From Rhodococcus tukisamuensis NBRC 100609 (GTDB taxonomy: Bacteria > Actinomycetota > Actinomycetes > Mycobacteriales > Mycobacteriaceae), in NCBI RefSeq assembly GCF_001894985.1, contig NZ_BCXG01000004.1:186001-250000 (forward strand): a DNA stretch of 64,000 nucleotides, read 5' to 3'. Both the position numbers and the translations under genes were made by a program. The notes under the pieces are model-generated. The model was not told the DNA's origin and ran no database searches. It was given only the letters and a program-made list of their open reading frames with translations. Positions 1 to 64,000 of this stretch are shown here, one piece after another. Position 1 is the stretch's first letter. Each line of letters begins with the position of its first letter.

Positions 1-1
1 A

Positions 2-2884
2 CAGTCCAGGGTCGGCGAACTCGACGAGGAGATGGTCTACGAGTCCCGCGTCGGCGACGTCTTTGCGCTCGGCGCCACCAGCTGGCGTATCGAGGAGATC
101 ACTCACGACCGGGTCCTGGTCAGCCCCGCGTACGGACTGCCCGGCCGGCTTCCGTTCTGGCACGGCGACGGCCTCGGCCGGCCCGCCGAACTCGGTGCTG
201 CGCTCGGCGAGTTCCTGCGCGAGATGTCGCTCGGCGACGCCGGCGACCTGCGCACCCGCCTCACCGACCAGGGCCTGGACACCAACGCCACCACCAATCT
301 GCTGGCGCTGGTCGAGGAGCAACGGACCGCGACCGGCCAGGTGCCCACGGACCGGACCCTGGTGCTGGAGCGGTTCCGTGACGAGCTCGGCGACTGGCGA
401 CTGGTGCTGCACTCGCCGTACGGGCTGCCGGTGCACGCGCCGTGGGCGCTGGCGGTCGGTGCCCGACTGCAGGATCGCTACGGGATCGACTCCACGCCAA
501 CGGCATCCGACGACGGCATCATCGTCCGGCTGCCGGACACCGAGGACGCGCCGCCCGGCGTGGACCTGTTCGTCTTCGACCGCGACGAGATCGAGGACAT
601 CGTCACCGAACAGGTCGGCCACTCCGCCCTGTTCGCGTCCCGGTTCCGCGAGTGCGCGGCCCGTGCCCTGTTGCTGCCGCGTCGCAACCCCGGCAAGCGG
701 GCGCCGCTTTGGCAGCAGCGACAGCGGTCCGCGCAGCTGCTCGACGTGGCCCGCAAGTTCCCGACCTTCCCGATCCTGCTCGAGACGGTGCGCGAATGCC
801 TGCAGGACGTGTACGACCTGCCCTCGCTGACCCGGCTGTTCGACGCCGTCGGCCGCAAGCAGATCCGGCTGGTCGAGGTGGAGACCGCCTCGCCCTCCCC
901 GTTCGCCGGCGCGCTGCTCTTCGACTACGTCGGCGCGTTCATGTACGAGGGCGACAGCCCGCTCGCCGAACGCCGCGCCGCCGCACTGTCGCTGGACTCG
1001 ACCCTGCTCGCCGAACTGCTCGGCCGGGTGGAGCTGCGCGAACTGCTCGACGCGGATGTCATCGACCTCACCGAACGCGAACTGCAGCGCCTGGTCCCCG
1101 ACCGCAAGGCGAGGGACGCGGAGGGCGTGGCCGACCTGCTGCGCCTGCTCGGGCCCCTCACCACGGAGGAGATCTCGGCGCGGGCTGTCGCCGAGCCGCG
1201 GGAGTGGCTGGCCGAACTGGAAACCCGCAAACGCGTCATGCGGGTCGCCTTCGCGGGCCGCCGGTGGTGGGTGGCGATCGAGGACGCCAGCCGGATGCGT
1301 GACGCCCTCGGGGTGCCGCTGCCGATCGGGACGCCCGCCGCGTTCATAGAGCCGGCCCTGGACCCGCTCGGCGACCTGGTCGGCCGGTACGCGCGCAGCC
1401 ACGGCCCCTTCACGCTCGCCGACGCCGCCGCCCGGTTCGGGCTCGGCACCTCCGTCGTGCGGGACGTGCTGCGCCGGCTCGCCGTCGACAAGCGCGTCGT
1501 CGAGGGCGAGTTCCGGCCCGCGGAGTCGGGCAGCGAGTGGTGTGACGCCGAGGTGCTGCGCCGGCTGCGGCGCCGCTCGTTGGCCGCCGCGCGGCGGGAC
1601 GTCGAGCCGGTCGAACCGGCGGCGCTGGGCCGATTCCTGCCCGACTGGCAGCACGTGGGCGGCGGCCTGCGCGGTATCGACGGCGTCGCGGCGGTGATCG
1701 AACAGCTTGCGGGCGTACCGATCCCGGCCTCGGCCTGGGAGTCGACGGTGCTGCGGTCGCGGGTGCGCGACTACCAGCCGGCGATGCTCGACGAGCTCAC
1801 CACCACCGGCGAGGTGCTGTGGTCGGGCGCGGGGCAGATCTCCGGCAGCGACGGCTGGGTGCGCCTGCATCCCGCCGACGCGGCGCCGCTGACACTGACG
1901 CCGGCGGACTCCACCCAGCTGTCCGAGCAGGCCCGCGCGATTCTCGACGTGCTCGGCTCGGGCGGCGCCTTCTTCTTCCGAAACCTCGCCGATCAGGTCG
2001 GGTCCACGGACGACGAGTCCCTCGTGGCCACGCTGTGGGAACTGGTGTGGTCGGGACAGGTGAGCGGCGACTCGTTCGCCCCGCTGCGCGCGCTGATGTC
2101 GGGCACCACCCGGTCCACCCCCAGCCACCGGGCGCCGCGCCGAACCCCACGGGCCCGCCCATACCGCGCGCTCGCGCGACCCACGCTGCCCACCCGGACC
2201 GGACCCCCGACGGTGGCCGGACGCTGGTCGATCCTGCCGGAACTCGAGGCCGACCCGACCGTCCGGGCCCACGCCCGCGCCGACCTGTTGCTCGAGCGAT
2301 ACGGGGTCCTCACCCGGGGTTCGGTCGTGGCCGAGTCCGTGCCCGGCGGCTTCGCCCTGATGTACAAGGTGCTGCGCGGGTTCGAGGACAGTGGCCGGTG
2401 CCGCCGCGGCTACTTCGTGAACACCCTCGGCGCCGCCCAGTTCTCGACCTCCGAGGTGGTGGACCGACTGCGCGGATACGGCGACGGCACGGTCGCCGAG
2501 CCTGCGCGCACCGCGGTGGCGCTGGCGTCGACCGACCCGGCGAACCCGTTCGGCGCGGCGCTGCCCTGGCCCACCGTCGACGGCGGGCACCGGCCAGGAC
2601 GCAAGGCGGGCGCCCTGGTCGTGTTGGTCGGTGGCGAGCTCGCGCTGTACGTCGAGCGGGGCGGCAAGACGATGCTCACCTTCACCGCGGACCCCGGTGA
2701 CCTGCACACCGCCGCGATCGCGCTGGCCGACCTGGTGGACGGGGGCGGCGTCGAGAAGATCGTCATCGAGAAGGTGGACGGCGAGTCGGTGCACACCAGC
2801 GGGCTCTCCCCCGCCCTGGTCGAGGCCGGGTTCTCCGCCACCCCGCGCGGGCTGCGCAAACGGACCTCCTACGCGCGGGGCTGA
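2..2884 (+). CDS. lhr: Lhr-type ATP-dependent DNA helicase, C-terminal part (5' end outside window)
   Basis: This is the 3' end of a large SF2 helicase of the Lhr family, a DNA-repair helicase. The frame is open from the first bases and reads LDEEMVYE before the first ATG at 32, so that ATG is internal. The visible 960 residues match the portion after the RecA-like motor: the RVGDVFALGATSWRIEEI segment typical of Lhr, winged-helix-like stretches, and the long C-terminal domain of full-length Lhr. An Arg/Pro-rich linker lies near residues 705-740. No Walker motifs are visible because they lie upstream. It ends in TGA two bases before nei, suggesting co-transcription of two repair genes, the same order as lhr-nei in mycobacteria. 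Identification is confident; the true length cannot be given. Confidence 0.93.
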   Translation, partial: QSRVGELDEEMVYESRVGDVFALGATSWRIEEITHDRVLVSPAYGLPGRLPFWHGDGLGRPAELGAALGEFLREMSLGDAGDLRTRLTDQGLDTNATTNLLALVEEQRTATGQVPTDRTLVLERFRDELGDWRLVLHSPYGLPVHAPWALAVGARLQDRYGIDSTPTASDDGIIVRLPDTEDAPPGVDLFVFDRDEIEDIVTEQVGHSALFASRFRECAARALLLPRRNPGKRAPLWQQRQRSAQLLDVARKFPTFPILLETVRECLQDVYDLPSLTRLFDAVGRKQIRLVEVETASPSPFAGALLFDYVGAFMYEGDSPLAERRAAALSLDSTLLAELLGRVELRELLDADVIDLTERELQRLVPDRKARDAEGVADLLRLLGPLTTEEISARAVAEPREWLAELETRKRVMRVAFAGRRWWVAIEDASRMRDALGVPLPIGTPAAFIEPALDPLGDLVGRYARSHGPFTLADAAARFGLGTSVVRDVLRRLAVDKRVVEGEFRPAESGSEWCDAEVLRRLRRRSLAAARRDVEPVEPAALGRFLPDWQHVGGGLRGIDGVAAVIEQLAGVPIPASAWESTVLRSRVRDYQPAMLDELTTTGEVLWSGAGQISGSDGWVRLHPADAAPLTLTPADSTQLSEQARAILDVLGSGGAFFFRNLADQVGSTDDESLVATLWELVWSGQVSGDSFAPLRALMSGTTRSTPSHRAPRRTPRARPYRALARPTLPTRTGPPTVAGRWSILPELEADPTVRAHARADLLLERYGVLTRGSVVAESVPGGFALMYKVLRGFEDSGRCRRGYFVNTLGAAQFSTSEVVDRLRGYGDGTVAEPARTAVALASTDPANPFGAALPWPTVDGGHRPGRKAGALVVLVGGELALYVERGGKTMLTFTADPGDLHTAAIALADLVDGGGVEKIVIEKVDGESVHTSGLSPALVEAGFSATPRGLRKRTSYARG

Positions 2885-2886
2885 CC

Positions 2887-3675
2887 GTGCCCGAAGGTGA
2901 CACCGTCTGGCAGGCCGCGGCCCGGCTGCGCACCGCGCTGGCCGGGAAGGCGCTGACGGTCAGCGACTTCCGGGTGCCGCGGTACGCGACGGTGGACCTG
3001 ACGCCGGGACCGGTCGAGGAGGTGCTCAGCCGCGGCAAGCACCTGTTGATCCGGATCGGCGACGCCGCGGTGCACACCCACCTGAAGATGGAGGGCGCCT
3101 GGCACGTCTACCCGGCGGGCACGCGGTGGCGACGGCCCGGCTGGCAGGCCCGGGTACTGCTGGGCACCGACGATTTTCTGGCGGTCGGATTCCAGCTCGG
3201 GATCGTCGAGGTCGTCCCCCGGGCCGACGAGGCCGGCGTGGTCGGGCACCTCGGCCCGGACCTGCTCGGCCCCGACTGGGACGCCGGCCGCGCCGCGGCG
3301 AACCTGGCGGCGGACCCGGGCCGGCCGATCGGCCTGGCGCTGCTCGACCAACGGGCGATGGCCGGTGTCGGCAACGTCTACCGCAACGAACTGTGCTTCC
3401 TGCGCGGCGTGCATCCCGCGACCCCGGTGGCCGCCGCCGGCGAACTCCTCGATTGGGCCGAGCTCGCGCACCGACTGCTGGTGGCGAACCGGGACCGCAC
3501 CGTCCGCGTCACCACCGGCGACCGGCGCCGCGGCCGGACCACGTGGGTGTACGGCCGTGCCGGCAGGCAGTGCCTGCGCTGCGGCACCCTGGTCGAGTCG
3601 GGACCTCTCGGCGACGACGCGGCGCCGGAGCGGCAGATCTTCTGGTGCGCCAGCTGTCAGCCCGCCCGGACCTGA
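2887..3675 (+). CDS. nei: Fpg/Nei-family DNA glycosylase/AP lyase (endonuclease VIII type)
   Basis: Bifunctional base-excision-repair enzyme that removes oxidised bases and nicks the strand. The GTG start gives MPEGDTVW, placing Pro2 and Glu3, the catalytic pair of the family, directly after the initiator. SRGKHLLIR near residue 55 supplies the conserved lysine region. The C-terminus has a four-cysteine zinc finger (CLRC near 230, CASC near 256) in the usual FpgNei position. Length 262 aa is normal. It starts two bases after the lhr stop and is probably translated from the same mRNA. By position it corresponds to the mycobacterial nei next to lhr rather than to fpg; substrate preference cannot be read from the sequence. 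Confidence 0.93.
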   Translation: MPEGDTVWQAAARLRTALAGKALTVSDFRVPRYATVDLTPGPVEEVLSRGKHLLIRIGDAAVHTHLKMEGAWHVYPAGTRWRRPGWQARVLLGTDDFLAVGFQLGIVEVVPRADEAGVVGHLGPDLLGPDWDAGRAAANLAADPGRPIGLALLDQRAMAGVGNVYRNELCFLRGVHPATPVAAAGELLDWAELAHRLLVANRDRTVRVTTGDRRRGRTTWVYGRAGRQCLRCGTLVESGPLGDDAAPERQIFWCASCQPART

Positions 3676-3682
3676 CCCGCGC

Positions 3683-5029
3683 TCACACGAAGTCGAAGAG
3701 CGGTGGCACCAGCAAGACGACCAGTACCGCCCACGCCCCGAATACGGGCAGGTAGCGGGTCTGCCAGCGTTCGGTCGCCTCGAATCCGCTTCGGCCGCGG
3801 ACGAATCCGAGCAGCAGGCGGGCAGACCACACGAGGTTCACGAGCAGGACGAGGTTCAGTCCCAGTGCGACCACCTTGTTCGGTGTGAAACCGAACTCCG
3901 CGATCCGGGTCAGCATCGCCGCCAACATCATCAGGTCGACCGCCAGCGCACTGACGACGAGCACCAACTGGAGTCGGTCGAACAGGTCCGGCGGCGCCAG
4001 CGGGTCCCGCGCCGACGTCGCGTACAGCACCAGTCCCAGCACGACCACGAGGATCAGATCCATCAGGATCAGCAGGTTCCGGTCGACGTCACCGACGTTG
4101 CCGTCCACCGCGAAGGCGGCGAGCAGGACGAGCAGCATCACGATCGTGATCGGCGTGAACACGCGGGTCAGGACGGGCGCGATGTTCTCCACCACGCTCT
4201 GCTTCGCCTCGACGAGCCACGCCGCGACAATGACGGCACCGGCCGCGCCGAACGGCAGTACCCAGTCCTCGATCACCCACTCCATGTCGGTGCCGAGCGA
4301 GGTGAAAGCGCCGACCGTCAGCCCGATGAGGACGCCGCCGCCGAGCGCGAGGAGCGTCAGGTACACGACCCATTCGCCGGTGAACCGGATGAAGTCCATC
4401 CGTCTGCGGTCGGAGCGCCACTCGCCGCCGACGTACGCCAGTCCGACGGCGAACCACAGCACGACCGGTACGTGGATCGCGGCGATGATCTCGGTCGACC
4501 CCTCCGGATCGAACGGAAAGAGGTTCAGCACCAGCGCGGCCCCCGCGAACGGCACCGCGAGCGCGGCCGCAACCCGGGCGCTCACACGGCGCTTCCACGC
4601 GAAGTAGCCCGCGAGGAACGGCAGGATGAACACGCTGACGTTGCGCGCGAAGACGTTGTCGTCCAGTTCCGCCCACCGCGCCAGCTCGAGGGTTGCACCC
4701 GCACAGAGGGCGAGTGCGAGAACGACGAACAGTTCACGACGGGGCGGGTGCGTGCTCGTGCCGGTCTCCGCCTGGACGAGCACCAACTGCTTCCAGAGGC
4801 GTTCGGAATGCTCCCGGGCGAACTCGCGGGAGATGGCGTCCACACTGCCCATCCGTTTGACCGCGACGAGGAAGGCCTCGTCGTCGGCCAGTCCGGCGGC
4901 GGCGAGGTCCGAGATCCGGTCGCGCAGATGGTCTTCCATCTCGTCGACGTCCGCGGACGAGATCACGCGATGCCGTTCGACGTAGCCGCGCCACTGGCCG
5001 ATCTGGGACTCCAGTGCGGCGTCGGCCAT
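3683..5029 (-). CDS. Multi-pass membrane protein with N-terminal HAAS/permease-prefix domain
   Basis: The first about 85 residues (MADAALESQIGQWRGY onward) resemble the helical HAAS or permease-prefix domain often found in membrane proteins controlled by PadR regulators. It contains the acidic helix DVDEMEDHLRDRI and the MGSVDAISREFA stretch. After that come roughly ten hydrophobic helices to the C-terminus (448 aa). I chose ATG 5029 because it shares one base with the PadR stop (TGATG); the frame stays open further upstream only as a shadow of padR. Function is unknown: a transporter-like or signalling protein co-expressed with its PadR regulator is inferred. No transport motif was recognised. 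Confidence 0.8.
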   Translation of the reverse strand: MADAALESQIGQWRGYVERHRVISSADVDEMEDHLRDRISDLAAAGLADDEAFLVAVKRMGSVDAISREFAREHSERLWKQLVLVQAETGTSTHPPRRELFVVLALALCAGATLELARWAELDDNVFARNVSVFILPFLAGYFAWKRRVSARVAAALAVPFAGAALVLNLFPFDPEGSTEIIAAIHVPVVLWFAVGLAYVGGEWRSDRRRMDFIRFTGEWVVYLTLLALGGGVLIGLTVGAFTSLGTDMEWVIEDWVLPFGAAGAVIVAAWLVEAKQSVVENIAPVLTRVFTPITIVMLLVLLAAFAVDGNVGDVDRNLLILMDLILVVVLGLVLYATSARDPLAPPDLFDRLQLVLVVSALAVDLMMLAAMLTRIAEFGFTPNKVVALGLNLVLLVNLVWSARLLLGFVRGRSGFEATERWQTRYLPVFGAWAVLVVLLVPPLFDFV

Positions 5030-5406
5030 CACGACCACCCCTGCGCGACGGCGGACGGTGGCAACTGCGCGCTGCGCCACACCTGGTTCAGCGCGTCCGC
5101 GACGACGTCCCACTGGCCGCGCCGCTCGGCGAGCACGCCGCGGCCCGCCTCGGTGATCGCGTAGTGCTTGCGCCGGCGCCCGGCGTCCGAGGTTCCCCAC
5201 GACGCCGAGACGTACCCGGACCGCTCCAGGCGATGCAGCAACGGGTACAGCATCCCGTCCGTCCACTGGATCTGTCCCTTGGACAGGTCGTGGACCCGCT
5301 TGAGGATGGCGTACCCGTACGACTCGCCGTCCACCAGGATGCCCAGCACGAGCAGTGTCGCCGAGGCTGCCACCAGATCCTTGTCGATGTGCACAGCACC
5401 TCCCAT
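5029..5406 (-). CDS. PadR-family transcriptional regulator
   Basis: Small winged-helix repressor of 125 aa. The PadR core is clear: LGILVDGESYGYAILKRV, then WTDGMLYPLLHRLERSGYV as recognition helix and start of the wing, then GRRRKHYAIT as the wing. It heads a two-gene operon with the HAAS membrane protein (TGATG overlap). The start is ambiguous: ATG 5406 lies inside a large palindrome, while GTG 5394 (VHIDKDLV) follows GGGAGG at very short distance. The GTG would drop four residues that are not part of the fold. Autoregulation through the palindrome at 5404-5448 is the likely control, as PadR proteins generally repress their own operons. Confidence 0.9.
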   Translation of the reverse strand: MGGAVHIDKDLVAASATLLVLGILVDGESYGYAILKRVHDLSKGQIQWTDGMLYPLLHRLERSGYVSASWGTSDAGRRRKHYAITEAGRGVLAERRGQWDVVADALNQVWRSAQLPPSAVAQGWS

Positions 5407-5448
5407 ACCTAGATCTGCTAGCCATGAACCCTAGCAGCTCTAGGTATG
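5404..5448. promoter_or_regulatory. Long inverted repeat, probable PadR operator
   Basis: Arms 5404-5421 (CATACCTAGATCTGCTAG) and 5431-5448 (CTAGCAGCTCTAGGTATG) are reverse complements at 17 of 18 positions around a 9-base spacer. Four CTAG tetramers, rare in GC-rich DNA, fall at 5409, 5418, 5431 and 5440, giving a symmetric 9-13-9 spacing that would suit two dimers. One arm overlaps the padR ATG, so binding would block transcription or initiation of the operon. Assignment to PadR is inferred from position. Confidence 0.7.
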
Positions 5449-5477
5449 AGCGCCAGGGACAGGCGAACCGACGTCGG

Positions 5478-6062
5478 TCACGGGCGGGCCGCTCGGTCGA
5501 GCAGATCGAGGCAGTGCCGGATCAGCCGCTCCCGGGGCACGGTGACGGTGCCGTCGAGGTAGCCGATGAAAAGGCTCGTCAGGGCGCCGACGAGACCGAG
5601 CGCCCGCAGGGCGCGTTCGTCGGGATCGGCAACGCCGCGCAGCTGATCCTGGACCAGCACAACGAAACTCGGGGCCAAATCCAGGCCGCGTCCGCCCAGC
5701 GCGGGGTCCCGCAGCGGCGCCAGCAGCAGAACCCGGCCGGCTTCGGGGTGGTCGAGGACGAGGGCCACGAACGCGCGCACCGCGAGTTCGGCGGTCTCCG
5801 TCGGGGTCTCGGCGCCGGAAACCGCGGTCACCAGGGCGGCACGGGCCTGCTCGCCGACCTCCGCGTACACCTCTCGGATGTAGGTGTCGCGGTCGGCGAA
5901 GCTCTCGTAGAAGTAGCGCTCGGTGACACCGGCCGCCCGGCAGGCGGCGCGGACGCTCACGGCCGGACCGTCACCGGCACCGAGCAGATCCACCCCGACC
6001 TCGAGCAGCCGCATCCGTCGCTGCAGGCGGCGCAGGTCGAGGCCGGGGCGGTCACTGGTCAT
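5478..6062 (-). CDS. TetR-family transcriptional regulator
   Basis: 194-residue regulator. The N-terminal helix-turn-helix is recognisable (VSVRAACRAAGVTERYFYESFADRDTY would be the HTH region; key part AAGVTERYFYESF at about residues 43-55), followed by an all-helical ligand domain with no obvious signature. ATG 6062 is the first start in the frame. It lies downstream of, and in the same direction as, the SDR gene, but a strong hairpin separates them, so it is probably transcribed on its own. The ligand and target genes are unknown. Confidence 0.87.
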   Translation of the reverse strand: MTSDRPGLDLRRLQRRMRLLEVGVDLLGAGDGPAVSVRAACRAAGVTERYFYESFADRDTYIREVYAEVGEQARAALVTAVSGAETPTETAELAVRAFVALVLDHPEAGRVLLLAPLRDPALGGRGLDLAPSFVVLVQDQLRGVADPDERALRALGLVGALTSLFIGYLDGTVTVPRERLIRHCLDLLDRAARP

Positions 6063-6094
6063 CGCCGCAAAGTCTAGGCAGCTCCGCTGCTCGT

Positions 6095-6130
6095 GCGCGG
6101 TTCACGGGTCCACAGACCCGTGAACCGCGC
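6095..6130 (-). terminator. Perfect 16-bp hairpin between SDR and TetR genes
   Basis: GCGCGGTTCACGGGTC (6095-6110) and its exact reverse complement (6115-6130) enclose the loop CACA. It follows the SDR stop on the minus strand by about 23 bases. There is no T-run, so it is either a stem-only terminator of the kind common in actinobacteria or a protein-binding palindrome upstream of the TetR gene. Confidence 0.6.
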
Positions 6131-6152
6131 CCGAGCGCCGAAGGCGCCTGCG

Positions 6153-6920
6153 TCACATGTGGGTGCCGCCGTCGATCCGGATCTCGGTGCCGGTGACGAA
6201 CTTTGCGTCGTCGGAGGCGAGCATCGCGACGACGCCCGCGACGTCCTCCGGCGGCGCGAAGCCCTCGCCGATCCACGGGTACAGCTTGCCGATCAGGCTG
6301 GGGTCGACGCCCTCCTCCGGAAATCCCGGGTTGCTGGTCATGCCCGAGGCGATGGAGCCGGGCTCCACGGCGACCGCGCGCAGACCCTGCTTGGCGTACT
6401 CGAGGGCGATGGCGTGGGTGAAGGACCGAATGCCGCCCTTGGTGGCCGCGTAGGCCGCCATGTACGGGTGCGCGAAGGACGCGGAGGTGGAGCTGAAGTT
6501 CACCACCACGCCCTTGCCGGACTCGAGCAGCGCGGGCAGTGCCTCCCGCGTGACCAGGAAGGTGCCGGTCAGGTTGACCCCGATCATGGTGTTCCAGAAG
6601 TCCAGCGTGGTCTCCGCGGTGTGCGAGGACCGCAGGATGCCGGCGGCGTTGACGAGCACCTGCAGGCCGCCGAGCTCGGCGATCGCGCCACCGAGCGCGT
6701 CCCGCACCGAGTTCTCGTCGGAGATGTCCGCGACGACCGTGCTCAGCCGGTCCGCGACGCCCGCCTCCTCGGCGCGCTGACGGGTCAGGGCCAGCCCGTC
6801 CTCGGACACGTCCGCGGCGGCGACGATGCCGCCCTCGGCGAGGATCCGGGCGACCGTCGCCTGCCCGATGCCCGAGCCGGCACCGGTGATCAGCACCTTG
6901 CGGCCTTCGAATCGATTCAT
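6153..6920 (-). CDS. Short-chain dehydrogenase/reductase (SDR)
   Basis: NAD(P)-dependent oxidoreductase of the classical SDR family. The cofactor motif TGAGSGIG lies near residue 12, VNAAG near 87, a catalytic Ser in NFSSTSASF near 140, and YAATK near 153 gives the Tyr and Lys. GTEIRIDGGTH closes the protein, as is usual. I chose ATG 6920 (MNRFEGRK, 255 aa) because GAAGGAG sits eight bases upstream; an upstream ATG at 6950 has no such support. The acidic AADVSED after strand 2 suggests NAD(H) preference. It is transcribed divergently from a TetR gene with a palindrome between them, so it is probably repressed by that TetR. The substrate is unknown. Confidence 0.9.
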   Translation of the reverse strand: MNRFEGRKVLITGAGSGIGQATVARILAEGGIVAAADVSEDGLALTRQRAEEAGVADRLSTVVADISDENSVRDALGGAIAELGGLQVLVNAAGILRSSHTAETTLDFWNTMIGVNLTGTFLVTREALPALLESGKGVVVNFSSTSASFAHPYMAAYAATKGGIRSFTHAIALEYAKQGLRAVAVEPGSIASGMTSNPGFPEEGVDPSLIGKLYPWIGEGFAPPEDVAGVVAMLASDDAKFVTGTEIRIDGGTHM

Positions 6921-6975
6921 GTCCTGCACTCCTTCTCGTGTGGTCAACATGCCCTTGACTGCAAGCTACGCCAAG

Positions 6976-6992
6976 ATGGCACAACGTGCCAT
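6976..6992. promoter_or_regulatory. TetR-type operator palindrome between divergent SDR and tetR
   Basis: ATGGCAC-AAC-GTGCCAT is a perfect 7-bp inverted repeat with a 3-base spacer. It sits in the 82-base gap between two divergent genes, ending 10 bases before the TetR start at 7003 and 55 bases upstream of the SDR start. Position and size fit a TetR dimer site. Confidence 0.6.
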
Positions 6993-7002
6993 GATGGTGT
7001 GC

Positions 7003-7668
7003 ATGGCGGACCCCACTGCGCAAGTCCCCCGCTCACTCACCGAGCGACGCAAGGCCCAGACCCAGCTGGAAATCGCCCGCTGCGCCGCCGAACTGTTCGC
7101 CGAGCGTGGCACCGCGGCGGTCACCGCGGACGAGATCGCGGCCGCTGCGGGCATCGGGCTGCGCACGTTCTACCGCTACTTCCGCACGAAGGAGGAGGCG
7201 GTCACGCCGCTGCTCGCCGGCGGCGTCAGCGGCTGGATCGCCGACCTGGCGGCCGCTCCCCGCGAGCTCACTGCCGTCGCCGCGCTCGAGTCGTCCGCCC
7301 GTCGCACCCTGACCCGCACCGACCGGTTCGGCGTGGACGGGCTGCGCCTGACCCGCGCGCTGCTGCGCGCCGTGCCGGGCGACCCGGCCCTCGAGTCGGT
7401 GTGGTTCCGGGTGGTGCACGACGCCGAGGAGTCGCTGGTGTCGGTGCTCGGCGAGCGACTCGGCCCCGGCGCGGACCCGCTCGAGGTCCGACTGCTCGCG
7501 GTGGCGGGCAACACCGCGATGCGCCTGGCCGTCCAGACCTGGGCCGGGACCGGCGACGCCGCCGCGGGCGAGGAGTCCGGACCGAGCCCCGCGGACATCG
7601 CCGTCCGGTGCATCCGCACCCTGACCGCCGGCGTCGCGGCTGCGGGTGTGCGTACGCCTCAGGGATGA
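7003..7668 (+). CDS. TetR-family regulator, divergent from SDR
   Basis: 221 aa from ATG 7003 (MADPTAQVPRSLTERRK). The HTH is clear: TADEIAAAAGIGLRTFYRYFRTKEE at about residues 41-65 contains the TFYRYF core of the recognition helix. The C-terminal part is an Ala-rich helical ligand domain. Upstream ATGs at 6991 and 6994 lie in or beside the palindrome and are less likely starts. Being divergent from the SDR with a shared operator, it most likely represses both itself and the SDR in response to a small molecule. Confidence 0.9.
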   Translation: MADPTAQVPRSLTERRKAQTQLEIARCAAELFAERGTAAVTADEIAAAAGIGLRTFYRYFRTKEEAVTPLLAGGVSGWIADLAAAPRELTAVAALESSARRTLTRTDRFGVDGLRLTRALLRAVPGDPALESVWFRVVHDAEESLVSVLGERLGPGADPLEVRLLAVAGNTAMRLAVQTWAGTGDAAAGEESGPSPADIAVRCIRTLTAGVAAAGVRTPQG

Positions 7669-7711
7669 CGCGGCCTCCGACTTACGGACCACCGCCTTCT
7701 CAGCGAGTTCA

Positions 7712-7739
7712 CACCTGACGCCGATGTGCGTCACGGGTG
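7712..7739 (+). terminator. Weak hairpin after tetR
   Basis: CACCTGACGC and GCGTCACGGGTG can pair around CGATGT, with TGACGC/GCGTCA perfect and the outer CACC/GGTG arms interrupted by one bulge. It lies 43 bases after the TetR stop. No T-run follows. Weak evidence. Confidence 0.3.
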
Positions 7740-7791
7740 GAGGCGGCAGGGTGGAACCGGTCCGGGAAACTCCCGCACGGGAAGGCTCGAG

Positions 7792-7890
7792 ATGTTCACC
7801 GCACCCCTCGCCGTCGTCGCCCTGCTCGTCATGGCGATCTCCGGCCACCTCGCCCGCTCGGCGCCCCGAAGCGTCGTGCGCACGCACTGA
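7792..7890 (+). CDS. Possible 32-residue single-helix membrane peptide
   Basis: ATG 7792 opens a short frame ending TGA at 7890 and encoding MFTAPLAVVALLVMAISGHL followed by an Arg-rich tail (ARSAPRSVVRTH). That is one hydrophobic helix with positive residues after it. GGAAGG lies about nine bases upstream of the ATG. It sits alone between a TetR gene and a membrane-protein gene. No homologue is recalled; it may be a real small membrane protein or chance. Confidence 0.35.
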   Translation: MFTAPLAVVALLVMAISGHLARSAPRSVVRTH

Positions 7891-7951
7891 CGAGCCGTGC
7901 CGACCCGGGCTGTGCGCGTGCCCCGAGCTGGAACATGCCAAGCTGTAATGC

Positions 7952-8446
7952 ATGCCGCGCACGCCCCTGTCCGCCGAGGACTACGCCAGCCGAGTCAGCG
8001 CATACGTCTACGGCAACGTGCTGATCCTGGCCGCACTCGTGCCACTGCACAACACCAGCGTGGTGCACGCGGGGCTGACCATCATCGGCACCGGGCTGTC
8101 GACCTTCGTCGCGCACGCCTTCGCCGAGTCCGTCGGGCGCAGCACCCGCTCCGGGCGACCGCTGACGAAGATGGAACGCCTGGCCGAGCTGCGCGACTCG
8201 GTGCCGGTACTCACCTCCGCCGTGATCCCCGCCGCGCTGGTGGGCCTCGGCGCGTTGGGATGGATCGACCTGCGTACCGCACTGATGCTCGCCGAGATCT
8301 GGGTCGTCACCCGCATCGCCGGCATCACCTACATCATCACGCGGCTGCGCGGCGAACGACCCAACCGGGGCACCCTGGCCGCCTCCATCGGGCTGGCCCT
8401 GATCGCCATGGTCGTCGTCGCGGTCAAGCTGCTGCTGACCCACTGA
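7952..8446 (+). CDS. Small integral membrane protein, unknown function
   Basis: 164 aa with about four hydrophobic helices: near residues 20-35 (GNVLILAALVPLH), 40-55, 88-105 (VLTSAVIPAALVGLGALG) and 143-161 (ASIGLALIAMVVVAVKLLL). I recognise no domain. The hydrophobic pattern and codon use look genuine, and the gene faces glpD convergently with 13 bases between the stops. ATG 7952 is the first start in the frame; the Shine-Dalgarno is weak. No function is proposed. Confidence 0.75.
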   Translation: MPRTPLSAEDYASRVSAYVYGNVLILAALVPLHNTSVVHAGLTIIGTGLSTFVAHAFAESVGRSTRSGRPLTKMERLAELRDSVPVLTSAVIPAALVGLGALGWIDLRTALMLAEIWVVTRIAGITYIITRLRGERPNRGTLAASIGLALIAMVVVAVKLLLTH

Positions 8447-8459
8447 CAGTCCGGACGAC

Positions 8460-10208
8460 CTAGTCTCCGGGCTGCGCCGCGGACCGCACCGGCTCGAGAA
8501 TCTCCGCGCGCGCCTCGGGGGCCGCCGCCCGCAGCGCGTCCGCCGACGTGTCGTCGGGCTGGGCCTGAGAATGCACCTCCGCCTCCACCCGCGCCCGGTA
8601 CGTCTCGACCTCCCGGTCCACGGTCGCCTCGTCCCAGCCCAGCACCGGCGCCACCAGGTTGGCGACCTGCTCGGCGCAGTTCACGCCGCGGTGCGGGTAC
8701 TCGATCGAGATGCGGGTGCGCCGCGCCAGGATGTCCTCGAGATGCAGTGCCCCCTCCGCGGCCGCCGCGTACACGGCCTCCACCTGGAGGTAGTCGGGCG
8801 CATCGGTGATGGGCGCCAGCAGTTCGGGCGCCTCCTCCGCGAGCTCCAGCACCTCGTGGATCAGCGAACCGTACCGGTCGAGCAGGTGCTTGACCCGGTA
8901 CGGGTGCAGCCCGTACTGCTCGCCGACCTGCACGGTCTGGTTCACCAGTGCGAAGTAGCCGTCCGCGCCGACCAGCGGCACCTTCTCGGTGATCGAGGAG
9001 GCCACCCGCGCCGGGACGTCCTCGGCGGCCAGGTCGACGGCGTCCTCGGCCATCACCCGGTAGGTGGTGTACTTGCCGCCCGCGATGGCCACCAGGCCCG
9101 GCGCCACCCGTGCCACCGCGTGCTCACGCGAGAGCTTCGAGGTCTCGTCGCTCTCGCCCGCCAGCAGCGGCCGCAGCCCGGCGTACACACCGTCGATGTC
9201 GTCGTGGGTGAGCGGGGTGACCAGCACCTTGTTCACCTGGCCGAGGATGTAGTCGATGTCCGCCTTCGTGGCGGCCGGATGCGCGAGGTCGAGGTTCCAG
9301 TCGGTGTCGGTGGTGCCGATGATCCAGTGCCCACCCCACGGGATCACGAACAGCACCGACTTCTCGGTACGCAGGATGATCGCCGCCTCGCTGACCACCC
9401 GGTCGCGGGGCACCACGATGTGCACACCCTTGCTCGCCCGCACCCGGAACCGCCCGCGCTGGTTCGACAGCGCCTGGATCTCGTCGGTCCACACGCCGGT
9501 GGCGTTGACCACCACGTGGCCGCGCACCTCGGTGGCCTGCCCGTTCTCCGAATCCCGTACCCGCACACCGGAAACCCGGTCCGCCTCACGGAGGAAGCCG
9601 ACCACCTGCGTCGAGGTGCGGACCACCGCGCCGTAGTGCGCCGCCGTCCGGGCCACCGTCATGGTGTGCCGGGCGTCGTCGACCACGGTGTCGAAGTAGC
9701 GGATACCGCCGATCAGCGCGGAGCGCTTGAGCCCGGGCGACATTCGCAGCGCACCGGACCGGGTCAGGTGCTTCTGGGCGGGTACCGACTTGGCGCCGCC
9801 CATCTGGTCGTACAGGAAGATGCCGGCCGCGATGTAGGGCCGCTCCCACACCCGATGGGTGAGCGGGAACAGGAACTCGAGCGGCTTGACCAGGTGCGGG
9901 GCCAGCGTCGTCAACGACAGCTCGCGCTCGCGCAACGCCTCTCGCACCAGGCCGAACTCGAGCTGCTCGAGGTAACGCAGGCCGCCGTGGAACATCTTCG
10001 ACGACCGGGACGACGTCCCGGACGCGAAGTCGCGGGCCTCGACCAGCGCCACGCGGAGGCCGCGGGTGGCGGCGTCGAGTGCCACGCCTGCGCCGACCAC
10101 TCCACCGCCGACCACGACGACGTCGAACTGCTCGGACCCGAGCCGGTCCCAGGCCTCCTGACGCTGGCTCGGACTGAGAAGAAACTGTGTTCCCGGCTGT
10201 GTGCTCAA
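8460..10208 (-). CDS. glpD: Aerobic glycerol-3-phosphate dehydrogenase (FAD-dependent)
   Basis: Oxidises glycerol-3-phosphate to dihydroxyacetone phosphate and passes electrons to quinone at the membrane. The N-terminal FAD motif VVVGGGVVGAGVALDAATRG is near residue 30; SSRSSKMFHGGLRYLEQ and GGKYTTYRVMAED are family hallmarks; the C-terminal DAO_C domain is present (582 aa, normal length). The start is TTG at 10208: CAGGAG lies six bases upstream, and no better ATG or GTG gives the full N-terminus. It is divergent from glpK across 55 bases, so the shared region probably carries both promoters. It corresponds to glpD2 (Rv3302c) by neighbourhood. Confidence 0.95.
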   Translation of the reverse strand: MSTQPGTQFLLSPSQRQEAWDRLGSEQFDVVVVGGGVVGAGVALDAATRGLRVALVEARDFASGTSSRSSKMFHGGLRYLEQLEFGLVREALRERELSLTTLAPHLVKPLEFLFPLTHRVWERPYIAAGIFLYDQMGGAKSVPAQKHLTRSGALRMSPGLKRSALIGGIRYFDTVVDDARHTMTVARTAAHYGAVVRTSTQVVGFLREADRVSGVRVRDSENGQATEVRGHVVVNATGVWTDEIQALSNQRGRFRVRASKGVHIVVPRDRVVSEAAIILRTEKSVLFVIPWGGHWIIGTTDTDWNLDLAHPAATKADIDYILGQVNKVLVTPLTHDDIDGVYAGLRPLLAGESDETSKLSREHAVARVAPGLVAIAGGKYTTYRVMAEDAVDLAAEDVPARVASSITEKVPLVGADGYFALVNQTVQVGEQYGLHPYRVKHLLDRYGSLIHEVLELAEEAPELLAPITDAPDYLQVEAVYAAAAEGALHLEDILARRTRISIEYPHRGVNCAEQVANLVAPVLGWDEATVDREVETYRARVEAEVHSQAQPDDTSADALRAAAPEARAEILEPVRSAAQPGD

Positions 10209-10263
10209 CGCGGGCTCCTGTGTGTTGACGGCGGATTCGGACCCAGGCTAGTAGTTTCGAGCC

Positions 10264-11760
10264 GTGTATGTCGCCGCCATCGACCAGGGCACCACCTCGA
10301 GCCGCTGCATGATCTTCGATCACGCAGGCCGGGTGGTCACCTCGGCCCAGCAGGAACACCAGCAGATCTTCCCGCGCGCCGGCTGGGTCGAACACGACCC
10401 GACGGAGATCTGGCAGGCCGTCCGGGAGGTGACGGCGGCCGCCCTCTCCAAGAAGGATCTGACCCGCCACGACATCGCCGCGGTGGGCATCACCAACCAG
10501 CGCGAGACCACCGTCGTCTGGGACCGGAACACCGGAAAACCCGTGTACAACGCCATCGTCTGGCAGGACACCCGCACCGACGAACTGTGTACCGAACTCG
10601 CCGGCGACGCCGGCGCGGACCGCTACCGCTCCATCGTCGGGCTGCCGCTGTCGACCTATTTCTCCGGACCGAAGGTCCGCTGGATCCTCGACAACGTCGA
10701 GGGCGTGCGCGAGCGCGCCGAGGCCGGCGAACTCTGCTTCGGCACCATGGACAGCTGGATCCTGTGGAACCTCACCGGCGGCATCGACGGCGGGCTGCAC
10801 ATCACCGACGTGACCAACGCCTCACGCACCATGCTGATGGACCTGCAGACCCTGTCGTGGGACGAGCAGATCTGCGCCGACCTCCGCATCCCGACCTCGA
10901 TGCTGCCGCAGATCCACAGCTCCTCCGAGAAGTACGGCGAGGTCCGCCCGCGCGGGATCCTCGCGGGCGTACCCATCGCGGGAATCCTGGGCGACCAGCA
11001 GGCCGCGATGTTCGGGCAGGCCTGCCTACGCCCGGGCGAGGCCAAGAACACGTACGGCACCGGTAACTTCCTGCTGCTCAACACCGGCACCACACCAGTG
11101 TTCAGCGAGCACGGCCTGCTGACCACGCTCTGCTACCGAATCGGCGCCGCGCCGGCCGTGTACGCCCTGGAGGGCTCGGTGGCGGTCACCGGGTCGCTGG
11201 TGCAGTGGCTGCGCGACAACCTCGGAATCATCAACTCCGCCAAGGAGGTCGAGGTGCTGGCGACCACGGTTCCGGACAACGGCGGCGCCTACTTCGTGCC
11301 GGCCTTTTCCGGGTTGTTCGCCCCGCGCTGGCGACCCGACGCGCGCGGTGCGATCGTGGGGCTCACCCGCTTCGTCAACAAGGGGCACCTCGCGCGGGCC
11401 GCGCTCGAGGCCACCGCGTTCCAGACCCGCGAGGTGATCGAGGCCTGCGTCGCGGACTCCGGGGTGGCGCTGACCGAACTCAAGGTGGACGGCGGCATGG
11501 TGCTCAACCAGACGCTGATGCAGTTCCAGTCGGACATCCTCGACGTCCCGGTGATCCGGCCGGTGGTGAACGAGACCACCGCGCTCGGCGCCGCCTACGC
11601 GGCCGGGTTGGCGGTGGGATTCTGGTCCGGGGAGGACGACATCCGCAACAACTGGGAGGTCGGGCAGACCTGGACACCCGCGATGCCGGCCGCCGAACGC
11701 GATCGCCTGTACCGGGAGTGGAACAAGGCGGTCGAGCGCACCTACGACTGGGTCGACTGA
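10264..11760 (+). CDS. glpK: Glycerol kinase
   Basis: Phosphorylates glycerol with ATP, feeding GlpD. FGGY-kinase motifs are in order: DQGTTSSR at residue 7, [17 protein letters not shown] near 80, [14 protein letters not shown] near 161, [10 protein letters not shown] near 243, [11 protein letters not shown] near 263 and [18 protein letters not shown] near 410. Length 498 aa is typical. GTG at 10264 starts the protein at the conserved [10 protein letters not shown] strand. It is divergent from glpD, forming a compact glycerol-utilisation unit. No glycerol facilitator gene is present in the window. Confidence 0.96.
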
Positions 11761-11773
11761 CGACGGCCGGAGC

Positions 11774-12454
11774 CTATGCCGGGCGGGGTCGGGCCAGATC
11801 AGGCCCGGCGGTGCGCTCAACCTCCGCCCGCCACGTCTGCAGTCGCTCGCGCCAGTAGTCCGCGGCCGGCCCCGGCCCCGTCTGCGTGATCCGCACCGTG
11901 ACCCGCTCGTCGGTGCCGGCGTCCCCGGATTCCTGTGCACACCCGATTTCGTCGGAGCACCCGATTTCGTCGGAGTCCCCGACTTCGTCGGCGTCCCCGG
12001 CCGGACCGACCACTTCGAAGTCGAAGCGAACCTCGATGCGCGGGCCGCCCGAGTCGTCACGCCAACCCCAGACCATGAGGACCGTCTCGCCCGGGACGAA
12101 CTCCAGGACGACCCCCGGACGGGAATCCCACGGCATTCTCACCTGCTCGTAGGCCCCGTTCAGTTCGAAGCCGGGCCACCACCTCGCGGCCGGCCAGTAC
12201 CGCGTGACGGAGTCCCAGACCTCCTGCAGGCTCGCTCGCATCGTGGCGGACTCATCCGGGTCCGCGAGTGCCGTCGCCTGCCCGCCGTCCGCGGTCATCG
12301 TGTCGAGCAGCCGGAGATCCTCGATGGACACCAGGGCCGCCGCCGGAGTCCCGTTCCTGGTGATCGTGATCCGCTGACCCCCGTAGGCCACCCGCGAGAC
12401 CAGGTCTCGCAGTTCCGCTCGTGCCTGCCCGAATGTCGCCGTCATCGACTTCAT
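11774..12454 (-). CDS. Phd/YefM antitoxin domain fused to an SRPBCC (AHSA1-like) domain
   Basis: Residues 1-50 form a Phd/YefM-type DNA-binding antitoxin domain: MTATFGQARAELRDLV, then GGQRITITRNGTPAAALVS and EDLRLLD. From about residue 75 the sequence changes to a fold resembling SRPBCC/AHSA1 proteins: SLQEVWDSVTRYWPAARWW near the start, VLEFVPGETVLMVWGWRD in the middle and YWRERLQTWRAEVER at the end. Between the last two lies an acidic insert made of three near-identical six-residue units (DADEVG, DSDEIG, CSDEIG). No toxin gene is adjacent, and a toxin could not fit in the 13 bases to the convergent glpK stop. Antitoxin and SRPBCC calls are by eye; function is unknown. Confidence 0.72.
   Translation of the reverse strand: MKSMTATFGQARAELRDLVSRVAYGGQRITITRNGTPAAALVSIEDLRLLDTMTADGGQATALADPDESATMRASLQEVWDSVTRYWPAARWWPGFELNGAYEQVRMPWDSRPGVVLEFVPGETVLMVWGWRDDSGGPRIEVRFDFEVVGPAGDADEVGDSDEIGCSDEIGCAQESGDAGTDERVTVRITQTGPGPAADYWRERLQTWRAEVERTAGPDLARPRPA
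11940..11993. repeat. Three 18-bp tandem repeats inside the Phd-SRPBCC gene
   Basis: Units CACCCGATTTCGTCGGAG at 11940-11957 and 11958-11975 are identical. The third (11976-11993, TCCCCGACTTCGTCGGCG) differs at four positions. The 18-bp period keeps the frame and encodes the repeated acidic linker, so copy number can change without a frameshift. Confidence 0.85.
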
Positions 12455-12533
12455 GTCGGGATCGTAGGAGCGGACACCGACAGGTGCGGGCTCGGATCAG
12501 GTCCCGGCCGGGGCCCGCACCGAAGCGGGAGTC

Positions 12534-12619
12534 GAGAGCCCGAGAGCCCGAGAGCCCGAGAGCCCGAGAGCCCGAGAGCCCGAGAGCCCGAGAGCCCGAG
12601 AGCCCGAGAGCCCGAGAGC
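12534..12619. repeat. Perfect 8-bp tandem repeat, about 10.75 copies
   Basis: GAGAGCCC repeats ten full times (12534-12613) plus six further bases. The array lies in the 351-base gap between the start of the Phd-SRPBCC gene (12454) and the end of the aminotransferase gene (12806). The period is not a multiple of three and no convincing gene crosses it. Perfect identity suggests recent slippage expansion. Confidence 0.95.
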
Positions 12620-12630
12620 AACAGACTGAT

Positions 12631-12722
12631 CGAATCCGAAAAGGTACGACACGCCGAGTACGTACAAAACGCGGATTCGGTACCGATTCGGCGCGTCGTA
12701 CCGAAGCGGCGCGTCGTACCTT
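12631..12722. repeat. Cluster of related inverted and direct repeats in the same gap
   Basis: AAGGTACGACACGCC at 12641-12655 is the inverse of GGCGCGTCGTACCTT at 12708-12722 (14 of 15). CGGCGCGTCGTACC occurs directly at 12689-12702 and 12707-12720, 18 bases apart. CGAATCCG at 12631 is inverted at 12672-12679. The cluster is about 180-300 bases upstream of the Phd-SRPBCC start; the remaining bases of the gap (12455-12533, 12723-12805) show nothing I can name. Confidence 0.7.
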
Positions 12723-12805
12723 TCGAGTTCGGTGTCGCATGGTGTTTTCTCGGCCCCGGCCGCCGCCCACCGCCCCTCCGGCGCGCGCTCGCGACGCCGG
12801 GCGGC

Positions 12806-13981
12806 TCAGGTCAGCGCTTGGTGCGCGTCACCCAACCGGGCGACGGCCTCACGCAGCGTGTCCGGGCCGTTCGTCGTGAAGCACAGGCGGAGGCTGTGCC
12901 GGTGGCCGTCGTCGACCGCGAACGCGGGGCCCGGCACGAAGGCGACCTGGCGTTCGACCGCGGCGGCCAGCAGCCGGCCGGTGTCGGTGCCGTCCCGGAA
13001 CCCCAGCCAGCTGAACATCCCGCCGCCGACGGCGGTCGCGTCGACCGTGTCCCCGAACCGTGCGGCCACCGCGTCGCTGAGGGCGGTCGCCCGGAGCCCG
13101 TACTCGGCCCTGATCCTCGTCAGGTGCGCGGCCAGCCACGGCCCGTCGGCCAGCAGTTCCGCCGCGACCTGCTGGGTCAGGCTCGAGCCGCACAGGTCGG
13201 CGCCCTGCTTCACCAGTTCCACCGCCGCGCAGATCTCGGCCGGTGCGCACAGCCAGCCGACCCGCAACGACGGCGCCAGGACCTTCGACACACTCGACAA
13301 CCGGATCACCCGATCCGAATGCGCGGCAACAGGTTGCGGCGGCGGTCCGCCAAACCAGATCTCGCCGTACGGGTCGTCCTCGATCACCCAGAAGCCGTAA
13401 CGCTCGGCCAGTGCGGCGAGCCGGCCACGCCGGACCGAGGACAGGGTCACCCCGCGCGGATTGTGGAAGTTGCTCACCGTGTGCACGAGCACCGGCCGCT
13501 CCCCCGACGCCAGCAGCTCTTCGAGGCGATCGGTGCACATCCCGTCCGCGTCCAACGGCACGGTCAGGACCCTCGCCTCCGCCGTCCGGAACACCTGCAG
13601 CGCGCCGGTGTAGGCCGGCTCCTCGACCACGACGGTGGCGCCGGGGTCGAGCAGAACCTGCGCCAACAGGCTCAACGCCTGCTGCGAACCGTGGGTGATC
13701 ACCACCCGCTGCGGGTCCACCGCGGTGGGCCGGGCCACGCTCTCCCGGTCGGCCACCACCTCGCGCAGCCCGAACCAGCCCGCGGTCTCGGTGTACTGCA
13801 CCGACCCCGAGGTGCTCAGCGCACGGTCGGCCGACTCGCGGATCCGTTCCCGCGGAACGAGTTCCGGGTCCGGAAGGCCTCCGGCAAGGCTGATCACGTC
13901 GGGACGCGCGGTCACGGTGAGCAGGTCACGGATGGCGGAACTGCGCAGTGCGCGCATTCGTCGGGCGAGCACGAGCGACAT
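12806..13981 (-). CDS. PLP-dependent aminotransferase, class I/II (fold type I)
   Basis: 390 aa from ATG 13981 (MSLVLARRMRALRSSAIRD), chosen because GGGAG lies five bases upstream; the longer reading frame adds only an unlikely Cys/Pro-rich leader. Family features: ISLAGGLPDPELVP near 35, THGSQQALSLLAQVL for cofactor phosphate binding, YGFWVIEDDPYGEIWF holding the Asp that contacts the pyridine nitrogen, and SSVSKVLAPSLRVGW with the Schiff-base lysine. This resembles 2-aminoadipate/multisubstrate aminotransferases and the aminotransferase half of MocR regulators, but there is no winged-helix domain here. Substrate unknown. It stands alone, with its own AT-rich upstream region. Confidence 0.87.
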   Translation of the reverse strand: MSLVLARRMRALRSSAIRDLLTVTARPDVISLAGGLPDPELVPRERIRESADRALSTSGSVQYTETAGWFGLREVVADRESVARPTAVDPQRVVITHGSQQALSLLAQVLLDPGATVVVEEPAYTGALQVFRTAEARVLTVPLDADGMCTDRLEELLASGERPVLVHTVSNFHNPRGVTLSSVRRGRLAALAERYGFWVIEDDPYGEIWFGGPPPQPVAAHSDRVIRLSSVSKVLAPSLRVGWLCAPAEICAAVELVKQGADLCGSSLTQQVAAELLADGPWLAAHLTRIRAEYGLRATALSDAVAARFGDTVDATAVGGGMFSWLGFRDGTDTGRLLAAAVERQVAFVPGPAFAVDDGHRHSLRLCFTTNGPDTLREAVARLGDAHQALT

Positions 13982-14121
13982 GGGAACTCCCGGGGGCAGA
14001 CAGCACGGACAAGGCAGGAACACCTGGTCGTCCCGGATCTGCGGGGCGGGGGCGGCGAGGGGCCGGTCGTGCCGGCCACCCCGCCACTATTCCACAGATA
14101 AATCCACCATATGAACACCAA

Positions 14122-14138
14122 GTCTCATATTTTGAGAC
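14122..14138. promoter_or_regulatory. Operator-like inverted repeat upstream of the aminotransferase gene
   Basis: GTCTCA-TATTT-TGAGAC is a perfect 6-bp inverted repeat with a 5-base spacer. It lies in the only AT-rich stretch between the aminotransferase start (13981) and the lpdA stop (14169). It could be a regulator site for the aminotransferase promoter or a short hairpin just after lpdA. Confidence 0.4.
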
Positions 14139-14168
14139 ACGGCGCTCTCGTGGGGTCCCACTCGGAGC

Positions 14169-15572
14169 TCAGTCGAGGTCGTCGTGGCGCATCAACTGGC
14201 GCGCGGCCTCGGTGATCGACCCCGCCAGCGAGGGGTACACCGAGAACGTCTGCGCCAGGTCGTTGACCGACAGGTTGTGCTGCACCGCGATCGTCAGCGG
14301 GAGGATCAGCTCGGAGGCGGTGGGAGCGACCACCACGCCGCCGATCACCACACCGGTGGCCGGGCGGCAGAAGATCTTCACGAAACCGCGACGCAGACCC
14401 GACATCTTGGCGCGCGGGTTGGTGTTCAGCGGCAACATCACGGTCCGCGCGGGTACCTCACCGGCATCGATGGCGGCCTGGCTGACACCGACCGTCGCAA
14501 TCTCCGGCCGGGTGAACACCGCCGACGCCACCGTCTTGAGCTTGATCGGCGTCACGCCCTCGCCGAGCGCGTGGTACATCGCGATGCGCCCCTGCATGGC
14601 CGCGACCGAGGCCAGCGGCAGCAGGCCGGTGCAGTCGCCAGCCGCGTAGATCCCGGACACCGTGGTGCGCGAGACCCGGTCGACCCGCAGGTATCCGCCG
14701 CGGTCCAGTTCGATGCCCACCTTCTCGAGCCCGAGCCCGGAGGTGTTCGGCGTCGACCCGACCGTCATCAGCGCATGGCTGCCCTCGACGGTGCGCCCGT
14801 CGGACAGTCGCACCACGACGCCGTCCGCGGTCCGCTCGACGACGTCCGCGCGAGCATGCTTGACCAGCGTCACACCCCGCTCGGAGAGTGCCTCCTCGAG
14901 CACGAGCGCCGCGTCCTCGTCCTCGTGCGGCAGCACCCGGTCACGACTCGAGACCATCGTGACGTGCACGCCCATCTCGGTGTACGCGGAGACGAACTCG
15001 GCGCCCGTGACGCCGGAACCGACCACCACCAGGTGCTCGGGCAGCGCCTCGAGGTCGTAGAGCTGACGCCAGTTGAGGATCCGCTCGCCGTCGGGCTGCG
15101 CGCCGGGCAGCACCCGCGGCGAGGCGCCGGTGGCGATGAGCACCACCTCGGCGTCGAAGAGTCGCTCGCTGCCGTCCGCGAGAGTGGCCTTGACCTGGTG
15201 AGCGGCCATCCCGATCACCGAGTCGACGATCTCCGCCGTGCCGGCGAGCAGTTCCACCCCCACGGTCTGGAGCCGGTCTCGGATGTCCGAGGACTGGGCC
15301 TGGGCCAGGGACTTGACCCGCGAGTTGATCTGGGGCAGCGAGATCGTCGCCTGGGTGATGTCGAGGGTGATGCCGAGGTCGGTGGCCTTACGCATGTCGG
15401 TGCGCACGCCGGTGGACGCGATGAAGGTCTTCGACGGCACGCAGTCCCACAGCACGCAGGCGCCACCGAGTCCGTCCGAGTCGATCAGCGTCACACCGGC
15501 CCCGTGCTGCGCGGCCACCAACGCAGCCTCGTAGCCGGCCGGCCCGCCACCAATGATCACGATCCGGGTCAT
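14169..15572 (-). CDS. lpdA: LpdA-type NAD(P)H quinone oxidoreductase (flavoprotein disulfide reductase family)
   Basis: 467-aa flavoprotein with FAD motif IVIIGGGPAGYEAALVAAQ at the N-terminus, central NAD(P) motif VVVGSGVTGAEFVSAYTEMG near 180, and GIYAAGDCTGLLPLASVAAMQG near 300. The C-terminal dimer end reads YPSLAGSITEAAR and lacks the His-Glu pair of true lipoamide dehydrogenases, which together with neighbourhood points to the LpdA group (Rv3303c), reported to reduce quinones. Unlike my memory of the M. tuberculosis protein, two cysteines are present near residue 40 (ACVLWDC). ATG 15572 is preceded by GGAGG four bases away. It is divergent from the cyclotransferase gene, as in mycobacteria. 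Confidence 0.9.
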   Translation of the reverse strand: MTRIVIIGGGPAGYEAALVAAQHGAGVTLIDSDGLGGACVLWDCVPSKTFIASTGVRTDMRKATDLGITLDITQATISLPQINSRVKSLAQAQSSDIRDRLQTVGVELLAGTAEIVDSVIGMAAHQVKATLADGSERLFDAEVVLIATGASPRVLPGAQPDGERILNWRQLYDLEALPEHLVVVGSGVTGAEFVSAYTEMGVHVTMVSSRDRVLPHEDEDAALVLEEALSERGVTLVKHARADVVERTADGVVVRLSDGRTVEGSHALMTVGSTPNTSGLGLEKVGIELDRGGYLRVDRVSRTTVSGIYAAGDCTGLLPLASVAAMQGRIAMYHALGEGVTPIKLKTVASAVFTRPEIATVGVSQAAIDAGEVPARTVMLPLNTNPRAKMSGLRRGFVKIFCRPATGVVIGGVVVAPTASELILPLTIAVQHNLSVNDLAQTFSVYPSLAGSITEAARQLMRHDDLD

Positions 15573-15734
15573 CTGTCCTCCATGTTTCGGCAGCACATCA
15601 CACACTTTTTCGGTGAGTCCACGCTATTGCACCGGGCATCGCTCACGCACGCTGGCCCACGTTCGAGTGGGGCCGCACACACGAAACCGCCATGTCCGGT
15701 TCGCGGCGGTGATCCGACGGTTTAGGCTTTTGTC

Positions 15735-16208
15735 GTGCCGATCTATGCCGCCTACGGATCCAACATGCATCCGGAACAGATGCTCGAACGCTGCCCGCAC
15801 TCGCCGATGGCGGGAACGGGCTGGCTGCACGGGTGGCGGCTGACCTTCAGCGGCGGCGACATCGGCTGGGAGGGCGCCCTCGCGACCGTCGTCGAGGACG
15901 CCGACTCCAAGGTCTTCGTCGTGCTCTACGACGTCCCCGACGAGGACGAGGCCAGCCTCGACCGGTGGGAGGGCTCCGAGTTCGGGATGCACCGCAAGAT
16001 CCGGCTGCGCGTCGACACCGGGGGCGAACCGGTACTCGCCTGGCTCTACGTGCTGGACGCCTACGAGGGCGGACTGCCCTCGGCCCGCTACCTGGGTGTG
16101 ATGGCCGACGCCGCGGAGATCGCGGGCGCCCCCGCCGACTACGTCCGCGACCTGCGCACCCGCAACAGCCGCAACGTCGGGCCCGGCACGCCCGGCTTCT
16201 CCGGCTGA
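15735..16208 (+). CDS. Gamma-glutamylcyclotransferase-fold protein
   Basis: 157 aa from GTG 15735. The family signature YGSN is at residues 7-10 (AAYGSNMHPEQM), and a conserved acidic residue follows in DRWEGSEFGMHRK. The GGCT fold typically releases 5-oxoproline from gamma-glutamyl compounds. The C-terminal NSRNVGPGTPGFSG looks complete. It is divergent from lpdA and matches the Rv3304 position. The precise substrate is not evident. Confidence 0.85.
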   Translation: MPIYAAYGSNMHPEQMLERCPHSPMAGTGWLHGWRLTFSGGDIGWEGALATVVEDADSKVFVVLYDVPDEDEASLDRWEGSEFGMHRKIRLRVDTGGEPVLAWLYVLDAYEGGLPSARYLGVMADAAEIAGAPADYVRDLRTRNSRNVGPGTPGFSG

Positions 16209-16259
16209 CGCCCCGCCCCGACCGGCCGCCGGCCCGCCCGTCTGCTCCGCCCGCCCCGC

Positions 16260-17420
16260 CTACCCGGCGTCGGCCAGCACCAGATTCGCCAGCACCCGAA
16301 CGCCGACCGCGAGCGCGCGCTCGTCCAGGTCGAAGGTCGGCTGGTGGATGTCGAGGCAGTCACCGACCCCGGACCAGACACCGAGCCGCGCCATCGCGCC
16401 CGGCACCTCCTCGAGGTACCAGGAGAAGTCCTCGCCGCCGCCGGACTGCGGGGTGTCCGAGAGCGCGTCAGGGCCGAGCGTGGCGACCGCCTGCTCGACC
16501 ATCCGCGTGGACACCACGTCGTTGACCACCGGCGGCACCCCGCGGCGGTAGTTCAGCTCGTACCGCACGCCGGTCGGCGCGAGCAGCCCGTCCACGATCT
16601 CCCGGACCATCGGCTCGAGCAGCGCCCACGTCTCGTGGTCGCCGGTCCGCACGGTGCCGACCAACCGGCCCGACCGCGGGATGGCGTTCGGCGCCTGCCC
16701 CGCGCTCACCGCGCCCCACACCATCACGGTGCCGGTGCGTGGGTCGATCCGCCGGCTCAGCAGGCCCGGCAGGCCGGTGATGACCGTGCCCAGTGCGTAC
16801 ACCAGGTCGGTGGTCAGGTGCGGCCGGGAGGTGTGTCCGCCCGGCGAGTCCAGCACCAGCTCGACCGTGTCCGCGGCCGAGGTGATCGCGCCGAGCCGCA
16901 CCCCGACCTTGCCCGCCTCGAGACGCGGGTCGCAGTGCAGCGCAAAGATTCTGGACACACCGTCCATCGCGCCCGCGGCGATGACGTCGAGCGCGCCGCC
17001 CGGCATCACCTCCTCGGCGGGCTGGAACACCAGCCGCACCCCCACCGGCAGTTCCGGCGCCTGCGCCAGCGCGAGGCCGGCGCCCAGCAGGATGGTGGTG
17101 TGCGCGTCGTGACCGCACGCGTGCGAGACACCGGGCACCGCGGACGCGAACGGCAGTCCGGTGTCCTCCTGCATGGGCAGCGCGTCCATGTCCGCGCGCA
17201 GCGCGATCCGCGGACCGGTCTCCGGACCCAGGTCACAGGTCAGCCCGGTGCCGCCGGGCAGCACCTGCGGGGCCAGCCCGGCCGCGAGCAGTCGCGTGGC
17301 GACGAACTCCGTGGTCGCGAACTCACGGCGCGCAAGTTCCGGGTTGGCATGAATGTGCCTGCGCCACAGCGACAGGTCGGTCTCGTGTTCGGCGACCCAC
17401 CGGTCGAGCCACTCGCTCAC
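16260..17420 (-). CDS. amiB1: M20-family amidohydrolase, AmiB1-like
   Basis: Zinc-dependent amidohydrolase/carboxypeptidase of the M20D type, 386 aa. Metal-site signatures: LRADMDALPMQEDTGLPFAS near 75, CGHDAHTTILLGAGLALAQ near 105 and FQPAEEVMPGGALDVIAAGA near 137; the dimerisation domain carries SPGGHTSRPH near 192. GTG 17420 overlaps the upstream amiA1 stop (GTGA), so translation is coupled. The long open frame upstream of the GTG is a shadow of amiA1. The pair corresponds to Rv3306c/Rv3305c by position; substrates (N-acyl amino acids or peptides) are inferred from the family. Confidence 0.9.
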   Translation of the reverse strand: MSEWLDRWVAEHETDLSLWRRHIHANPELARREFATTEFVATRLLAAGLAPQVLPGGTGLTCDLGPETGPRIALRADMDALPMQEDTGLPFASAVPGVSHACGHDAHTTILLGAGLALAQAPELPVGVRLVFQPAEEVMPGGALDVIAAGAMDGVSRIFALHCDPRLEAGKVGVRLGAITSAADTVELVLDSPGGHTSRPHLTTDLVYALGTVITGLPGLLSRRIDPRTGTVMVWGAVSAGQAPNAIPRSGRLVGTVRTGDHETWALLEPMVREIVDGLLAPTGVRYELNYRRGVPPVVNDVVSTRMVEQAVATLGPDALSDTPQSGGGEDFSWYLEEVPGAMARLGVWSGVGDCLDIHQPTFDLDERALAVGVRVLANLVLADAG

Positions 17421-18592
17421 TGTCGGCCCGCCCGGCGACGCTCGACGCCCTCGAGCAGTCGCTGTCGCTGCGCCGGGTCCGAGGCCACCGCGACGGCGGT
17501 CCCAGCCAGGGCCCGTGCGCCGTCCAGGACGGCCAGATCCGCGGACGCCGTCACGCAGGCCGCCGCGAAGGCAGGCTGGTGGGTGGCGGCGCCGCCGGAC
17601 TCGAGGCCGATCACCGGGTGAATGCCCGGCAGTACGTGTGTCACGTTTCCCATGTCGGTACTTCCCAACGGACGCAGCCCTTCCCACATCGGGGCCAGCG
17701 GACTGCGCCCCATCTCCTCGATCAGTTCACGGTAGGCCTGCACCATCCAGGGATCCGGCACCAGCTCGGCGTAGTCCGGTGAGACGGTGCGGATCTCGTG
17801 CGTACAGCCCGCCGCGAGCGCCCCCGCGGCGAAGCAGGCCAGCACCCGCTCGCTGAGGTTGCCCAGCGACTCGACGCTGCGGGCCCGCAAGTAGTACAGC
17901 ATCTCCACGTGCGCGGGCACGATGTTCGGCGCGATGCCGCCGTCGCTGACGATGCCGTGCAACTGCTGGCCCGCATAGAGGTGCTGGCGGAGCAGCCCGA
18001 CGCCCACCTGGGCGACCGTCGCCGCGTCGGCCGCGTTGCGGCCCAGTTCCGGAGCGGCCGAGGCGTGCGACTCACGACCGCTGAAGGTGACGGCGAGATC
18101 GGCCATGGCCAGGGAGGTGGCGCCGGCGATGTCCTCCGGTCCGGGGTGGACCATCATCGCCGCCCCGAGCGGGTCGAACACCCCCCGCTCGAGCATCAGC
18201 ACCTTCCCACCACCGCTCTCCTCGGCCGGGGTGCCGAGCACTCGCACGGTGATGCCGAGCCGGTCCGCGAGCGGTGCGAGCGCCAGTCCCGCACCGACCG
18301 CGGACGCGGCGATGATGTTGTGCCCGCAGGCATGTCCGATCTCCGGCAGTGCGTCGTACTCGGCGCAGATCCCGATCACGAGCTCGCCGCTGCCGAAACT
18401 GGCACTGAAGGCGGTCGGCAGCCCCGCGACCCCGGACTCGACCTCGAAACCGTGCTGGGCGAGCAACTCCGCGGTCTTCGCGGCGCTGCGGTGCTCCTCG
18501 AACGCGAGCTCCGGGTCCGCGTGGATCGAATGCGACAGCGCGATCAGGTCGGTCTTCGCCGAGGCGATCGCATCGTCCACTTCCGAGTTCAC
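17417..18592 (-). CDS. amiA1: M20-family amidohydrolase, AmiA1-like
   Basis: 391 aa from GTG 18592 (MNSEVDDAIASAK). Signatures: ICAEYDALPEIGHACGHNII near 75-95, supplying the Asp and His-containing metal site; GTPAEESGGGKVLMLERG near 118, with the catalytic Glu; and ESHASAAPELGRNAADAA in the lid domain. It is the first gene of the amiA1-amiB1 operon (4-bp GTGA overlap). Both copies keep a complete metal site, so this is not a degenerate duplicate. The physiological substrate is unknown. Confidence 0.9.
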   Translation of the reverse strand: MNSEVDDAIASAKTDLIALSHSIHADPELAFEEHRSAAKTAELLAQHGFEVESGVAGLPTAFSASFGSGELVIGICAEYDALPEIGHACGHNIIAASAVGAGLALAPLADRLGITVRVLGTPAEESGGGKVLMLERGVFDPLGAAMMVHPGPEDIAGATSLAMADLAVTFSGRESHASAAPELGRNAADAATVAQVGVGLLRQHLYAGQQLHGIVSDGGIAPNIVPAHVEMLYYLRARSVESLGNLSERVLACFAAGALAAGCTHEIRTVSPDYAELVPDPWMVQAYRELIEEMGRSPLAPMWEGLRPLGSTDMGNVTHVLPGIHPVIGLESGGAATHQPAFAAACVTASADLAVLDGARALAGTAVAVASDPAQRQRLLEGVERRRAGRQ

Positions 18593-18653
18593 ACGGTCAG
18601 TCTCTCACTCTCCGCCGCCACGCCGCGCCGACGACTCGGCCGGGCCGGACGGC

Positions 18654-19352
18654 TCAGCCGAGCTTGAGGTTGCCTGCGTCGGTGGGAACGGCGAGCGCGG
18701 TGAGGATCGGCGCGTGGATGCCGGCCTTGATGCGCCCCAGGTTGTCCCCGCGGACGTTGGTCGACGCCGCGGCCCGGGCCACCGCTGCCGCCAGGACCCC
18801 GTCGCCCTCGACCGCCTCGTGGACGATGCCGCCGGCGACCGCGTCGGGTCCGCCGTAGCGGCGGGCGCTGGTCATGGCCTCCACCGCGGTCGCGCGCGGC
18901 AGCTGCGTGGTCATCAGCGAGTTCATGCCGATCGTGAAGCCCATGTTCAGGTTGGCCTCGGGCAGGCAGTAGAAGCCGCGGTCCGAGCGCATCACCCGCT
19001 GGTCGTGGGAGGTGGCGAGCATGGCGCCGGCGCCGAAGGCGTGGCCCTGCACGGCCGCGACCGTGGTCATCGGGAACTCGAGCAGCCGCGCGAACACGGT
19101 GTGGACCCGGTCCAGGTACCAGTGCGCCTTGTCGAGGTTCCCGAACAGCCAGTCGGTGTCGAGACCGTTGGTGAAGAACTTGCCGGTGGCGGTGGTGACC
19201 AACGCCGCGGGACCCTCGTGGGCCTCGACCTCGTCGAGGCGGGCGTGCACGGCGTCGATCCAGTCGGGGTGGAAACGGTTCTCGCTGTCGGTCTGACCTG
19301 CGTTGCCGAGGTACAGGATGAAGACGTCACCGTCGCGCTCGAGATAAGGCAT
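18654..19352 (-). CDS. Enoyl-CoA hydratase/isomerase family protein
   Basis: Crotonase-fold protein of 232 aa. Oxyanion-hole elements are KFFTNGLDTDWLF near 57 and AVQGHAFGAGAMLATSHD near 97. LPEANLNMGFTIGMNS near 127 carries the acidic residue typical of delta3,delta2-enoyl-CoA isomerases rather than both hydratase glutamates, so an isomerase role is plausible. ATG 19352 is the start, with a small TACC-TACG-GGTA inverted repeat just upstream. The gene is single and divergent from deoD, and is not part of the salvage pathway around it. Confidence 0.85.
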   Translation of the reverse strand: MPYLERDGDVFILYLGNAGQTDSENRFHPDWIDAVHARLDEVEAHEGPAALVTTATGKFFTNGLDTDWLFGNLDKAHWYLDRVHTVFARLLEFPMTTVAAVQGHAFGAGAMLATSHDQRVMRSDRGFYCLPEANLNMGFTIGMNSLMTTQLPRATAVEAMTSARRYGGPDAVAGGIVHEAVEGDGVLAAAVARAAASTNVRGDNLGRIKAGIHAPILTALAVPTDAGNLKLG

Positions 19353-19362
19353 GGCCGAATAC

Positions 19363-19374
19363 TACCTACGGGTA
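19363..19374. promoter_or_regulatory. Operator-like TACC(N4)GGTA element
   Basis: TACC-TACG-GGTA lies 11-22 bases upstream of the enoyl-CoA hydratase-family start and 32 bases before deoD. It is a perfect but short inverted repeat, which could be the site of a fatty-acid-linked TetR regulator. Position is the only other support. Confidence 0.3.
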
Positions 19375-19405
19375 ACTTCCCGTGTCGTCAGTACTGTGTC
19401 CGGTC

Positions 19406-20191
19406 ATGGGCAATCTCGAACAGCAGGCCGCGCGCGTCATCGGCGAACGCACCGGAGCCCCGAGGCACGACATCGCGATCGTGCTCGGATCCGGCTGGCA
19501 GGAGGCCGCCGACGCGTTCGGCGAACCGGTCGCCACGGTGCCGATGGCGGAACTGCCGGGCTTCGCCGCGCCGTCCGCGGCCGGGCACACCGGCCAGATC
19601 CGCTCGGTCCGCGTCGGCGACACCCCCGTGTTGCTCCTGCTCGGGCGCACCCACGCCTACGAGGGCCACGACCTGTCCCGGGTGGTGCACCCGGTGCGCA
19701 CCGCCTGCGCGGCGGGCGCGGGCACGGTGATCCTGACCAATGCCGCCGGCGGGATCCGGCCGGACCTGGAGGTCGGGCAGCCGGTGCTGATCGCCGACCA
19801 CCTCAACCTGACCGGCCGGTCGCCGCTGACGGGCGCCGAGTTCGTGAACATGGTCGACGCCTACTCCCCCGGCCTACGGGCGCTGGCCCGCCGCGTCGAC
19901 CCCTCCCTCACCGAGGGCGTGTACGCGGGCCTGCCCGGACCGCACTACGAGACGCCCGCCGAGATCCGGATGCTGCGCACCCTGGGTGCGGACCTGGTCG
20001 GCATGTCGACGGTCCACGAGACGATCGCCGCCCGCGCGGTCGGCGCCCGGGTGCTGGGCCTGTCCCTGGTGACCAACATGGCCGCCGGGATCACCGGCCA
20101 ACCGCCCGACCACACCGAGGTGCTCGCGGCGGGCGCCGCCTCAGCGGCGGCGGTCGGCGCCCTGCTGCGATCCGTGGTGGCCGCACTGTGA
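19406..20191 (+). CDS. deoD: Purine-nucleoside phosphorylase
   Basis: Splits purine nucleosides to base and ribose-1-phosphate. Motifs of the trimeric PNP family: [13 protein letters not shown] near 23, [19 protein letters not shown] near 80, [19 protein letters not shown] near 108, [20 protein letters not shown] near 177, [14 protein letters not shown] near 199 and [12 protein letters not shown] near 223. ATG 19406 gives 261 aa; a GTG at 19382 in the same frame would add eight residues. The stop overlaps the pmmB GTG, so the two are coupled, as in Rv3307-Rv3308. Ribose-1-phosphate from this enzyme could be handled by the phosphomutase next door. Confidence 0.94.
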
Positions 20192-21711
20192 CCGACGAGG
20201 CCGCACCGACCGACGAGGCCCCGCTGGCCTTCGGCACCGCCGGGCTGCGCGGCCCGCTGCGCCCCGGGCCCGGTGGGATGAACGTCGAGACCGTCACCCG
20301 CACCACCGCCGGCCTGGCCGCATGGCTGCAGGGCCGCTGCCTCGGCGGCAGCGTCGTGGTGGTCGGGCGCGATGCCCGCCACGGGTCCGCGGAGTTCGCA
20401 GAGGCCGCGGCGGAGGTGCTCGCGGCTGCCGACTTCTCCGTGGTCCTGCTGCCCCGGCCGCTGCCCACACCGGTGCTGGCCTTCGCGGTCCGTCGCCTCG
20501 GCGCGCAGGCCGGGGTGCAGATCACGGCGTCGCACAACCCGGCGACCGACAACGGGTACAAGGTGTACCTCGGCGGCGGGGCGCAACTGGTCTCGCCGGC
20601 CGACCGGGAGATCGAGGGCGCCGTCGCGTCGATCGGTCCCGCTTCGGAGGTGCCTCGCCTGCCGGTCGAACCCGCCGACGACGCGCTGCTCACCGAGTAT
20701 CTCGCCCGGGTGGCGTCGCTCCCCCGCGGCACGGCGCGACGACTGCGAATCGCCCTGACGCCGTTGCACGGGGTGGGCGGCGAGACCGTGGTCGCCGCGC
20801 TCACCGCGGCCGGATACACCGACCTGCACACCGTCACAGAACAATTCGAGCCGGACCCGGACTTCCCCACCGTCGACTTCCCGAACCCCGAGGAACCGGG
20901 GGCCACCGATGCGCTGCTCGCACTGGCGGAGCGGGTGGACGCGGACCTCGCGATCGCGCTCGACCCCGACGCCGACAGGTGTGCGGTCGGCGTGCCCGGG
21001 CCCGACGGCTGGCGGATGCTCTCCGGCGACGAGACCGGCGCCCTGCTGGGCCAGTACCTGATCGGCGTGCAGGACCCCGGCTCGAACCCCCTCGTCGCCA
21101 CCACCATCGTGTCGTCTCAACTGCTGTCGAAGATCGCGGCGGCCCACGGCGCTCGGTTCGCGCAGACGTTGACCGGGTTCAAGTGGCTGGTGCGCTCGGG
21201 GCCAGGCCTGGTGTACGCCTACGAGGAGGCGATCGGGCACTGCGTCGACCCCGACGCGGTGCGCGACAAGGACGGCATCTCCGCGGCGGTGGTCGTCGCC
21301 GACATCGCGGCCGGCTGGAAGGTCCAGGGCCACACCCTGCTCGACAGGCTGGACGCACTCGCCGTGCAGTTCGGGGTGCACGCCACCGCGGCGGTCTCGC
21401 ACCGGGTCGAGCGGCTCGAAGAGATCACCGCGATGATGGAGCGATTCCGGGCGGCACCACCGACCGAACTGGCCGGCGACGCGGTGACCGCCGACGACCT
21501 CCTCGACCGGCGGGGCCAGGCGCGGACCGACGCGGTGGTGCTGCAGGGCAGCCGCACCCGAATGGTGGTGCGCCCGTCGGGAACCGAGCCGAAGGTCAAG
21601 TGCTATCTCGAGGTCGTCGAAGCGGTCTCGAACCACGCCGACCTGCCGCGCGGCCGCGCCGGCGCCGCCGCCCGCCTGCGTGCGCTGACCGAAGTCGCCC
21701 TCGGGTTGTGA
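20188..21711 (+). CDS. pmmB: Alpha-D-phosphohexomutase (phosphomannomutase/phosphopentomutase type)
   Basis: 507 aa from GTG 20188, which overlaps the deoD stop (GTGA); the longer open frame upstream is a shadow. All four site motifs are present: [20 protein letters not shown] near 112 with the phospho-serine, [14 protein letters not shown] near 257 for Mg, [14 protein letters not shown] near 279 and [18 protein letters not shown] near 347 for the sugar, and [17 protein letters not shown] near 463 for the phosphate. Annotated as pmmB in mycobacteria, but coupling to deoD favours ribose-phosphate interconversion in nucleoside salvage. That is inference. Confidence 0.9.
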
Positions 21712-21733
21712 CTGGTCCCTACACTTCGTGGCG

Positions 21734-22372
21734 ATGAACGAGGACCCGATGCTGCTCGACGCGGCAGTGCACCCCGACCCCCCGCATCCGCCCGCGCCCC
21801 GGCATCACAAGGCGCCGATGCTGATCGCGGCGTTCGCCGTGGGCCTGCTCGCGGCGGCCGGGATCGTCGCGGCAGCCATGATCTGGATGCCCGCCCCGGA
21901 GCGGGCCACCGTCGCGGTTTCCCCGGTCGTCGCCGCACCGCCGAGCACCGTCTACATCACGGTGCCCGCGGCTCCCCTGCCGCCGGCACCTCCGGCCGAG
22001 CCCCCGGCGCCGGCCGTCGACGCACAGCCCGCCCCGGCCCTCGCGGCACCCACGGTGGACGGCACCGACGCGCAGGGCTTCCTCGGGTCCGCGGCCGCCA
22101 GTTGCCGGTCCGGCCATCCCGCGGTGGCCGTGGTGCGGACCGAGAAGTCGCGCGCGGTGATCTGCGAGGCCGACGACGGTGGTCGCTACTACCGGGCGCT
22201 GCGACTGCGCGACGGCGCCCCGCTCGAGGTGGGCGGCGCGGCGGCCGCCGGCGACGGCTTCGTCGCGCGCACCGGCAGCTACGCCTACTTCGTGTCCCCG
22301 AACGGGCTGACCGTCAGCCGCTGGGGGAACGCCCTCTCGCAGGAGCCCGCGATCGAGTACTGGTCACGCTGA
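21734..22372 (+). CDS. Membrane-anchored Pro/Ala-rich protein, unknown function
   Basis: 212 aa (ATG 21734; GTG 21728 is possible). A short cytoplasmic Pro/His-rich segment is followed by one hydrophobic helix (MLIAAFAVGLLAAAGIVAAA, about residues 29-48), a long Pro/Ala linker to about residue 105, and a compact C-terminal part (FLGSAAASCRSGHPAVAVVR, then EADDGGRYYRALRLRDG and YFVSPNGLTVSRWG) that may be a small extracytoplasmic domain. Two cysteines are present, near 118 and 140. It starts 22 bases after pmmB. I recognise no family. Confidence 0.75.
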   Translation: MNEDPMLLDAAVHPDPPHPPAPRHHKAPMLIAAFAVGLLAAAGIVAAAMIWMPAPERATVAVSPVVAAPPSTVYITVPAAPLPPAPPAEPPAPAVDAQPAPALAAPTVDGTDAQGFLGSAAASCRSGHPAVAVVRTEKSRAVICEADDGGRYYRALRLRDGAPLEVGGAAAAGDGFVARTGSYAYFVSPNGLTVSRWGNALSQEPAIEYWSR

Positions 22373-22385
22373 GCGGTGAAGGACC

Positions 22386-23015
22386 TCAGATCCAACGGGG
22401 GCCGAACTGCCGGTCCCCGGCATCGCCGAGCCCGGGGACGATGAACGCGTCCTCGTTCAGGCCCTCGTCGACGGCGGCGGCGACCAACCGGACCGGGAAC
22501 CCCGAGTTCTCCAGCGCCGCAACACCCTGCGGGGCGGTGACCACGCAGACCGCGGTGATGTCGGTGGCTCCGCGGGCAACGAGCAGTTCGATGGTGTGCA
22601 CCATGGAACCACCGGTGGCCAGCATCGGGTCCAGGACGTAGACCGGGATACCGGACAGGTCGTCCGGCAGCGACTCGAGGTACGGCACCGGCTCGTGGGT
22701 CTGCTCGTCGCGGGCCATGCCGACGAACCCGACCTGCGACTGCGGGATCAGCGAACTGGCCTGCTCGACCATGCCGAGTCCGGCGCGGAGCACCGGCACC
22801 AGCAGCGGCGGCTTGGCCAACCGCACCCCGCGGGTCGTCGCCACCGGGGTCTGCACGTCGAAGTCCTCGATCTCGGCGTCCCGGATGGCCTCGTAGATGA
22901 GCATCTGGGTGAGCTGACGCAGCGCGGACCGGAAGGTGGGGTTGTCGCTGCGGGCGTCACGCATCGTGGTCAACAGCGCGGCCGCCAGCGGATGATCGAC
23001 GAGTTGCGTCTCCAT
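22386..23015 (-). CDS. upp: Uracil phosphoribosyltransferase
   Basis: Makes UMP from uracil and PRPP. The PRPP loop [17 protein letters not shown] lies near residue 128 and the uracil-binding end [27 protein letters not shown] is visible in outline (key part [13 protein letters not shown] near 192-204). [20 protein letters not shown] near 77 is characteristic. Length 209 aa is standard. It faces the Pro/Ala-rich gene convergently and is divergent from the EspC-like operon. It belongs functionally with deoD, add, deoA and cdd. Confidence 0.96.
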
Positions 23016-23108
23016 ACCGCCAACAATATGCGCCGAGGGGAACCGGTGCGGGGCAGGAAGCGTCCAACCCGGTGACAGGACACTTCATTCAGCCCGGGGG
23101 GAACCGAG

Positions 23109-23432
23109 ATGAACGAGTTTTCGGCGACGACGGACGGCATCCGCGGCTTCGGCGCCGCGGCGGGAGCGATGGCCACACGGGTGCAGGGCGCAGCGGTGGG
23201 GGCCGCGGCGGCCGGACCGGCCCTGCTCGGTCCGGCATTCGGCCTGATCGGCGCCGACTTCGTGGCGGCCTTCGCGGCCGCGCAGGGCGGACACGTGCGC
23301 GCGCTCGGCGCGCTGGCCGGGGTCCTCGACGGCATGGGCGGCGCCGCATCGGCCACCGCCGATGCGTACGACGCAGCCGACCAGGGCGTCGCGGCCGCGC
23401 TGCGCGCCACCGGCGCCGGGCTGGAGGCCTGA
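23109..23432 (+). CDS. EspC-like small helical protein, probable type VII secretion substrate
   Basis: 107-residue Ala/Gly-rich two-helix protein without a signal peptide. The second half (GADFVAAFAAAQGGHVRALG onward) follows the pattern of EspC-type ESX substrates, and TADAYDAADQGVAAAL near residue 85 contains YxxxD, the general type VII secretion signal. The first half has a helix plus a Gly/Ala turn. It is the first gene of a four-gene operon, two bases before the NlpC/P60 gene, with a GGGGGGAACC purine-rich stretch upstream of the ATG. No ESX core gene (EccC etc.) is present in the window. Family assignment by pattern; moderate confidence. Confidence 0.7.
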   Translation: MNEFSATTDGIRGFGAAAGAMATRVQGAAVGAAAAGPALLGPAFGLIGADFVAAFAAAQGGHVRALGALAGVLDGMGGAASATADAYDAADQGVAAALRATGAGLEA

Positions 23433-23434
23433 GC

Positions 23435-24649
23435 ATGCTCGGCGTCGACGTCCTGGCCCGGCCCCTGCTCGAACTGCTCGAGACCTTCGGCACCGGGGTG
23501 ATGCCGCCCGACGGCCCGGCGGACGCGCTGCGGGTCGCCTCGGTGGCGCTCGACGCCGCCTACGCCGTCGCCAGTCGTGGCCTCGCCGAACTCGGCGGCG
23601 TGTGGTCGGGCGCCGCCGCGGAGGCCGCGGCGGCGAAGGCCGAGCAGACGCAGGTGCAGCAGGTGCAGCTCTCGGACCGCGGCCAGGAGATCGCCACGGT
23701 CCTCACCGCGGCGTCGCAGGACGTGAACACCGGTGTCGCCGAACTCGAGGCCGTGGTGCAGTCGTTCGTGTCGGTGACGACGGCCGCCGGTCCGGCGCTC
23801 GCCACGCCCGCCGGCCAGGTGATGATCATCGCGGCCGCGCTCGACCACCTCTCCCGCGGCCTCGCCGTGGTCGCGCGTGTGCGGGCGGAACTGACCGCAC
23901 ACACCGGGGCGATGACCGCGCTGACCACCCCCGAGCCGGGCGTGGACCCGGCCGATCCCGGCGCCGTCACGGCCGCGGTCCGGCCGTCCGGCGCCGGCCC
24001 CACGGTGGACACCGCCGGCCTGCAGCAGCGCGGTGACGCGTTCAGCGGCTTCGGGCGCAGCTTCGCGAACGCGGCCGCCGCCCCCGGTGACGCCTACCCG
24101 GGATTCGCCGGCGGCGCCCCGATGCCCGCGAGGTCCGGTGGCCGGGTCGCCGGTCCGGGGCGCCCGGGTGCGACCGGTTCGGGTTACGGCGGCCCAGGTT
24201 TCGGCGGCTCCGATTTCAGCAGCTCTGGCAGCGGGTCCGCGGGCAGCAGCGGCGGCAGCGTCGAGGTGTTCCTGCCGGACGGCACCACGGCGATGGCCCC
24301 GAACCAGCAGGCCGCCGACGCCGTGCGCAACGCGCTGAGCCAGCAGGGGGTGCCGTACGTGTGGGGCGGCACCACCCCGGGGCAGGGTCTGGACTGCTCC
24401 GGCCTGACCCAGTGGGCATACGGCGAGGCCGGGGTGCAACTGCCCCGGCTCGCGCAGGAACAGGACATCGGGATCGCGGTCGACCAGTCCGAGCTGATGC
24501 CCGGTGACCTCGCCGTGTGGGACGGGCACGTGGCGATGGTGATCGGCGGCGGTCAGATGGTCGAGGCAGGAGACCCGGTGCAGGTCAGTTCCGTGCGTAC
24601 CGAGAACATCGGCATGGGCTTCCACGGCTTCTACCGGCCCACGACGTGA
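23435..24649 (+). CDS. NlpC/P60 (C40) peptidoglycan hydrolase with helical N-terminal domain, no signal peptide
   Basis: 404 aa from ATG 23435. Residues 1-170 are helical and Ala-rich, resembling WXG/ESX cargo domains, with GLAELGGVWSGAAAEAAAAK near 51 where VWSG may act as a WxG turn. A Gly/Ser/Pro-rich linker spans about 200-275. The C-terminus is an NlpC/P60 domain: VPYVWGGTTPGQGLDCSGL (Cys321 nucleophile) and DGHVAMVIGGGQMVEAG (His365). Such enzymes cleave stem peptides. With no Sec signal and an EspC-like gene directly upstream, export by a type VII system is inferred. Its stop overlaps the next gene by GTGA. Confidence 0.85.
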   Translation: MLGVDVLARPLLELLETFGTGVMPPDGPADALRVASVALDAAYAVASRGLAELGGVWSGAAAEAAAAKAEQTQVQQVQLSDRGQEIATVLTAASQDVNTGVAELEAVVQSFVSVTTAAGPALATPAGQVMIIAAALDHLSRGLAVVARVRAELTAHTGAMTALTTPEPGVDPADPGAVTAAVRPSGAGPTVDTAGLQQRGDAFSGFGRSFANAAAAPGDAYPGFAGGAPMPARSGGRVAGPGRPGATGSGYGGPGFGGSDFSSSGSGSAGSSGGSVEVFLPDGTTAMAPNQQAADAVRNALSQQGVPYVWGGTTPGQGLDCSGLTQWAYGEAGVQLPRLAQEQDIGIAVDQSELMPGDLAVWDGHVAMVIGGGQMVEAGDPVQVSSVRTENIGMGFHGFYRPTT

Positions 24650-25035
24650 GCGCCGACCAGTCGCCGGTCGCTCCGCAGCCTCCGGTCGCTCCGCAGGCTC
24701 CGCTCCTGCGGTCCGACGTCGCGACGGCGACGGCGCACAACCCGGCCGGCACCGTCACGGTGCGCTGCAGCGACCGCGGCCTGCCGCTGGAGGTACGCCT
24801 CGACCCCCGCGAACTACGGTACGGCGGCGGCCACCTCGCCGCGACCATCCTCGAGGTCGGCCGCCTCGCCACCGCCGAGGCGAGGGCCCGGCGGCGTATC
24901 GAACTCGCCGACGCCGGCGTGCCCCCCGACGTCCTCGACGCCCTCGGCCTGCCCACCCGCGCCGCACTGGCCGAGGCCGAGCGCACCGCGGACGCCGACC
25001 GGCCCGCCCCGACCAGTTGGCTGCGGCCGTTGTGA
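24646..25035 (+). CDS. YbaB/EbfC-like small protein
   Basis: 129 aa from GTG 24646, overlapping the NlpC/P60 stop. A Pro-rich leader of about 25 residues precedes TVTVRCSDRGLPLEVRLDP, a beta pattern typical of YbaB, then helices (GGGHLAATILEVGRLATAEA onward). YbaB-fold proteins include the EspD type that supports ESX substrates in mycobacteria. Next to secretion-type cargo, a chaperone-like role is more plausible than nucleoid binding, but that is inference. The C-terminal part (TRAALAEAERTADADRPAP) looks flexible. Confidence 0.65.
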   Translation: MSADQSPVAPQPPVAPQAPLLRSDVATATAHNPAGTVTVRCSDRGLPLEVRLDPRELRYGGGHLAATILEVGRLATAEARARRRIELADAGVPPDVLDALGLPTRAALAEAERTADADRPAPTSWLRPL

Positions 25036-25334
25036 GCGGGGTCGAGATGGACCGGGTCGTGTCCGCTGCCGCCACCCGGCTCGAATCACTGGAGACGGCG
25101 CTGCACCTGCTGGGCGGCCTGCGGGCCCGGGTCACCCACGGCTCCGGCGTGGTGAGCGTCGAGGTGGACGAGAACGGCGGCATGACGGGGCTGTGGATCT
25201 CCGAGTCCCTCGACCGAGTCGACGCCACTGACCTGGGCCGGGCCGTCACGGAGACCGCTGCCAGCGCCGCGGATGTGGTCTCCACGCAACGAGATCGGAT
25301 CCTGGCATCGCTTCACGACGTGTTCACCTACTAG
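25032..25334 (+). CDS. YbaB/EbfC-family small protein
   Basis: 100 aa from GTG 25032, overlapping the upstream stop (GTGA); ATG 25047 (MDRVVSAA) is an alternative. The YbaB pattern is clear: an N-terminal helix, then GSGVVSVEVDENGGMTGLWI as the paired strands, then a C-terminal helix (LGRAVTETAASAADVV). It is the last gene of the four-gene cassette, ten bases before the Rv3311-like gene. Two YbaB-like proteins in series suggest a heterodimeric partner for the two secreted-type proteins. Confidence 0.7.
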   Translation: MSGVEMDRVVSAAATRLESLETALHLLGGLRARVTHGSGVVSVEVDENGGMTGLWISESLDRVDATDLGRAVTETAASAADVVSTQRDRILASLHDVFTY

Positions 25335-25344
25335 GCTTCCCGCC

Positions 25345-26613
25345 ATGGCAGGAGACATCGTCCCGATCCAGCTCGGTCTGACCGACGGAGACCTCGTTAC
25401 TCTGTGGGCTCCGCGCTGGCGGGAGGGCGACGACGAGTGGGAAGCGTTCCTCGGTCACGAGGAGAACCTCTACGCGTTCGAGTCGGCCGCCGAACTCGCC
25501 GCGTTCGTCCGCGGCAACTCGGAGCACGACCTGGTCGAGCATCCGTCGTGGGCGACGGTCGTCGCGCTCTCCGCCGCCGAACTCGAGCCGGACGAGGCGA
25601 ACGTCTACGACCTGATCGGGGCGCCGGAACTGGCGGCCGAGGATCCGGACCCGGACGTCCTGACCAAGCTCGCGGAGACCCTCGAGATGGCCCAGAGCCT
25701 CGGGGACGTCTGCGACCTCGACGTCGTCACCCGGTTCTTCAGCTCGCACCCCCTCCTCGGTGCGCTGCCGGGCGCGCCCGGCACGTTCGAGGACCGTGAG
25801 GGCGAGCAGCTGTGGGCGAAGGTCGGCGCCGCCCTGGCCGACGGCTGGGACGACGTGCTGGACGCGATCGACGCCGTGGTCGCCACGCCGGCGGTCGACG
25901 CAGCCGCGGTCGCGGAGGCCGAGGCAGAGATCCTGGCCGCCGAGGAGAACACCGTCGACGCCGACGACGCGGCGGGCGACGACGAGTCCGACGAGGACCT
26001 CGAGTTCATGACGCTCGACCTCGACGACGACACCACGGATCCGATTGCCCTTGCGGCGGCAGAGGAAACGTTCTGGACTTCGGTCGGCATCGACCCGATC
26101 AAGATCATCACCGCCGCGGAGACCTACTACACCCTGCGCTGCTATCTCGGCGACGAGCCGGTCTTCCTCGGCCGGGCCGGGCGGATCCAGGTGTTCACCT
26201 CGGAGCGCGCACTGGCCCGGTACCTCGCCGACAACCACGACCACGACCTCGCGAGGGTGAGCACCTACTCGGACGTGCAGGCCGCGGCCGTCGACGGCGC
26301 ACTCGAGGTCGAGGTGACCGACGAGAACATCTACGTGCTCCCCGGCCTGGTCGACGACCTGGCCGCGGGTCCGCAGGCCGTGGACGTCGACCAGCTCGAC
26401 CTGGCGGTCGAGTTGTTCACCGACGCCGCGGAGTACGCGAAGGACCCGAGCACCGAGGCTGCGCTCGCCGCCTCCACCCCGTTGGGCTGGTACGTCTCGT
26501 ACACCCTCAACCCGGACCCCACCCGGCTGGCGCCGTCCGCGCCGTACCACGCGGAGTCCGAGGCCTGGCGCGCCCTCGAGCGCGAGTTCGAGGCCCGGCT
26601 GCGCACCGACTGA
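25345..26613 (+). CDS. Conserved acidic protein of unknown function (Rv3311-like)
   Basis: 422 aa from ATG 25345 (MAGDIVPIQLGLTDGDLVTL). Very acidic overall. Two similar halves are visible: WEAFLGHEENLYAFESAAEL with FVRGNSEHDLVEHPSW near 35-70, and YLGDEPVFLGRAGRIQVFTS with YLADNHDHDLARVSTYSDV near 265-310, suggesting an internal duplication. They are joined by an Asp/Glu-rich segment (about 195-230). The position between upp and add matches Rv3311. No catalytic motif, signal or membrane helix is seen. Function unknown. Confidence 0.85.
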   Translation: MAGDIVPIQLGLTDGDLVTLWAPRWREGDDEWEAFLGHEENLYAFESAAELAAFVRGNSEHDLVEHPSWATVVALSAAELEPDEANVYDLIGAPELAAEDPDPDVLTKLAETLEMAQSLGDVCDLDVVTRFFSSHPLLGALPGAPGTFEDREGEQLWAKVGAALADGWDDVLDAIDAVVATPAVDAAAVAEAEAEILAAEENTVDADDAAGDDESDEDLEFMTLDLDDDTTDPIALAAAEETFWTSVGIDPIKIITAAETYYTLRCYLGDEPVFLGRAGRIQVFTSERALARYLADNHDHDLARVSTYSDVQAAAVDGALEVEVTDENIYVLPGLVDDLAAGPQAVDVDQLDLAVELFTDAAEYAKDPSTEAALAASTPLGWYVSYTLNPDPTRLAPSAPYHAESEAWRALEREFEARLRTD

Positions 26614-26644
26614 CCGGCCGATCGGCGGCCGGCCTCGACACCGG

Positions 26645-27736
26645 TCAGCCGATCAGCACCGCGTAGCCCGGCTTGACCACCTCGTCGATCAGCCGCAGCC
26701 GGTCCGGGAACGGGATGAACGCCGACTTGATGGCGTTGATGGTGAACCGTTCCAGGTCGGACCATCCGTAGCCGAACGTCTGGACCAGCTTGAGCATCTC
26801 CTCGCTCATGCTGGTCGCGCTCATCAACCGGTTGTCGGTGTTGACGGTGACCCGGAAGCGCAGCCGGGCCAGCAGGTCGAACGGGTGCTTCTCGAGACTC
26901 GCCACCGCCCCGGTCTGGACGTTCGAACTCGGGCACAGTTCCAGCGGAATCCTCTTGTCCCGCACGTAGTTCGCGAGCCGACCCAGGCTCGCGGCGCCGT
27001 CCGACGAGACCGTGATGTCGTCGGTGATCCGCACCCCGTGACCGAGCCGGTCCGCGCCGCAGAACGCGATGGCCTCGTGAATCGACGGCAGCCCGAACGC
27101 CTCACCCGCGTGAATTGTGAAGTGCGCGTTGTTCGCCCGCATGTGCTCGAATGCGTCGAGGTGCCGGCTCGGCGGGTGCCCGGCCTCGGCGCCCGCGATG
27201 TCGAATCCCACCACGCCGCGGTCCCGGAACCGCACCGCCAACTCCGCGATCTCCCGGGACCGGGCCGCGTGCCGCATCGCGGTGAGCAGGCACCCGATCC
27301 GGATCTCCTTGCCGAGGTCCCGGGCCATCGCGACGCCCTCGTCGAAGCCCGTCAGGGTGTGGTGCACCACCTCGTCGAGGGTGAGTCCCCGCTCGAGGTG
27401 CTGCTCCGGCGCGAACCGGACCTCCGCGTAGACCACCGAGTCCGCGGCCAGGTCGAGCGCGCACTCCCGCGCCACCCGCGCCAGACCCGCCGGGGTCTGC
27501 ATGACCGCGACGGTGTGCTCGAAGGTCTCCAGGTAGCGCACGAGCGAACCGCTGCCCGCGGCGTCGGCGAACCACCCGGCGAGGCTCGCGGCGTCGTCCG
27601 CCGGCAGACCGTCGTACCCGCAGTCGTGCGCGAGTTCGAGCACAGTCGCCGGACGCAGCCCGCCGTCGAGGTGATCGTGCAGCAGTGCCTTCGGCGCCGT
27701 GCGCAGTGAGGGAAGGTCGAGCGGAAAGGTGCTCAT
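26645..27736 (-). CDS. add: Adenosine deaminase
   Basis: Deaminates adenosine/deoxyadenosine to inosine forms. Zinc and catalytic elements: [17 protein letters not shown] near 20 (HxH), [20 protein letters not shown] near 204, [12 protein letters not shown] near 226 and [17 protein letters not shown] near 300 (catalytic-site Asp). 363 aa, normal. It is the last gene of cdd-deoA-add: its ATG shares four bases (ATGA) with the deoA stop. Its product inosine is a substrate for DeoD encoded 7 kb away. Confidence 0.95.
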
Positions 27737-29034
27737 GACCCGACGCTAGCGCGCTCGGGTCCGATCCGTTCGATGACCAGTGGCGCCGGAACGTACGTGT
27801 CGCCGACCGAGCAGGCCCCGTCCAACGCGGTGCGCGCGGCCCCGAACCGTGACGGATCGTCGGTGTACAGGGTCAACAGCGGCTGCCCCACCCGCACCGG
27901 GTCGCCCGGCCGGACGTGCCAGCGCACGCCGGCGCCGGCCTGCACGGGTTCGCCCTGACGCAGCCGGCCTGCCCCGAGCAGCCGGGCCGCGATCCCGACG
28001 GCCATCGCATCCAGCCCGGTCACGACGCCGGAGCAGGTCGCGGACACCACCTCGCTCTCCCGTGCACGCGGCAGCGGCGCGGCCGGGTCGCCGCCCTGGG
28101 CCCGCACCATCGCCCGCCAGCGGTCCATCGCCCGCCCGTCGAGCAGCGCCGCCGCCGGGTCGGCCGCATGCAGGCCGGCCGCGGCGAGCATCTCCTCGGC
28201 CAGGGTCAGGGTCAGCTCCACCACGTCGGACGGCCCGCCGCCCGCGAGCACCTCCACCGACTCGGCCACCTCGAGCGCGTTGCCCGCGGTGTACCCGAGC
28301 GGGTTGTCCATCGCGGTGAGCAGCGCAACGGTGCGCATCCCGGCGTCCACGCCGAGCTCGACCATCACGGTGGCGAGTTCCCGGGCCCCCGCCAGCGTCT
28401 TCATGAAGGCTCCCGCCCCCACCTTCACGTCCAGGACCAGCGCCCCGGCACCCTCGGCGATCTTCTTGCTCATGATCGAGCTGGCCAGCAGCGGGACGGA
28501 CTCGACGGTGCCGGTGACGTCGCGCAGCGCGTAGAGCTTCCGGTCCGCGGGCGCCAGGCCCTCCCCGGCGGCGCAGACTACGGCCCCGACCTCGGGATTC
28601 GCGAGAATTTCGAGGATCTCCCCGCCCGTCAGCTCGGCCCGCCAGCCGGGGATCGACTCGAGCTTGTCGAGCGTGCCACCGGTGTGGCCGAGGCCCCGGC
28701 CGGAGAGTTGCGGCACCGCGGCGCCACAGGCGGCTACCAACGGGGCGAGCGGCAGGGTGATCTTGTCCCCCACTCCGCCGGTGGAGTGTTTGTCGACGGT
28801 GGGCAAGGACAGCGAGGACAGGTCCATCCGCCGTCCGGAGGCGATCATGGCCGCAGTCCAGCGGGCGGTCTCGGCACGGGACAGCCCACGGAAGACGATG
28901 GCCATGGCCAGGGCCGACATCTGCTCGTCCGCGACCTCGCCGCGGGTGTAGGCGTCGATCAGCCAGTCGATCTGCCGGTCGGTGAGCTCGCGGCCGTCGC
29001 GTTTGGCGGTGATGACCGAGATCGCGTCGATCAC
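27733..29034 (-). CDS. deoA: Thymidine phosphorylase
   Basis: Phosphorolysis of thymidine/deoxyuridine to base and deoxyribose-1-phosphate. Motifs: [20 protein letters not shown] near 79 for phosphate binding, [19 protein letters not shown] near 109 (family signature) and [20 protein letters not shown] near 180. GTG 29034 gives 433 aa and overlaps the cdd stop (GTGA); the longer frame upstream is a shadow of cdd. Middle gene of the pyrimidine/purine salvage operon. Confidence 0.95.
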
Positions 29035-29441
29035 GACTGCGGCCCCCGTACCCGGCCGAGGTCCTCCGGGCCGAACGCCGAGGGCAGCAGATCCGCGAGA
29101 GATACAGCGCCCGTGGGGGTGTCGACCAACAGCGCGGATCCGCCGTGCTCGAGCAGCAACTGCCGGCACCTGCCGCACGGCATCAGGATGTGGCCCGAGG
29201 CGTCCCGGCAGGTGAACGCCCGTAGCCGTCCGCCACCGGTAGTGTGCAAGTTACTGACGAGTCCACATTCGGCGCACAGGCTCAGGCCGTATGAGACATT
29301 TTCCACATTGCACCCGACCACAATTCGGCCGTCGTCGACCAGTGCCGCCGCCCCCACCGGGAACCGCGAATAGGGCGCATAGGCACCCCCCATCGCCTGA
29401 TCCGCCTTGTACCGCAACGCATTCCAGTCGATTTCCGTCAC
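29031..29441 (-). CDS. cdd: Cytidine deaminase
   Basis: Small tetrameric-type cytidine deaminase. Zinc site: NVENVSYGLSLCAECGLV near 46 with the CAE triad, and PCGRCRQLLLEHGGSALLVD near 89. GTG 29441 gives VTEIDWNALRYKADQAMGGA, 136 aa; GTG 29459 in frame would add six residues (MPGWST), and neither has a strong Shine-Dalgarno. It is first in the cdd-deoA-add operon and divergent from sdhC. Confidence 0.94.
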   Translation of the reverse strand: MTEIDWNALRYKADQAMGGAYAPYSRFPVGAAALVDDGRIVVGCNVENVSYGLSLCAECGLVSNLHTTGGGRLRAFTCRDASGHILMPCGRCRQLLLEHGGSALLVDTPTGAVSLADLLPSAFGPEDLGRVRGPQS

Positions 29442-29504
29442 GGTTGACCATCCTGGCACGCCAACTGAATGGATGCAGAAGATCGCCCGGGCGGCCCCAG
29501 AACC

Positions 29505-29523
29505 TTCGGGCAGGCAAACCTAA
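29505..29523. promoter_or_regulatory. Candidate IdeR/DtxR iron box upstream of sdhCDAB
   Basis: On the minus strand the 19-mer TTAGGTTTGCCTGCCCGAA matches the IdeR consensus TTAGGTTAGSCTAACCTAA at about 15 of 19 positions, strongest in the first half. It lies between cdd and sdhC, about 180 bases before sdhC and 64 bases upstream of cdd. Control of succinate dehydrogenase by iron is known in corynebacteria (through RipA); here it is a prediction. Confidence 0.4.
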
Positions 29524-29706
29524 GATGCGTCCGATTCGCTCGTACGAACCGCCCGTCAAATTAGTTCCCACATTGGCAGAGGATTACAGTGCAGGGAGTC
29601 GGTTCAGGTTCTCGTCGCGCCAAGGCTGAAAACTCCAGGGTCGTCCCCAGAAACAGCCACTAGGGGTGCGACGCGTCCATCAATGACGTTGGAGGCACAG
29701 CACTCG

Positions 29707-30111
29707 ATGAGTAGCACGACTGAAGCCGCTCCGGCAAAGGAGCGCACACGGTCGCTATACCGGGGCGACCCCGGAATGTGGTCTTGGGTTCTACACCGGA
29801 TCACGGGCGTCGCGACATTCTTCTTTCTCTTTGTCCACGTGCTCGACACCGCGCTGGTGCGAGTCAATCCGGACACCTACGACAAGGTCATCGAGACCTA
29901 CAAGAACCCGCTCGTCGGGCTCATGGAGCTCGCCCTGGTCGCGATGGTGCTCTACCACGCGCTCAACGGCGTCCGCGTGATGCTCGTCGACTTCTGGTCG
30001 AAGGGTCCGCAGTACCAGCGCCCGATGCTCTGGATCATCATCGCGATCTGGTTCGTGGTCATGATTCCCGGCGCGGCGCGCATCTTCTACAACATGTTTG
30101 CGGGGCACTGA
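29707..30111 (+). CDS. sdhC: Succinate dehydrogenase cytochrome b556 subunit
   Basis: Membrane anchor subunit with heme ligand region. 134 aa from ATG 29707 (MSSTTEAAPAKERTRSLYRG), chosen because GGAGG lies 11 bases upstream; ATG 29683 in frame is an alternative adding eight residues. Three hydrophobic helices: GVATFFFLFVHVLDTALV (about 32-49), LVGLMELALVAMVLYHALNG (about 65-84) and LWIIIAIWFVVMIPGAARIF near the end. His residues in FVHVLD and LYHALNG are candidate heme/quinone-site residues. First gene of sdhCDAB. Confidence 0.94.
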   Translation: MSSTTEAAPAKERTRSLYRGDPGMWSWVLHRITGVATFFFLFVHVLDTALVRVNPDTYDKVIETYKNPLVGLMELALVAMVLYHALNGVRVMLVDFWSKGPQYQRPMLWIIIAIWFVVMIPGAARIFYNMFAGH

Positions 30112-30112
30112 C

Positions 30113-30550
30113 ATGACTGAAGCCAAATCACTCGGCACGTCCTACGACCGTCCCGCCAGCCTGGACAGCCCGCGCTCGCCGCGTCGCGAGTCCAAGAACA
30201 ACTTCGAGCTCTACGCCTGGTTGTTCATGCGCCTGTCCGGTCTCGCGCTGATCGTGCTGGTCCTCGGCCACCTGTTCATCATGCTGATGGTCGACGAGGG
30301 TGTGCACCGGATCAACTTCGCGTTCGTGGCCGGCCGCTGGTCCAGCCCGTTCTGGCAGATGTGGGACCTGTCCATGCTCTGGCTCGCCCAGCTGCACGGC
30401 GGTAACGGACTGCGCACGGTGATCGCGGACTACTCGCGCAAGGACTCGACGCGCTTCTGGCTGAACACGATCCTTGTGGTGTCCATGATCCTGATCATGG
30501 CTCTCGGCACCTACGTCATCTTCACCTTCGACCCCAACATCACGGCCTAG
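30113..30550 (+). CDS. sdhD: Succinate dehydrogenase membrane anchor subunit
   Basis: 145 aa from ATG 30113, one base after the sdhC stop. After a 35-residue cytoplasmic leader come three helices: YAWLFMRLSGLALIVLVLGH (about 38-57), WDLSMLWLAQLHGGNGLRTV (about 87-106) and LNTILVVSMILIMALGTYVI (about 120-139). FMRLSG and HGGNGLR are typical of SdhD anchor subunits near the quinone and heme. An ATG five codons upstream overlaps sdhC and is less likely. Confidence 0.93.
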   Translation: MTEAKSLGTSYDRPASLDSPRSPRRESKNNFELYAWLFMRLSGLALIVLVLGHLFIMLMVDEGVHRINFAFVAGRWSSPFWQMWDLSMLWLAQLHGGNGLRTVIADYSRKDSTRFWLNTILVVSMILIMALGTYVIFTFDPNITA

Positions 30551-30565
30551 GGGAGCAGAAACTTC

Positions 30566-32317
30566 ATGCAGGAACATCGTTACGACGTCGTCATCGTCGG
30601 CGCCGGCGGCGCCGGGATGCGCGCAGCCATCGAGTCCGGCCCCCGCGCCCGCACCGCGGTCCTGACCAAGCTCTACCCCACCCGTAGCCACACCGGCGCG
30701 GCCCAGGGCGGCATGTGCGCCGCACTGGCGAACGTGGAGGAAGACAACTGGGAGTGGCACACCTTCGACACCGTCAAGGGCGGCGACTACCTCGCCGACC
30801 AGGACGCCGTCGAGATCATGGCCAAGGAGGCCATCGACGCGGTGCTGGACCTGGAGAAGATGGGTCTTCCCTTCAACCGCACCCCCGAGGGCAAGATCGA
30901 CCAGCGTCGTTTCGGTGGTCACACCCGCGACCACGGCAAGGCCCCGGTCCGCCGGGCCTGCTACGCCGCGGACCGCACCGGTCACATGATCCTGCAGACG
31001 CTCTACCAGAACTGCGTCAAGCACGACGTCGAGTTCTTCAACGAGTTCTACGCCCTCGACCTGGCGCTGACCGAGACCGAGGACGGCCCGGTCGCGACCG
31101 GTGTCATCGCCTACGAGCTCTCCACCGGCGAGATCCACGTCTTCCACGCGAAGTCCATCGTGTTCGCCACCGGCGGCTCGGGCCGGATGTACAAGACGAC
31201 GTCCAACGCCCACACCCTCACCGGCGACGGCATGGGCATCATCTTCCGCAAGGGCCTGCCCCTGGAGGACATGGAGTTCCACCAGTTCCACCCGACAGGA
31301 CTCGCCGGCCTCGGCATCCTGATCTCGGAGGCCGTGCGCGGCGAGGGCGGCATCCTCCGCAACGCCGACGGCGAGCGGTTCATGGAGCGCTACGCCCCCA
31401 CCATCAAGGACCTCGCGCCCCGCGACATCGTGGCTCGGTCCATGGTGCTCGAGGTGCTCGAGGGCCGCGGCGCCGGCCCGAACAAGGACTACGTCTACAT
31501 CGACGTGACCCACCTCGGCGAGGAGGTGCTCGAGGAGAAGCTCCCCGACATCACCGAGTTCGCGCGTACCTACCTGGGTGTCGACCCGGTCACCGAGCTG
31601 GTCCCCGTGTACCCCACCTGCCACTACGTGATGGGCGGCATCCCCACCAAGATCCGCGGTGAGGTGCTGCGCAACAACGAGGACATCGTCCCCGGCCTGT
31701 ACGCCGCCGGCGAGTGCGCCTGCGTCTCCGTGCACGGCGCGAACCGTCTCGGCACCAACTCGCTGCTCGACATCAACGTCTTCGGTCGCCGCGCCGGCAT
31801 CGCCGCCGCGGAGCACGCCGAGAACACCGACTTCGTGCCGCTGCCGGAGAACCCGGCGAAGATGGTCGAGGAGTGGCTCGAGGTCATCCTCTCCGACCAC
31901 GGTCACGAGCGCGTCGCGGACATCCGCACCGAGCTGCAGCAGACCATGGACAACAACGCGTCCGTGTTCCGCACCGAGACCACGCTGACCAACGCGCTCA
32001 AGGACGTCCGCGCCCTCAAGGAGCGGTACAACCACATCACCGTGCAGGACAAGGGCAAGCGCTACAACAGCGACCTGCTCGAGGCCGTCGAGCTCGGCTT
32101 CCTGCTGGAGATGGCCGAGGTCACGGTCGTCGGCGCGCTCAACCGCAAGGAATCGCGTGGCGGCCATGCCCGCGAGGACTTCCCGGATCGCAACGACGCC
32201 GAGTACATGCAGCACACGATGGCATACAAGGAGGGCGACGGCCTGCTCTCCGACATCCGTCTCGACTACAAGCCGGTAGTCCAGACCCGCTACGAGCCGA
32301 TGGAGCGTAAGTACTGA
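30566..32317 (+). CDS. sdhA: Succinate dehydrogenase flavoprotein subunit
   Basis: 583-aa catalytic subunit. IVGAGGAGMRAAIESG is the FAD Rossmann motif; RSHTGAAQGGMCAAL near 38 has the histidine that binds FAD covalently; RRFGGHTRDHGKAPVRRACY near 113 and HQFHPTGLAGLGILISEAVR near 238 form the succinate site; RLGTNSLLDINVFGRRAG near 393 is the conserved C-terminal FAD end. GGGAG lies ten bases before ATG 30566. The stop overlaps the sdhB ATG by one base. Confidence 0.98.
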   Translation: MQEHRYDVVIVGAGGAGMRAAIESGPRARTAVLTKLYPTRSHTGAAQGGMCAALANVEEDNWEWHTFDTVKGGDYLADQDAVEIMAKEAIDAVLDLEKMGLPFNRTPEGKIDQRRFGGHTRDHGKAPVRRACYAADRTGHMILQTLYQNCVKHDVEFFNEFYALDLALTETEDGPVATGVIAYELSTGEIHVFHAKSIVFATGGSGRMYKTTSNAHTLTGDGMGIIFRKGLPLEDMEFHQFHPTGLAGLGILISEAVRGEGGILRNADGERFMERYAPTIKDLAPRDIVARSMVLEVLEGRGAGPNKDYVYIDVTHLGEEVLEEKLPDITEFARTYLGVDPVTELVPVYPTCHYVMGGIPTKIRGEVLRNNEDIVPGLYAAGECACVSVHGANRLGTNSLLDINVFGRRAGIAAAEHAENTDFVPLPENPAKMVEEWLEVILSDHGHERVADIRTELQQTMDNNASVFRTETTLTNALKDVRALKERYNHITVQDKGKRYNSDLLEAVELGFLLEMAEVTVVGALNRKESRGGHAREDFPDRNDAEYMQHTMAYKEGDGLLSDIRLDYKPVVQTRYEPMERKY

Positions 32318-33090
32318 TGTCCGCACCCGTTGTAGACAAAGACGCACCCGCCCTGCCGCCCGTGCCCGAGGGCGCCGTCATGGTCACCCTCAAGATCGCC
32401 CGGTTCAACCCGGAGGACGGCGAGGGCCAGCGCTGGGAGAGCTTCCAGGTCCCGGCCCTGCCGACCGACCGCATGCTGAACCTGCTGCTGTACGTGAAGG
32501 GCTACCTGGACGGCACCCTGACGTTCCGTCGCTCCTGCGCACACGGCGTGTGCGGCTCGGACGCGATGCGGATCAACGGTGTCAACCGCCTGGCCTGCAA
32601 GATCCTGATGAAGGACATGCTGCCCAAGGACGGCAAGCCGGTCACCATCACCATCGAGCCGATCAAGGGTCTGCCGGTGGAGAAGGACCTGGTGGTCGAC
32701 ATGGAGCCGTTCTTCGACGCGTTCCGCGCCGTGAAGCCGTTCCTCATGACCACCGGAAACGAGCCGACCCGCGAGCGGATCCAGTCGCAGGCCGACCGCG
32801 CCCGGTTCGACGACACCACCAAGTGCATCCTGTGCGCGTGCTGCACCACCTCGTGCCCGGTGTACTGGAGCGACGGAAGCTACTTCGGCCCGGCCGCGAT
32901 CGTGAACGCACACCGGTTCATCTTCGACAGCCGTGACGAGGGCGCCGCCGAGCGTCTGGACATCCTGAACGACAAGGAAGGCGTGTGGCGCTGCCGCACG
33001 ACCTTCAACTGCACCGACGCGTGCCCCCGCGGCATCCAGGTGACGAAGGCGATCCAGGAAGTCAAGCGCGCGCTGCTCTTCGCGCGGTAG
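32317..33090 (+). CDS. sdhB: Succinate dehydrogenase iron-sulfur subunit
   Basis: 257 aa. [2Fe-2S] ligands in RRSCAHGVCGSDAMRING near 69 and NRLACK near 89; [4Fe-4S]/[3Fe-4S] ligands in TKCILCACCTTSCPVYW near 168 and TTFNCTDACPRGIQVTKAI near 229. ATG 32317 overlaps the sdhA stop (TGATG). Last gene of the operon; a strong terminator follows 70 bases downstream. A smaller hairpin (33106-33134: CGAACTAC, inner GCAC/GTGC, GTAGTTCG) lies right after the stop. Confidence 0.98.
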   Translation: MSAPVVDKDAPALPPVPEGAVMVTLKIARFNPEDGEGQRWESFQVPALPTDRMLNLLLYVKGYLDGTLTFRRSCAHGVCGSDAMRINGVNRLACKILMKDMLPKDGKPVTITIEPIKGLPVEKDLVVDMEPFFDAFRAVKPFLMTTGNEPTRERIQSQADRARFDDTTKCILCACCTTSCPVYWSDGSYFGPAAIVNAHRFIFDSRDEGAAERLDILNDKEGVWRCRTTFNCTDACPRGIQVTKAIQEVKRALLFAR

Positions 33091-33159
33091 CGAAGCGGCA
33101 AGCCGCGAACTACGGCACCGCGTGCGGTAGTTCGAATCTCAACATCTGGTATGTAACAA

Positions 33160-33200
33160 GAAAAGGCACGGTTCTCATGTAACGAGAACCGTGCCTTTTC
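33160..33200. terminator. Strong bidirectional Rho-independent terminator after sdhB
   Basis: GAAAAGGCACGGTTCTC (33160-33176) and GAGAACCGTGCCTTTTC (33184-33200) form a perfect 17-bp stem around a 7-base loop. The stem itself begins with an A-run and ends with a T-run, so it can act in both directions. It ends the sdhCDAB transcript. Confidence 0.92.
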
Positions 33201-33297
33201 CGATGTCCAGTCGGCTACCAATCGGTTACCCTTATATGTACGAACGATGCGCCCTCGGTCAGAGGTCGCACTCACGAAGGGACCGGGGACCACGGCA

Positions 33298-33717
33298 ATG
33301 GAGTCAGACTTCGCATCTCGACTGAACAAACTCTTCGAGACCGTGCACCCGGCCGGACGGAAACCGCACACAAACACCGAGGTTGCCGAGTCACTCAATG
33401 CGGCCGGGCATCGAATTTCGAAGCCATACATCTCGCAGCTGCGCAACGGCCAGCGGACCAACCCGTCACCGGAGACGGTCGCGGCGCTCGCGCAGTTCTT
33501 CAAGGTCAAGTCCGACTACTTCTTCGACGACATCTACGCAGCGCGCATCGACCACGACTTGGAATTGCTTGCGCAGCTTCGGGGTTACGGACTGCGCCGG
33601 CTCTCGGCCCGGGCATTCGACCTGTCCTCCGAGTCCCAGGAACTACTGACCGCGATGGCCGAGAAGCTCCGGCGCAGCGAGGGCCTACCGGCCACTCCCC
33701 CGGACTCCACCGAATAG
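33298..33717 (+). CDS. EspR-like helix-turn-helix regulator (XRE type)
   Basis: 139 aa from ATG 33298 (MESDFASRLNKLFETVHPAG); an ATG at 33247 would add 17 unlikely residues. The N-terminal 75 residues follow the EspR family closely: HTNTEVAESLNAAG, then ISKPYISQLRNGQRTNPSPE with the recognition helix, then TVAALAQFFKVKSDYFFDD. The C-terminal helices (DHDLELLAQLRGYGLRRLSA) correspond to the EspR dimerisation region. EspR is a nucleoid-associated regulator of ESX and cell-envelope genes in M. tuberculosis. It is flanked by terminators on both sides, so it is monocistronic, immediately upstream of the HEIGH/membrane operon it may control. Confidence 0.87.
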   Translation: MESDFASRLNKLFETVHPAGRKPHTNTEVAESLNAAGHRISKPYISQLRNGQRTNPSPETVAALAQFFKVKSDYFFDDIYAARIDHDLELLAQLRGYGLRRLSARAFDLSSESQELLTAMAEKLRRSEGLPATPPDSTE

Positions 33718-33719
33718 CC

Positions 33720-33752
33720 GAAGGGGCCGGGTGCATCGCACCCGGCCCCTTT
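33720..33752 (+). terminator. Rho-independent terminator after the EspR-like gene
   Basis: AAGGGGCCGGGTGC (33721-33734), loop ATC, and GCACCCGGCCCCTT (33738-33751) form a perfect 14-bp stem, followed by a short T-run. It directly follows the stop codon and separates the regulator from the next operon. Confidence 0.9.
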
Positions 33753-33793
33753 CGCGTACGGTGTTCGAGAATTTGCGATGGGGGATTGAAATC

Positions 33794-35032
33794 GTGACGA
33801 CGAGACGCCGTGGTCGGGCTGCCCGACGCGCATTTGCCGTCGGCCTGCTCGTGTCCACCACCGTGGTCCTGCCGGCGTTCGTGATTGCGCAGTCCGCCGC
33901 AGCGCCGGCGTACTCCGACGGGGCGGCCGTCGAGGTCAGCAAATCCGGAGACAAACACGGCGGCGGACGGCCCGACTGCGGCTGGCCTGGCGACCACGAC
34001 GACCACGATCACGACGACCACGATCACGACGACGACCGCGACGACGACCGCGACGACGACCGCGACGACGACCGCGACGACGATCACGATCGCCGCCACC
34101 ACCACCACCACGATCACTGCGGTGGCGGCAATCCGACCACCTCGGTCAGGCCCACTACGACGGTCCCGCCGACCACCACCGTCGTGCCGACCACGTCGGT
34201 CGCGCCCACCACCACGGTCGCACCCACCACCACCACGGTCGCACCCACCACGTCAGTCGCACCCACCACCACCACGGTCGCGCCCACCACGTCAGTCGCG
34301 CCCACCACGTCAGTCGCGCCCACCACTTCGGCGGCAAAGCCTACGACCTCCGCCAAGCCGACCACCTCGGTCAAGCCCACGTCGTCGGCCAGGCCCACGA
34401 CCTCCGCCAAGCCGACCACCTCGGTCAAGCCCACGTCGTCGGCCAGGCCCACGACCTCCGCCAAGCCGACCACCTCGGCCAAGCCGACCACCTCGGCCAA
34501 GCCCACGACCTCCACCAAGCCCTCTGCCGGCAACCCTGCCAGTCCGCCCGACAAGACCGAGGCGCCCGACAAGACCGAGGCGCCGGCCGTGCCCGGCGAC
34601 GATGCGGGGCAGAGCGGCCCGGGCCAGGACCCGCCGTCGCCGGACGGGCACCCCGAGACGGCGCCCGACGCTCAGTCACCGGCCGACCCACGGCCCGACG
34701 CACCGCAGCCCGATGGCTCACGGCCCGACGACCCGGCGTCTGAAACCCGTCCCGCGGACGTCCGACTCGAAGCGCTCACCGCACGTCTCGGCACCGCGCC
34801 GTCGTCCATCTCGTCGGCCGTCGCGCCGCACCAGGCCGGCACCACCGAGGCCGATGCGACGGAGCTCTCCGCGGCTCCCGCCCTGCCCCGTGGTGACGTC
34901 GGCGCGGCCACCGCAGGCGTCAGCGCCGTGCTGGTCGCCGCGGGCGGCACCGGTTTCGCCAGCTTCCGCAGTGCCCGGGCCACCCGCACCCGCCTCAACC
35001 TGGCCCGCGCCGAGTTCCTGGATCCACTCTGA
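33794..35032 (+). CDS. Secreted, membrane-anchored protein with His/Asp-rich and Thr/Pro-repeat regions
   Basis: 412 aa from GTG 33794 (VTTRRRGRAARRAF). The Arg-rich start plus the hydrophobic AVGLLVSTTVVLPAFVIA (about 15-32) is a signal peptide or anchor. Residues about 60-110 are almost only His, Asp and Arg (DDDR four times, then a run of His), a probable metal- or cation-binding segment. Residues about 118-250 are PTT-type repeats in two flavours (APTTSV, then KPTTSA/RPTTSA). A Pro/Asp-rich part follows, then a C-terminal hydrophobic helix (GAATAGVSAVLVAAGGTGFA) and a basic tail (RSARATRTR). Such extended Thr/Pro stalks usually span the cell wall. First gene of the operon; TGATG overlap with the HEIGH gene. 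Confidence 0.8.
   Translation: MTTRRRGRAARRAFAVGLLVSTTVVLPAFVIAQSAAAPAYSDGAAVEVSKSGDKHGGGRPDCGWPGDHDDHDHDDHDHDDDRDDDRDDDRDDDRDDDHDRRHHHHHDHCGGGNPTTSVRPTTTVPPTTTVVPTTSVAPTTTVAPTTTTVAPTTSVAPTTTTVAPTTSVAPTTSVAPTTSAAKPTTSAKPTTSVKPTSSARPTTSAKPTTSVKPTSSARPTTSAKPTTSAKPTTSAKPTTSTKPSAGNPASPPDKTEAPDKTEAPAVPGDDAGQSGPGQDPPSPDGHPETAPDAQSPADPRPDAPQPDGSRPDDPASETRPADVRLEALTARLGTAPSSISSAVAPHQAGTTEADATELSAAPALPRGDVGAATAGVSAVLVAAGGTGFASFRSARATRTRLNLARAEFLDPL
34343..34478. repeat. 54-bp in-frame tandem repeat in the Thr/Pro stalk
   Basis: A 54-bp unit beginning ACGACCTCCGCCAAGCCG is repeated exactly at 34343-34396 and 34397-34450, with a further 28-base partial copy at 34451-34478. It encodes 18 residues of KPTTS/RPTTS sequence. 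Further 12-bp units (GACGACGACCGC, DDDR) repeat four times in the His/Asp region upstream (about 34030-34080). Confidence 0.9.
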
Positions 35033-35547
35033 TGCCCGGAACCGAGTCGGGAAGCCGCCCGATCCGCTCGCACCGCCGCGTCTTCGCGGCGGTCGACGCC
35101 GTCCTCGACATGGCCGCACAAACCCACGCGGTGACCATCGAGGACATCGCCGCCGCGCTCGCCGAGACCAGGCGCCGTCCCATCCAGATCGAGTTCGCGG
35201 ACCTCGGCCCGGGCGTCTGGGGGCAGCGTCGCGAATTCTCGGACCGCGACGAGATCGTGCTCGCCCGCAGCCTGCCCAGCGTCGAGCGCACCCTCGCACA
35301 CGAGATCGGTCACATCGTCTTCCGCCACCCCGGTGCCGAGACCGCGGAGACCACCCTCGCCGCGGACGACGACCTGATCGCGTACATGCTCAGCCAGCGG
35401 GCCGCGGCGTCCGCCGACCTCTCGCACGAGGCGCTGCACGAGTGGGAGGCCGAGGCCTTCGCCGCGCGACTGCTCCAGCGGCTCGGGCACTTCGAGCAGG
35501 ACCAGAACTGGCGTCCGTTGCTCTGCTACGACGAGGCCCTCGGATGA
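35032..35547 (+). CDS. ImmA/IrrE-type HEIGH zinc metallopeptidase
   Basis: 171 aa from ATG 35032, overlapping the upstream stop. The zinc motif HEIGH is in RTLAHEIGHIVFRHPG near residue 89, and the third ligand is probably in HEWEAEAFAARLLQRLG near 140. The N-terminal TIEDIAAALAETRRRPIQIE is the small helical/strand lead-in typical of the family. Known ImmA and IrrE proteins cleave or antagonise XRE or DdrO repressors; here the candidate target is the EspR-like regulator encoded directly upstream, or a protein of this operon. No membrane helix or signal, so cytoplasmic. Confidence 0.85.
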   Translation: MPGTESGSRPIRSHRRVFAAVDAVLDMAAQTHAVTIEDIAAALAETRRRPIQIEFADLGPGVWGQRREFSDRDEIVLARSLPSVERTLAHEIGHIVFRHPGAETAETTLAADDDLIAYMLSQRAAASADLSHEALHEWEAEAFAARLLQRLGHFEQDQNWRPLLCYDEALG

Positions 35548-36551
35548 TCACCTGGGTCATCGCGCTGATCTGCTCCGCGGCCGTCGGCGCGCGAATCGGT
35601 CGACTCACCGTCCGCCCGCCGTCCCTGGCCCGGGTGTCCATTGCGCTGTCGGCGATCGCGGTCACGGTTGCCGCGACGGTGCGCACCCCCACGATGATCG
35701 ACATGCTGGACTCCGCGGGTCTCGGTACCGCCGAGACCACGTTCACGGTGGCCTGGATCGTCTTCGCCACCGCGACGGCGCTGATCGCCGCCGTCTCCCT
35801 GCCCCGGGTGAGCGCCTGGCCGCAGTGGCTGCCCTCGGCCGGCGCCGTCGTCACGGGGCTCGCGGTGACGGCCGTCGAGTTGCTCGATGCGGGTCACAGC
35901 ATGGTGACGGACCTGTACCTGGCCGCGACCATGCTGTTCGCGGTGGGCGCCGGCGCTCGGCAGTGTCGGTGGAACCCGCTGGGCCGCGCGATCGGCCTGT
36001 TCTGCGCCGGCTCCCTCGTCGTCGCCGCGGCGAGCCTGCGGGCCATGGTGGCCGGGCCGTCGCAGGTCCTGGAACTCTCCAACCCGTGGTGGTCGGTCGC
36101 GATCGTCCTGATCAGCGCCGGCTGCTCGTCGGTGATGGTGGAGGCCTGGTTCCGGGCCAAGTCGGACCTGCGCCGCACGTTCGGCCTGTGGTCGATGCTG
36201 ACCACCGCGCATCCCGAACTCCTCGACACCGACTACCGGTCCGCGACCGCGGCCCTGACCTCGAGCGACCGTATCTCGCAGATCCTCGACGGCCTCTACC
36301 TGCACGCCGGCGGCGGCCTCGTCCGGGCGGGCGACACACCCCCGCCCGCCACGCCGTCCGAGCACGCCGACGCCGTCGCACAGTGGCTGCACCGCACCGC
36401 CACCGCGGTGGAGTTGATCGACCCCGCCTGGCTCAGTACCCCGGACCACCTCAGCGACCGCGACTGGGTCGTCGCCGTCGCGACCGCCTACGCCGCCGGT
36501 CCTGTGGCCTCGGCAATCGGCACGGCATCGGATACCCTGCCTACTCGATGA
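35544..36551 (+). CDS. Multi-pass membrane protein with cytoplasmic C-terminal domain (MAB_1171c/DUF6545-like)
   Basis: 335 aa from ATG 35544 (ATGA overlap with the HEIGH gene); the long open frame upstream is a shadow. About seven hydrophobic helices fill residues 1-205: MITWVIALICSAAVGARIG, RVSIALSAIAVTVAATV, FTVAWIVFATATALIAAVSL, LPSAGAVVTGLAVTAVELL, LYLAATMLFAVGAGA, GRAIGLFCAGSLVVAAASL and WWSVAIVLISAGCSS. A soluble part follows (FGLWSMLTTAHPELLDTDYR onward, with TSSDRISQILDGLY). The layout and the pairing with an HTH gene and an HEIGH protease match a membrane family that recurs in actinobacteria. A sensor is inferred; "transporter" labels in databases are unproven. Confidence 0.75.
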   Translation: MITWVIALICSAAVGARIGRLTVRPPSLARVSIALSAIAVTVAATVRTPTMIDMLDSAGLGTAETTFTVAWIVFATATALIAAVSLPRVSAWPQWLPSAGAVVTGLAVTAVELLDAGHSMVTDLYLAATMLFAVGAGARQCRWNPLGRAIGLFCAGSLVVAAASLRAMVAGPSQVLELSNPWWSVAIVLISAGCSSVMVEAWFRAKSDLRRTFGLWSMLTTAHPELLDTDYRSATAALTSSDRISQILDGLYLHAGGGLVRAGDTPPPATPSEHADAVAQWLHRTATAVELIDPAWLSTPDHLSDRDWVVAVATAYAAGPVASAIGTASDTLPTR

Positions 36552-37855
36552 CTGCACGCGGACGATCCCTCGCCACGCTGATCACCGCGGCCTCGATCGC
36601 ACTGATCGGCGCCCCCGCGGCGGCCCAACCGATGCCGGAGGCCCCCGGCAGCAGCACCGTTACCACGACGCCCTACGCCACGCCGAACACCGACGGCTGC
36701 CCGCACCGCAGTTCGCCGCCGCCGGCCATCGACCTCTCCGAGGTCCCGGCTCCCGGGAAGGCCGCGCCCTCGCCCCTTCCCGTCCCTGCCGACCCGGTCG
36801 GCGGCGGCCGACTCGGCGAGTGCGGCGCGCTCGCCCCCGCAGGCGCTCCCCCGCTGCCGGTCGACATCTCCGCCACCGGCTGGGTGCTCGCCGACCTCGA
36901 CTCCGGCACCGTCCTCGCCGCGAAGGACCCACACGGCCGCTACCGACCGGCCAGCACCATCAAGATCCTGCTGGCACTGGTCGCCCTCGACGAGCTCGAC
37001 CTGGACCGCACCGTCGTGGCCACCGAGGAGGACGCGAACACCGAGGGCAGCGCCGTCGGCCTGGGCAAGGACGGGCACTACACGAACCGGCAGCTGATGC
37101 AGGGCCTGGTGATGGCGTCCGGAAACGACGCCGCGCACGCGTTGGCCGCGCAGCTCGGCGGCGACGACGAGACCGTGGCCAAGATGAACGAGCGGGCCCG
37201 CTCGCTCGGCGCGCTGGACACCCGCGCCGCCACCCCGTCCGGGCTCGACGGCCCCGGCATGTCCAGCTCCGCCTACGACCTCGCCGTGGTCTTCCGGGCG
37301 GCCATGCGCAACAGCACCTTTGCCGATCTGATCCGCACCGAGACCGTGCCGTTCCCCGGCTTCCCGAAGGACCCGACCAAGCCGGACGACACCGAGCACC
37401 CCGGCTTCACCCTCGCCAACGACAACAAGCTGCTCTACAACTACGACGGCGCGCTCGGCGGCAAGACCGGCTACACCGACGACGCGCGGCAGACCTTCGT
37501 CGGCGGCGCCGAGCGGGACGGCAGGAAGCTCGCGGTGACGCTGATGGCCGGCGACGTCCTCCCGATCCGGCCGTGGGAGCAGGCCGTCCGCCTGCTCGAC
37601 TACGGATTCGCGCTGCCCCGCGGCGCCCAGGTCGGTGTCCTGGTGGAGCCTGGCAGCGCCACTGCCTCCGGCGCGGCCCCGGTCACCGTGGCCGCCCGGC
37701 CGACGGTCTCCCAGACGGCCAGCGAGGTGTCCGCGGCCGGACCAGGCACCGCCGGGGACTCCGACATCCCACGGACCGCCGTCACGCTGGTCGGCGCGGT
37801 CCTCGTCGGGGTGCTGCTGCTCGCAGCGCACCGCCTGCAGCGTCGCCGCCGCTGA
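36548..37855 (+). CDS. dacB: D-alanyl-D-alanine carboxypeptidase (DacB1-like penicillin-binding protein)
   Basis: 435 aa from ATG 36548 (ATGA overlap with the membrane-protein gene). Signal peptide (LATLITAASIALIGAPAAAQ), a Pro-rich linker to about 105, then the S11 peptidase domain: STIK in GRYRPASTIKILLALVALDE (catalytic Ser/Lys), SGN in GLVMASGNDAAHALAAQ and KTG in GALGGKTGYTDDARQ. A C-terminal helix (AVTLVGAVLVGVLLLAAHRL) with a basic tail anchors it. It trims D-Ala from peptidoglycan stem peptides. It corresponds to Rv3330 dacB1. Its coupling to the HEIGH/membrane operon ties that operon to the cell wall. Confidence 0.93.
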   Translation: MTARGRSLATLITAASIALIGAPAAAQPMPEAPGSSTVTTTPYATPNTDGCPHRSSPPPAIDLSEVPAPGKAAPSPLPVPADPVGGGRLGECGALAPAGAPPLPVDISATGWVLADLDSGTVLAAKDPHGRYRPASTIKILLALVALDELDLDRTVVATEEDANTEGSAVGLGKDGHYTNRQLMQGLVMASGNDAAHALAAQLGGDDETVAKMNERARSLGALDTRAATPSGLDGPGMSSSAYDLAVVFRAAMRNSTFADLIRTETVPFPGFPKDPTKPDDTEHPGFTLANDNKLLYNYDGALGGKTGYTDDARQTFVGGAERDGRKLAVTLMAGDVLPIRPWEQAVRLLDYGFALPRGAQVGVLVEPGSATASGAAPVTVAARPTVSQTASEVSAAGPGTAGDSDIPRTAVTLVGAVLVGVLLLAAHRLQRRRR

Positions 37856-37856
37856 C

Positions 37857-38885
37857 TCAGTCCCGTTCGCGACGACGGCGCAGCAGCCCACCGAGGCCGA
37901 GGGTGGCCGCGGCGCCGACCCCGACCAGCGCCACCGCCTCGGCCAGCGTCGGGCCGCTGGCCGGCGGCGCGCTCACCGCGAGGACCACGGGGTCCGGCGG
38001 CGGCACGAAGGCCAGCGCCTCGTTCTCCGACGCCGTGGCCGCCCAGGCGGTGGCCAGCAGCAGCAGCCGGGCGGTGAAGTAGATGAAGACCAGCAGGCCG
38101 ATGATCGGCCCGAACGTCACCCCGGCGGGCGAGTTGGTCACCGCCTGCAGGTAGACGACACCGATCCGTTTGAACACCTCGAAGCCGACCGACGCGAACA
38201 GCGCCGCGGCCGCCGCACTGCGCACGGTCACCGGCTCCCGCGGCAGCCGGGCGATCGTCCACACGAACAGCGCCCACGTCGCCACCACCGCCAGCAGCGA
38301 GGTCAGCACCTGGACCACGACGGACACCCAGGCCACGTCGTCGATGCCCAGCCAGGTCAACACCGCCCCGGTCACGGCGCCGTCGGCGATGACCGTCAGC
38401 CCCACCGACACCGCCAGCATGCCGAACAGGCCCAACAGCTTGACCAGGTCCTTGAACTTGGTACGCACGAAGTTGGTCGCCGGGTGCCGCTGGTTCCACA
38501 TGGCGCTGAGCGCCTCACGCAGGTTCGCCATCCAGCCGAGCCCGGAGTACGCGGCGACGAACAGGCCGATCACCCCGACGCGCGCGCGGGCGTCGATGGC
38601 CGCGGTGACCAACTCGTTGATCTGATCGCCCAGGTTGCCGGGCATCGCCTTGCTGATCGCGTCGTGGATCGACACCAGCCAGTCCGGGTGCTGCACCAGG
38701 ATGAAACCGGCCGCCGCGAACCCCACCATCAGCAGCGGGAACAACGCGAACACGCTGAAGTAGGTGATCCCGGCGGCGAAGTAGTCGCCCTTCTGGTCCT
38801 GGTAGCGCCCGCCCGCCCGGATCAGGTGATCCAGCCACGGCCGTGCCGCCCGTTGACGCTCGAGAAAAGCCTTCACGTCCGGCAC
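37857..38885 (-). CDS. YihY/virulence factor BrkB-family membrane protein
   Basis: 342 aa from GTG 38885 (MPDVKAFLERQRAARPWLDH). Family hallmarks: YQDQKGDYFAAGITYFSVFALFPLLM near 28-53 (key part GDYFAAGITYFSVFALFP), then AAYSGLGWMANLREALSAMW near 109, GLFGMLAVSVGLTVIADG, and GPIIGLLVFIYFTARLLLLA near 258. About six helices, with a basic C-terminal end (RRRRERD). The family was once misnamed RNase BN; its function is unsettled (possibly lipid or small-molecule transport). It corresponds to Rv3335c by position and is separated from dacB by one base, convergent. Confidence 0.88.
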   Translation of the reverse strand: MPDVKAFLERQRAARPWLDHLIRAGGRYQDQKGDYFAAGITYFSVFALFPLLMVGFAAAGFILVQHPDWLVSIHDAISKAMPGNLGDQINELVTAAIDARARVGVIGLFVAAYSGLGWMANLREALSAMWNQRHPATNFVRTKFKDLVKLLGLFGMLAVSVGLTVIADGAVTGAVLTWLGIDDVAWVSVVVQVLTSLLAVVATWALFVWTIARLPREPVTVRSAAAAALFASVGFEVFKRIGVVYLQAVTNSPAGVTFGPIIGLLVFIYFTARLLLLATAWAATASENEALAFVPPPDPVVLAVSAPPASGPTLAEAVALVGVGAAATLGLGGLLRRRRERD

Positions 38886-38904
38886 GATGTCTCAGCTTCT
38901 TCCG

Positions 38905-40026
<1,122 letters not shown>

Positions 40027-40506
40027 TCAGGACTCGAGCGTGGTCAGCCGGTGCCCGGCCGCGACCCACCGCCGCGTCAACGACGCACCGGCGTCCTCGT
40101 CCGCCTGCAGGATCAGCCGGAACGCCGCCGCGGCCGCGTCCGCGGCGCGGTCGTCGACGGCCTCGGCGAACCAGCGCAGCTCGCCGGGCTCGGCGGCGAG
40201 CAGCTCGCCGGCGTCCCGGACCACCACCACCAGACCACGCGAGTCCCCGAGCCAGTCGGCGGCATCGCGCAGGCACTCGTCGAAGGCGTCCTTGTTGGCC
40301 CCGAAGTAGTACGGGAACTGCAGCGCCGCCGCGAACTCGTCGAACACCGCGGACACTGTCGGCATCGCCCGCCCACGGACCACCCGGGTGGTGTAGCCGG
40401 CGGCGGCCATCACGTATGCCACGTTGTCCGCGGCCCGTGGGGAGGCGGTGAGCAGGCCGACCGCCGGGCCGGAACGGGCAGAGACGAATCCGGTCACCGT
40501 GGTCAT
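40027..40506 (-). CDS. Barstar-like ribonuclease inhibitor
   Basis: 159 aa. The barstar signature is FPYYFGANKDAFDECLRDAA near 66-85, followed by the strand GLVVVVRDAGEL and C-terminal helices. Barstar plugs the active site of barnase/RNase Sa-type enzymes with acidic residues of this region. ATG 40506 shares one base with the ribonuclease stop (TGATG), giving co-production, and GAGGATGCG is the Shine-Dalgarno. The first 60 residues form an unusual lead-in. No signal peptide: cytoplasmic immunity protein for the adjacent exported nuclease. Confidence 0.88.
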   Translation of the reverse strand: MTTVTGFVSARSGPAVGLLTASPRAADNVAYVMAAAGYTTRVVRGRAMPTVSAVFDEFAAALQFPYYFGANKDAFDECLRDAADWLGDSRGLVVVVRDAGELLAAEPGELRWFAEAVDDRAADAAAAAFRLILQADEDAGASLTRRWVAAGHRLTTLES

Positions 40507-41081
40507 CAGCGCATCCTCACGAAGCTGGTGTAGTGGTCGGCGGTGTACCAGGCGGAGCCGTCGCTGCCGGTGACGATCCGCTCCGCGTCGCGCGTCTCGC
40601 CGCGACGCTTCGGGTTGACGTCCCACTCCCGGTAGCTGACCGTAGCCCCCGACCCGGTCTTGGCGGGCAGCGTCCGGTCCCGGTTACGCCAGGGGTCGCC
40701 GCCCTTGGTGCCCGGCGCGTTCGCCGAGTCCGGCCAGTCGCCGGCGTCGATCTCGGCGAGCGTCGCGAACGCGGCCGCGGTGATCGCGGCCGGGACCACC
40801 CCGCGGGGGCCGGCGGTCTGCGCCGGGGTGGCGGCCTGGCTGCTGGTTGCTGTCCGGGCTCGCGTGGACGTCGCGTCCGTGACCGACCCGTCCGGCTCTA
40901 CGACCAAACGCTGCGGCATCGTCGAGGTGACCGGCGCCTGCGTGGTGGTCACGGACTCCGCGACCATCGTGTCCTGCCCGGTGCCACCGCCGCTGCCCGC
41001 CGTGGCGTACGCGACCAGCCCGAGCAGGACCAGCAGCAGCACCCCGACGACGACGCGGGAGCGGGTCCCGAGCCGGCTCAC
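40506..41081 (-). CDS. Exported guanine-specific ribonuclease (barnase/RNase Sa family)
   Basis: 191 aa from GTG 41081, overlapping the xth stop (GTGA). An N-terminal helix (RVVVGVLLLVLLGLVAYATA, about 8-27) acts as signal or anchor; a Thr/Ser/Ala linker spans to about 100; the C-terminal domain has the microbial RNase fold: RTLPAKTGSGATVSYREWDV with the base-catalyst Glu, RDAERIVTGSDGSAWYTADH with Arg, and HYTSFVRMR with the catalytic His in the DHY turn. Such nucleases are secreted or delivered toxins. Barstar follows immediately. The pair is absent from the M. tuberculosis order as I recall it, so it is accessory. Confidence 0.87.
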   Translation of the reverse strand: MSRLGTRSRVVVGVLLLVLLGLVAYATAGSGGGTGQDTMVAESVTTTQAPVTSTMPQRLVVEPDGSVTDATSTRARTATSSQAATPAQTAGPRGVVPAAITAAAFATLAEIDAGDWPDSANAPGTKGGDPWRNRDRTLPAKTGSGATVSYREWDVNPKRRGETRDAERIVTGSDGSAWYTADHYTSFVRMR

Positions 41082-41881
41082 CGGTACTGGACCGTGACCG
41101 GCGCATGGTCGGACCAGCGCTGGTCGTAGGCTGCGGCCCGCTCGACGACGGCCTCCTTGGCCAGTTCCGCGAGCGCGGGGGTGCACACCTGGTAGTCGAT
41201 GCGCCAGCCGGAGTCGTTGTCGAAGGCCTTGCCGCGGTAGGACCACCACGTGTACGGCCCGTCCACGTCCGGGTGCAGCCCGCGCATCACGTCCACCCAG
41301 CCGAACTCGCCGAACACCGAGCCCATCCAGTCCCGCTCGTGCGGGAGGAAGCCGGAGCTCTTCTTGTTGCCCTTGTGGTTCTTCAGGTCCCGTTCGGTGT
41401 GCGCGATGTTCCAGTCGCCGCACACCGCGACATGCCTGCCGTCCCGCTCGGCCTGGGCGGCCACCGCGGCGAGGTGCGCGCCGAACGAGTCGAGGAAGCG
41501 TTCCTTCTCCTCCTGTCGCGGCGTCTGCGCCTCCCCCGACGGCAGGTAGAGGCTGGCGACGGTCAGGTCGTCGAAGTCGGCCTCGAGGTAGCGGCCCGCG
41601 TCGGCGAACTCGTCGTCGCCGTGGCCGATCCGCACCGCGTCGGCGGGCCGGCGGGAGAGCACGGCCACCCCGTTGCGGCCCTTCGCGGAGGGTTCGGCGG
41701 AGGCGAGGTGCCAGCCGCCGTCGAGCGCGGGCGCGAGCGACTTGGCCAGCTGCGCGTCGGTGGCCCGGGTCTCCTGCAGGCAGACGACGTCGGCCTCGGT
41801 GGTGCTGAGCCACTCCAGCAGTCCCTTCGTGGCTGCGGCTCGGATTCCGTTGACGTTGACGGTCGAAATGATGTGCGGCAC
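41078..41881 (-). CDS. xth: Exodeoxyribonuclease III/AP endonuclease
   Basis: Base-excision-repair nuclease of the EEP family, 267 aa from GTG 41881 (VPHIISTVNVNGIRAA); GTG 41890 adds three residues. Catalytic motifs: STVNVNGIRAA near 6 (Asn), VVCLQETRATDAQL near 33 (Glu metal ligand), VCGDWNIAHTERDLKNHKGN near 147 (Asp and Asn), GWRIDYQVC near 222 and QRWSDHAPVTVQY at the end (Asp-His). Its stop overlaps the ribonuclease start, so it leads an xth-RNase-barstar operon, an odd mix of a repair enzyme and a toxin/immunity pair. Confidence 0.94.
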   Translation of the reverse strand: MPHIISTVNVNGIRAAATKGLLEWLSTTEADVVCLQETRATDAQLAKSLAPALDGGWHLASAEPSAKGRNGVAVLSRRPADAVRIGHGDDEFADAGRYLEADFDDLTVASLYLPSGEAQTPRQEEKERFLDSFGAHLAAVAAQAERDGRHVAVCGDWNIAHTERDLKNHKGNKKSSGFLPHERDWMGSVFGEFGWVDVMRGLHPDVDGPYTWWSYRGKAFDNDSGWRIDYQVCTPALAELAKEAVVERAAAYDQRWSDHAPVTVQYR

Positions 41882-41913
41882 GGCAAGCACCGTATCCAAG
41901 AGCACCGCGAAAA

Positions 41914-43134
41914 TCAGGTCGCGGCGGCTGCGGCGGCCCGGCGCTGCAGGATCACGGCGGCCGCCAGCACCCCGAGCCCGGCCACGGCCAGCATCGATCC
42001 CACCGCCGCCGGCGCCGTGTACCCGTACCCTGCGGCGATCACCACGCCGCCGATCCAGGCGCCGAACGCGTTGGCGATGTTGAGCGCGGCGTGGTTGAGG
42101 GAGGCCGCGAGGGTCTGCGCGTCCTCCGCGACGTCCATCAGCCGGGTTTGCAGTCCCGGCACCAGCGACGAGCCCGCGACGCCGACGAGGAACACGAACA
42201 CCAGCGCGGTCACCGGGTTCCGAACGGCCAGCACGAACACCGCCAGGATCACCGCCATCGCGGCCATCGCGCCGAACAGTCCCTGCATCAGGGCCCGGTC
42301 GGCCAGGTAGCCGCCGAGGTAGTTGCCGGCCACCATGCCGACCCCGTAGATCATCAGGGCGAGCGGGACGAGGGACTTCGCCAGCCCCGACACCTCGGTC
42401 AGCGTGCTGCTGATGTAGCTGTAGACGGCGAACATCCCGCCGAAGCCGACCATGCCGACGATCAGCGTCATCCACACCTGGACCCGCCGCAGCGCCCCGA
42501 GTTCGGTGACGGGATTGGTCACCGGCATTCCGTCGAGCCGCGGGATCCAGGCCGCCAGCGCGGCCACGGTGGCGACCCCGATGACGGCGACCAGGGCGAA
42601 CGCGCTGCGCCAGCCGAGGCCCTGTCCGATCCACGTCGCCACCGGCACCCCGACCACGTTCGCCACCGACAGCCCCATCATCACCGTCGCCACGGCCTTC
42701 GCCCGGTGCCCGGGCTCCGCGAGGTAGGCGGCCACCAGCGCGGCCACCCCGAAGTAGGCGCCGTGCGGCAGACCGGCGACGAACCGCGCGACCATCAGCG
42801 TCGGGTAGGACGGCGCGAGCACCGACGCGACGTTGCCGACGGTGAAGGCGACCATCAGCGCGATCAGCAGCGTGCGCCGCGGCACCCGCGCCGACAGTGC
42901 GGCAATGGTCGGCGCGCCGATCACCACGCCGAGCGCGTAGGCGGAGATCAGGTGCCCGGCCGTCGGCTCGGAGATCCCGAGGCCGCTGGACATCTCGGGC
43001 AGCAGGCCCATCGCGACGAACTCGGTGGTGCCGATGCCGAAGCCGCCGAGGCACAGCGCGAGGATCGCCGGCCGCCGGGAGACACCGCGGGTGGGGCCGG
43101 GTTCGAGCTCGGGACTGGGCGACGACAACTGCAC
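41914..43134 (-). CDS. MFS efflux transporter (AraJ-like drug:H+ antiporter type)
   Basis: 406 aa, about 12 hydrophobic helices. FGIGTTEFVAMGLLPEMSSG near 31 is typical of the AraJ/YdhP group. The loop 2-3 motif appears as ALSARVPRRTLLIALMVAFT near 80, and the second-half equivalent as GNYLGGYLADRALMQGLFGA near 266. GTG 43134 (MQLSSPSPELEPG) gives a short cytoplasmic leader. Substrate unknown; the family exports sugars or drugs. It is transcribed alone after the icd terminator. Confidence 0.88.
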   Translation of the reverse strand: MQLSSPSPELEPGPTRGVSRRPAILALCLGGFGIGTTEFVAMGLLPEMSSGLGISEPTAGHLISAYALGVVIGAPTIAALSARVPRRTLLIALMVAFTVGNVASVLAPSYPTLMVARFVAGLPHGAYFGVAALVAAYLAEPGHRAKAVATVMMGLSVANVVGVPVATWIGQGLGWRSAFALVAVIGVATVAALAAWIPRLDGMPVTNPVTELGALRRVQVWMTLIVGMVGFGGMFAVYSYISSTLTEVSGLAKSLVPLALMIYGVGMVAGNYLGGYLADRALMQGLFGAMAAMAVILAVFVLAVRNPVTALVFVFLVGVAGSSLVPGLQTRLMDVAEDAQTLAASLNHAALNIANAFGAWIGGVVIAAGYGYTAPAAVGSMLAVAGLGVLAAAVILQRRAAAAAAT

Positions 43135-43222
43135 TGGGTCAATGGTGGTCGCCGCGTCCGCGGAAGCGCCAGGTGAGACGGTGTGAGTTCACTCACCGGG
43201 TACCGCGAGCCGGTCCCGGGAC

Positions 43223-43264
43223 GACGAAACGGGACGCCCGGATGTCCGGGCGTCCCGTTTCGTC
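43223..43264 (-). terminator. Strong hairpin terminator after icd
   Basis: GACGAAACGGGACGCCCGGA (43223-43242) and its exact reverse complement (43245-43264) form a 20-bp stem with only TG between the arms. It lies 37 bases downstream of the icd stop on the minus strand and upstream of the MFS gene. Confidence 0.85.
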
Positions 43265-43301
43265 GGTCAATCATGGCGGACCAGCGGTCAGTCCTGGCGA
43301 A

Positions 43302-44525
43302 CTAGCGAAGTGCGTACGCCTTCTGCAGGTTCTCGTCCAGGGCGCCGAGGAACTCCTCGGTGGTCAGGTAGCCCTGGTCCCCGCCGACGAGCGAGGCGAG
43401 GTCCTTGGTCATCTGGCCGCCCTCGACGGTCTTGATGACGACGTCCTCGAGCTGCTGCGCGAAGCCGATGACCTCGGGGGTGTTGTCCAGCTTGCCGCGG
43501 TGCTCGAGACCCCGGGTCCACGCGAAGATGGACGCGATCGGGTTGGTCGAGGTGGGCTTGCCCTGCTGGTGCTGGCGGTAGTGCCGCGTGACGGTGCCGT
43601 GCGCGGCCTCCGCCTCGACGGTCTTGCCGTCCGGGGTCATCAGCACGGAGGTCATCAGGCCGAGCGAGCCGTAGCCCTGCGCGACGGTGTCCGACTGGAC
43701 GTCGCCGTCGTAGTTCTTGCAGGCCCAGACGTAGCCGCCCTCCCACTTGAGCGAGGAGGCCACCATGTCGTCGATCAGCCGGTGCTCGTAGGTCAGGCCC
43801 GCGGCGTCGAACTCCGCCTTGAACTCTTCCTCGAAGATCCGCTGGAACTCATCCTTGAACATGCCGTCGTAGGCCTTGAGGATGGTGTTCTTGGTCGAGA
43901 GGTAGACCGGGTAGTTCTGCTGCAGGCCGTATGCCAGCGAGGCCCGCGCGAAGTCCTGGATCGACTTCTTGTAGTTGTACATGCCCATCACGACGCCGCC
44001 GTCTTCCGGCATCTGGCACACCTCGTGCTGGATCGGCTCGCTGCCGTCCTCCGGGGTGAAGGTGATGGTGACGGTGCCCGGTCCGCCGACCTTGAAGTCG
44101 GTGGCGCGGTACTGATCGCCGAAGGCGTGACGGCCGACGATCACCGGCTTGGTCCAACCCGGGACCAGACGCGGGACATTGGAGATCAGGATCGGCGCAC
44201 GGAAGATCGTGCCGCCGAGGATGTTTCGGATGGTGCCGTTGGGCGAACGCCACATCTTCTTGAGGCCGAACTCTTCGACGCGGGCCTCGTCCGGGGTGAT
44301 CGTCGCGCACTTGACGCCGACGCCGTGCTTCTTGATCGCGTTCGCGGAGTCGATCGTGACCTGATCGTCGGTAGCGTCCCGGTGCTCAATACCCAGGTCG
44401 TAGTACTCGAGGTTCACATCCAGGTACGGATGGATCAGCTTGTCCTTGATGAACTGCCAGATGATGCGGGTCATCTCATCGCCGTCAAGTTCGACGACGG
44501 TTCCTTCAACCTTGATCTTGGACAT
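43302..44525 (-). CDS. icd: NADP-dependent isocitrate dehydrogenase
   Basis: 407-aa homodimeric-type isocitrate dehydrogenase (eukaryote-like, Icd1 class). Motifs: [20 protein letters not shown] near 12, [20 protein letters not shown] near 91 (isocitrate-site Ser and Arg), [20 protein letters not shown] near 263 (metal Asp residues) and [20 protein letters not shown] near 299 (NADP loop). ATG 44525 (MSKIKVEG) is preceded by AGGAGG about 13 bases upstream; the frame continues upstream only into promoter sequence. TCA-cycle partner of sdh. Confidence 0.96.
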
Positions 44526-44714
44526 GTGTACTTCGCGTCCTCCTAGGAAGTTTCCCCTGGTCACACGGTTCGAGGCCCGCTTTGTGGGCGAGGCCTCGAA
44601 GCATCTCAATCAGTAGACCTAATTCAAGGCGCACAAACCGAGGCTTCCGCGCCAAACATGACAAGCGTACTGCTAGCGGCTCGATCCGCAAGCCCCGCCC
44701 CACCCCGCCGCTAC

Positions 44715-45866
44715 CTACCGACGGGTAACTTTGCGCTGGTCAGCGCGGATGTCGGGGACGAGCGCACCGATCCCCCGGTGCAGGGCCCAGGCCAACGGCA
44801 CCGAGATCGCCATGGTCGAGGCGAACAGCAGCGCCGTCGAACCCTGGAACTGCCCGTAGCCCAGTGCCGCGAACACCAGCTCCAGCACCAGCAGGTGCAC
44901 GAGGAACAACTCGTAGGAGATCTCGCCGAGCCACACCACCGGCGCGGACGCGAACACCCGCCCGAGCGGGCCGCCGTCGTCGCCGATGACCAGCGGGGCC
45001 AGCAGACACACAGCCACCATCAGGTACAGCAGCGACTTGACCACCGCCTCTCCCGCGTCCGCGGGCACGATGGTCGCCTCCCCGGCCAGCGGGGTGCAGG
45101 CCAGGGCGAAGAAGTACAGCGCCAGCCCGCCCGCCGCGTACGGGTTGCACCGCCGCACGGTGGCCGCGCCGAGGGCGAGCAGCATCCCGCCGGCGAACCA
45201 GGCGACGAAGCCCGGCAACCACAGTCGCGCGACGTAGGGCAGACCGAAGTCCCCGTGCGTGAACACCGTCCACAGCGGCGTGACCGCCACGATCCCGAGC
45301 AGCGCCGCGGCCATCCGCCACGGCCGCCACTGCCCGCGGCAGACCCCCGAGACCACCACCGCGCCCAGCGCGGGCAGCACCAGGTAGAACGAGGCCTCCA
45401 CGGCCAGGCTCCACATCTGCGTCAGGCCCGCGTGCAGGTCCCCCGCCCGGTAGATCTGGGTCAGGGTCAGGTTGCGCGCGAACCCCGACCAGCCGAGCCC
45501 GGTGACCCCCGGGTCCCGGAACAGGTAGACCGCGTAGACAGCCACCACGACCGCCCAGTACGCGGGCAGGATCCGGCGGGCCCGGTGCCACAGGTAGGTC
45601 CCCGTCGCGGGAACCGCGCCGCCCCCCGCGGCGGCCCGCACCCAGGGCCGGAACAGCAGGAATCCCGAGAGCACGAAGAACACGGTGACGCCGATCTCGA
45701 GCCGGGCGTACACCGCCCCGAGCAGGTCCGGGGTGTAGCGGCCGGTCCAGAACGCGGCGTGGGTGCCGACCACCAGCAGGGCGGCGAGGGCACGTACCCC
45801 CGTGAGCGCGGCGATCCGCGACGGCGCCCGCTGCGCCGCCTCGACCTCGTCGAGACCCACCGCCAT
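44715..45866 (-). CDS. Acyltransferase-3 family membrane protein (OafA/YrhL-like)
   Basis: 383 aa from ATG 45866 ([20 protein letters not shown]). About ten hydrophobic helices and the acyltransferase-3 signatures: [20 protein letters not shown] near 21 with the catalytic-type His; [20 protein letters not shown] near 58; [20 protein letters not shown] near 148. These enzymes move acyl groups onto sugars or envelope components. The acceptor is unknown. A large open frame extends upstream antisense to the hut genes but is a shadow. It is divergent from hutU across 195 bases of GC-rich DNA with no clear site. Confidence 0.88.
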
Positions 45867-46061
45867 CGCGCCACCCCCCCGGTTCCGCCGACCCACGGGC
45901 CGCCGGCCGGCCACGGGTTCTCGGCCGGGCCAGACCCTAGGGCATGTCCCCCGATCCCCGTCTCGGCGCCCCCGGCGTCCAATTGCCGCGCCGCGGCACT
46001 GTCGCCGACGCCGCCGACGGAGTGTGATGGAGGGTATGTACGCCGTCGACAGGAGCTGACG

Positions 46062-47732
46062 ATGGACGAGCATCCCGCCGCGGGCCCACGACCGGTCCGC
46101 GCGCCCCGCGGCACCACGCTGTCCTGTCGCGGCTGGCCGCAGGAGGCTGCGCTGCGGATGTTGATGAACAACCTGGACCCGGACGTCGCCGAGCGGCCCG
46201 ACGACCTCGTCGTCTACGGCGGCACGGGGCGCGCGGCCCGCAACTGGGAGGCCTTCGAGGCGATCGTGCGGACGCTGCGGACCCTCGCCGGCGACGAGAC
46301 GATGCTGGTGCAGTCGGGCAAGCCGGTGGGGGTGTTCCGGACCCACGAGTGGGCGCCCCGGGTGCTGATCGCCAACTCGAACCTGGTCGGCGACTGGGCC
46401 ACCTGGCCGGAGTTCCGCCGGCTCGAGGCGCTCGGCCTGACCATGTACGGGCAGATGACCGCGGGCTCGTGGATCTACATCGGCAGCCAGGGCATCCTGC
46501 AGGGCACCTACGAGACTTTCGGCGCGGTCGCCCGTAAGCGGTTCGGGGGCTCGCTGGCGGGGACCATCACCCTGACCGCCGGGCTGGGCGGCATGGGCGG
46601 GGCGCAGCCGCTGGCGGTGACCATGAACGGCGGTGTCGCGATCTGCGTCGAGTGCGACCCGGACCGGATCAATCGCCGCATGGCGCATCACTACCTGGAC
46701 GCGAAGACCGAGAGCGTCGAGTCGGCGCTGGAGACGGCCGTCCTCGCCCGCAACGAGGGTCGCCCGCTGTCGATCGGGCTGCTCGGCAACGCGGCCGAGG
46801 TGCTCCCCCGGCTGCTCGCGACAGGCGCGCCGATCAACGTCGTCACCGACCAGACGTCCGCACACGACCCGCTGCGTTACCTGCCCGTCGGCGTCACCGT
46901 CGAGGACTGGCACCGGCTGGCCGAGAAGGACCCCGACTGGTTCACCGAGGAGGCGCGCGCGTCGATGGCCCGGCACGTCGCGGCGATGGTCGGCTTCATG
47001 GATGCCGGCGCGGAGGTCTTCGACTACGGCAACTCGATTCGCGACGAGGCCCGGAAGGGCGGTTACGACAGGGCCTTCGACTTCCCCGGATTCGTCCCCG
47101 CCTACATCCGCCCGCTGTTCGAGGAGGGCCGCGGCCCGTTCCGGTGGGCCGCGCTCTCCGGCGATCCGGCCGACATCGCCGCCACCGACCGGGCGGTGGC
47201 GGACCTCTTCCCGGGCGACGAGCACCTGCGGAGGTGGCTCACCCTCGCCGGGCAGAAGGTCCGGTTCGAGGGCCTGCCCGCCCGGATCTGCTGGCTCGGC
47301 TACGGCGAACGGCACCTGGCGGGTCTGCGGCTCAACGAGATGGTGGCGTCCGGCGAACTGATCGCCCCGGTCGTCATCGGCCGCGACCACCTCGACGCCG
47401 GCTCGGTCGCGTCCCCGTACCGCGAGACCGAGGCGATGGCCGACGGCTCGGACGCCATCGCCGACTGGCCGCTGCTCAACGCCCTGCTCAACACCGCCTC
47501 CGGGGCGTCCTGGGTGTCGATCCACCACGGCGGCGGCGTCGGGATGGGCCGCTCGATCCACGCCGGCCAGGTGTGCGTCGCCGACGGCACCGAACTGGCC
47601 GCCCGCAAGCTCGAGCGGGTGCTCACCAACGACCCGGGCACGGGGGTGGTCCGGCACGTGGACGCCGGCTACCCGCGGGCCGCCGAGGTCGCTGCCGAAC
47701 GGGGCATCCGGATCCCGATGTGGGAGCGGTGA
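46062..47732 (+). CDS. hutU: Urocanate hydratase
   Basis: Converts urocanate to imidazolonepropionate in histidine degradation, using tightly bound NAD. 556 aa from ATG 46062, with AGGAG six bases upstream; the open frame further upstream is a shadow. Hallmarks: [20 protein letters not shown] near 28, [14 protein letters not shown] near 52, [20 protein letters not shown] near 133, [20 protein letters not shown] near 172 and [20 protein letters not shown] near 490. First gene of hutUIG plus oxidoreductase, all with 4-bp overlaps. Confidence 0.97.
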
Positions 47733-48919
47733 CGCCCGTGCCCGGGCAGCCCTGGGTGGTCGTCGACAACATCGGCACCCTGGTCACCAACGACCCCGCG
47801 GCGGGCACCGGCCCGCTCGGCGTGATCCACGACGCCGCGGTGGTGCTCGGCGACGGAATCGTCCAGTGGGTCGGGCCGCGTTCGCGCCTGCCCGGTGGCG
47901 GCGCCGACACGAGGTACGACCTCGGCGGCCGTGCGGCCCTGCCCGGATTCGTCGACAGCCACGCACATCTCGTCTTCTACGGCGACCGGGCGGAGGAGTT
48001 CACGGCGAGGGTGAGTGGTGTCCCCTACCGTGCGGGCGGCATCCGCGCCACCGTCGCCGCCACCCGCGCCGCCACCAATGCCGAACTCGGCGCGAACACC
48101 GCCCGCCTGGTCGCCGAGGCACTGCGCTCCGGGACCACGACGATCGAGTGCAAGTCGGGCTACGGCCAGACCGTCGCCGACGAACTGCGCAGCCTCGCGA
48201 TCGCGGCCGCCTGCACCGACGAGACGACACTGCTCGCCGCGCACGTCACCCCGCCGGAATTCGAGGGCCGCACGGACGAGTACGTGCAGATGGTGTGTGA
48301 GTGGATGATCCCGGTGTGCGCGCCGCACGCCCGGTGGGTCGACGTGTTCTGCGAGGCCGGCGCCTTCGATGCCGACCAGTCCCGGGCGGTACTCGAGGCG
48401 GGCGTCGCGGCCGGGCTCACCCCGCGCGTGCACGGCAACCAACTCGGCCCCGGCCCGGGCGTCCGGCTCGCCGTCGAACTGGGCGCGGCATCCGTGGACC
48501 ACGTCACCTACGCCACCGACGCGGACGTCGAGGCGCTGGCGGCGGGCGACACCGTGGCGACGCTGCTGCCCGGCGCCGACTTCTGCACCCGCGGAAGGTA
48601 TCCCGACGCCAGGGCGCTGCTCGACGCCGGCGTGACGGTCGCGCTGGCCTCGGACTGCAACCCCGGCACCTCCTACACCACCAGCATCCCGTTCGCGATC
48701 GCGCTGGCGGTGCGGGAGCTTCGGATGAGCCCGGACGAGGCCGTGTGGGCGGCCACGGCGGGCGGCGCGGCGGCATTGCGGCGCAACGACATCGGCAGCA
48801 TCCGGGTCGGCATGCGCGCCGACCTGATCGCGTTGGACGCGCCGTCGCACCTGTACCTGGCCTACCGGCCGGGGGTCCCGCTGGTGCGTGAGGTGTGGAC
48901 GGAGGGACGACTGAGATGA
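47729..48919 (+). CDS. hutI: Imidazolonepropionase
   Basis: Metal-dependent amidohydrolase opening the imidazolone ring to give formiminoglutamate. 396 aa from GTG 47729 (GTGA overlap with hutU). Motifs: [20 protein letters not shown] near 71 (HxH), [18 protein letters not shown] near 143, THRV-type site as [12 protein letters not shown] near 231, and [19 protein letters not shown] near 304 (metal Asp). Complete active site. Confidence 0.95.
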
Positions 48920-49881
48920 CCGGAGTGGACATCGCCCCACCCGAGTGGTCCGGGCGCGACGACGGACCCGGGCCGGAGCACCTGCGCTGGCACGGCGCAG
49001 TCTCCCCCTACGACGGCGGCGCGGCGCCGGGCGCCTGCGTCCTGGTCGGGTTCCGCAGCGACGAGGGGGTGCGGCGCAACAAGGGCAGGCCGGGCGCGGC
49101 CCGGGGCCCGGCGACCCTGCGTCACGCGCTCGCATCCACGGCGCTGGCGCGGCCGGTGCGCCTGTTCGACGCCGGCGACGTGGCGGTGACCGGGTCGGAC
49201 CTCGAGGGCGCGCAGCAGCGGCTCGGCGCGGCGGTCGCGGGCTTGCTCGACGCCGGGCACTTCGTGACGGTCCTCGGGGGCGGTCACGAGGTGGCCTTCG
49301 GCAGCTACCTGGGCATCGCGCGCAGCGCCGCCGTCGCGGCCGGTGCCCGGGTGGGGGTGCTGAACCTCGACGCCCACTTCGACCTGCGCGACGACGCGGC
49401 GCCCAGCTCCGGGACGCCGTTCCGCCAGATGGCCGAAAACGAAGCGGCGCAGGGCCGCTCACTGAACTACGCGGTGCTCGGCATAGCGCAACCCGGAAAC
49501 ACCGCGGCCCTGTTCTCCCGGGCCGAAGCGCTCGGCGTGCGGTACCTGCTCGACGAGGAGTGCGGCCCGTCGAACCTGCCCGCGGTCGAGTCGTTCGTCG
49601 AGGAGTTTCTCGGCTCGGTCGACCTGGTGCACCTGAGCGTCGACCTCGACGTGCTGCCCGCGGCGGTCGCACCCGGCGTCAGCGCCCCGGCGGCGTTCGG
49701 GGTGGGCCTCGAGGTGGTCTCGCGGGTGTGCGAGCTCGTCACGGTCAGCGGCAAGCTCGCGCTGTTCGAGGTGGCCGAGCTCAGTCCCGTGCTGGACATC
49801 GACAACCGCACGGCGCGGACGGCGGCCCGTCTGATCCACCAGGTGGTCACCGGTCGCACCCAACCGGAACCCGCGACGTGA
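48916..49881 (+). CDS. hutG: Formimidoylglutamase (arginase/ureohydrolase family)
   Basis: Hydrolyses formiminoglutamate to glutamate and formamide. 321 aa from ATG 48916 (ATGA overlap with hutI). Manganese ligands: [14 protein letters not shown] near 119, [13 protein letters not shown] near 152 and [20 protein letters not shown] near 244. [20 protein letters not shown] near 53 matches HutG rather than arginase. Its stop overlaps the next GTG. Confidence 0.93.
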
Positions 49882-51104
49882 ACCCCCAGCGGATCGTGAT
49901 TCTCGGCGGCGGTTTCGCGGGCCTGTGGAGCGCGGCCGGCGCCGCCCGCAAGCTCGACGAGCTCGGCGCCGGACCCGACGTGGCACGGGTGACGTTGGTC
50001 AATCGCGACGGATTTCACGGCATCCGGGTCCGCAACTACGAGGCCGACATCGGGCCGGCCCGCGTCCCGCTCGCGGACGTCCTGGACCCCATCGGCGTCG
50101 ACCTGGTGCGGGGCGAGGTGACCGGCGTGGATCTGCCCGGGCGGTGCGTCACCGTCGGGACGGCCGCGGGGCCGCGGGTCCTGCCGTACGACCGGTTGGT
50201 CTTCGCGCTCGGCAGCGAACTCGCCCGCCCGCCCGTCCCCGGGCTCGCCGAGCACGCGTTCGACGTCGACACCTACGACCACGCCGTCCGGTTGACGGCG
50301 CACCTCGATTCCCTGGCCGACGCCGGTCGGTACCCCGGTCAGTTCACCGTCGTCGTGGTCGGTGCCGGGTTGACCGGCATCGAGACCGCGACCGAAATGC
50401 CCGGCCGGCTTCGGACCGTTCTCGACCGGGCCGGGCAGACCGGCCCCGCCCGGGTGATCCTGGCGGACCACAACCCCCGGATGGGCTCGGACATGGGCGA
50501 TTCGGCCCGGCCGGTCATCGACAGCGCGCTGGCCGAACTCGGGATCGAGGCCTGGCCGGGCACCGAGATCACCTCGATCGACCCGACCGGCATCCGGCTC
50601 GGCTCCGGCACCGACGTTCCCGCGGGCACGGTGATCTGGTGTGCGGGCATGCGCGCCAGTCCGCTGACGCGACTGTTCCCGGTCGAGCGCGACCGCCTCG
50701 GACGCCTGCACGTCGACGAGTTCCTGCGACTACCCGGCCAGCCCGGGGTGTTCGCGGCGGGAGACTCGGCGCGCGCGATGGTCGACGCGGGCCGGCCCTC
50801 GGTGATGTCCTGCCAGCACGGGCGGCCGATGGGACGCATCGCCGGGCACAACGTGGTGGCCGACCTGATCGGCGCGCCGATGATCGCCCTGCGCATCGCC
50901 TGGTACGTCACCGTCCTCGACCTGGGACCCGCCGGCGCCGTCTACACGGAGGGCTGGGACCGTCGGGTCGTCACCACGGGCGCCGCCGCCAAGGCGACGA
51001 AGCAGACCATCAACTGCCGGCGCATCTATCCGCCGCCCGGCGGTGACCGCGCGGCGATCCTCGCCGCCGCCGCGCCGCTCGTGCAGGAGCCGCCGAAGGC
51101 CTGA
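49878..51104 (+). CDS. NDH-2-like FAD-dependent oxidoreductase
   Basis: 408 aa from GTG 49878 (GTGA overlap with hutG). FAD motif RIVILGGGFAGLWSAAGAA at the N-terminus, NAD(P) motif TVVVVGAGLTGIETATEMPG near 157, and PGVFAAGDSARAMVDAG near 288. QHGRPMGRIAGHNVVADLIG near 313 resembles NDH-2 and related quinone reductases. There is no long C-terminal membrane helix, so attachment may be weak. As fourth gene of the hut operon it presumably re-oxidises a reduced cofactor during histidine use; this link is inferred only from operon structure. Confidence 0.82.
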   Translation: MNPQRIVILGGGFAGLWSAAGAARKLDELGAGPDVARVTLVNRDGFHGIRVRNYEADIGPARVPLADVLDPIGVDLVRGEVTGVDLPGRCVTVGTAAGPRVLPYDRLVFALGSELARPPVPGLAEHAFDVDTYDHAVRLTAHLDSLADAGRYPGQFTVVVVGAGLTGIETATEMPGRLRTVLDRAGQTGPARVILADHNPRMGSDMGDSARPVIDSALAELGIEAWPGTEITSIDPTGIRLGSGTDVPAGTVIWCAGMRASPLTRLFPVERDRLGRLHVDEFLRLPGQPGVFAAGDSARAMVDAGRPSVMSCQHGRPMGRIAGHNVVADLIGAPMIALRIAWYVTVLDLGPAGAVYTEGWDRRVVTTGAAAKATKQTINCRRIYPPPGGDRAAILAAAAPLVQEPPKA

Positions 51105-51249
51105 GCGCCTCAGCCGAGCGCCCGATCACCGCCTCGGCGCTGTCGAGCAGTGCGCCGGACGCCGCCAACTGCACGGCCGCCTCGATCTCCGGGGCCAGGT
51201 GGCGGTCCGGGCCGGGCCCGGCGACCCGCCGCCTGATCGTCTCCCGCAC
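51010..51249 (-). CDS. Doubtful small ORF downstream of the permease gene
   Basis: GTG 51249 lies 13 bases after the permease stop on the same strand. The first 45 codons (VRETIRRRVAGPGPDRHLAP, then EIEAAVQLAASGALLDSAEA) look protein-like, but the last 30 are Arg/Ala-rich and run antisense into the end of the oxidoreductase gene by 95 bases. It may be the remnant of a small downstream gene. No family recognised. Confidence 0.25.
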   Translation of the reverse strand: MRETIRRRVAGPGPDRHLAPEIEAAVQLAASGALLDSAEAVIGRSAEALRPSAAPARAARRRRGSPRGHRRAADRCAGS

Positions 51250-51262
51250 CGCGGTTCCGCGG

Positions 51263-52660
51263 TCAGGCCAGCGGCACCGGTGCCGGCTCGTCCTCCTGCG
51301 CCGCCGGCCGCCGCGCCACGAAGACTCGGTAGGCGATCGTGAGCAGCGCCAACCACACCAGGCCGACGACCAGCGCCACCCGGGTGTCGGCGACCACCGC
51401 CAGCACCGCGACCACGACCAGCAGGAAGCCGAATGCCGCCCACTGCCCGTACGGCCAGAACAGCACCGGGAACCGCAGCGCGGCCACCTCGTCCTCGCTC
51501 ATCTGCTTCCGCGACGCGTACTGCGAGAGCAGGATCATCAGCCAGACGAAGATGGTCGCGAAGGTGGCGATCGACGCGATGACGAGGAACACCCGGTCCG
51601 GGATCAGGTAGTTGAGCAGGACCGCCAGCAACAGCGCGCCGGTCATCACCACGACGGTCATCCACGGGACGCCGCTGCGCGAGACCCGCTTCATCACCGC
51701 CGGCGCCTGGCCGCGCTGGGCCATCCCGTACATCATGCGGCCGGCGCCGAAGACGTCGCTGTTGATCGCCGAGAGCGCTGCGGTGATCACCACGATGTTG
51801 AGGACCGTCGCGGCCGGACCGATCCCGAGCCCGGAGAAGATCTCCACGAACGGGCTGCCCTCCGACCCGATCTCCTGCCACGGGTTCAGTGCCATGATCA
51901 CGGCGAGGGTGAGCACGTAGAACAGCACGATCCGGACCGGCACGGTGTTGACCGCCCGCGGGATGGTGTGCGCGGGGTCCTCCGCCTCCCCCGCGGTGAT
52001 GCCGATGATCTCGGTGCCGCCGAAGGCGAACATCACGATCGCGAAGGAGGCCACGAAGCCGCCGAACCCGGTGGCGAAGAAGCCGCCGTCGGTCCACAGG
52101 TTGCTCACCCCGACGCTGGTGTCGTGGACGCCGAAGCCGAAGATCAGGATGGCCGCACCGCCGACGATCATCGCGACGATGGCGGTCACCTTGACCAGGG
52201 TGAACCAGAACTCCATCTCGCCGAACACGCGGACGCTGAGCAGGTTCATCGCGCCGATGAAGAACACGATGGCCAGGACCCAGATCCACCGGGGCACGTC
52301 CGGGAACCAGAAGCCCATGTAGATGCCGAACGCGGTCACGTCCGCCAGGCAGACGACGATCATCTCGAAGGTGTACGTCCAGCCGGTCACGAATCCGGCG
52401 AGCGGCCCCAGGTGCTTGCTGGCGTACTCGCCGAACGACCCCGACACCGGGTTGCTCACCGCCATCTCGCCGAGCGCCCGCAGCACGATGTACACCGCGG
52501 CGCCGCCGATCAGGTAGGCGAGCAGCACGGACGGGCCGGCCTTCTCGATCGCCTCCGCGGAACCGTAGAACAGCCCGGTCCCGATGGCGGATCCCAGTGC
52601 GATAAATCGGATGTGACGCGCGGTGAGACCCCGGGTCAGCGCCCCTGCGGCGGCTTTCAC
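51263..52660 (-). CDS. Amino acid permease (APC superfamily, AAT type)
   Basis: 465 aa, about 12 helices, GTG 52660 with GGGGAG eight bases upstream. [20 protein letters not shown] near 19 is the substrate-binding helix-1 signature of the family; [20 protein letters not shown] near 61 and [18 protein letters not shown] near 219 follow, the latter in helix 6. It converges on the hut operon. Being next to hut genes, a histidine or urocanate permease is plausible, but the family also carries GABA, proline and aromatic amino acids. Confidence 0.88.
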
Positions 52661-52785
52661 GATCGGCTCTCCCCAAGGTGGTGGCGAATCACAGGCGGGC
52701 GAACTCGCGCCCGGTGGGCGCGTCTCGCGGAGTGAATACGGGCGGCCAGCACTTTAGTCCTGTAACGCCGGTCACTGACGCCCGG

Positions 52786-52816
52786 CTGACCGCCCCGTAC
52801 CCGGTGGCGCTACGAT
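52786..52816 (+). promoter_or_regulatory. Candidate promoter of the metY-metX mRNA
   Basis: CTGACC (52786-52791) and TACGAT (52811-52816) are spaced 19 bases apart. TACGAT ends six bases before the first stem of the SAM-IV aptamer, so transcription would begin at the riboswitch. The remaining sequence from the permease start to here (52661-52785) shows nothing recognisable. Confidence 0.45.
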
Positions 52817-52822
52817 CGGCGA

Positions 52823-52945
52823 CAGGTCAAGAGTTCCAGCGTCAAGCCCCGGCTCGCTGGTCGGCAACCCTCCATCCGCGGTGGGGTGCCCCGGGTGAAG
52901 ACCTGGTTGTTCGAAGCAGAAGTGTCGGATGACAAGCGCGGGTCC
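52823..52945 (+). ncRNA. SAM-IV riboswitch
   Basis: S-adenosylmethionine-sensing leader. Outer stem CAGGTC (52823-52828) pairs with GACCTG (52900-52905). Inside are the conserved AGAGTTCCAGCGTCAAGCCC, GGTCGGCAACCCTCC and GGTGGGGTGCCCCGGGTGA segments shared by SAM-I/SAM-IV cores, and the 3' extension TGACAAGCGCGGGTC typical of SAM-IV, which includes the pseudoknot partner. It lies 160 bases upstream of metY. High SAM should lower expression of metY-metX. The class is known in actinobacteria upstream of methionine genes. Confidence 0.93.
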
Positions 52946-53104
52946 GTCGGGACGGACCCACAGACCGGGCCACGACCCACCGGAGGTTCACCGTGTGTTG
53001 CTCTCGCTGACAGTCCCCATGTGTCCATCGGCGCACCGATCGCGCCTGGTCCAAGCGCACTGACCGCGCCGACCTCCCCCATCTTCTCCTGGAGCAGAGC
53101 CCAC

Positions 53105-54415
53105 ATGAGCGAGAACACGCCCGCACTCGACCCGACCGCAGCCTGGAGCTTCGAGACCAAGCAGATCCATGCCGGTGCATCGGCCGACAGCAACACCAAC
53201 GCCCGCGCGCTGCCGATCTACCAGACCACGTCGTACACCTTCGACAACACCGACCACGCCGCCGCGCTGTTCGGGCTGGCGGAGCCGGGCAACATCTACA
53301 CCCGGATCATGAACCCCACGCAGGATGCCGTCGAGCAGCGGATCGCGGCGCTCGAGGGCGGGGTGGCCGCGCTGCTGCTCTCCTCCGGGCAGGCCGCCGC
53401 CACCACCGCGCTGCTGAACATCGCCGAGTCGGGCGACCACATCGTCTCCAGCCCGCGGCTCTACGGCGGCACGTACAACCTGTTCCGCTACACCCTGCCG
53501 AAGCTCGGCGTCACCGTGAGCTTCGTCGAGGACCCCGACGACCTCGACCAGTGGCGTGCGGCGATCCAGCCGAACACCAAGGCCTTCTTCGGCGAGACCA
53601 TCTCCAACCCGATGAACGACGTGCTCGACGTCCCGGGCATCGCGGCGGTCGCACACGAGAACGGCCTCCCGCTGATCGTCGACAACACCGTCGCGTCGCC
53701 CTACCTGCTGCAGCCGCTCGAGCACGGCGCCGACATCGTGGTGCACTCGGCGACGAAGTACCTCGGCGGGCACGGCACCGCCATCGCCGGCGTCATCGTC
53801 GACGGCGGCAACTTCGACTGGACCCAGGGCCGGCACACCAACTTCACCACCCCGGACCCCAGCTACCACGGTGTGGTGTTCGCCGACCTCGGCGCGCCCG
53901 CCTATGCGCTCAAGGCACGGGTTCAGTTGCTGCGCGACATGGGCCCGGCGGTGTCGCCGTTCAACGCGTTCCTGATCGGCCAGGGTCTCGAGACCCTGAG
54001 CCTGCGGATGGAGCGGCACGTGGCCAACGCGCAGCGGGTCGCCGAGTTCCTGCAGGACCGGCCGGAGGTCACCTCGGTCGCCTACGCCGGGCTGGCGTCC
54101 TCGCGCTGGCACCAGCGGGCACTGCAGCTCGCCCCGCGCGGCCCGGGCGCCATCGTGGCGTTCGAGCTGGCCGGCGGGATCGACGCGGGCAAGAAGTTCG
54201 TCGATGCCCTTTCCCTGCACAGCCACGTCGCTAACATCGGCGACGTGCGTTCCCTCGTCATCCACCCCGCGTCCACCACCCACTCGCAGCTGAGCCCCGC
54301 GGAGCAGCTGGCCGCGGGCGTCACGCCGGGCCTGGTCCGGCTCGCGGTGGGCATCGAGGGAATCGACGACATCCTGGCCGACCTCGAGACCGGCTTCGAG
54401 GCGGCGACATCTTGA
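53105..54415 (+). CDS. metY: O-acetylhomoserine sulfhydrylase (aminocarboxypropyltransferase)
   Basis: PLP enzyme forming homocysteine (or methionine) from O-acetylhomoserine and sulfide or methanethiol. 436 aa from ATG 53105 ([16 protein letters not shown]), preceded by GGAG. Cys/Met-metabolism family motifs: [20 protein letters not shown] near 38, [20 protein letters not shown] near 67, [12 protein letters not shown] near 96 and [18 protein letters not shown] near 215 with the PLP lysine. It corresponds to Rv3340 (named metC there). Its stop overlaps the metX TTG. Controlled by the SAM-IV riboswitch. Confidence 0.95.
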
Positions 54416-55578
54416 CCGTCAGCTCCTTTTCAGGCGCCCGTTCGGGGCGGCAGGCTCTGGCCTTCCCCGCCCCGGACGGGCGCCTGACAAGCGTCGACAT
54501 CGGCGAGCTGAAGCTCGAGAACGGCGCCGTGCTGCCCGCGGTGACACTGGCCCTGCAGGCATGGGGGGTGCCCAACGCCGCGCGCGACAACGTGGTGCTG
54601 GTCGAACACGCGCTCACCGGCGACTCGCATGTCACCGGACCCGCCGGCGCGTCCCACCCCTCCCCCGGCTGGTGGGACGGCATGGTCGGACCGGGCGCCC
54701 CGCTCGACACCGACGAGTGGTGCGTCCTCGCCACCAACGTGCTCGGCGGCTGCCGGGGTAGCACCGGGCCGACGACGCTCGCACCGGACGGCCGCCGGTG
54801 GGGGTCCCGCTTCCCGGAGACGTCCATCCGTGACCAGGTGGCCGCCGAGGTGGCACTCGCCGACGTGCTCGGCATCGAGCGGTTCGCGTCCGTCATCGGC
54901 GGCTCGATGGGCGGCATGCGGACCCTCGAGTGGGCCGTCGGCCATCCCGATCGGGTGGCGTCCGCGCTGATCCTGGCGGTCGGTGCCCGCGCGACCGCCG
55001 ACCAGATCGGCACCCAGACCACCCAGATCGCGGCCATCACGAGCGATCCCGACTGGCAGGGCGGCGACTACCACGACACCGGCCGGGCCCCCCGGGCCGG
55101 ATTGCGCATCGCGCGCCGGATCGCGCACCTGACCTACCGCACCGAGCACGAGCTCGACACCCGGTTCGGCAACGTCGCACAGCCCGGCGAGGACCCGTGG
55201 CACGGCGGCCGGTACGCGGTCCAGAGCTACCTCGAGCACCAGGCCGACAAGCTCGTGGCACGCTTCGATCCGGCCACGTACGTCCTGCTCACCGAGGCGA
55301 TGAACCGGCACGACGTGGGCCGGGGGCGCGGCGGCATCGAGGCCGCGCTGGCCGCGTGCACCGTCCCGGTCATCGTCGGCGGCGTCGACTCGGACCGGCT
55401 CTACCCTCTGCGCCAGCAGGAGGAGCTTGCCGACCACCTGGCCGGCTGCGAGGGCCTGCGGGTGGTGAACTCCAAGGACGGTCACGACGGCTTCCTGACC
55501 GAGGCCGAGTGGGTCACGAACCTGCTCGGCGAGACCATGACGCTGGCCCGTGCCGGTCGCCACGGCCCCGCCGGTTAG
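54412..55578 (+). CDS. metX: Homoserine O-acetyltransferase
   Basis: Acetylates homoserine to feed MetY. 388 aa from TTG 54412, which overlaps the metY stop (TTGA), so the pair is translationally coupled. Alpha/beta-hydrolase motifs: [18 protein letters not shown] near 63, [19 protein letters not shown] near 162 (nucleophile Ser), a catalytic Asp in [18 protein letters not shown] near 324 and His in [14 protein letters not shown] near 357. It corresponds to Rv3341 (metA there). A close paralogue follows at 55705. Confidence 0.95.
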
Positions 55579-55704
55579 CTCCCGACCATCCCCGCAACAC
55601 CCGTCTCACACCCGTCTCACCCGGTTACCAGAATTTGCTGGACGGTCGGCCAGAATTGGCTGATTGCGCCTCCACCGACGGACCGGGTCACTACCATCGG
55701 CCCG

Positions 55705-56937
55705 GTGCGCTCATCTGTGATTCAACCCAGCTCTACGCCCGACTCGACGCAGACCGAGGTGGCAACGCCCCCGACCGGGCGTGACGACGTCGCGGCGTCC
55801 GCGGCCGGCGCCCGGGCCTTCGCGCCGTTCCCCCCGTCGGACGGAAGCCTGACCAGTATCGACATCGGTGCGCTGCAGCTCGAGAGCGGTGCGGTGCTGC
55901 CGGACGTGACCATCGCGATGCAGTGCTGGGGCACCCCGAACCCGAATCTGGACAACATCGTGCTGATCGAGCACGCGCTGACCGGTGACTCGCACGTCAC
56001 CGGCCCGGCCGGTCCCGACCACGTCACCGCCGGGTGGTGGAACGGCATGGTCGGTCCGGGTGCGCCGATCGACACCGACGAGTGGTGCGTGCTCGTCACC
56101 AACGTGCTCGGCAGCTGCCGCGGAACGACCGGACCGAGCACGCCCGCACCGGACGGCCAGATCTGGGGATCGCGTTTCCCCGCGATCTCCATCCGCGATC
56201 AGGTCGAGGCGGAGCGCGTGCTGGCGGACACCCTGGGGATCGCACAGTTCGCGACCGTCATCGGCGGCTCGCTGGGCGGCATGCGCACCCTCGAATGGAT
56301 GATCGGCCACCCCGACCGGATCCGCTCGGCGCTGCTCCTCGCGGTCAGTCCCCGCGCGACCGCGGACCAGATCGGCGGCCACACCGCCCAGATCGACGTC
56401 ATCGCCGCGGACCCGAACTGGCACGGCGGCGACTACTACGGCACCGGCGTCTCGCCCGACAACGGACTGAACATCGCCCGCCGGTTCGCCCACCTGACCT
56501 ACCGCGGCGCGGCGGCCATGGACGACCAGTTCGCGAATGCCGCGCAGGAGGGCGAGGACATCTGGAACGGCGGCCGCTACGCGGTCCAGAGCTACCTCGA
56601 GTACCACGCGAACAAGCTGGTGTCGACGTTCGACGCCGGCTCCTTCGTTGCCCTCACCCACTGCGCCAACAAGCACGACGTCGGTCGCGGCCGCGGCGGC
56701 ATCGAAGCTGCCCTGCGGTCGACCCCTGTCCCGGTGGTCGTCGGCGCCATCGACTCGGACCGGATCATCCCGCTGCACCAGGCCCAGGCCATGGCGGAGC
56801 TGCTGCCGGGCTGCGACGGCATTCGGGTGGTGCACTCGCCGGCCGGGCACGACGGCTTCCTCACCGAGGTCGAGTGGGTCACCGAGCTGATGGGCGAGAC
56901 CCTGGCGCTGGCCAGGGTCGGACGCACCGCCCCGTAG
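55705..56937 (+). CDS. Second homoserine O-acetyltransferase paralogue
   Basis: 410 aa from GTG 55705, with a 40-residue Ser/Thr/Pro-rich leader absent from the first copy. The fold and active site are conserved: [40 protein letters not shown] (Ser), [17 protein letters not shown] (Asp) and [15 protein letters not shown] (His). By eye it is about two-thirds identical to the metX upstream, including the long [11 protein letters not shown] segment. It is separated from it by 126 bases with TACCAT seven bases before the GTG, so it may have its own, possibly leaderless, promoter outside the riboswitch. Substrate may be homoserine or another amino alcohol. Confidence 0.88.
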
Positions 56938-56947
56938 TCGAGGTGAG

Positions 56948-56981
56948 GCCGGTGCTGCCGCCCCAGGGCGGCAGCACCGGC
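56948..56981. terminator. Hairpin terminator after the second metX
   Basis: GCCGGTGCTGCCGCCC (56948-56963) and GGGCGGCAGCACCGGC (56966-56981) form a perfect 16-bp stem with CA between the arms, 11 bases after the stop. It sits between two convergent genes. No T-run follows. Confidence 0.8.
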
Positions 56982-57029
56982 ACGCCTTCAGCTGCTTGTT
57001 CAGGCGCGCACCGGCGACTCAGGCGCGGC

Positions 57030-57338
57030 TCAGCCGGTGCCCAGGGGGTCGATCGAGACCGACAACCACACGATCGCGACACCGACCGTCGTCATCGCGG
57101 CCACGTCGAAGCGCTGACCACGCACCGCCAGCACCCCGACGTCCTCGGGCGCCAGGCACAACCGGAAGCCCGCCGCCACCAGCGTCGCGAGCCCGAAGAC
57201 GAAGGCGCCGCGGCGCCACCGGTCGGCCAGCACGAACACGGCGGCGACCAGGACCACGGCGAGCACCGCCAGCAACGGCAGGTTCCGGCGGGCGAGCCGG
57301 AGCCAGCCGTTGGTGGTCGACGACCGGGCAGCGGTCAC
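57030..57338 (-). CDS. DUF3017 small membrane protein
   Basis: 102 aa from GTG 57338 (VTAARSSTTNGWLRLARRN). Three hydrophobic helices: LPLLAVLAVVLVAAVFVLA (about 21-39), GAFVFGLATLVAAGFRLCLA (about 45-64) and FDVAAMTTVGVAIVWLSVSI near the end, with LAPEDVGVLAVRGQRFD between the last two. Always next to folD in mycobacteria and relatives (Rv3355c); function unknown. It begins five bases after the folD stop and must share its mRNA. The open frame further upstream is a folD shadow. Confidence 0.88.
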   Translation of the reverse strand: MTAARSSTTNGWLRLARRNLPLLAVLAVVLVAAVFVLADRWRRGAFVFGLATLVAAGFRLCLAPEDVGVLAVRGQRFDVAAMTTVGVAIVWLSVSIDPLGTG

Positions 57339-57343
57339 GTGGA

Positions 57344-58213
57344 CTACGCCGAACCGGCCGCGAGCTGCTCCGCGCGCTCGACGACATTGCTCAGCAGGAA
57401 CGCCCGGGTCAGGGGGCCGACACCACCGGGGTTCGGGGACAGGAAGCCCGCGACCTCCCGGACGTCGTCGGCGACGTCGCCGCGCAGGCCCTCCGCGGTG
57501 CGGCTGACGCCCACGTCGATCACTGCGGCGCCCGGCTTGACCATGTCCGCGGTGATCAGACCGGCCACGCCGGCGGCGGCGACGACGATGTCGGCGCGCC
57601 GCACCTCGGCGGCCAGGTCCTTGGTCCCGGTGTGGCAGAGGGTGACGGTCGCGTTCTCGCTGCGACGGGTCAGCAGCAGACCGATCGGGCGGCCGATGGT
57701 GACGCCGCGGCCGACGACGGTGACGTGGGCACCGTCGATCGGCACGTTGTAGCGACGCAGCAGGTGCACGACGCCGCGCGGGGTGCAGGGCAGGGTCGCC
57801 TCCTTGCCGAGCACGAGGCGGCCGAGGTTGACCGGGTGCAGGCCGTCGGCGTCCTTGTCCGGGTCGATGCGCTCGAGCGCGGCGTTCTCGTCGAGGTGCT
57901 TGGGCAGCGGCAGCTGCACGATGTACCCGGTGCACTCGGGATTGGCGTTGAGCTCGTCGATGGTGGCCTCGAGCTCGGCCTGGGTCACGTCCGCGGGCAG
58001 GTCGCGCCGGATCGAGGTGATCCCGACCTTCTCGCAGTCGCTGTGCTTGCCGCGCACGTAGGACGCCGATCCGGGATCGTCACCCACCAGCACGGTGCCC
58101 AGTCCGGGGGTGATCCCCCGGGCACGCAGGGCGTCGACCCTGGCCTTCAGGTCGATGAAGATCTCGTCGCGGGTTGCCTTGCCATCCAGGATCGTCGCAG
58201 TCACGACCGCCAT
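57344..58213 (-). CDS. folD: Methylenetetrahydrofolate dehydrogenase/cyclohydrolase
   Basis: Bifunctional one-carbon enzyme, 289 aa. [17 protein letters not shown] near 51 contains the catalytic Tyr and Lys; [20 protein letters not shown] near 98, [19 protein letters not shown] near 166 (NADP site) and [19 protein letters not shown] near 255 are conserved. ATG 58213 ([14 protein letters not shown]) is taken as start; GTG 58204 (VTATILDG) is equally possible, and neither has a strong Shine-Dalgarno. Divergent from the GNAT gene across 22 bases. Confidence 0.95.
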
Positions 58214-58235
58214 TGTTTCAGGTAAGACTGAGAGC

Positions 58236-58757
58236 ATGGCACCGACTCCGAAAGTTGCCCCCGAACTGCACGGCCCTCGGGTCCTGTTGACGCCGCTGCG
58301 ACCCGAGCACCGCGCCCGGCTGCGCGAGATCCACCGGCAGCCCGAGGTGCGCAAGTGGTGGCAGATGCCCGACGACGACTGGCCCGAGGTGCAGGAACCG
58401 GACACCGTCAAGTACACGGTGCTCGAGGATGATCAGGTCGTCGGGTTCGCCCAGTGGTCCTTCGAGCCGGATCCGGACTACCGGCACGCCGGCCTGGACC
58501 TGTTCCTCGCGCCCGAGACCCAGGGCCGCGGTCTCGGCACCGAGGTGGTGCGGGTGCTGTGCGCGCACCTGATCGACGACCACCGCTACCACCGGCTGGT
58601 CATCGACCCGAAGGCCGCCAACACCCCCGCGATCGCCTGCTACCGCAAGGTCGGGTTCAAGGACGTCGGGGTGATGCGGGAGTACGAGATGAACCACGAC
58701 GGCACCTGGGCCGACGGCCTGCTGATGGACCTGCTGGCGCGCGAGTTCGTGCGCTGA
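58236..58757 (+). CDS. GNAT-family N-acetyltransferase (AAC(6')-like)
   Basis: 173 aa from ATG 58236 ([20 protein letters not shown]). The acetyl-CoA loop is [20 protein letters not shown] near 94 (QGRGLG), followed by [20 protein letters not shown] near 122 and [20 protein letters not shown] near 142. [19 protein letters not shown] near 37 resembles aminoglycoside 6'-N-acetyltransferases. Whether it acts on aminoglycosides cannot be told. Its start is only 22 bases from folD, so the promoters overlap. Confidence 0.85.
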
Positions 58758-58766
58758 CCGGGTCCG

Positions 58767-59372
58767 CTACGGCTCGACGACCAGGCCCAGCGCGGACGCC
58801 ATCGCGATCGCCTGCGTCATCTCGATCTTCGCCTGGTCCAGCTTGGCGCTGGTCCACAGGGCGGCGTCGACGTGCGCGCCACGCAGGTCCGCCCCCTCGA
58901 GCCGCAGGCCCGCGGTGCGGGCACCGTTCAGGTCCGCCGACTGCAGCACCGCCTTGCGCAGGTCCGCCTCCACCAGGTTCGCCTCGCGCAGCCGACAGTC
59001 GGTCAGGTCCGCCCCACGCAGGTCCGCACGGCCGAGGGAAGCCAGCGTGAAGTCCACGTCCTCGAACACGATGGGCCGCAGCCGGCAGTCCACGAAGCTC
59101 GAGCCGAGCAGGGTCGAGGACCGGAAGGTGCTGTGCCAGAGCCTGGTCCGGGTGAACGTGCAGGACCGGAACGCGCTCGCCTCGTGATGCGAGCCGGTCA
59201 GGTCGGCGCCGGTGAAGTCGCAGTCGGTGAAGACCACCCGCTCGGTGCGCAGCTCGCTCAGGTCGGCGTCGCGGAAGTTGCAGCCGGTGTAGTGCCGGTC
59301 CTGCCAGTGCTGGCGCGGCAGCCGCGCGTCCGAGTAGTCCTCGCCGACGATCTGCTCGGGTTCCTGTGCCAT
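58767..59372 (-). CDS. mfpA: Pentapeptide-repeat protein, MfpA-like gyrase-binding DNA mimic
   Basis: 201 aa built from A(D/N)LxX repeats, about 30 rungs of a right-handed beta-helix. Sequences such as TERVVFTDCDFTGADL, SAFRSCTFTRTRLWHSTF, LLGSSFVDCRLRP, DVDFTLASLGRADLRGADLT and NLVEADLRKAVLQSADLNGA match the mycobacterial MfpA repeat order as I know it. MfpA mimics DNA, binds gyrase and lowers fluoroquinolone action. The N-terminal 17 residues (MAQEPEQIVGEDYSDAR) extend beyond M. tuberculosis MfpA. No conservon genes accompany it here. Confidence 0.9.
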   Translation of the reverse strand: MAQEPEQIVGEDYSDARLPRQHWQDRHYTGCNFRDADLSELRTERVVFTDCDFTGADLTGSHHEASAFRSCTFTRTRLWHSTFRSSTLLGSSFVDCRLRPIVFEDVDFTLASLGRADLRGADLTDCRLREANLVEADLRKAVLQSADLNGARTAGLRLEGADLRGAHVDAALWTSAKLDQAKIEMTQAIAMASALGLVVEP

Positions 59373-59455
59373 GCACCGATCCTGCCCTGGGCCGGTGACA
59401 CGGAAGTACACGGGAGGCAGTCCGGGGTCCGCCGGCGGTCTGCTACTCCGGTCGG

Positions 59456-59830
59456 TCAGCCGGGGGTCAGCCGCACCCGTGTCGGGGTGATACGCAGCTC
59501 GGTGCTGTAGATCCGGTCGATCTCCGCGACCGTGGTGCCGAGCTCGCCGGTGATCGCGGTCTCGTACTTGTCGAGGTAGCCGGGCAGGCCGCTCGCCTTG
59601 ACGTTCGGCGTCGCCGACACCGTGCCCTTGATGACGACGATGTCGCCGCCGGGGGGATCGGAATTGAAGTTCAGGGTCACCGTCGGCCGCTGGCGGACGT
59701 TCTGCACCTTGCGCGACTCGGGCGCGGTGAACACCACCAGATCGTCGCCGTCGGGCACGAACCACACCGGATTCGGCGAGGGCACACCGCTGTCGGTCAC
59801 GGTGGTCAGCCAGACGACGTGCTGCTGGAC
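59456..59830 (-). pseudogene. F420-dependent PPOX-family protein, 5' end replaced
   Basis: The 124 residues from QQHVVWLTTVTDSGVPSPNP to the end match the split-barrel PPOX/F420 family (Rv3369-like): VWFVPDGDDLVVFTAPESRK, VTLNFNSDPPGGDIVVIKG and VKASGLPGYLDKYETAITG. Upstream of codon QQH the frame continues only into sequence antisense to a restriction-gene fragment, so the native first helix and start codon are missing. A product could still start at a codon in the foreign DNA (up to 59953), but the cofactor-site N-terminus would be altered. It marks the left junction of the insertion. Confidence 0.75.
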
Positions 59831-60029
59831 GACAACAACCGTAAGCCGATCATTCGCCTGTACCTGAACGGCAAGAAGCGTGAAGTACGTGATGACGTTG
59901 GAGGGTGGCAACAAGGCCGAAGTTCGACACGACATCGGATCAGTCGTGGACATCTACAAGGTTGCTGAGCAGGTCCGGTCAGTCATCCGCGAGTACGCGG
60001 GCGACGACGAGCTGACTCCGGTTAGCTGA
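59825..60029 (+). pseudogene. C-terminal fragment of a type I restriction-like endonuclease, frameshifted
   Basis: Frame one reads LDDNNRKPIIRLYLNGKK (59825-59878); after four bases (CGTG) the next frame reads KYVMTLEGGNKAEVRHDIGS, then VVDIYKVAEQVRSVIREYAG, to TGA 60029. The joined sequence resembles the C-terminal end of predicted type I restriction/DUF-type endonucleases that carry the DNNRKPI...LYLNG...KKY pattern. No start or upstream domain exists because it abuts the truncated PPOX gene. It is a dead remnant. Confidence 0.6.
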
Positions 60030-60085
60030 TCGCCCAGACGGGCACCGATCGGTCGGTGTCGGTCCCCAGGAGTATTTTCCGGTTG

Positions 60086-60132
60086 TCGCGGGTCAGGATC
60101 GGAGGGACACGCCGATTCTGGCCCGCATACCT
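60086..60132. repeat. Imperfect direct repeat, copy 1
   Basis: Begins TCGCGGGTCAGGATCGGAGG and ends TTCTGGCCCGCATACCT. It matches copy 2 at 61031-61075 at about 41 of 47 positions, allowing a 2-base gap. Together they bracket the membrane-protein gene. Confidence 0.75.
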
Positions 60133-60344
60133 ACCCTTCGGGCCTTGGCCAAAGCCTTCATCGACCGTTTGAACTCGCGCACGTCGTGGAGCGACTGCGA
60201 ATCGAACACATCGGCAACCGACCAGTGCGGACCGTTGTCGCCGTAGTCGTCGGCGCCCCCACCCTCCAAGTGGTTTCGGAGGGCGGGAGGCCTGAGGCAC
60301 GGACCGGCGGTGCAATTCGGGCAGGCTTCAACGGGCCTCGTCAA
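60093..60344 (-). CDS. Doubtful small ORF in the insertion
   Basis: TTG 60344 opens 83 codons to TGA 60093, overlapping the end of the membrane-protein gene. CPNCTAGPC near residue 9 might be a zinc knuckle, and HWSVADVFDSQSLHDVREFK looks protein-like, but the tail runs through the direct repeat and no family is recognised. The rest of 60030-60327 shows no better gene. Confidence 0.25.
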   Translation of the reverse strand: MTRPVEACPNCTAGPCLRPPALRNHLEGGGADDYGDNGPHWSVADVFDSQSLHDVREFKRSMKALAKARRVGMRARIGVSLRS

Positions 60345-60876
60345 TCAGCTTTATCGCCTCTAGGTAGCGATCTTTGCCCTCTGTCGCTTGCCGTTGGATG
60401 AAGACCGCTGCACCCCCGGTCGCAACCGCACCGATCGCAACAATGACGCTAATGACAACGTCGATATTGCTCGGGTCTCCGAAGACTAGGCGAACGATGC
60501 CGATGACAAGTGCCCCTGCTGCGACGATAGCAAGCACAAGGACCAACAACTGGAAGCAGACATAGAAGCCGTACTGCGTTCTCGCGTATAGCTTGAGCTG
60601 GGCGGTTCGCTCAACGGCAAGCTGATCCTCGATCGCAGCGGTGGTCTCAGCGACTTCATGCTTGAGTTCATCGATACGCTCAACGGCAAGTGCCTGGTCG
60701 ACCGCCTCGACTGAATCGCTCGCAGTCTTTACGACTGATCCGTCAGTTTCCGAACCTGGCGTTGACCCCGTATCTCTTTCTGTCGCAGGCTCTTTGCGAC
60801 GACGGAGAAAGGCTGTCTTGAGTAGGTCTACGACGGAGCCGCCGACAAGCGGGCTCACGGGTGAGAAGAAGACCAT
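60328..60876 (-). CDS. Coiled-coil protein with two C-terminal transmembrane helices (cargo gene)
   Basis: 182 aa from ATG 60876, with GAGG seven bases upstream. The N-terminal part is polar (RRRKEPATERDTGSTPG); residues about 55-95 form a heptad-like coiled coil (AVERIDELKHEVAETTAAIE, then DQLAVERTAQLKLYARTQYG). Two helices follow: FQLLVLVLAIVAAGALVIGI and VVISVIVAIGAVATGGAAVF, then a short cytoplasmic end (QRQATEGKDRYLEAIKLID). The arrangement is like the two-helix TRADD-N-associated membrane domains found in conflict systems, but that is only resemblance. Codon use and A+T content differ from the host genes. It is the only apparently intact gene in the insertion. Confidence 0.65.
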   Translation of the reverse strand: MVFFSPVSPLVGGSVVDLLKTAFLRRRKEPATERDTGSTPGSETDGSVVKTASDSVEAVDQALAVERIDELKHEVAETTAAIEDQLAVERTAQLKLYARTQYGFYVCFQLLVLVLAIVAAGALVIGIVRLVFGDPSNIDVVISVIVAIGAVATGGAAVFIQRQATEGKDRYLEAIKLIDEAR

Positions 60877-61030
60877 CGTCTCGCCTCAATTCGATTCGGC
60901 CGATCGCTAGCCGTGCCCCCTCAAAGGATACTTCGGTAGTTTGCCAGGAACGAGCAACTCATAGACATCAATTGGGCCGCGCCGCACGAAAGAAGGGCGC
61001 GTATCAGTCCTCGGAAGCATCCGAATTCAG

Positions 61031-61075
61031 TCGCGGGTCAGGGTCGGAGGGAAGCCGTTTCTGGCCCGCGTACCT
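61031..61075. repeat. Imperfect direct repeat, copy 2
   Basis: Begins TCGCGGGTCAGGGTCGGAGG and ends TTCTGGCCCGCGTACCT. It starts 10 bases beyond the stop codon of the broken recombinase, a usual place for a serine-integrase attachment site. Partner at 60086-60132. Confidence 0.75.
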
Positions 61076-61084
61076 GCTGTCCTG

Positions 61085-62620
61085 TCACCCCTGAGAGTTT
61101 GCGGCGTAGCCGAGGTTCGCCCACCACTCGTCAGGTACGCGAAAGTCAGACTTGAGAGACCCTGGATTACTCCCAGCGCGCCGGCCACCAGTCCCGCTGA
61201 TGCTGACGGCCACCGTGATCCCGGACCTTCGCAACAGTTCCCTACACGCGTCGGTGTCCGACGATTCCCACACCGACCGATATGTCCCTCCGATGGGCCT
61301 GCACTCCCATGGGGATTCCCGAGCCGGGGTCGATTCAAGCTCCGCGATCAGGGCATCAATCGCCGCAATCTGGGCCTCAAGATCCCGTTCGCCGTCGCTG
61401 ATGCGACGCTGCCGAGGATCCGAGTCAGATTATGAAACGCCGTGCTAGCCTCCCGTAGTTCCTCATCTCGCGAGTCGCCCGGAACCCAGACACGCTGTCG
61501 GACTTCAAGGTCCCCAACCTCGAATAAGAACCGTTCCTCCGTGGACTACTCAAGCAGCTCTGCCGGAATCATCGTGGTGTCCGGGTTCTCGCAGCGGTAG
61601 TACCGATACTCATGGCCACGTGCCACGTGCCGAGATCGGTGCAGAGTCATTCCACATTGCAAGCAGACCGCCACCCCAGCGAGCGGACTTGATTCCGGGC
61701 GACGGATACCGCGCCGGTATTCTTGTTTTCGGTCGAGGATTCCCTGGACCAGCTCCCACTCATCCAGCGTCACCATCGGGTCGGCCAACTGGATCGGCCT
61801 GCCCTCGTCATCGTGGACCGTCTCCCCGTTGTGGTGGATGTATCCACGGAGCGACTTGTTACGGAGCAGGTTCCGCAGTGAGGTTGGCGCCCGCTTGGGC
61901 TTTCGATTCCCGTAGCCATCCTTCGGGAGTTCGTCGTACGGGAGTTGCAGCGTCGGGCCGCCGCTCCTGACGCTCGCGTAGTACTCCGAAGGTGTCAGGT
62001 ACCCCTTAAGTTTGAGGTCACGGGCAAGCTGGTTCGTCGGCTTGACGTCGAGTACGTCGTTGACCCTTCGCCGGATAAGCGAATGTGCCACGGGGTCAAC
62101 CTCAAGCGTCCAGCCTTCCCCGCCGTCACGCTTCATTGCCGTGTACCCGAATGGCGGCTTGCCGCCTGCCCAACGTGCCCGTCCTCGAAGGGCACGCGGT
62201 GATCCACGGGACCACTCCCGGATCGCCTCCAGCTCGCCCTCAGCGAGTCCAGCGATTACACCGGCCAGCATCCGACCGGGTCGATGGATTCCGAGCATGA
62301 GACCAGCGTCTTGTCGTGCTCGCCGCACCACCCGAAGAGCTTTGAAAGTTGGATCGCGTTACGTCCGAGCCGGTCAAATTTCCGCGCGGCGAGGATGTCC
62401 CACTCGTGCATTCGATCGTTCAGCCACGGCCCAGCTTCGGAGTGTCGAACTGATCCACCGCCCCGGAAACGTCTACGTCCTCAGCCCAGCCAACAGTGTG
62501 ACCATTAGCAACGGCCCGCTGCTGGATAATCTCGCGCTGGCGCTCGATGGATATGAACTCAGCCGTCGCCGTCAAGGCCGAATCCTGCCAAGCACGCGAC
62601 CGCTGCGCGAGGGCTGCTGC
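61085..62620 (-). pseudogene. Large serine recombinase (site-specific integrase), multiply broken
   Basis: Pieces in order: residues of the resolvase domain (RSRAWQDSALTATAEF, IERQREIIQQRAVANG, DVSGAVDQFDTPKLG); a frameshift near 62425; WLNDRMHEWDILAARKFDRL and GRNAIQLSKLFGWCGEHDK; a frameshift and small deletion near 62280; GRMLAGVIAGLAEGELEAIR and the recombinase domain (GGKPPFGYTA, KGYLTPSEYY); the zinc ribbon CLQCGMTLH...YYRC; an in-frame TAG at 61546-61548; readthrough EERFLFEVGDLEVRQRVWVP; a frameshift near 61430; and ERDLEAQIAAIDALIAELES with C-terminus VPDEWWANLGYAANSQG, TGA 61085. No start codon is evident before the trmL border. The gene cannot give a functional integrase. Confidence 0.85.
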
Positions 62621-62646
62621 CGCGCCGGGGCAGGTACAGTCCCGTT

Positions 62647-63111
62647 GTGTTCCGACTGATGTTCCTCGAGCCCAAGATCCCGCCCAACACGGGCAACGCC
62701 ATCCGGATGGTCGCCGGGACGGGCTGCGAGCTGCACCTGGTCGGGCCGCTCGGCTTCGACCTGTCCGAGCCGAAGCTGCGTCGCGCCGGCCTCGACTACC
62801 ACGACCTCGCCTCGGTGACCGTGCACGAGAACCTCGACGCGGCCTGGACCGCGCTGGCGCCGGAGCGGGTGTTCGCGTTCACCGCGCACGCGGAGACCTC
62901 GTTCGCGGACGTCGCCTACCTGCCCGGCGACGTGCTGCTCTTCGGTCCCGAGCCCACCGGGCTGCCGGAGGAGGTGCTGGCCGACCCGCACGTCACCACC
63001 CAGCTGCGGATCCCGATGATCCCGGGCCGGCGCTCGCTCAACCTGTCCAACGCGGCCGCGGTCGCGGTCTACGAGGCCTGGCGCCAGCACGGGTTCGCCG
63101 GCGGCGTCTGA
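62647..63111 (+). CDS. trmL: tRNA (cytidine/uridine-34-2'-O)-methyltransferase, SPOUT family
   Basis: 154 aa from GTG 62647 (MFRLMFLEPKIPPNTGNAIR); ATG 62659 would truncate the first strand. SPOUT trefoil motifs: EPKIPPNTGNAIRMVAGTGC near 8, LLFGPEPTGLPEEVL near 97 and IPMIPGRRSLNLSNAAAVAV near 121. It methylates the wobble ribose of certain tRNAs. It corresponds to Rv3366 (spoU). Its promoter region now borders the insertion directly. Confidence 0.92.
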   Translation: MFRLMFLEPKIPPNTGNAIRMVAGTGCELHLVGPLGFDLSEPKLRRAGLDYHDLASVTVHENLDAAWTALAPERVFAFTAHAETSFADVAYLPGDVLLFGPEPTGLPEEVLADPHVTTQLRIPMIPGRRSLNLSNAAAVAVYEAWRQHGFAGGV

Positions 63112-63153
63112 GACCCGGCCCGGCGTCCGGCACCGGTCGGTCCCGCACCTCGC

Positions 63154-64000
63154 TCACCCCGCCGCGATGTCGAGGAAGTCGCGGGCCGGGCCGCGCAGTT
63201 CGCGGCCGGCGGACCACACCGCGAGCAGTCGCCGGGGCAGTCGCAGCCCGTCGACCGCGACGGCGACCAGCCGCCCGTCGGTCAGGTCCGCGGCCACCGC
63301 CAGCGACGACACCACCGCGGGCGCGTTGCCCGCGACCACGGCTGCCTTGACGGCGGTGCACGAGGTCAGCTCGAGCAGCGGGTCCACGCAGTCGGGTATC
63401 GCCTGCTCCAGGGTCGTGCGGGTGCCGGACCCGAACTCGCGCTGGATCAGCGGGGTGCGGGCCAGCTCGGCCGGGGCGATCGGCCCGGACCGCGACCACG
63501 GGTGTCCCGGCGGCACGATCACCACGAGCTCGTCCCGGGCGACCTCCCGCGAGTCCAGCCCGACCGGCACCTCGGGACCCTCGACGAACCCGAGGTCGGC
63601 GTCCCCCGCGAGCACCTGCGTGGCGACGTCGGCGGAGTTCAGCAACCGCACCGAGGTGACCACCGTCGGGTTCTTGCGGCGCATGGTCACGGTCCAACCC
63701 GGCACCAGGTACTCGGCGATCGTCATGCTGGCCGCGACGGTCAGGTTCGCCTCGCGTTCGCCGCGCAGGGCCGAGATGCCCGACGCCAGGTGCTCGGCGG
63801 CGGTCAGGGTGCCGCTGGCCCACTCGAGCACCAGCCCACCCTCGTAGGTGGGGGTCACGCCGGTGGGCGCGCGGTCGAAGACCCTGATCCCGAGCTGACG
63901 TTCGGCGGAACGGACCCGCGCGCTGACCGCCTGCTGACTGAGCCCGTGCTCGCGACCGGCGGCGCCCATGCTGCCCAGCCGCGCGACGGACACCAGCACG
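63154..64000 (-). CDS. LysR-family transcriptional regulator (5' end outside window)
   Basis: The visible 282 residues start within the winged HTH: LVSVARLGSMGAAGREHGLS, then QQAVSARVRSAERQLGIRVF. A typical LysR N-terminus would add about ten residues beyond the right edge, so the gene is cut by the window. The effector domain is present (GEREANLTVAASMTIAEYLV and later ADLGFVEGPEVPVGLDSREV, RTPLIQREFGSGTRTTLEQA), consistent with CysB/CbbR-like inducer pockets. The effector is unknown. It ends 42 bases from trmL, convergent. Confidence 0.92.
   Translation of the reverse strand, partial: VLVSVARLGSMGAAGREHGLSQQAVSARVRSAERQLGIRVFDRAPTGVTPTYEGGLVLEWASGTLTAAEHLASGISALRGEREANLTVAASMTIAEYLVPGWTVTMRRKNPTVVTSVRLLNSADVATQVLAGDADLGFVEGPEVPVGLDSREVARDELVVIVPPGHPWSRSGPIAPAELARTPLIQREFGSGTRTTLEQAIPDCVDPLLELTSCTAVKAAVVAGNAPAVVSSLAVAADLTDGRLVAVAVDGLRLPRRLLAVWSAGRELRGPARDFLDIAAG

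What the first reader, a model, noticed from the sequence alone, without database searches (positions are those of the whole stretch)
23109..25334. Orphan type VII secretion cargo cassette with a peptidoglycan hydrolase
Four coupled genes encode an EspC-like protein with YxxxD, an NlpC/P60 enzyme without a Sec signal but with a WXG-like helical front, and two YbaB-like proteins (EspD is YbaB-like in mycobacteria). No ESX machinery is nearby. This suggests a dedicated wall-cutting effector exported by a distant ESX system, with two small chaperones. It is inserted between upp and the Rv3311-like gene.
Basis: partly seen in the sequence, partly recalled or inferred. Interest (0 to 1): 0.62.

Follow-up and report, generated by a model that had tools for sequence, protein, structure and literature searches.

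The report
ESX-linked wall hydrolase operon with SatS
A bacterium of the Rhodococcus group carries an old, widely shared set of genes that looks like a cell-wall-cutting enzyme packaged for export by the type VII (ESX) secretion machine with its own helper proteins, and the set sits next to a gene like that of SatS, an export chaperone known from the tuberculosis bacterium.

Summary
The four genes are real and tightly packed: A (EspC family), B (NlpC/P60 enzyme, helical W-S-G front, no evident Sec signal), C and D (YbaB-like). The cargo idea gains support; "orphan" and "inserted" do not. The set recurs between upp and a SatS-like gene in many genera; in 112 of 120 comparable genomes the best B-like hit starts within 6 kb of SatS. 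The "Rv3311-like" gene, 10 bases downstream, is SatS-like, an export chaperone gene. ESX evidence: in 4 genomes of two genera the set sits directly downstream of eccC, and a paralogous C-D-A-B' module without NlpC lies in an ESX locus of another genus. This genome has one EccC, in an ESX-4-like locus on another contig. SecA2, the known partner of SatS, was not found here nor in 83 of 201 family genomes; 80 of those 83 carry B's front domain. Against ESX dependence: one relative without EccB and EccC keeps an intact set. Best reading: an ESX (probably ESX-4) wall-hydrolase cargo pair with YbaB-type chaperones, possibly also a SatS client. Export was not shown.

The parts
22386..23015 (-). upp, conserved left neighbour (context only)
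   Evidence: tblastn to relatives; name from the finding, no family search run
23109..23432 (+). A: EspC-family small protein, 107 aa, YxxxD (Y87-D91)
   Evidence: Pfam PF10824 5.7e-8; 27 of 30 aligned homologues hit PF10824; Y or F then D or E in 27 of 30
23435..24649 (+). B: NlpC/P60 hydrolase, 404 aa; helical front about 1-165 with W57-S-G59, low-confidence linker about 175-272, NlpC/P60 305-391 (C321, H365, E377)
24646..25035 (+). C: YbaB-like small protein, 129 aa, GTG start, overlaps B by 4 bases
   Evidence: profile match to D 95.7%; AlphaFold model near YbaB structures; Pfam alone not significant
25032..25334 (+). D: YbaB-like small protein, 100 aa, GTG start, overlaps C by 4 bases
   Evidence: 27 of 28 aligned homologues hit PF02575; profile hits Rv3716c 1.8e-9 and E. 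coli YbaB 6.1e-7
25345..26613 (+). SatS-like export chaperone (the 'Rv3311-like' gene), 422 aa, 10 bases after D, pI 4.05
   Evidence: NCBIfam NF050072 2.2e-153, 511 bits, below its cut-off of 700; pI

Best explanation
A and B are a type VII (ESX) substrate pair. Inferred steps: A (EspC-like, with the YxxxD signal) pairs with the helical front of B (with the WxG turn); the YbaB-like proteins C and D hold the pair soluble in the cytosol, as proposed for EspD and EspH; the SatS-like protein encoded next in line may act on the same cargo; the pair is recognised by EccC of the single ESX-4-like system of this genome and exported, and B then cuts peptide stems of the cell's own peptidoglycan, as NlpC/P60 enzymes of the Rip type do (recalled). 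Shown here: gene identities, conserved order, conserved catalytic residues, linkage of the set and of its paralogue to ESX loci. Not shown: binding, export, activity, or that ESX-4 is the exporter. Self wall remodelling is judged likelier than attack on rivals because the NlpC-bearing gene sits at a conserved site; immunity genes were not looked for systematically.
For: A is over the EspC cut-off and is the only EspC match of the genome. A lies directly upstream of B in 40 of 40 loci, all chosen for a full-length B; gap -4 to +8 bases in 39 of 40. In 32 aligned B proteins W57, C321, H365 and E377 are in all 32. In G025, G077, G013 and G060 the set follows an EccC ORF (cut by the fetched stretch in G013) by roughly 140-235 bases; in G060 EccE, EccB, mycosin and EccD precede it and a WXG100 gene follows. 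A paralogous C-D-A-B' module at G048:C26 lies with two WXG100-like genes (both under that model's cut-off), EccE, EccB, EccA and EccD. This genome: one EccC over cut-off, in a locus with EccD, EccB, EccE, an Rv3446c-type protein and WXG100. YbaB-like proteins as ESX-1 chaperones: PMC6107294 (passages), PMC6319747 (passages). SatS as chaperone: PMC6333443 (abstract, passages, sections 6, 14, 17).
Against: G105: no EccB, EccC only at a level like FtsK, the ESX region of sister G117 replaced by about 30 kb, yet A, B, C, D and SatS are intact with YEATD, WSG and the catalytic motifs. Three of 30 A proteins (genus g30) lack the Y, and C and D were not found in the g30 loci read nor in L062. B fails the WXG100 cut-off and no PPE Pfam match appeared. 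The PPE-like fold match (Z 11.5) is tied with sorting-nexin/BAR rows (Z 11.2). In this genome the set and ESX lie on different contigs. EspG, a known PE/PPE chaperone, is present elsewhere in the genome, so C and D need not be the only chaperones. SatS is kept in many genomes without the B front, so it is not tied to this cargo alone.
Confidence: 0.6

Rival explanations
1. B is exported by a SatS/SecA route, not by ESX: SatS binds B in the cytosol and hands it to SecA1 or, where present, SecA2.
For: A SatS-like gene is next to the set; SatS promotes export of SecA2 substrates in mycobacteria (PMC6333443, sections 6, 14, 17 and passages). G105 keeps the set without EccB/EccC.
Against: B shows no evident Sec signal (inspection and hydropathy; no signal-peptide predictor was run). 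SecA2 was not found in this genome nor in 83 of 201 family genomes, 80 of which carry the B front domain. It does not explain the EspC-like A, the YbaB pair or the EccC linkage.
Confidence: 0.15
2. The set is an ESX-delivered weapon against other bacteria rather than a tool for the own wall.
For: Wall hydrolases are common interbacterial effectors (recalled); the front domain is shared with B' proteins that carry other tails.
Against: The NlpC-bearing gene sits at a conserved site in most loci read; in the 11 B' loci read no NlpC part of the B profile matched, one of them cut by a contig end. Weak: immunity genes were not searched for and Pfam was not run on B'.
Confidence: 0.1
3. C and D are YbaB-type DNA-binding proteins regulating the operon, not chaperones; A-B may still be ESX cargo.
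For: Pfam names the family DNA-binding; the best solved match of D is the nucleoid-associated protein Rv3716c. C has pI 6.09, unlike the acidic export chaperones described in PMC6333443 (section 17).
Against: [quoted passage not shown]
Confidence: 0.15
4. B stays in the cytosol and recycles imported muropeptides; neighbours are coincidental.
For: No evident signal; nucleoside salvage genes flank it (upp from the finding; add and deoA are my labels by recall, used).
Against: Helical front with invariant W and EspC-like partner conserved; linkage to EccC in two genera.
Confidence: 0.05

Closest known systems
espA-espC-espD and espE-espF-espH of mycobacterial ESX-1 (PMC6319747 and PMC6107294, passages)
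   Same: An EspC-family partner, a larger partner, and YbaB-like stabilisers; bipartite WxG plus YxxxD/E signal
   Different: Here the larger partner carries an NlpC/P60 enzyme, there are two YbaB-like genes, the likely exporter is ESX-4-like, and a SatS-like gene follows
PE/PPE substrate pairs
   Same: Helical front of B superposes on PPE41 (2g38_B Z 11.5, rmsd 3.3, 156 residues)
   Different: No PPE Pfam match at E up to 1; the fold score is tied with sorting-nexin/BAR rows
sapM-satS operon of M. tuberculosis (PMC6333443, sections 6, 14, 17, abstract and passages)
   Same: satS is the downstream neighbour of an exported enzyme gene; a SapM-like gene (by inspection only) lies at the same upp-satS site in L090, genus g29
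   Different: SapM has a signal sequence and uses SecA2; here the enzyme has an ESX-type partner and SecA2 was not found
RipA/B/C/D NlpC/P60 enzymes
   Same: NlpC/P60 domain and fold, Cys-His-Glu (triad of RipA recalled)
   Different: Scores far below the cut-offs of RipA, RipB, RipC and RipD models; RipA and RipB have signal peptides (PMC12067865, passages)

Membership tests
EspC (PF10824), protein A | Profile match over the curated cut-off | tested here: met
   33.6 bits, cut-off 23.5; 27 of 30 aligned homologues match at E up to 0.001
EspC / ESX substrate, protein A | YxxxD/E after the helical hairpin | tested here: met
   YDAAD in the window; Y with D/E in 25 of 30, F with D in 2, neither in 3, all of genus g30
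NlpC/P60, protein B | Profile match and catalytic residues | tested here: met
   69.3 bits, cut-off 23; C321, H365, E377 in 32 of 32
WXG100, protein B | Pfam cut-off | tested here: not met
   19.6 bits against 27.3; W57 in 32 of 32, G59 in 29 of 32
PPE, protein B front | Pfam PPE match | tested here: not met
   Not among families at E up to 1
PPE, protein B front | PPE fold | tested here: inconclusive
   PPE41 Z 11.5 against sorting-nexin/BAR rows near 11.2
YbaB, protein D | Profile match | tested here: met
   27 of 28 members at E up to 0.001; PDB profile 1.8e-9; the window protein alone is 22.5 bits, under its cut-off of 25.5
YbaB, protein C | Profile match or fold | tested here: inconclusive
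   1 of 25 members match Pfam, no YbaB chain by PDB profile; C-D profile 95.7%; model Z 9.1 to 1ybx, rmsd 3.0, 72 residues, with other YbaB-type chains and mitoribosomal proteins among the first rows
SatS (NF050072) | Curated cut-off of the mycobacterial model | tested here: not met
   511 bits against 700, profile positions 1-426 of 427; 14 of 201 family genomes pass it; filed here as SatS-like
SatS | Chaperone of exported proteins | not testable with these tools
   No experiment
ESX substrate | Export depends on an ESX machine | not testable with these tools
   Only linkage; one relative without EccB/EccC keeps the set
ESX-4 locus of this genome | EccB, EccC, EccD, Rv3446c-type gene, WXG100 together | tested here: met
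   Contig C16; EccE also present; mycosin and EccA not identified among the 12 ORFs scanned

The most novel reading that the evidence does not exclude
SatS did not begin as a SecA2 chaperone: its older, widely kept partner is an ESX-4 cargo pair (EspC-like A plus NlpC/P60 enzyme B). SapM in some mycobacteria came later into the same upp-satS site. SatS would then be a chaperone shared between the ESX and Sec export routes, and a wall hydrolase would be a core cargo of ESX-4.
Probability: 0.3. Interest if true: 0.78.

Novelty: new variant of a known kind. Interest (0 to 1): 0.6.

Why it matters
ESX-4 is described as the ancestral ESX gene cluster (PMC4791881, abstract passage), and a 2025 study of M. 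[quoted passage not shown] A conserved wall hydrolase with its own EspC-like partner would give ESX-4 a testable housekeeping job. The set also offers a partner for SatS in genomes where SecA2 was not found. Deletions in a harmless Rhodococcus could test both points.

Tried and rejected
Rejected: 'recent insertion', because the order recurs in many genera. Rejected: 'the YbaB pair stands in for a missing EspG', because an EspG-family match is found in this genome. Not pursued: B as a WXG100 protein (below cut-off). Fold search with B's model was not decisive for the front: PPE and BAR-type rows tie. A gave no useful solved-structure match. Literature: SatS/SapM/SecA2, NlpC with T7SS, EspC or YbaB, ESX-4 with NlpC and hydrolase, ESX-4 with genera, T7SS-NlpC-WXG100-peptidoglycan, Rv3311/SatS/SecA2, ESX-4 with EsxU/EsxT, YbaB with T7SS and chaperone, SatS with NlpC (0 papers), R. 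equi/ESX/NlpC/secretome: none of the listed titles and abstract starts that I saw describes this operon; only open-licence papers are held. A test of att repeats at five islands gave a 16-base repeat in one (maximum 12 in 30 shuffles of that pair) and 8 to 12 bases in the others. A control comparing N-termini of the other NlpC proteins of this genome (six besides B) yielded only 2 of 6, so it carries no weight.

Limits of the counts. The 40 loci (window plus 39, 14 genus codes) were picked for a full-length B, so A-B adjacency is counted among B carriers only. The 120 genomes are those named in both truncated hit lists; distance is start to start of the listed hits. In some searches seven weak B-front matches (E 2.5e-4 to 7e-16) were counted as absent. 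The SecA2 count treats three genomes 0.5 to 7.1 bits under the cut-off as having SecA2; four of the 83 genomes without it are under 90% complete. Presence patterns are confounded by descent; no tree was built. The 80 named loci were used for names only, not read for neighbours.

Full report
1. What is there. The four + strand genes exist as described: A 23109-23432, B 23435-24649, C 24646-25035, D 25032-25334. B starts after a gap of 2 bases behind A; C overlaps B, and D overlaps C, by 4 bases. The next gene, 25345-26613, starts after a gap of 10 bases. A matches the Pfam EspC family (5.7e-8, over cut-off), B matches NlpC/P60 (3.3e-19) and, under cut-off, WXG100 (0.0012) over residues 47-97; D and C match YbaB only weakly (0.00013 and 0.051). 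The downstream 'Rv3311-like' gene matches the NCBIfam model of SatS over nearly its whole length (2.2e-153, 511 bits, cut-off 700).

2. Families. In an alignment of 30 A proteins, Y with D or E four residues on is kept in 25, F with D in 2, and neither in 3, all from genus g30; 27 of 30 match EspC on their own. In 32 B proteins W57, C321, H365 and E377 are invariant and G59 is kept in 29. D homologues match YbaB in 27 of 28 cases and their profile hits solved YbaB proteins (Rv3716c 1.8e-9, E. coli YbaB 6.1e-7). C homologues match in 1 of 25 and give no YbaB chain by PDB profile, but the C and D profiles align at 95.7%, and the AlphaFold model of C (pLDDT 87.9) has YbaB-type structures and mitoribosomal proteins as its nearest matches. 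The model of B (mean pLDDT 77.7, pTM 0.44) shows a long helical front with the W-S-G between two helices, a low-confidence linker, and the NlpC/P60 fold. The front superposes on PPE41 (Z 11.5, rmsd 3.3, 156 residues), but sorting-nexin/BAR rows score about 11.2, so this alone decides nothing.

3. Conservation. Some B match was found in 201 of 201 family genomes, but many are other NlpC enzymes. I read the window plus 39 loci with a full-length B (14 genus codes): A lies directly upstream in 40 of 40; YbaB-like genes were found in 32 (three of these with a single one); SatS in 33. The common frame is upp(-) A B C D SatS add(-). A second set of 19 loci, most of them around partial B hits, gave A with B in 16; one (L088) held only the tail end of B beside SatS, one (L090) a SapM-like gene (by inspection) instead, one (L098) was an ESX region fetched for comparison. 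In the genomes named in both truncated lists, the best listed B-like hit starts within 6 kb of SatS in 112 of 120; of the other eight, three have B at an ESX locus, four have 15-60 kb between B and SatS, and one has B near a contig end (L106). So the site is ancestral rather than a recent insertion. Searching with the B front only, 176 of 201 family genomes match, seven of them weakly. In 200 genomes drawn from the order, 41 match: 20 of the family and 21 outside it, the best of the latter at 8.1e-7.

4. Link to ESX. This genome has one EccC over cut-off, on contig C16, with EccD, EccB, EccE, an Rv3446c-type protein and a WXG100 gene. I take that as ESX-4-like; a published survey reports ESX-4 orthologues in Rhodococcus and gives each of three Rhodococcus genomes a single mark in its table (PMC4791881, passages; column heads not seen). 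In G025 (genus g25) and in G077, G013 and G060 (genus g14) the set sits directly downstream of EccC. In G060 the run is EccE, EccB, an unassigned ORF, mycosin, EccD, EccC, A, B, C, D, WXG100. A paralogous module in the order C-D-A-B', where B' has the B front but no match to the NlpC part, occurs in several genomes (sequences). In G048 it lies in a locus with two WXG100-like genes (under cut-off), EccE, EccB, EccA and EccD; in G022 the gene order looks the same by inspection, with EccC further on the same contig.

5. SatS and SecA2. In M. tuberculosis SatS stabilises SapM and promotes its SecA2-dependent export, is cytosolic and acidic, and its authors could not exclude SecA2-independent clients (PMC6333443: abstract, passages, sections 6, 14, 17). 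Here the SatS-like protein has pI 4.05. A SatS match occurs in 200 of 201 family genomes. SecA2 was not found in this genome, whose only listed SecA locus scores 480 bits in its best segment against a cut-off of 725. By the same model it was absent from 83 of 201 family genomes; 80 of those 83 carry the B front, and the other three are two genomes of genus g18 and one 85% complete genome. Among the 118 with SecA2, 89 carry the B front, so 29 keep SatS without the set, or in G199 lack both. SatS is thus kept in many genomes without SecA2, nearly all of which have the B front, and also in many with SecA2 and no B front. Descent confounds this; I built no tree.

6. Evidence against ESX dependence. 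Three family genomes had EccC only at a level like FtsK and no EccB: G034, G105, G199 (EccB was sought in 8 genomes). G199 lacks SatS and the B front (88% complete). In G034 the sequence of B diverges after its catalytic Glu and other genes lie between B and SatS. In G105, however, A, B, C, D and SatS are intact, while about 14 kb holding ESX in the sister G117 is replaced by about 30 kb. This is either a recent loss or a sign that B does not need ESX.

7. Reading. The published model for ESX-1 is a heterodimer with WxG on one partner and YxxxD/E on the other (PMC6319747, passages), with YbaB-like EspD and EspH proposed as dedicated chaperones (PMC6107294, passages). The set fits this plan with an NlpC/P60 enzyme as the payload. 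I take it as ESX cargo at 0.6, and as an additional SatS client with less confidence. Export, complex formation and activity are untested.

8. Novelty. The parts are known kinds. The combination (an NlpC/P60 payload on an EspC-paired module with YbaB-like partners, next to SatS, widely conserved in the family) did not appear in the listings of ten paper searches, in a library of open-licence papers only.

Noticed in passing
L066/L109/L110 (G081), L047/L105 (G056), L107/L108 (G164), L111/L112 (G136), L055/L113 (G034), L088 (G130): Extra DNA, phage-like in part by inspection, sits at or near the 3' end of B in six relatives. A recombinase gene follows B in G081 (family search below cut-offs) and one lies beside the leftover end of B in G136 (by inspection). 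G081 shows a 16-base repeat at both ends. B may be an integration hot spot.
   Followed up: partly
L140-L146, L148-L150, L152: B' genes sharing B's front without the NlpC part, with A upstream in 10 of 11 and C and D in 8 of 11; many end in low-complexity sequence and a similar tail. It looks like a delivery front with exchangeable payloads.
   Followed up: partly
G105:C12 about 27-58 kb against G117:C1 about 27-41 kb: The ESX region of a close relative replaced by about 30 kb of other DNA.
   Followed up: partly
L090 5050-5979; L115; L091; L089: In genus g29 (Mycobacterium-like) the space before satS varies: a SapM-like phosphatase, small membrane-type proteins, or GTPase-like genes (names by inspection only).
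   Followed up: partly
L048 3928-5163: A MinD-like ATPase (9e-11, below cut-off) lies beside the set at the ESX locus of G025; it may be EspI-like (recalled).
   Followed up: no
L233 (NZ_JNYV01000003.1): A record titled Kitasatospora arboriphila carries a B relative scoring like those of Williamsia; the record may be mislabelled.
   Followed up: no
window 21728-22372: A 214 aa + strand ORF beyond upp with no Pfam match at E up to 1 and only chance-level NCBIfam matches, kept beside upp in some relatives at 32-39% identity.
   Followed up: no
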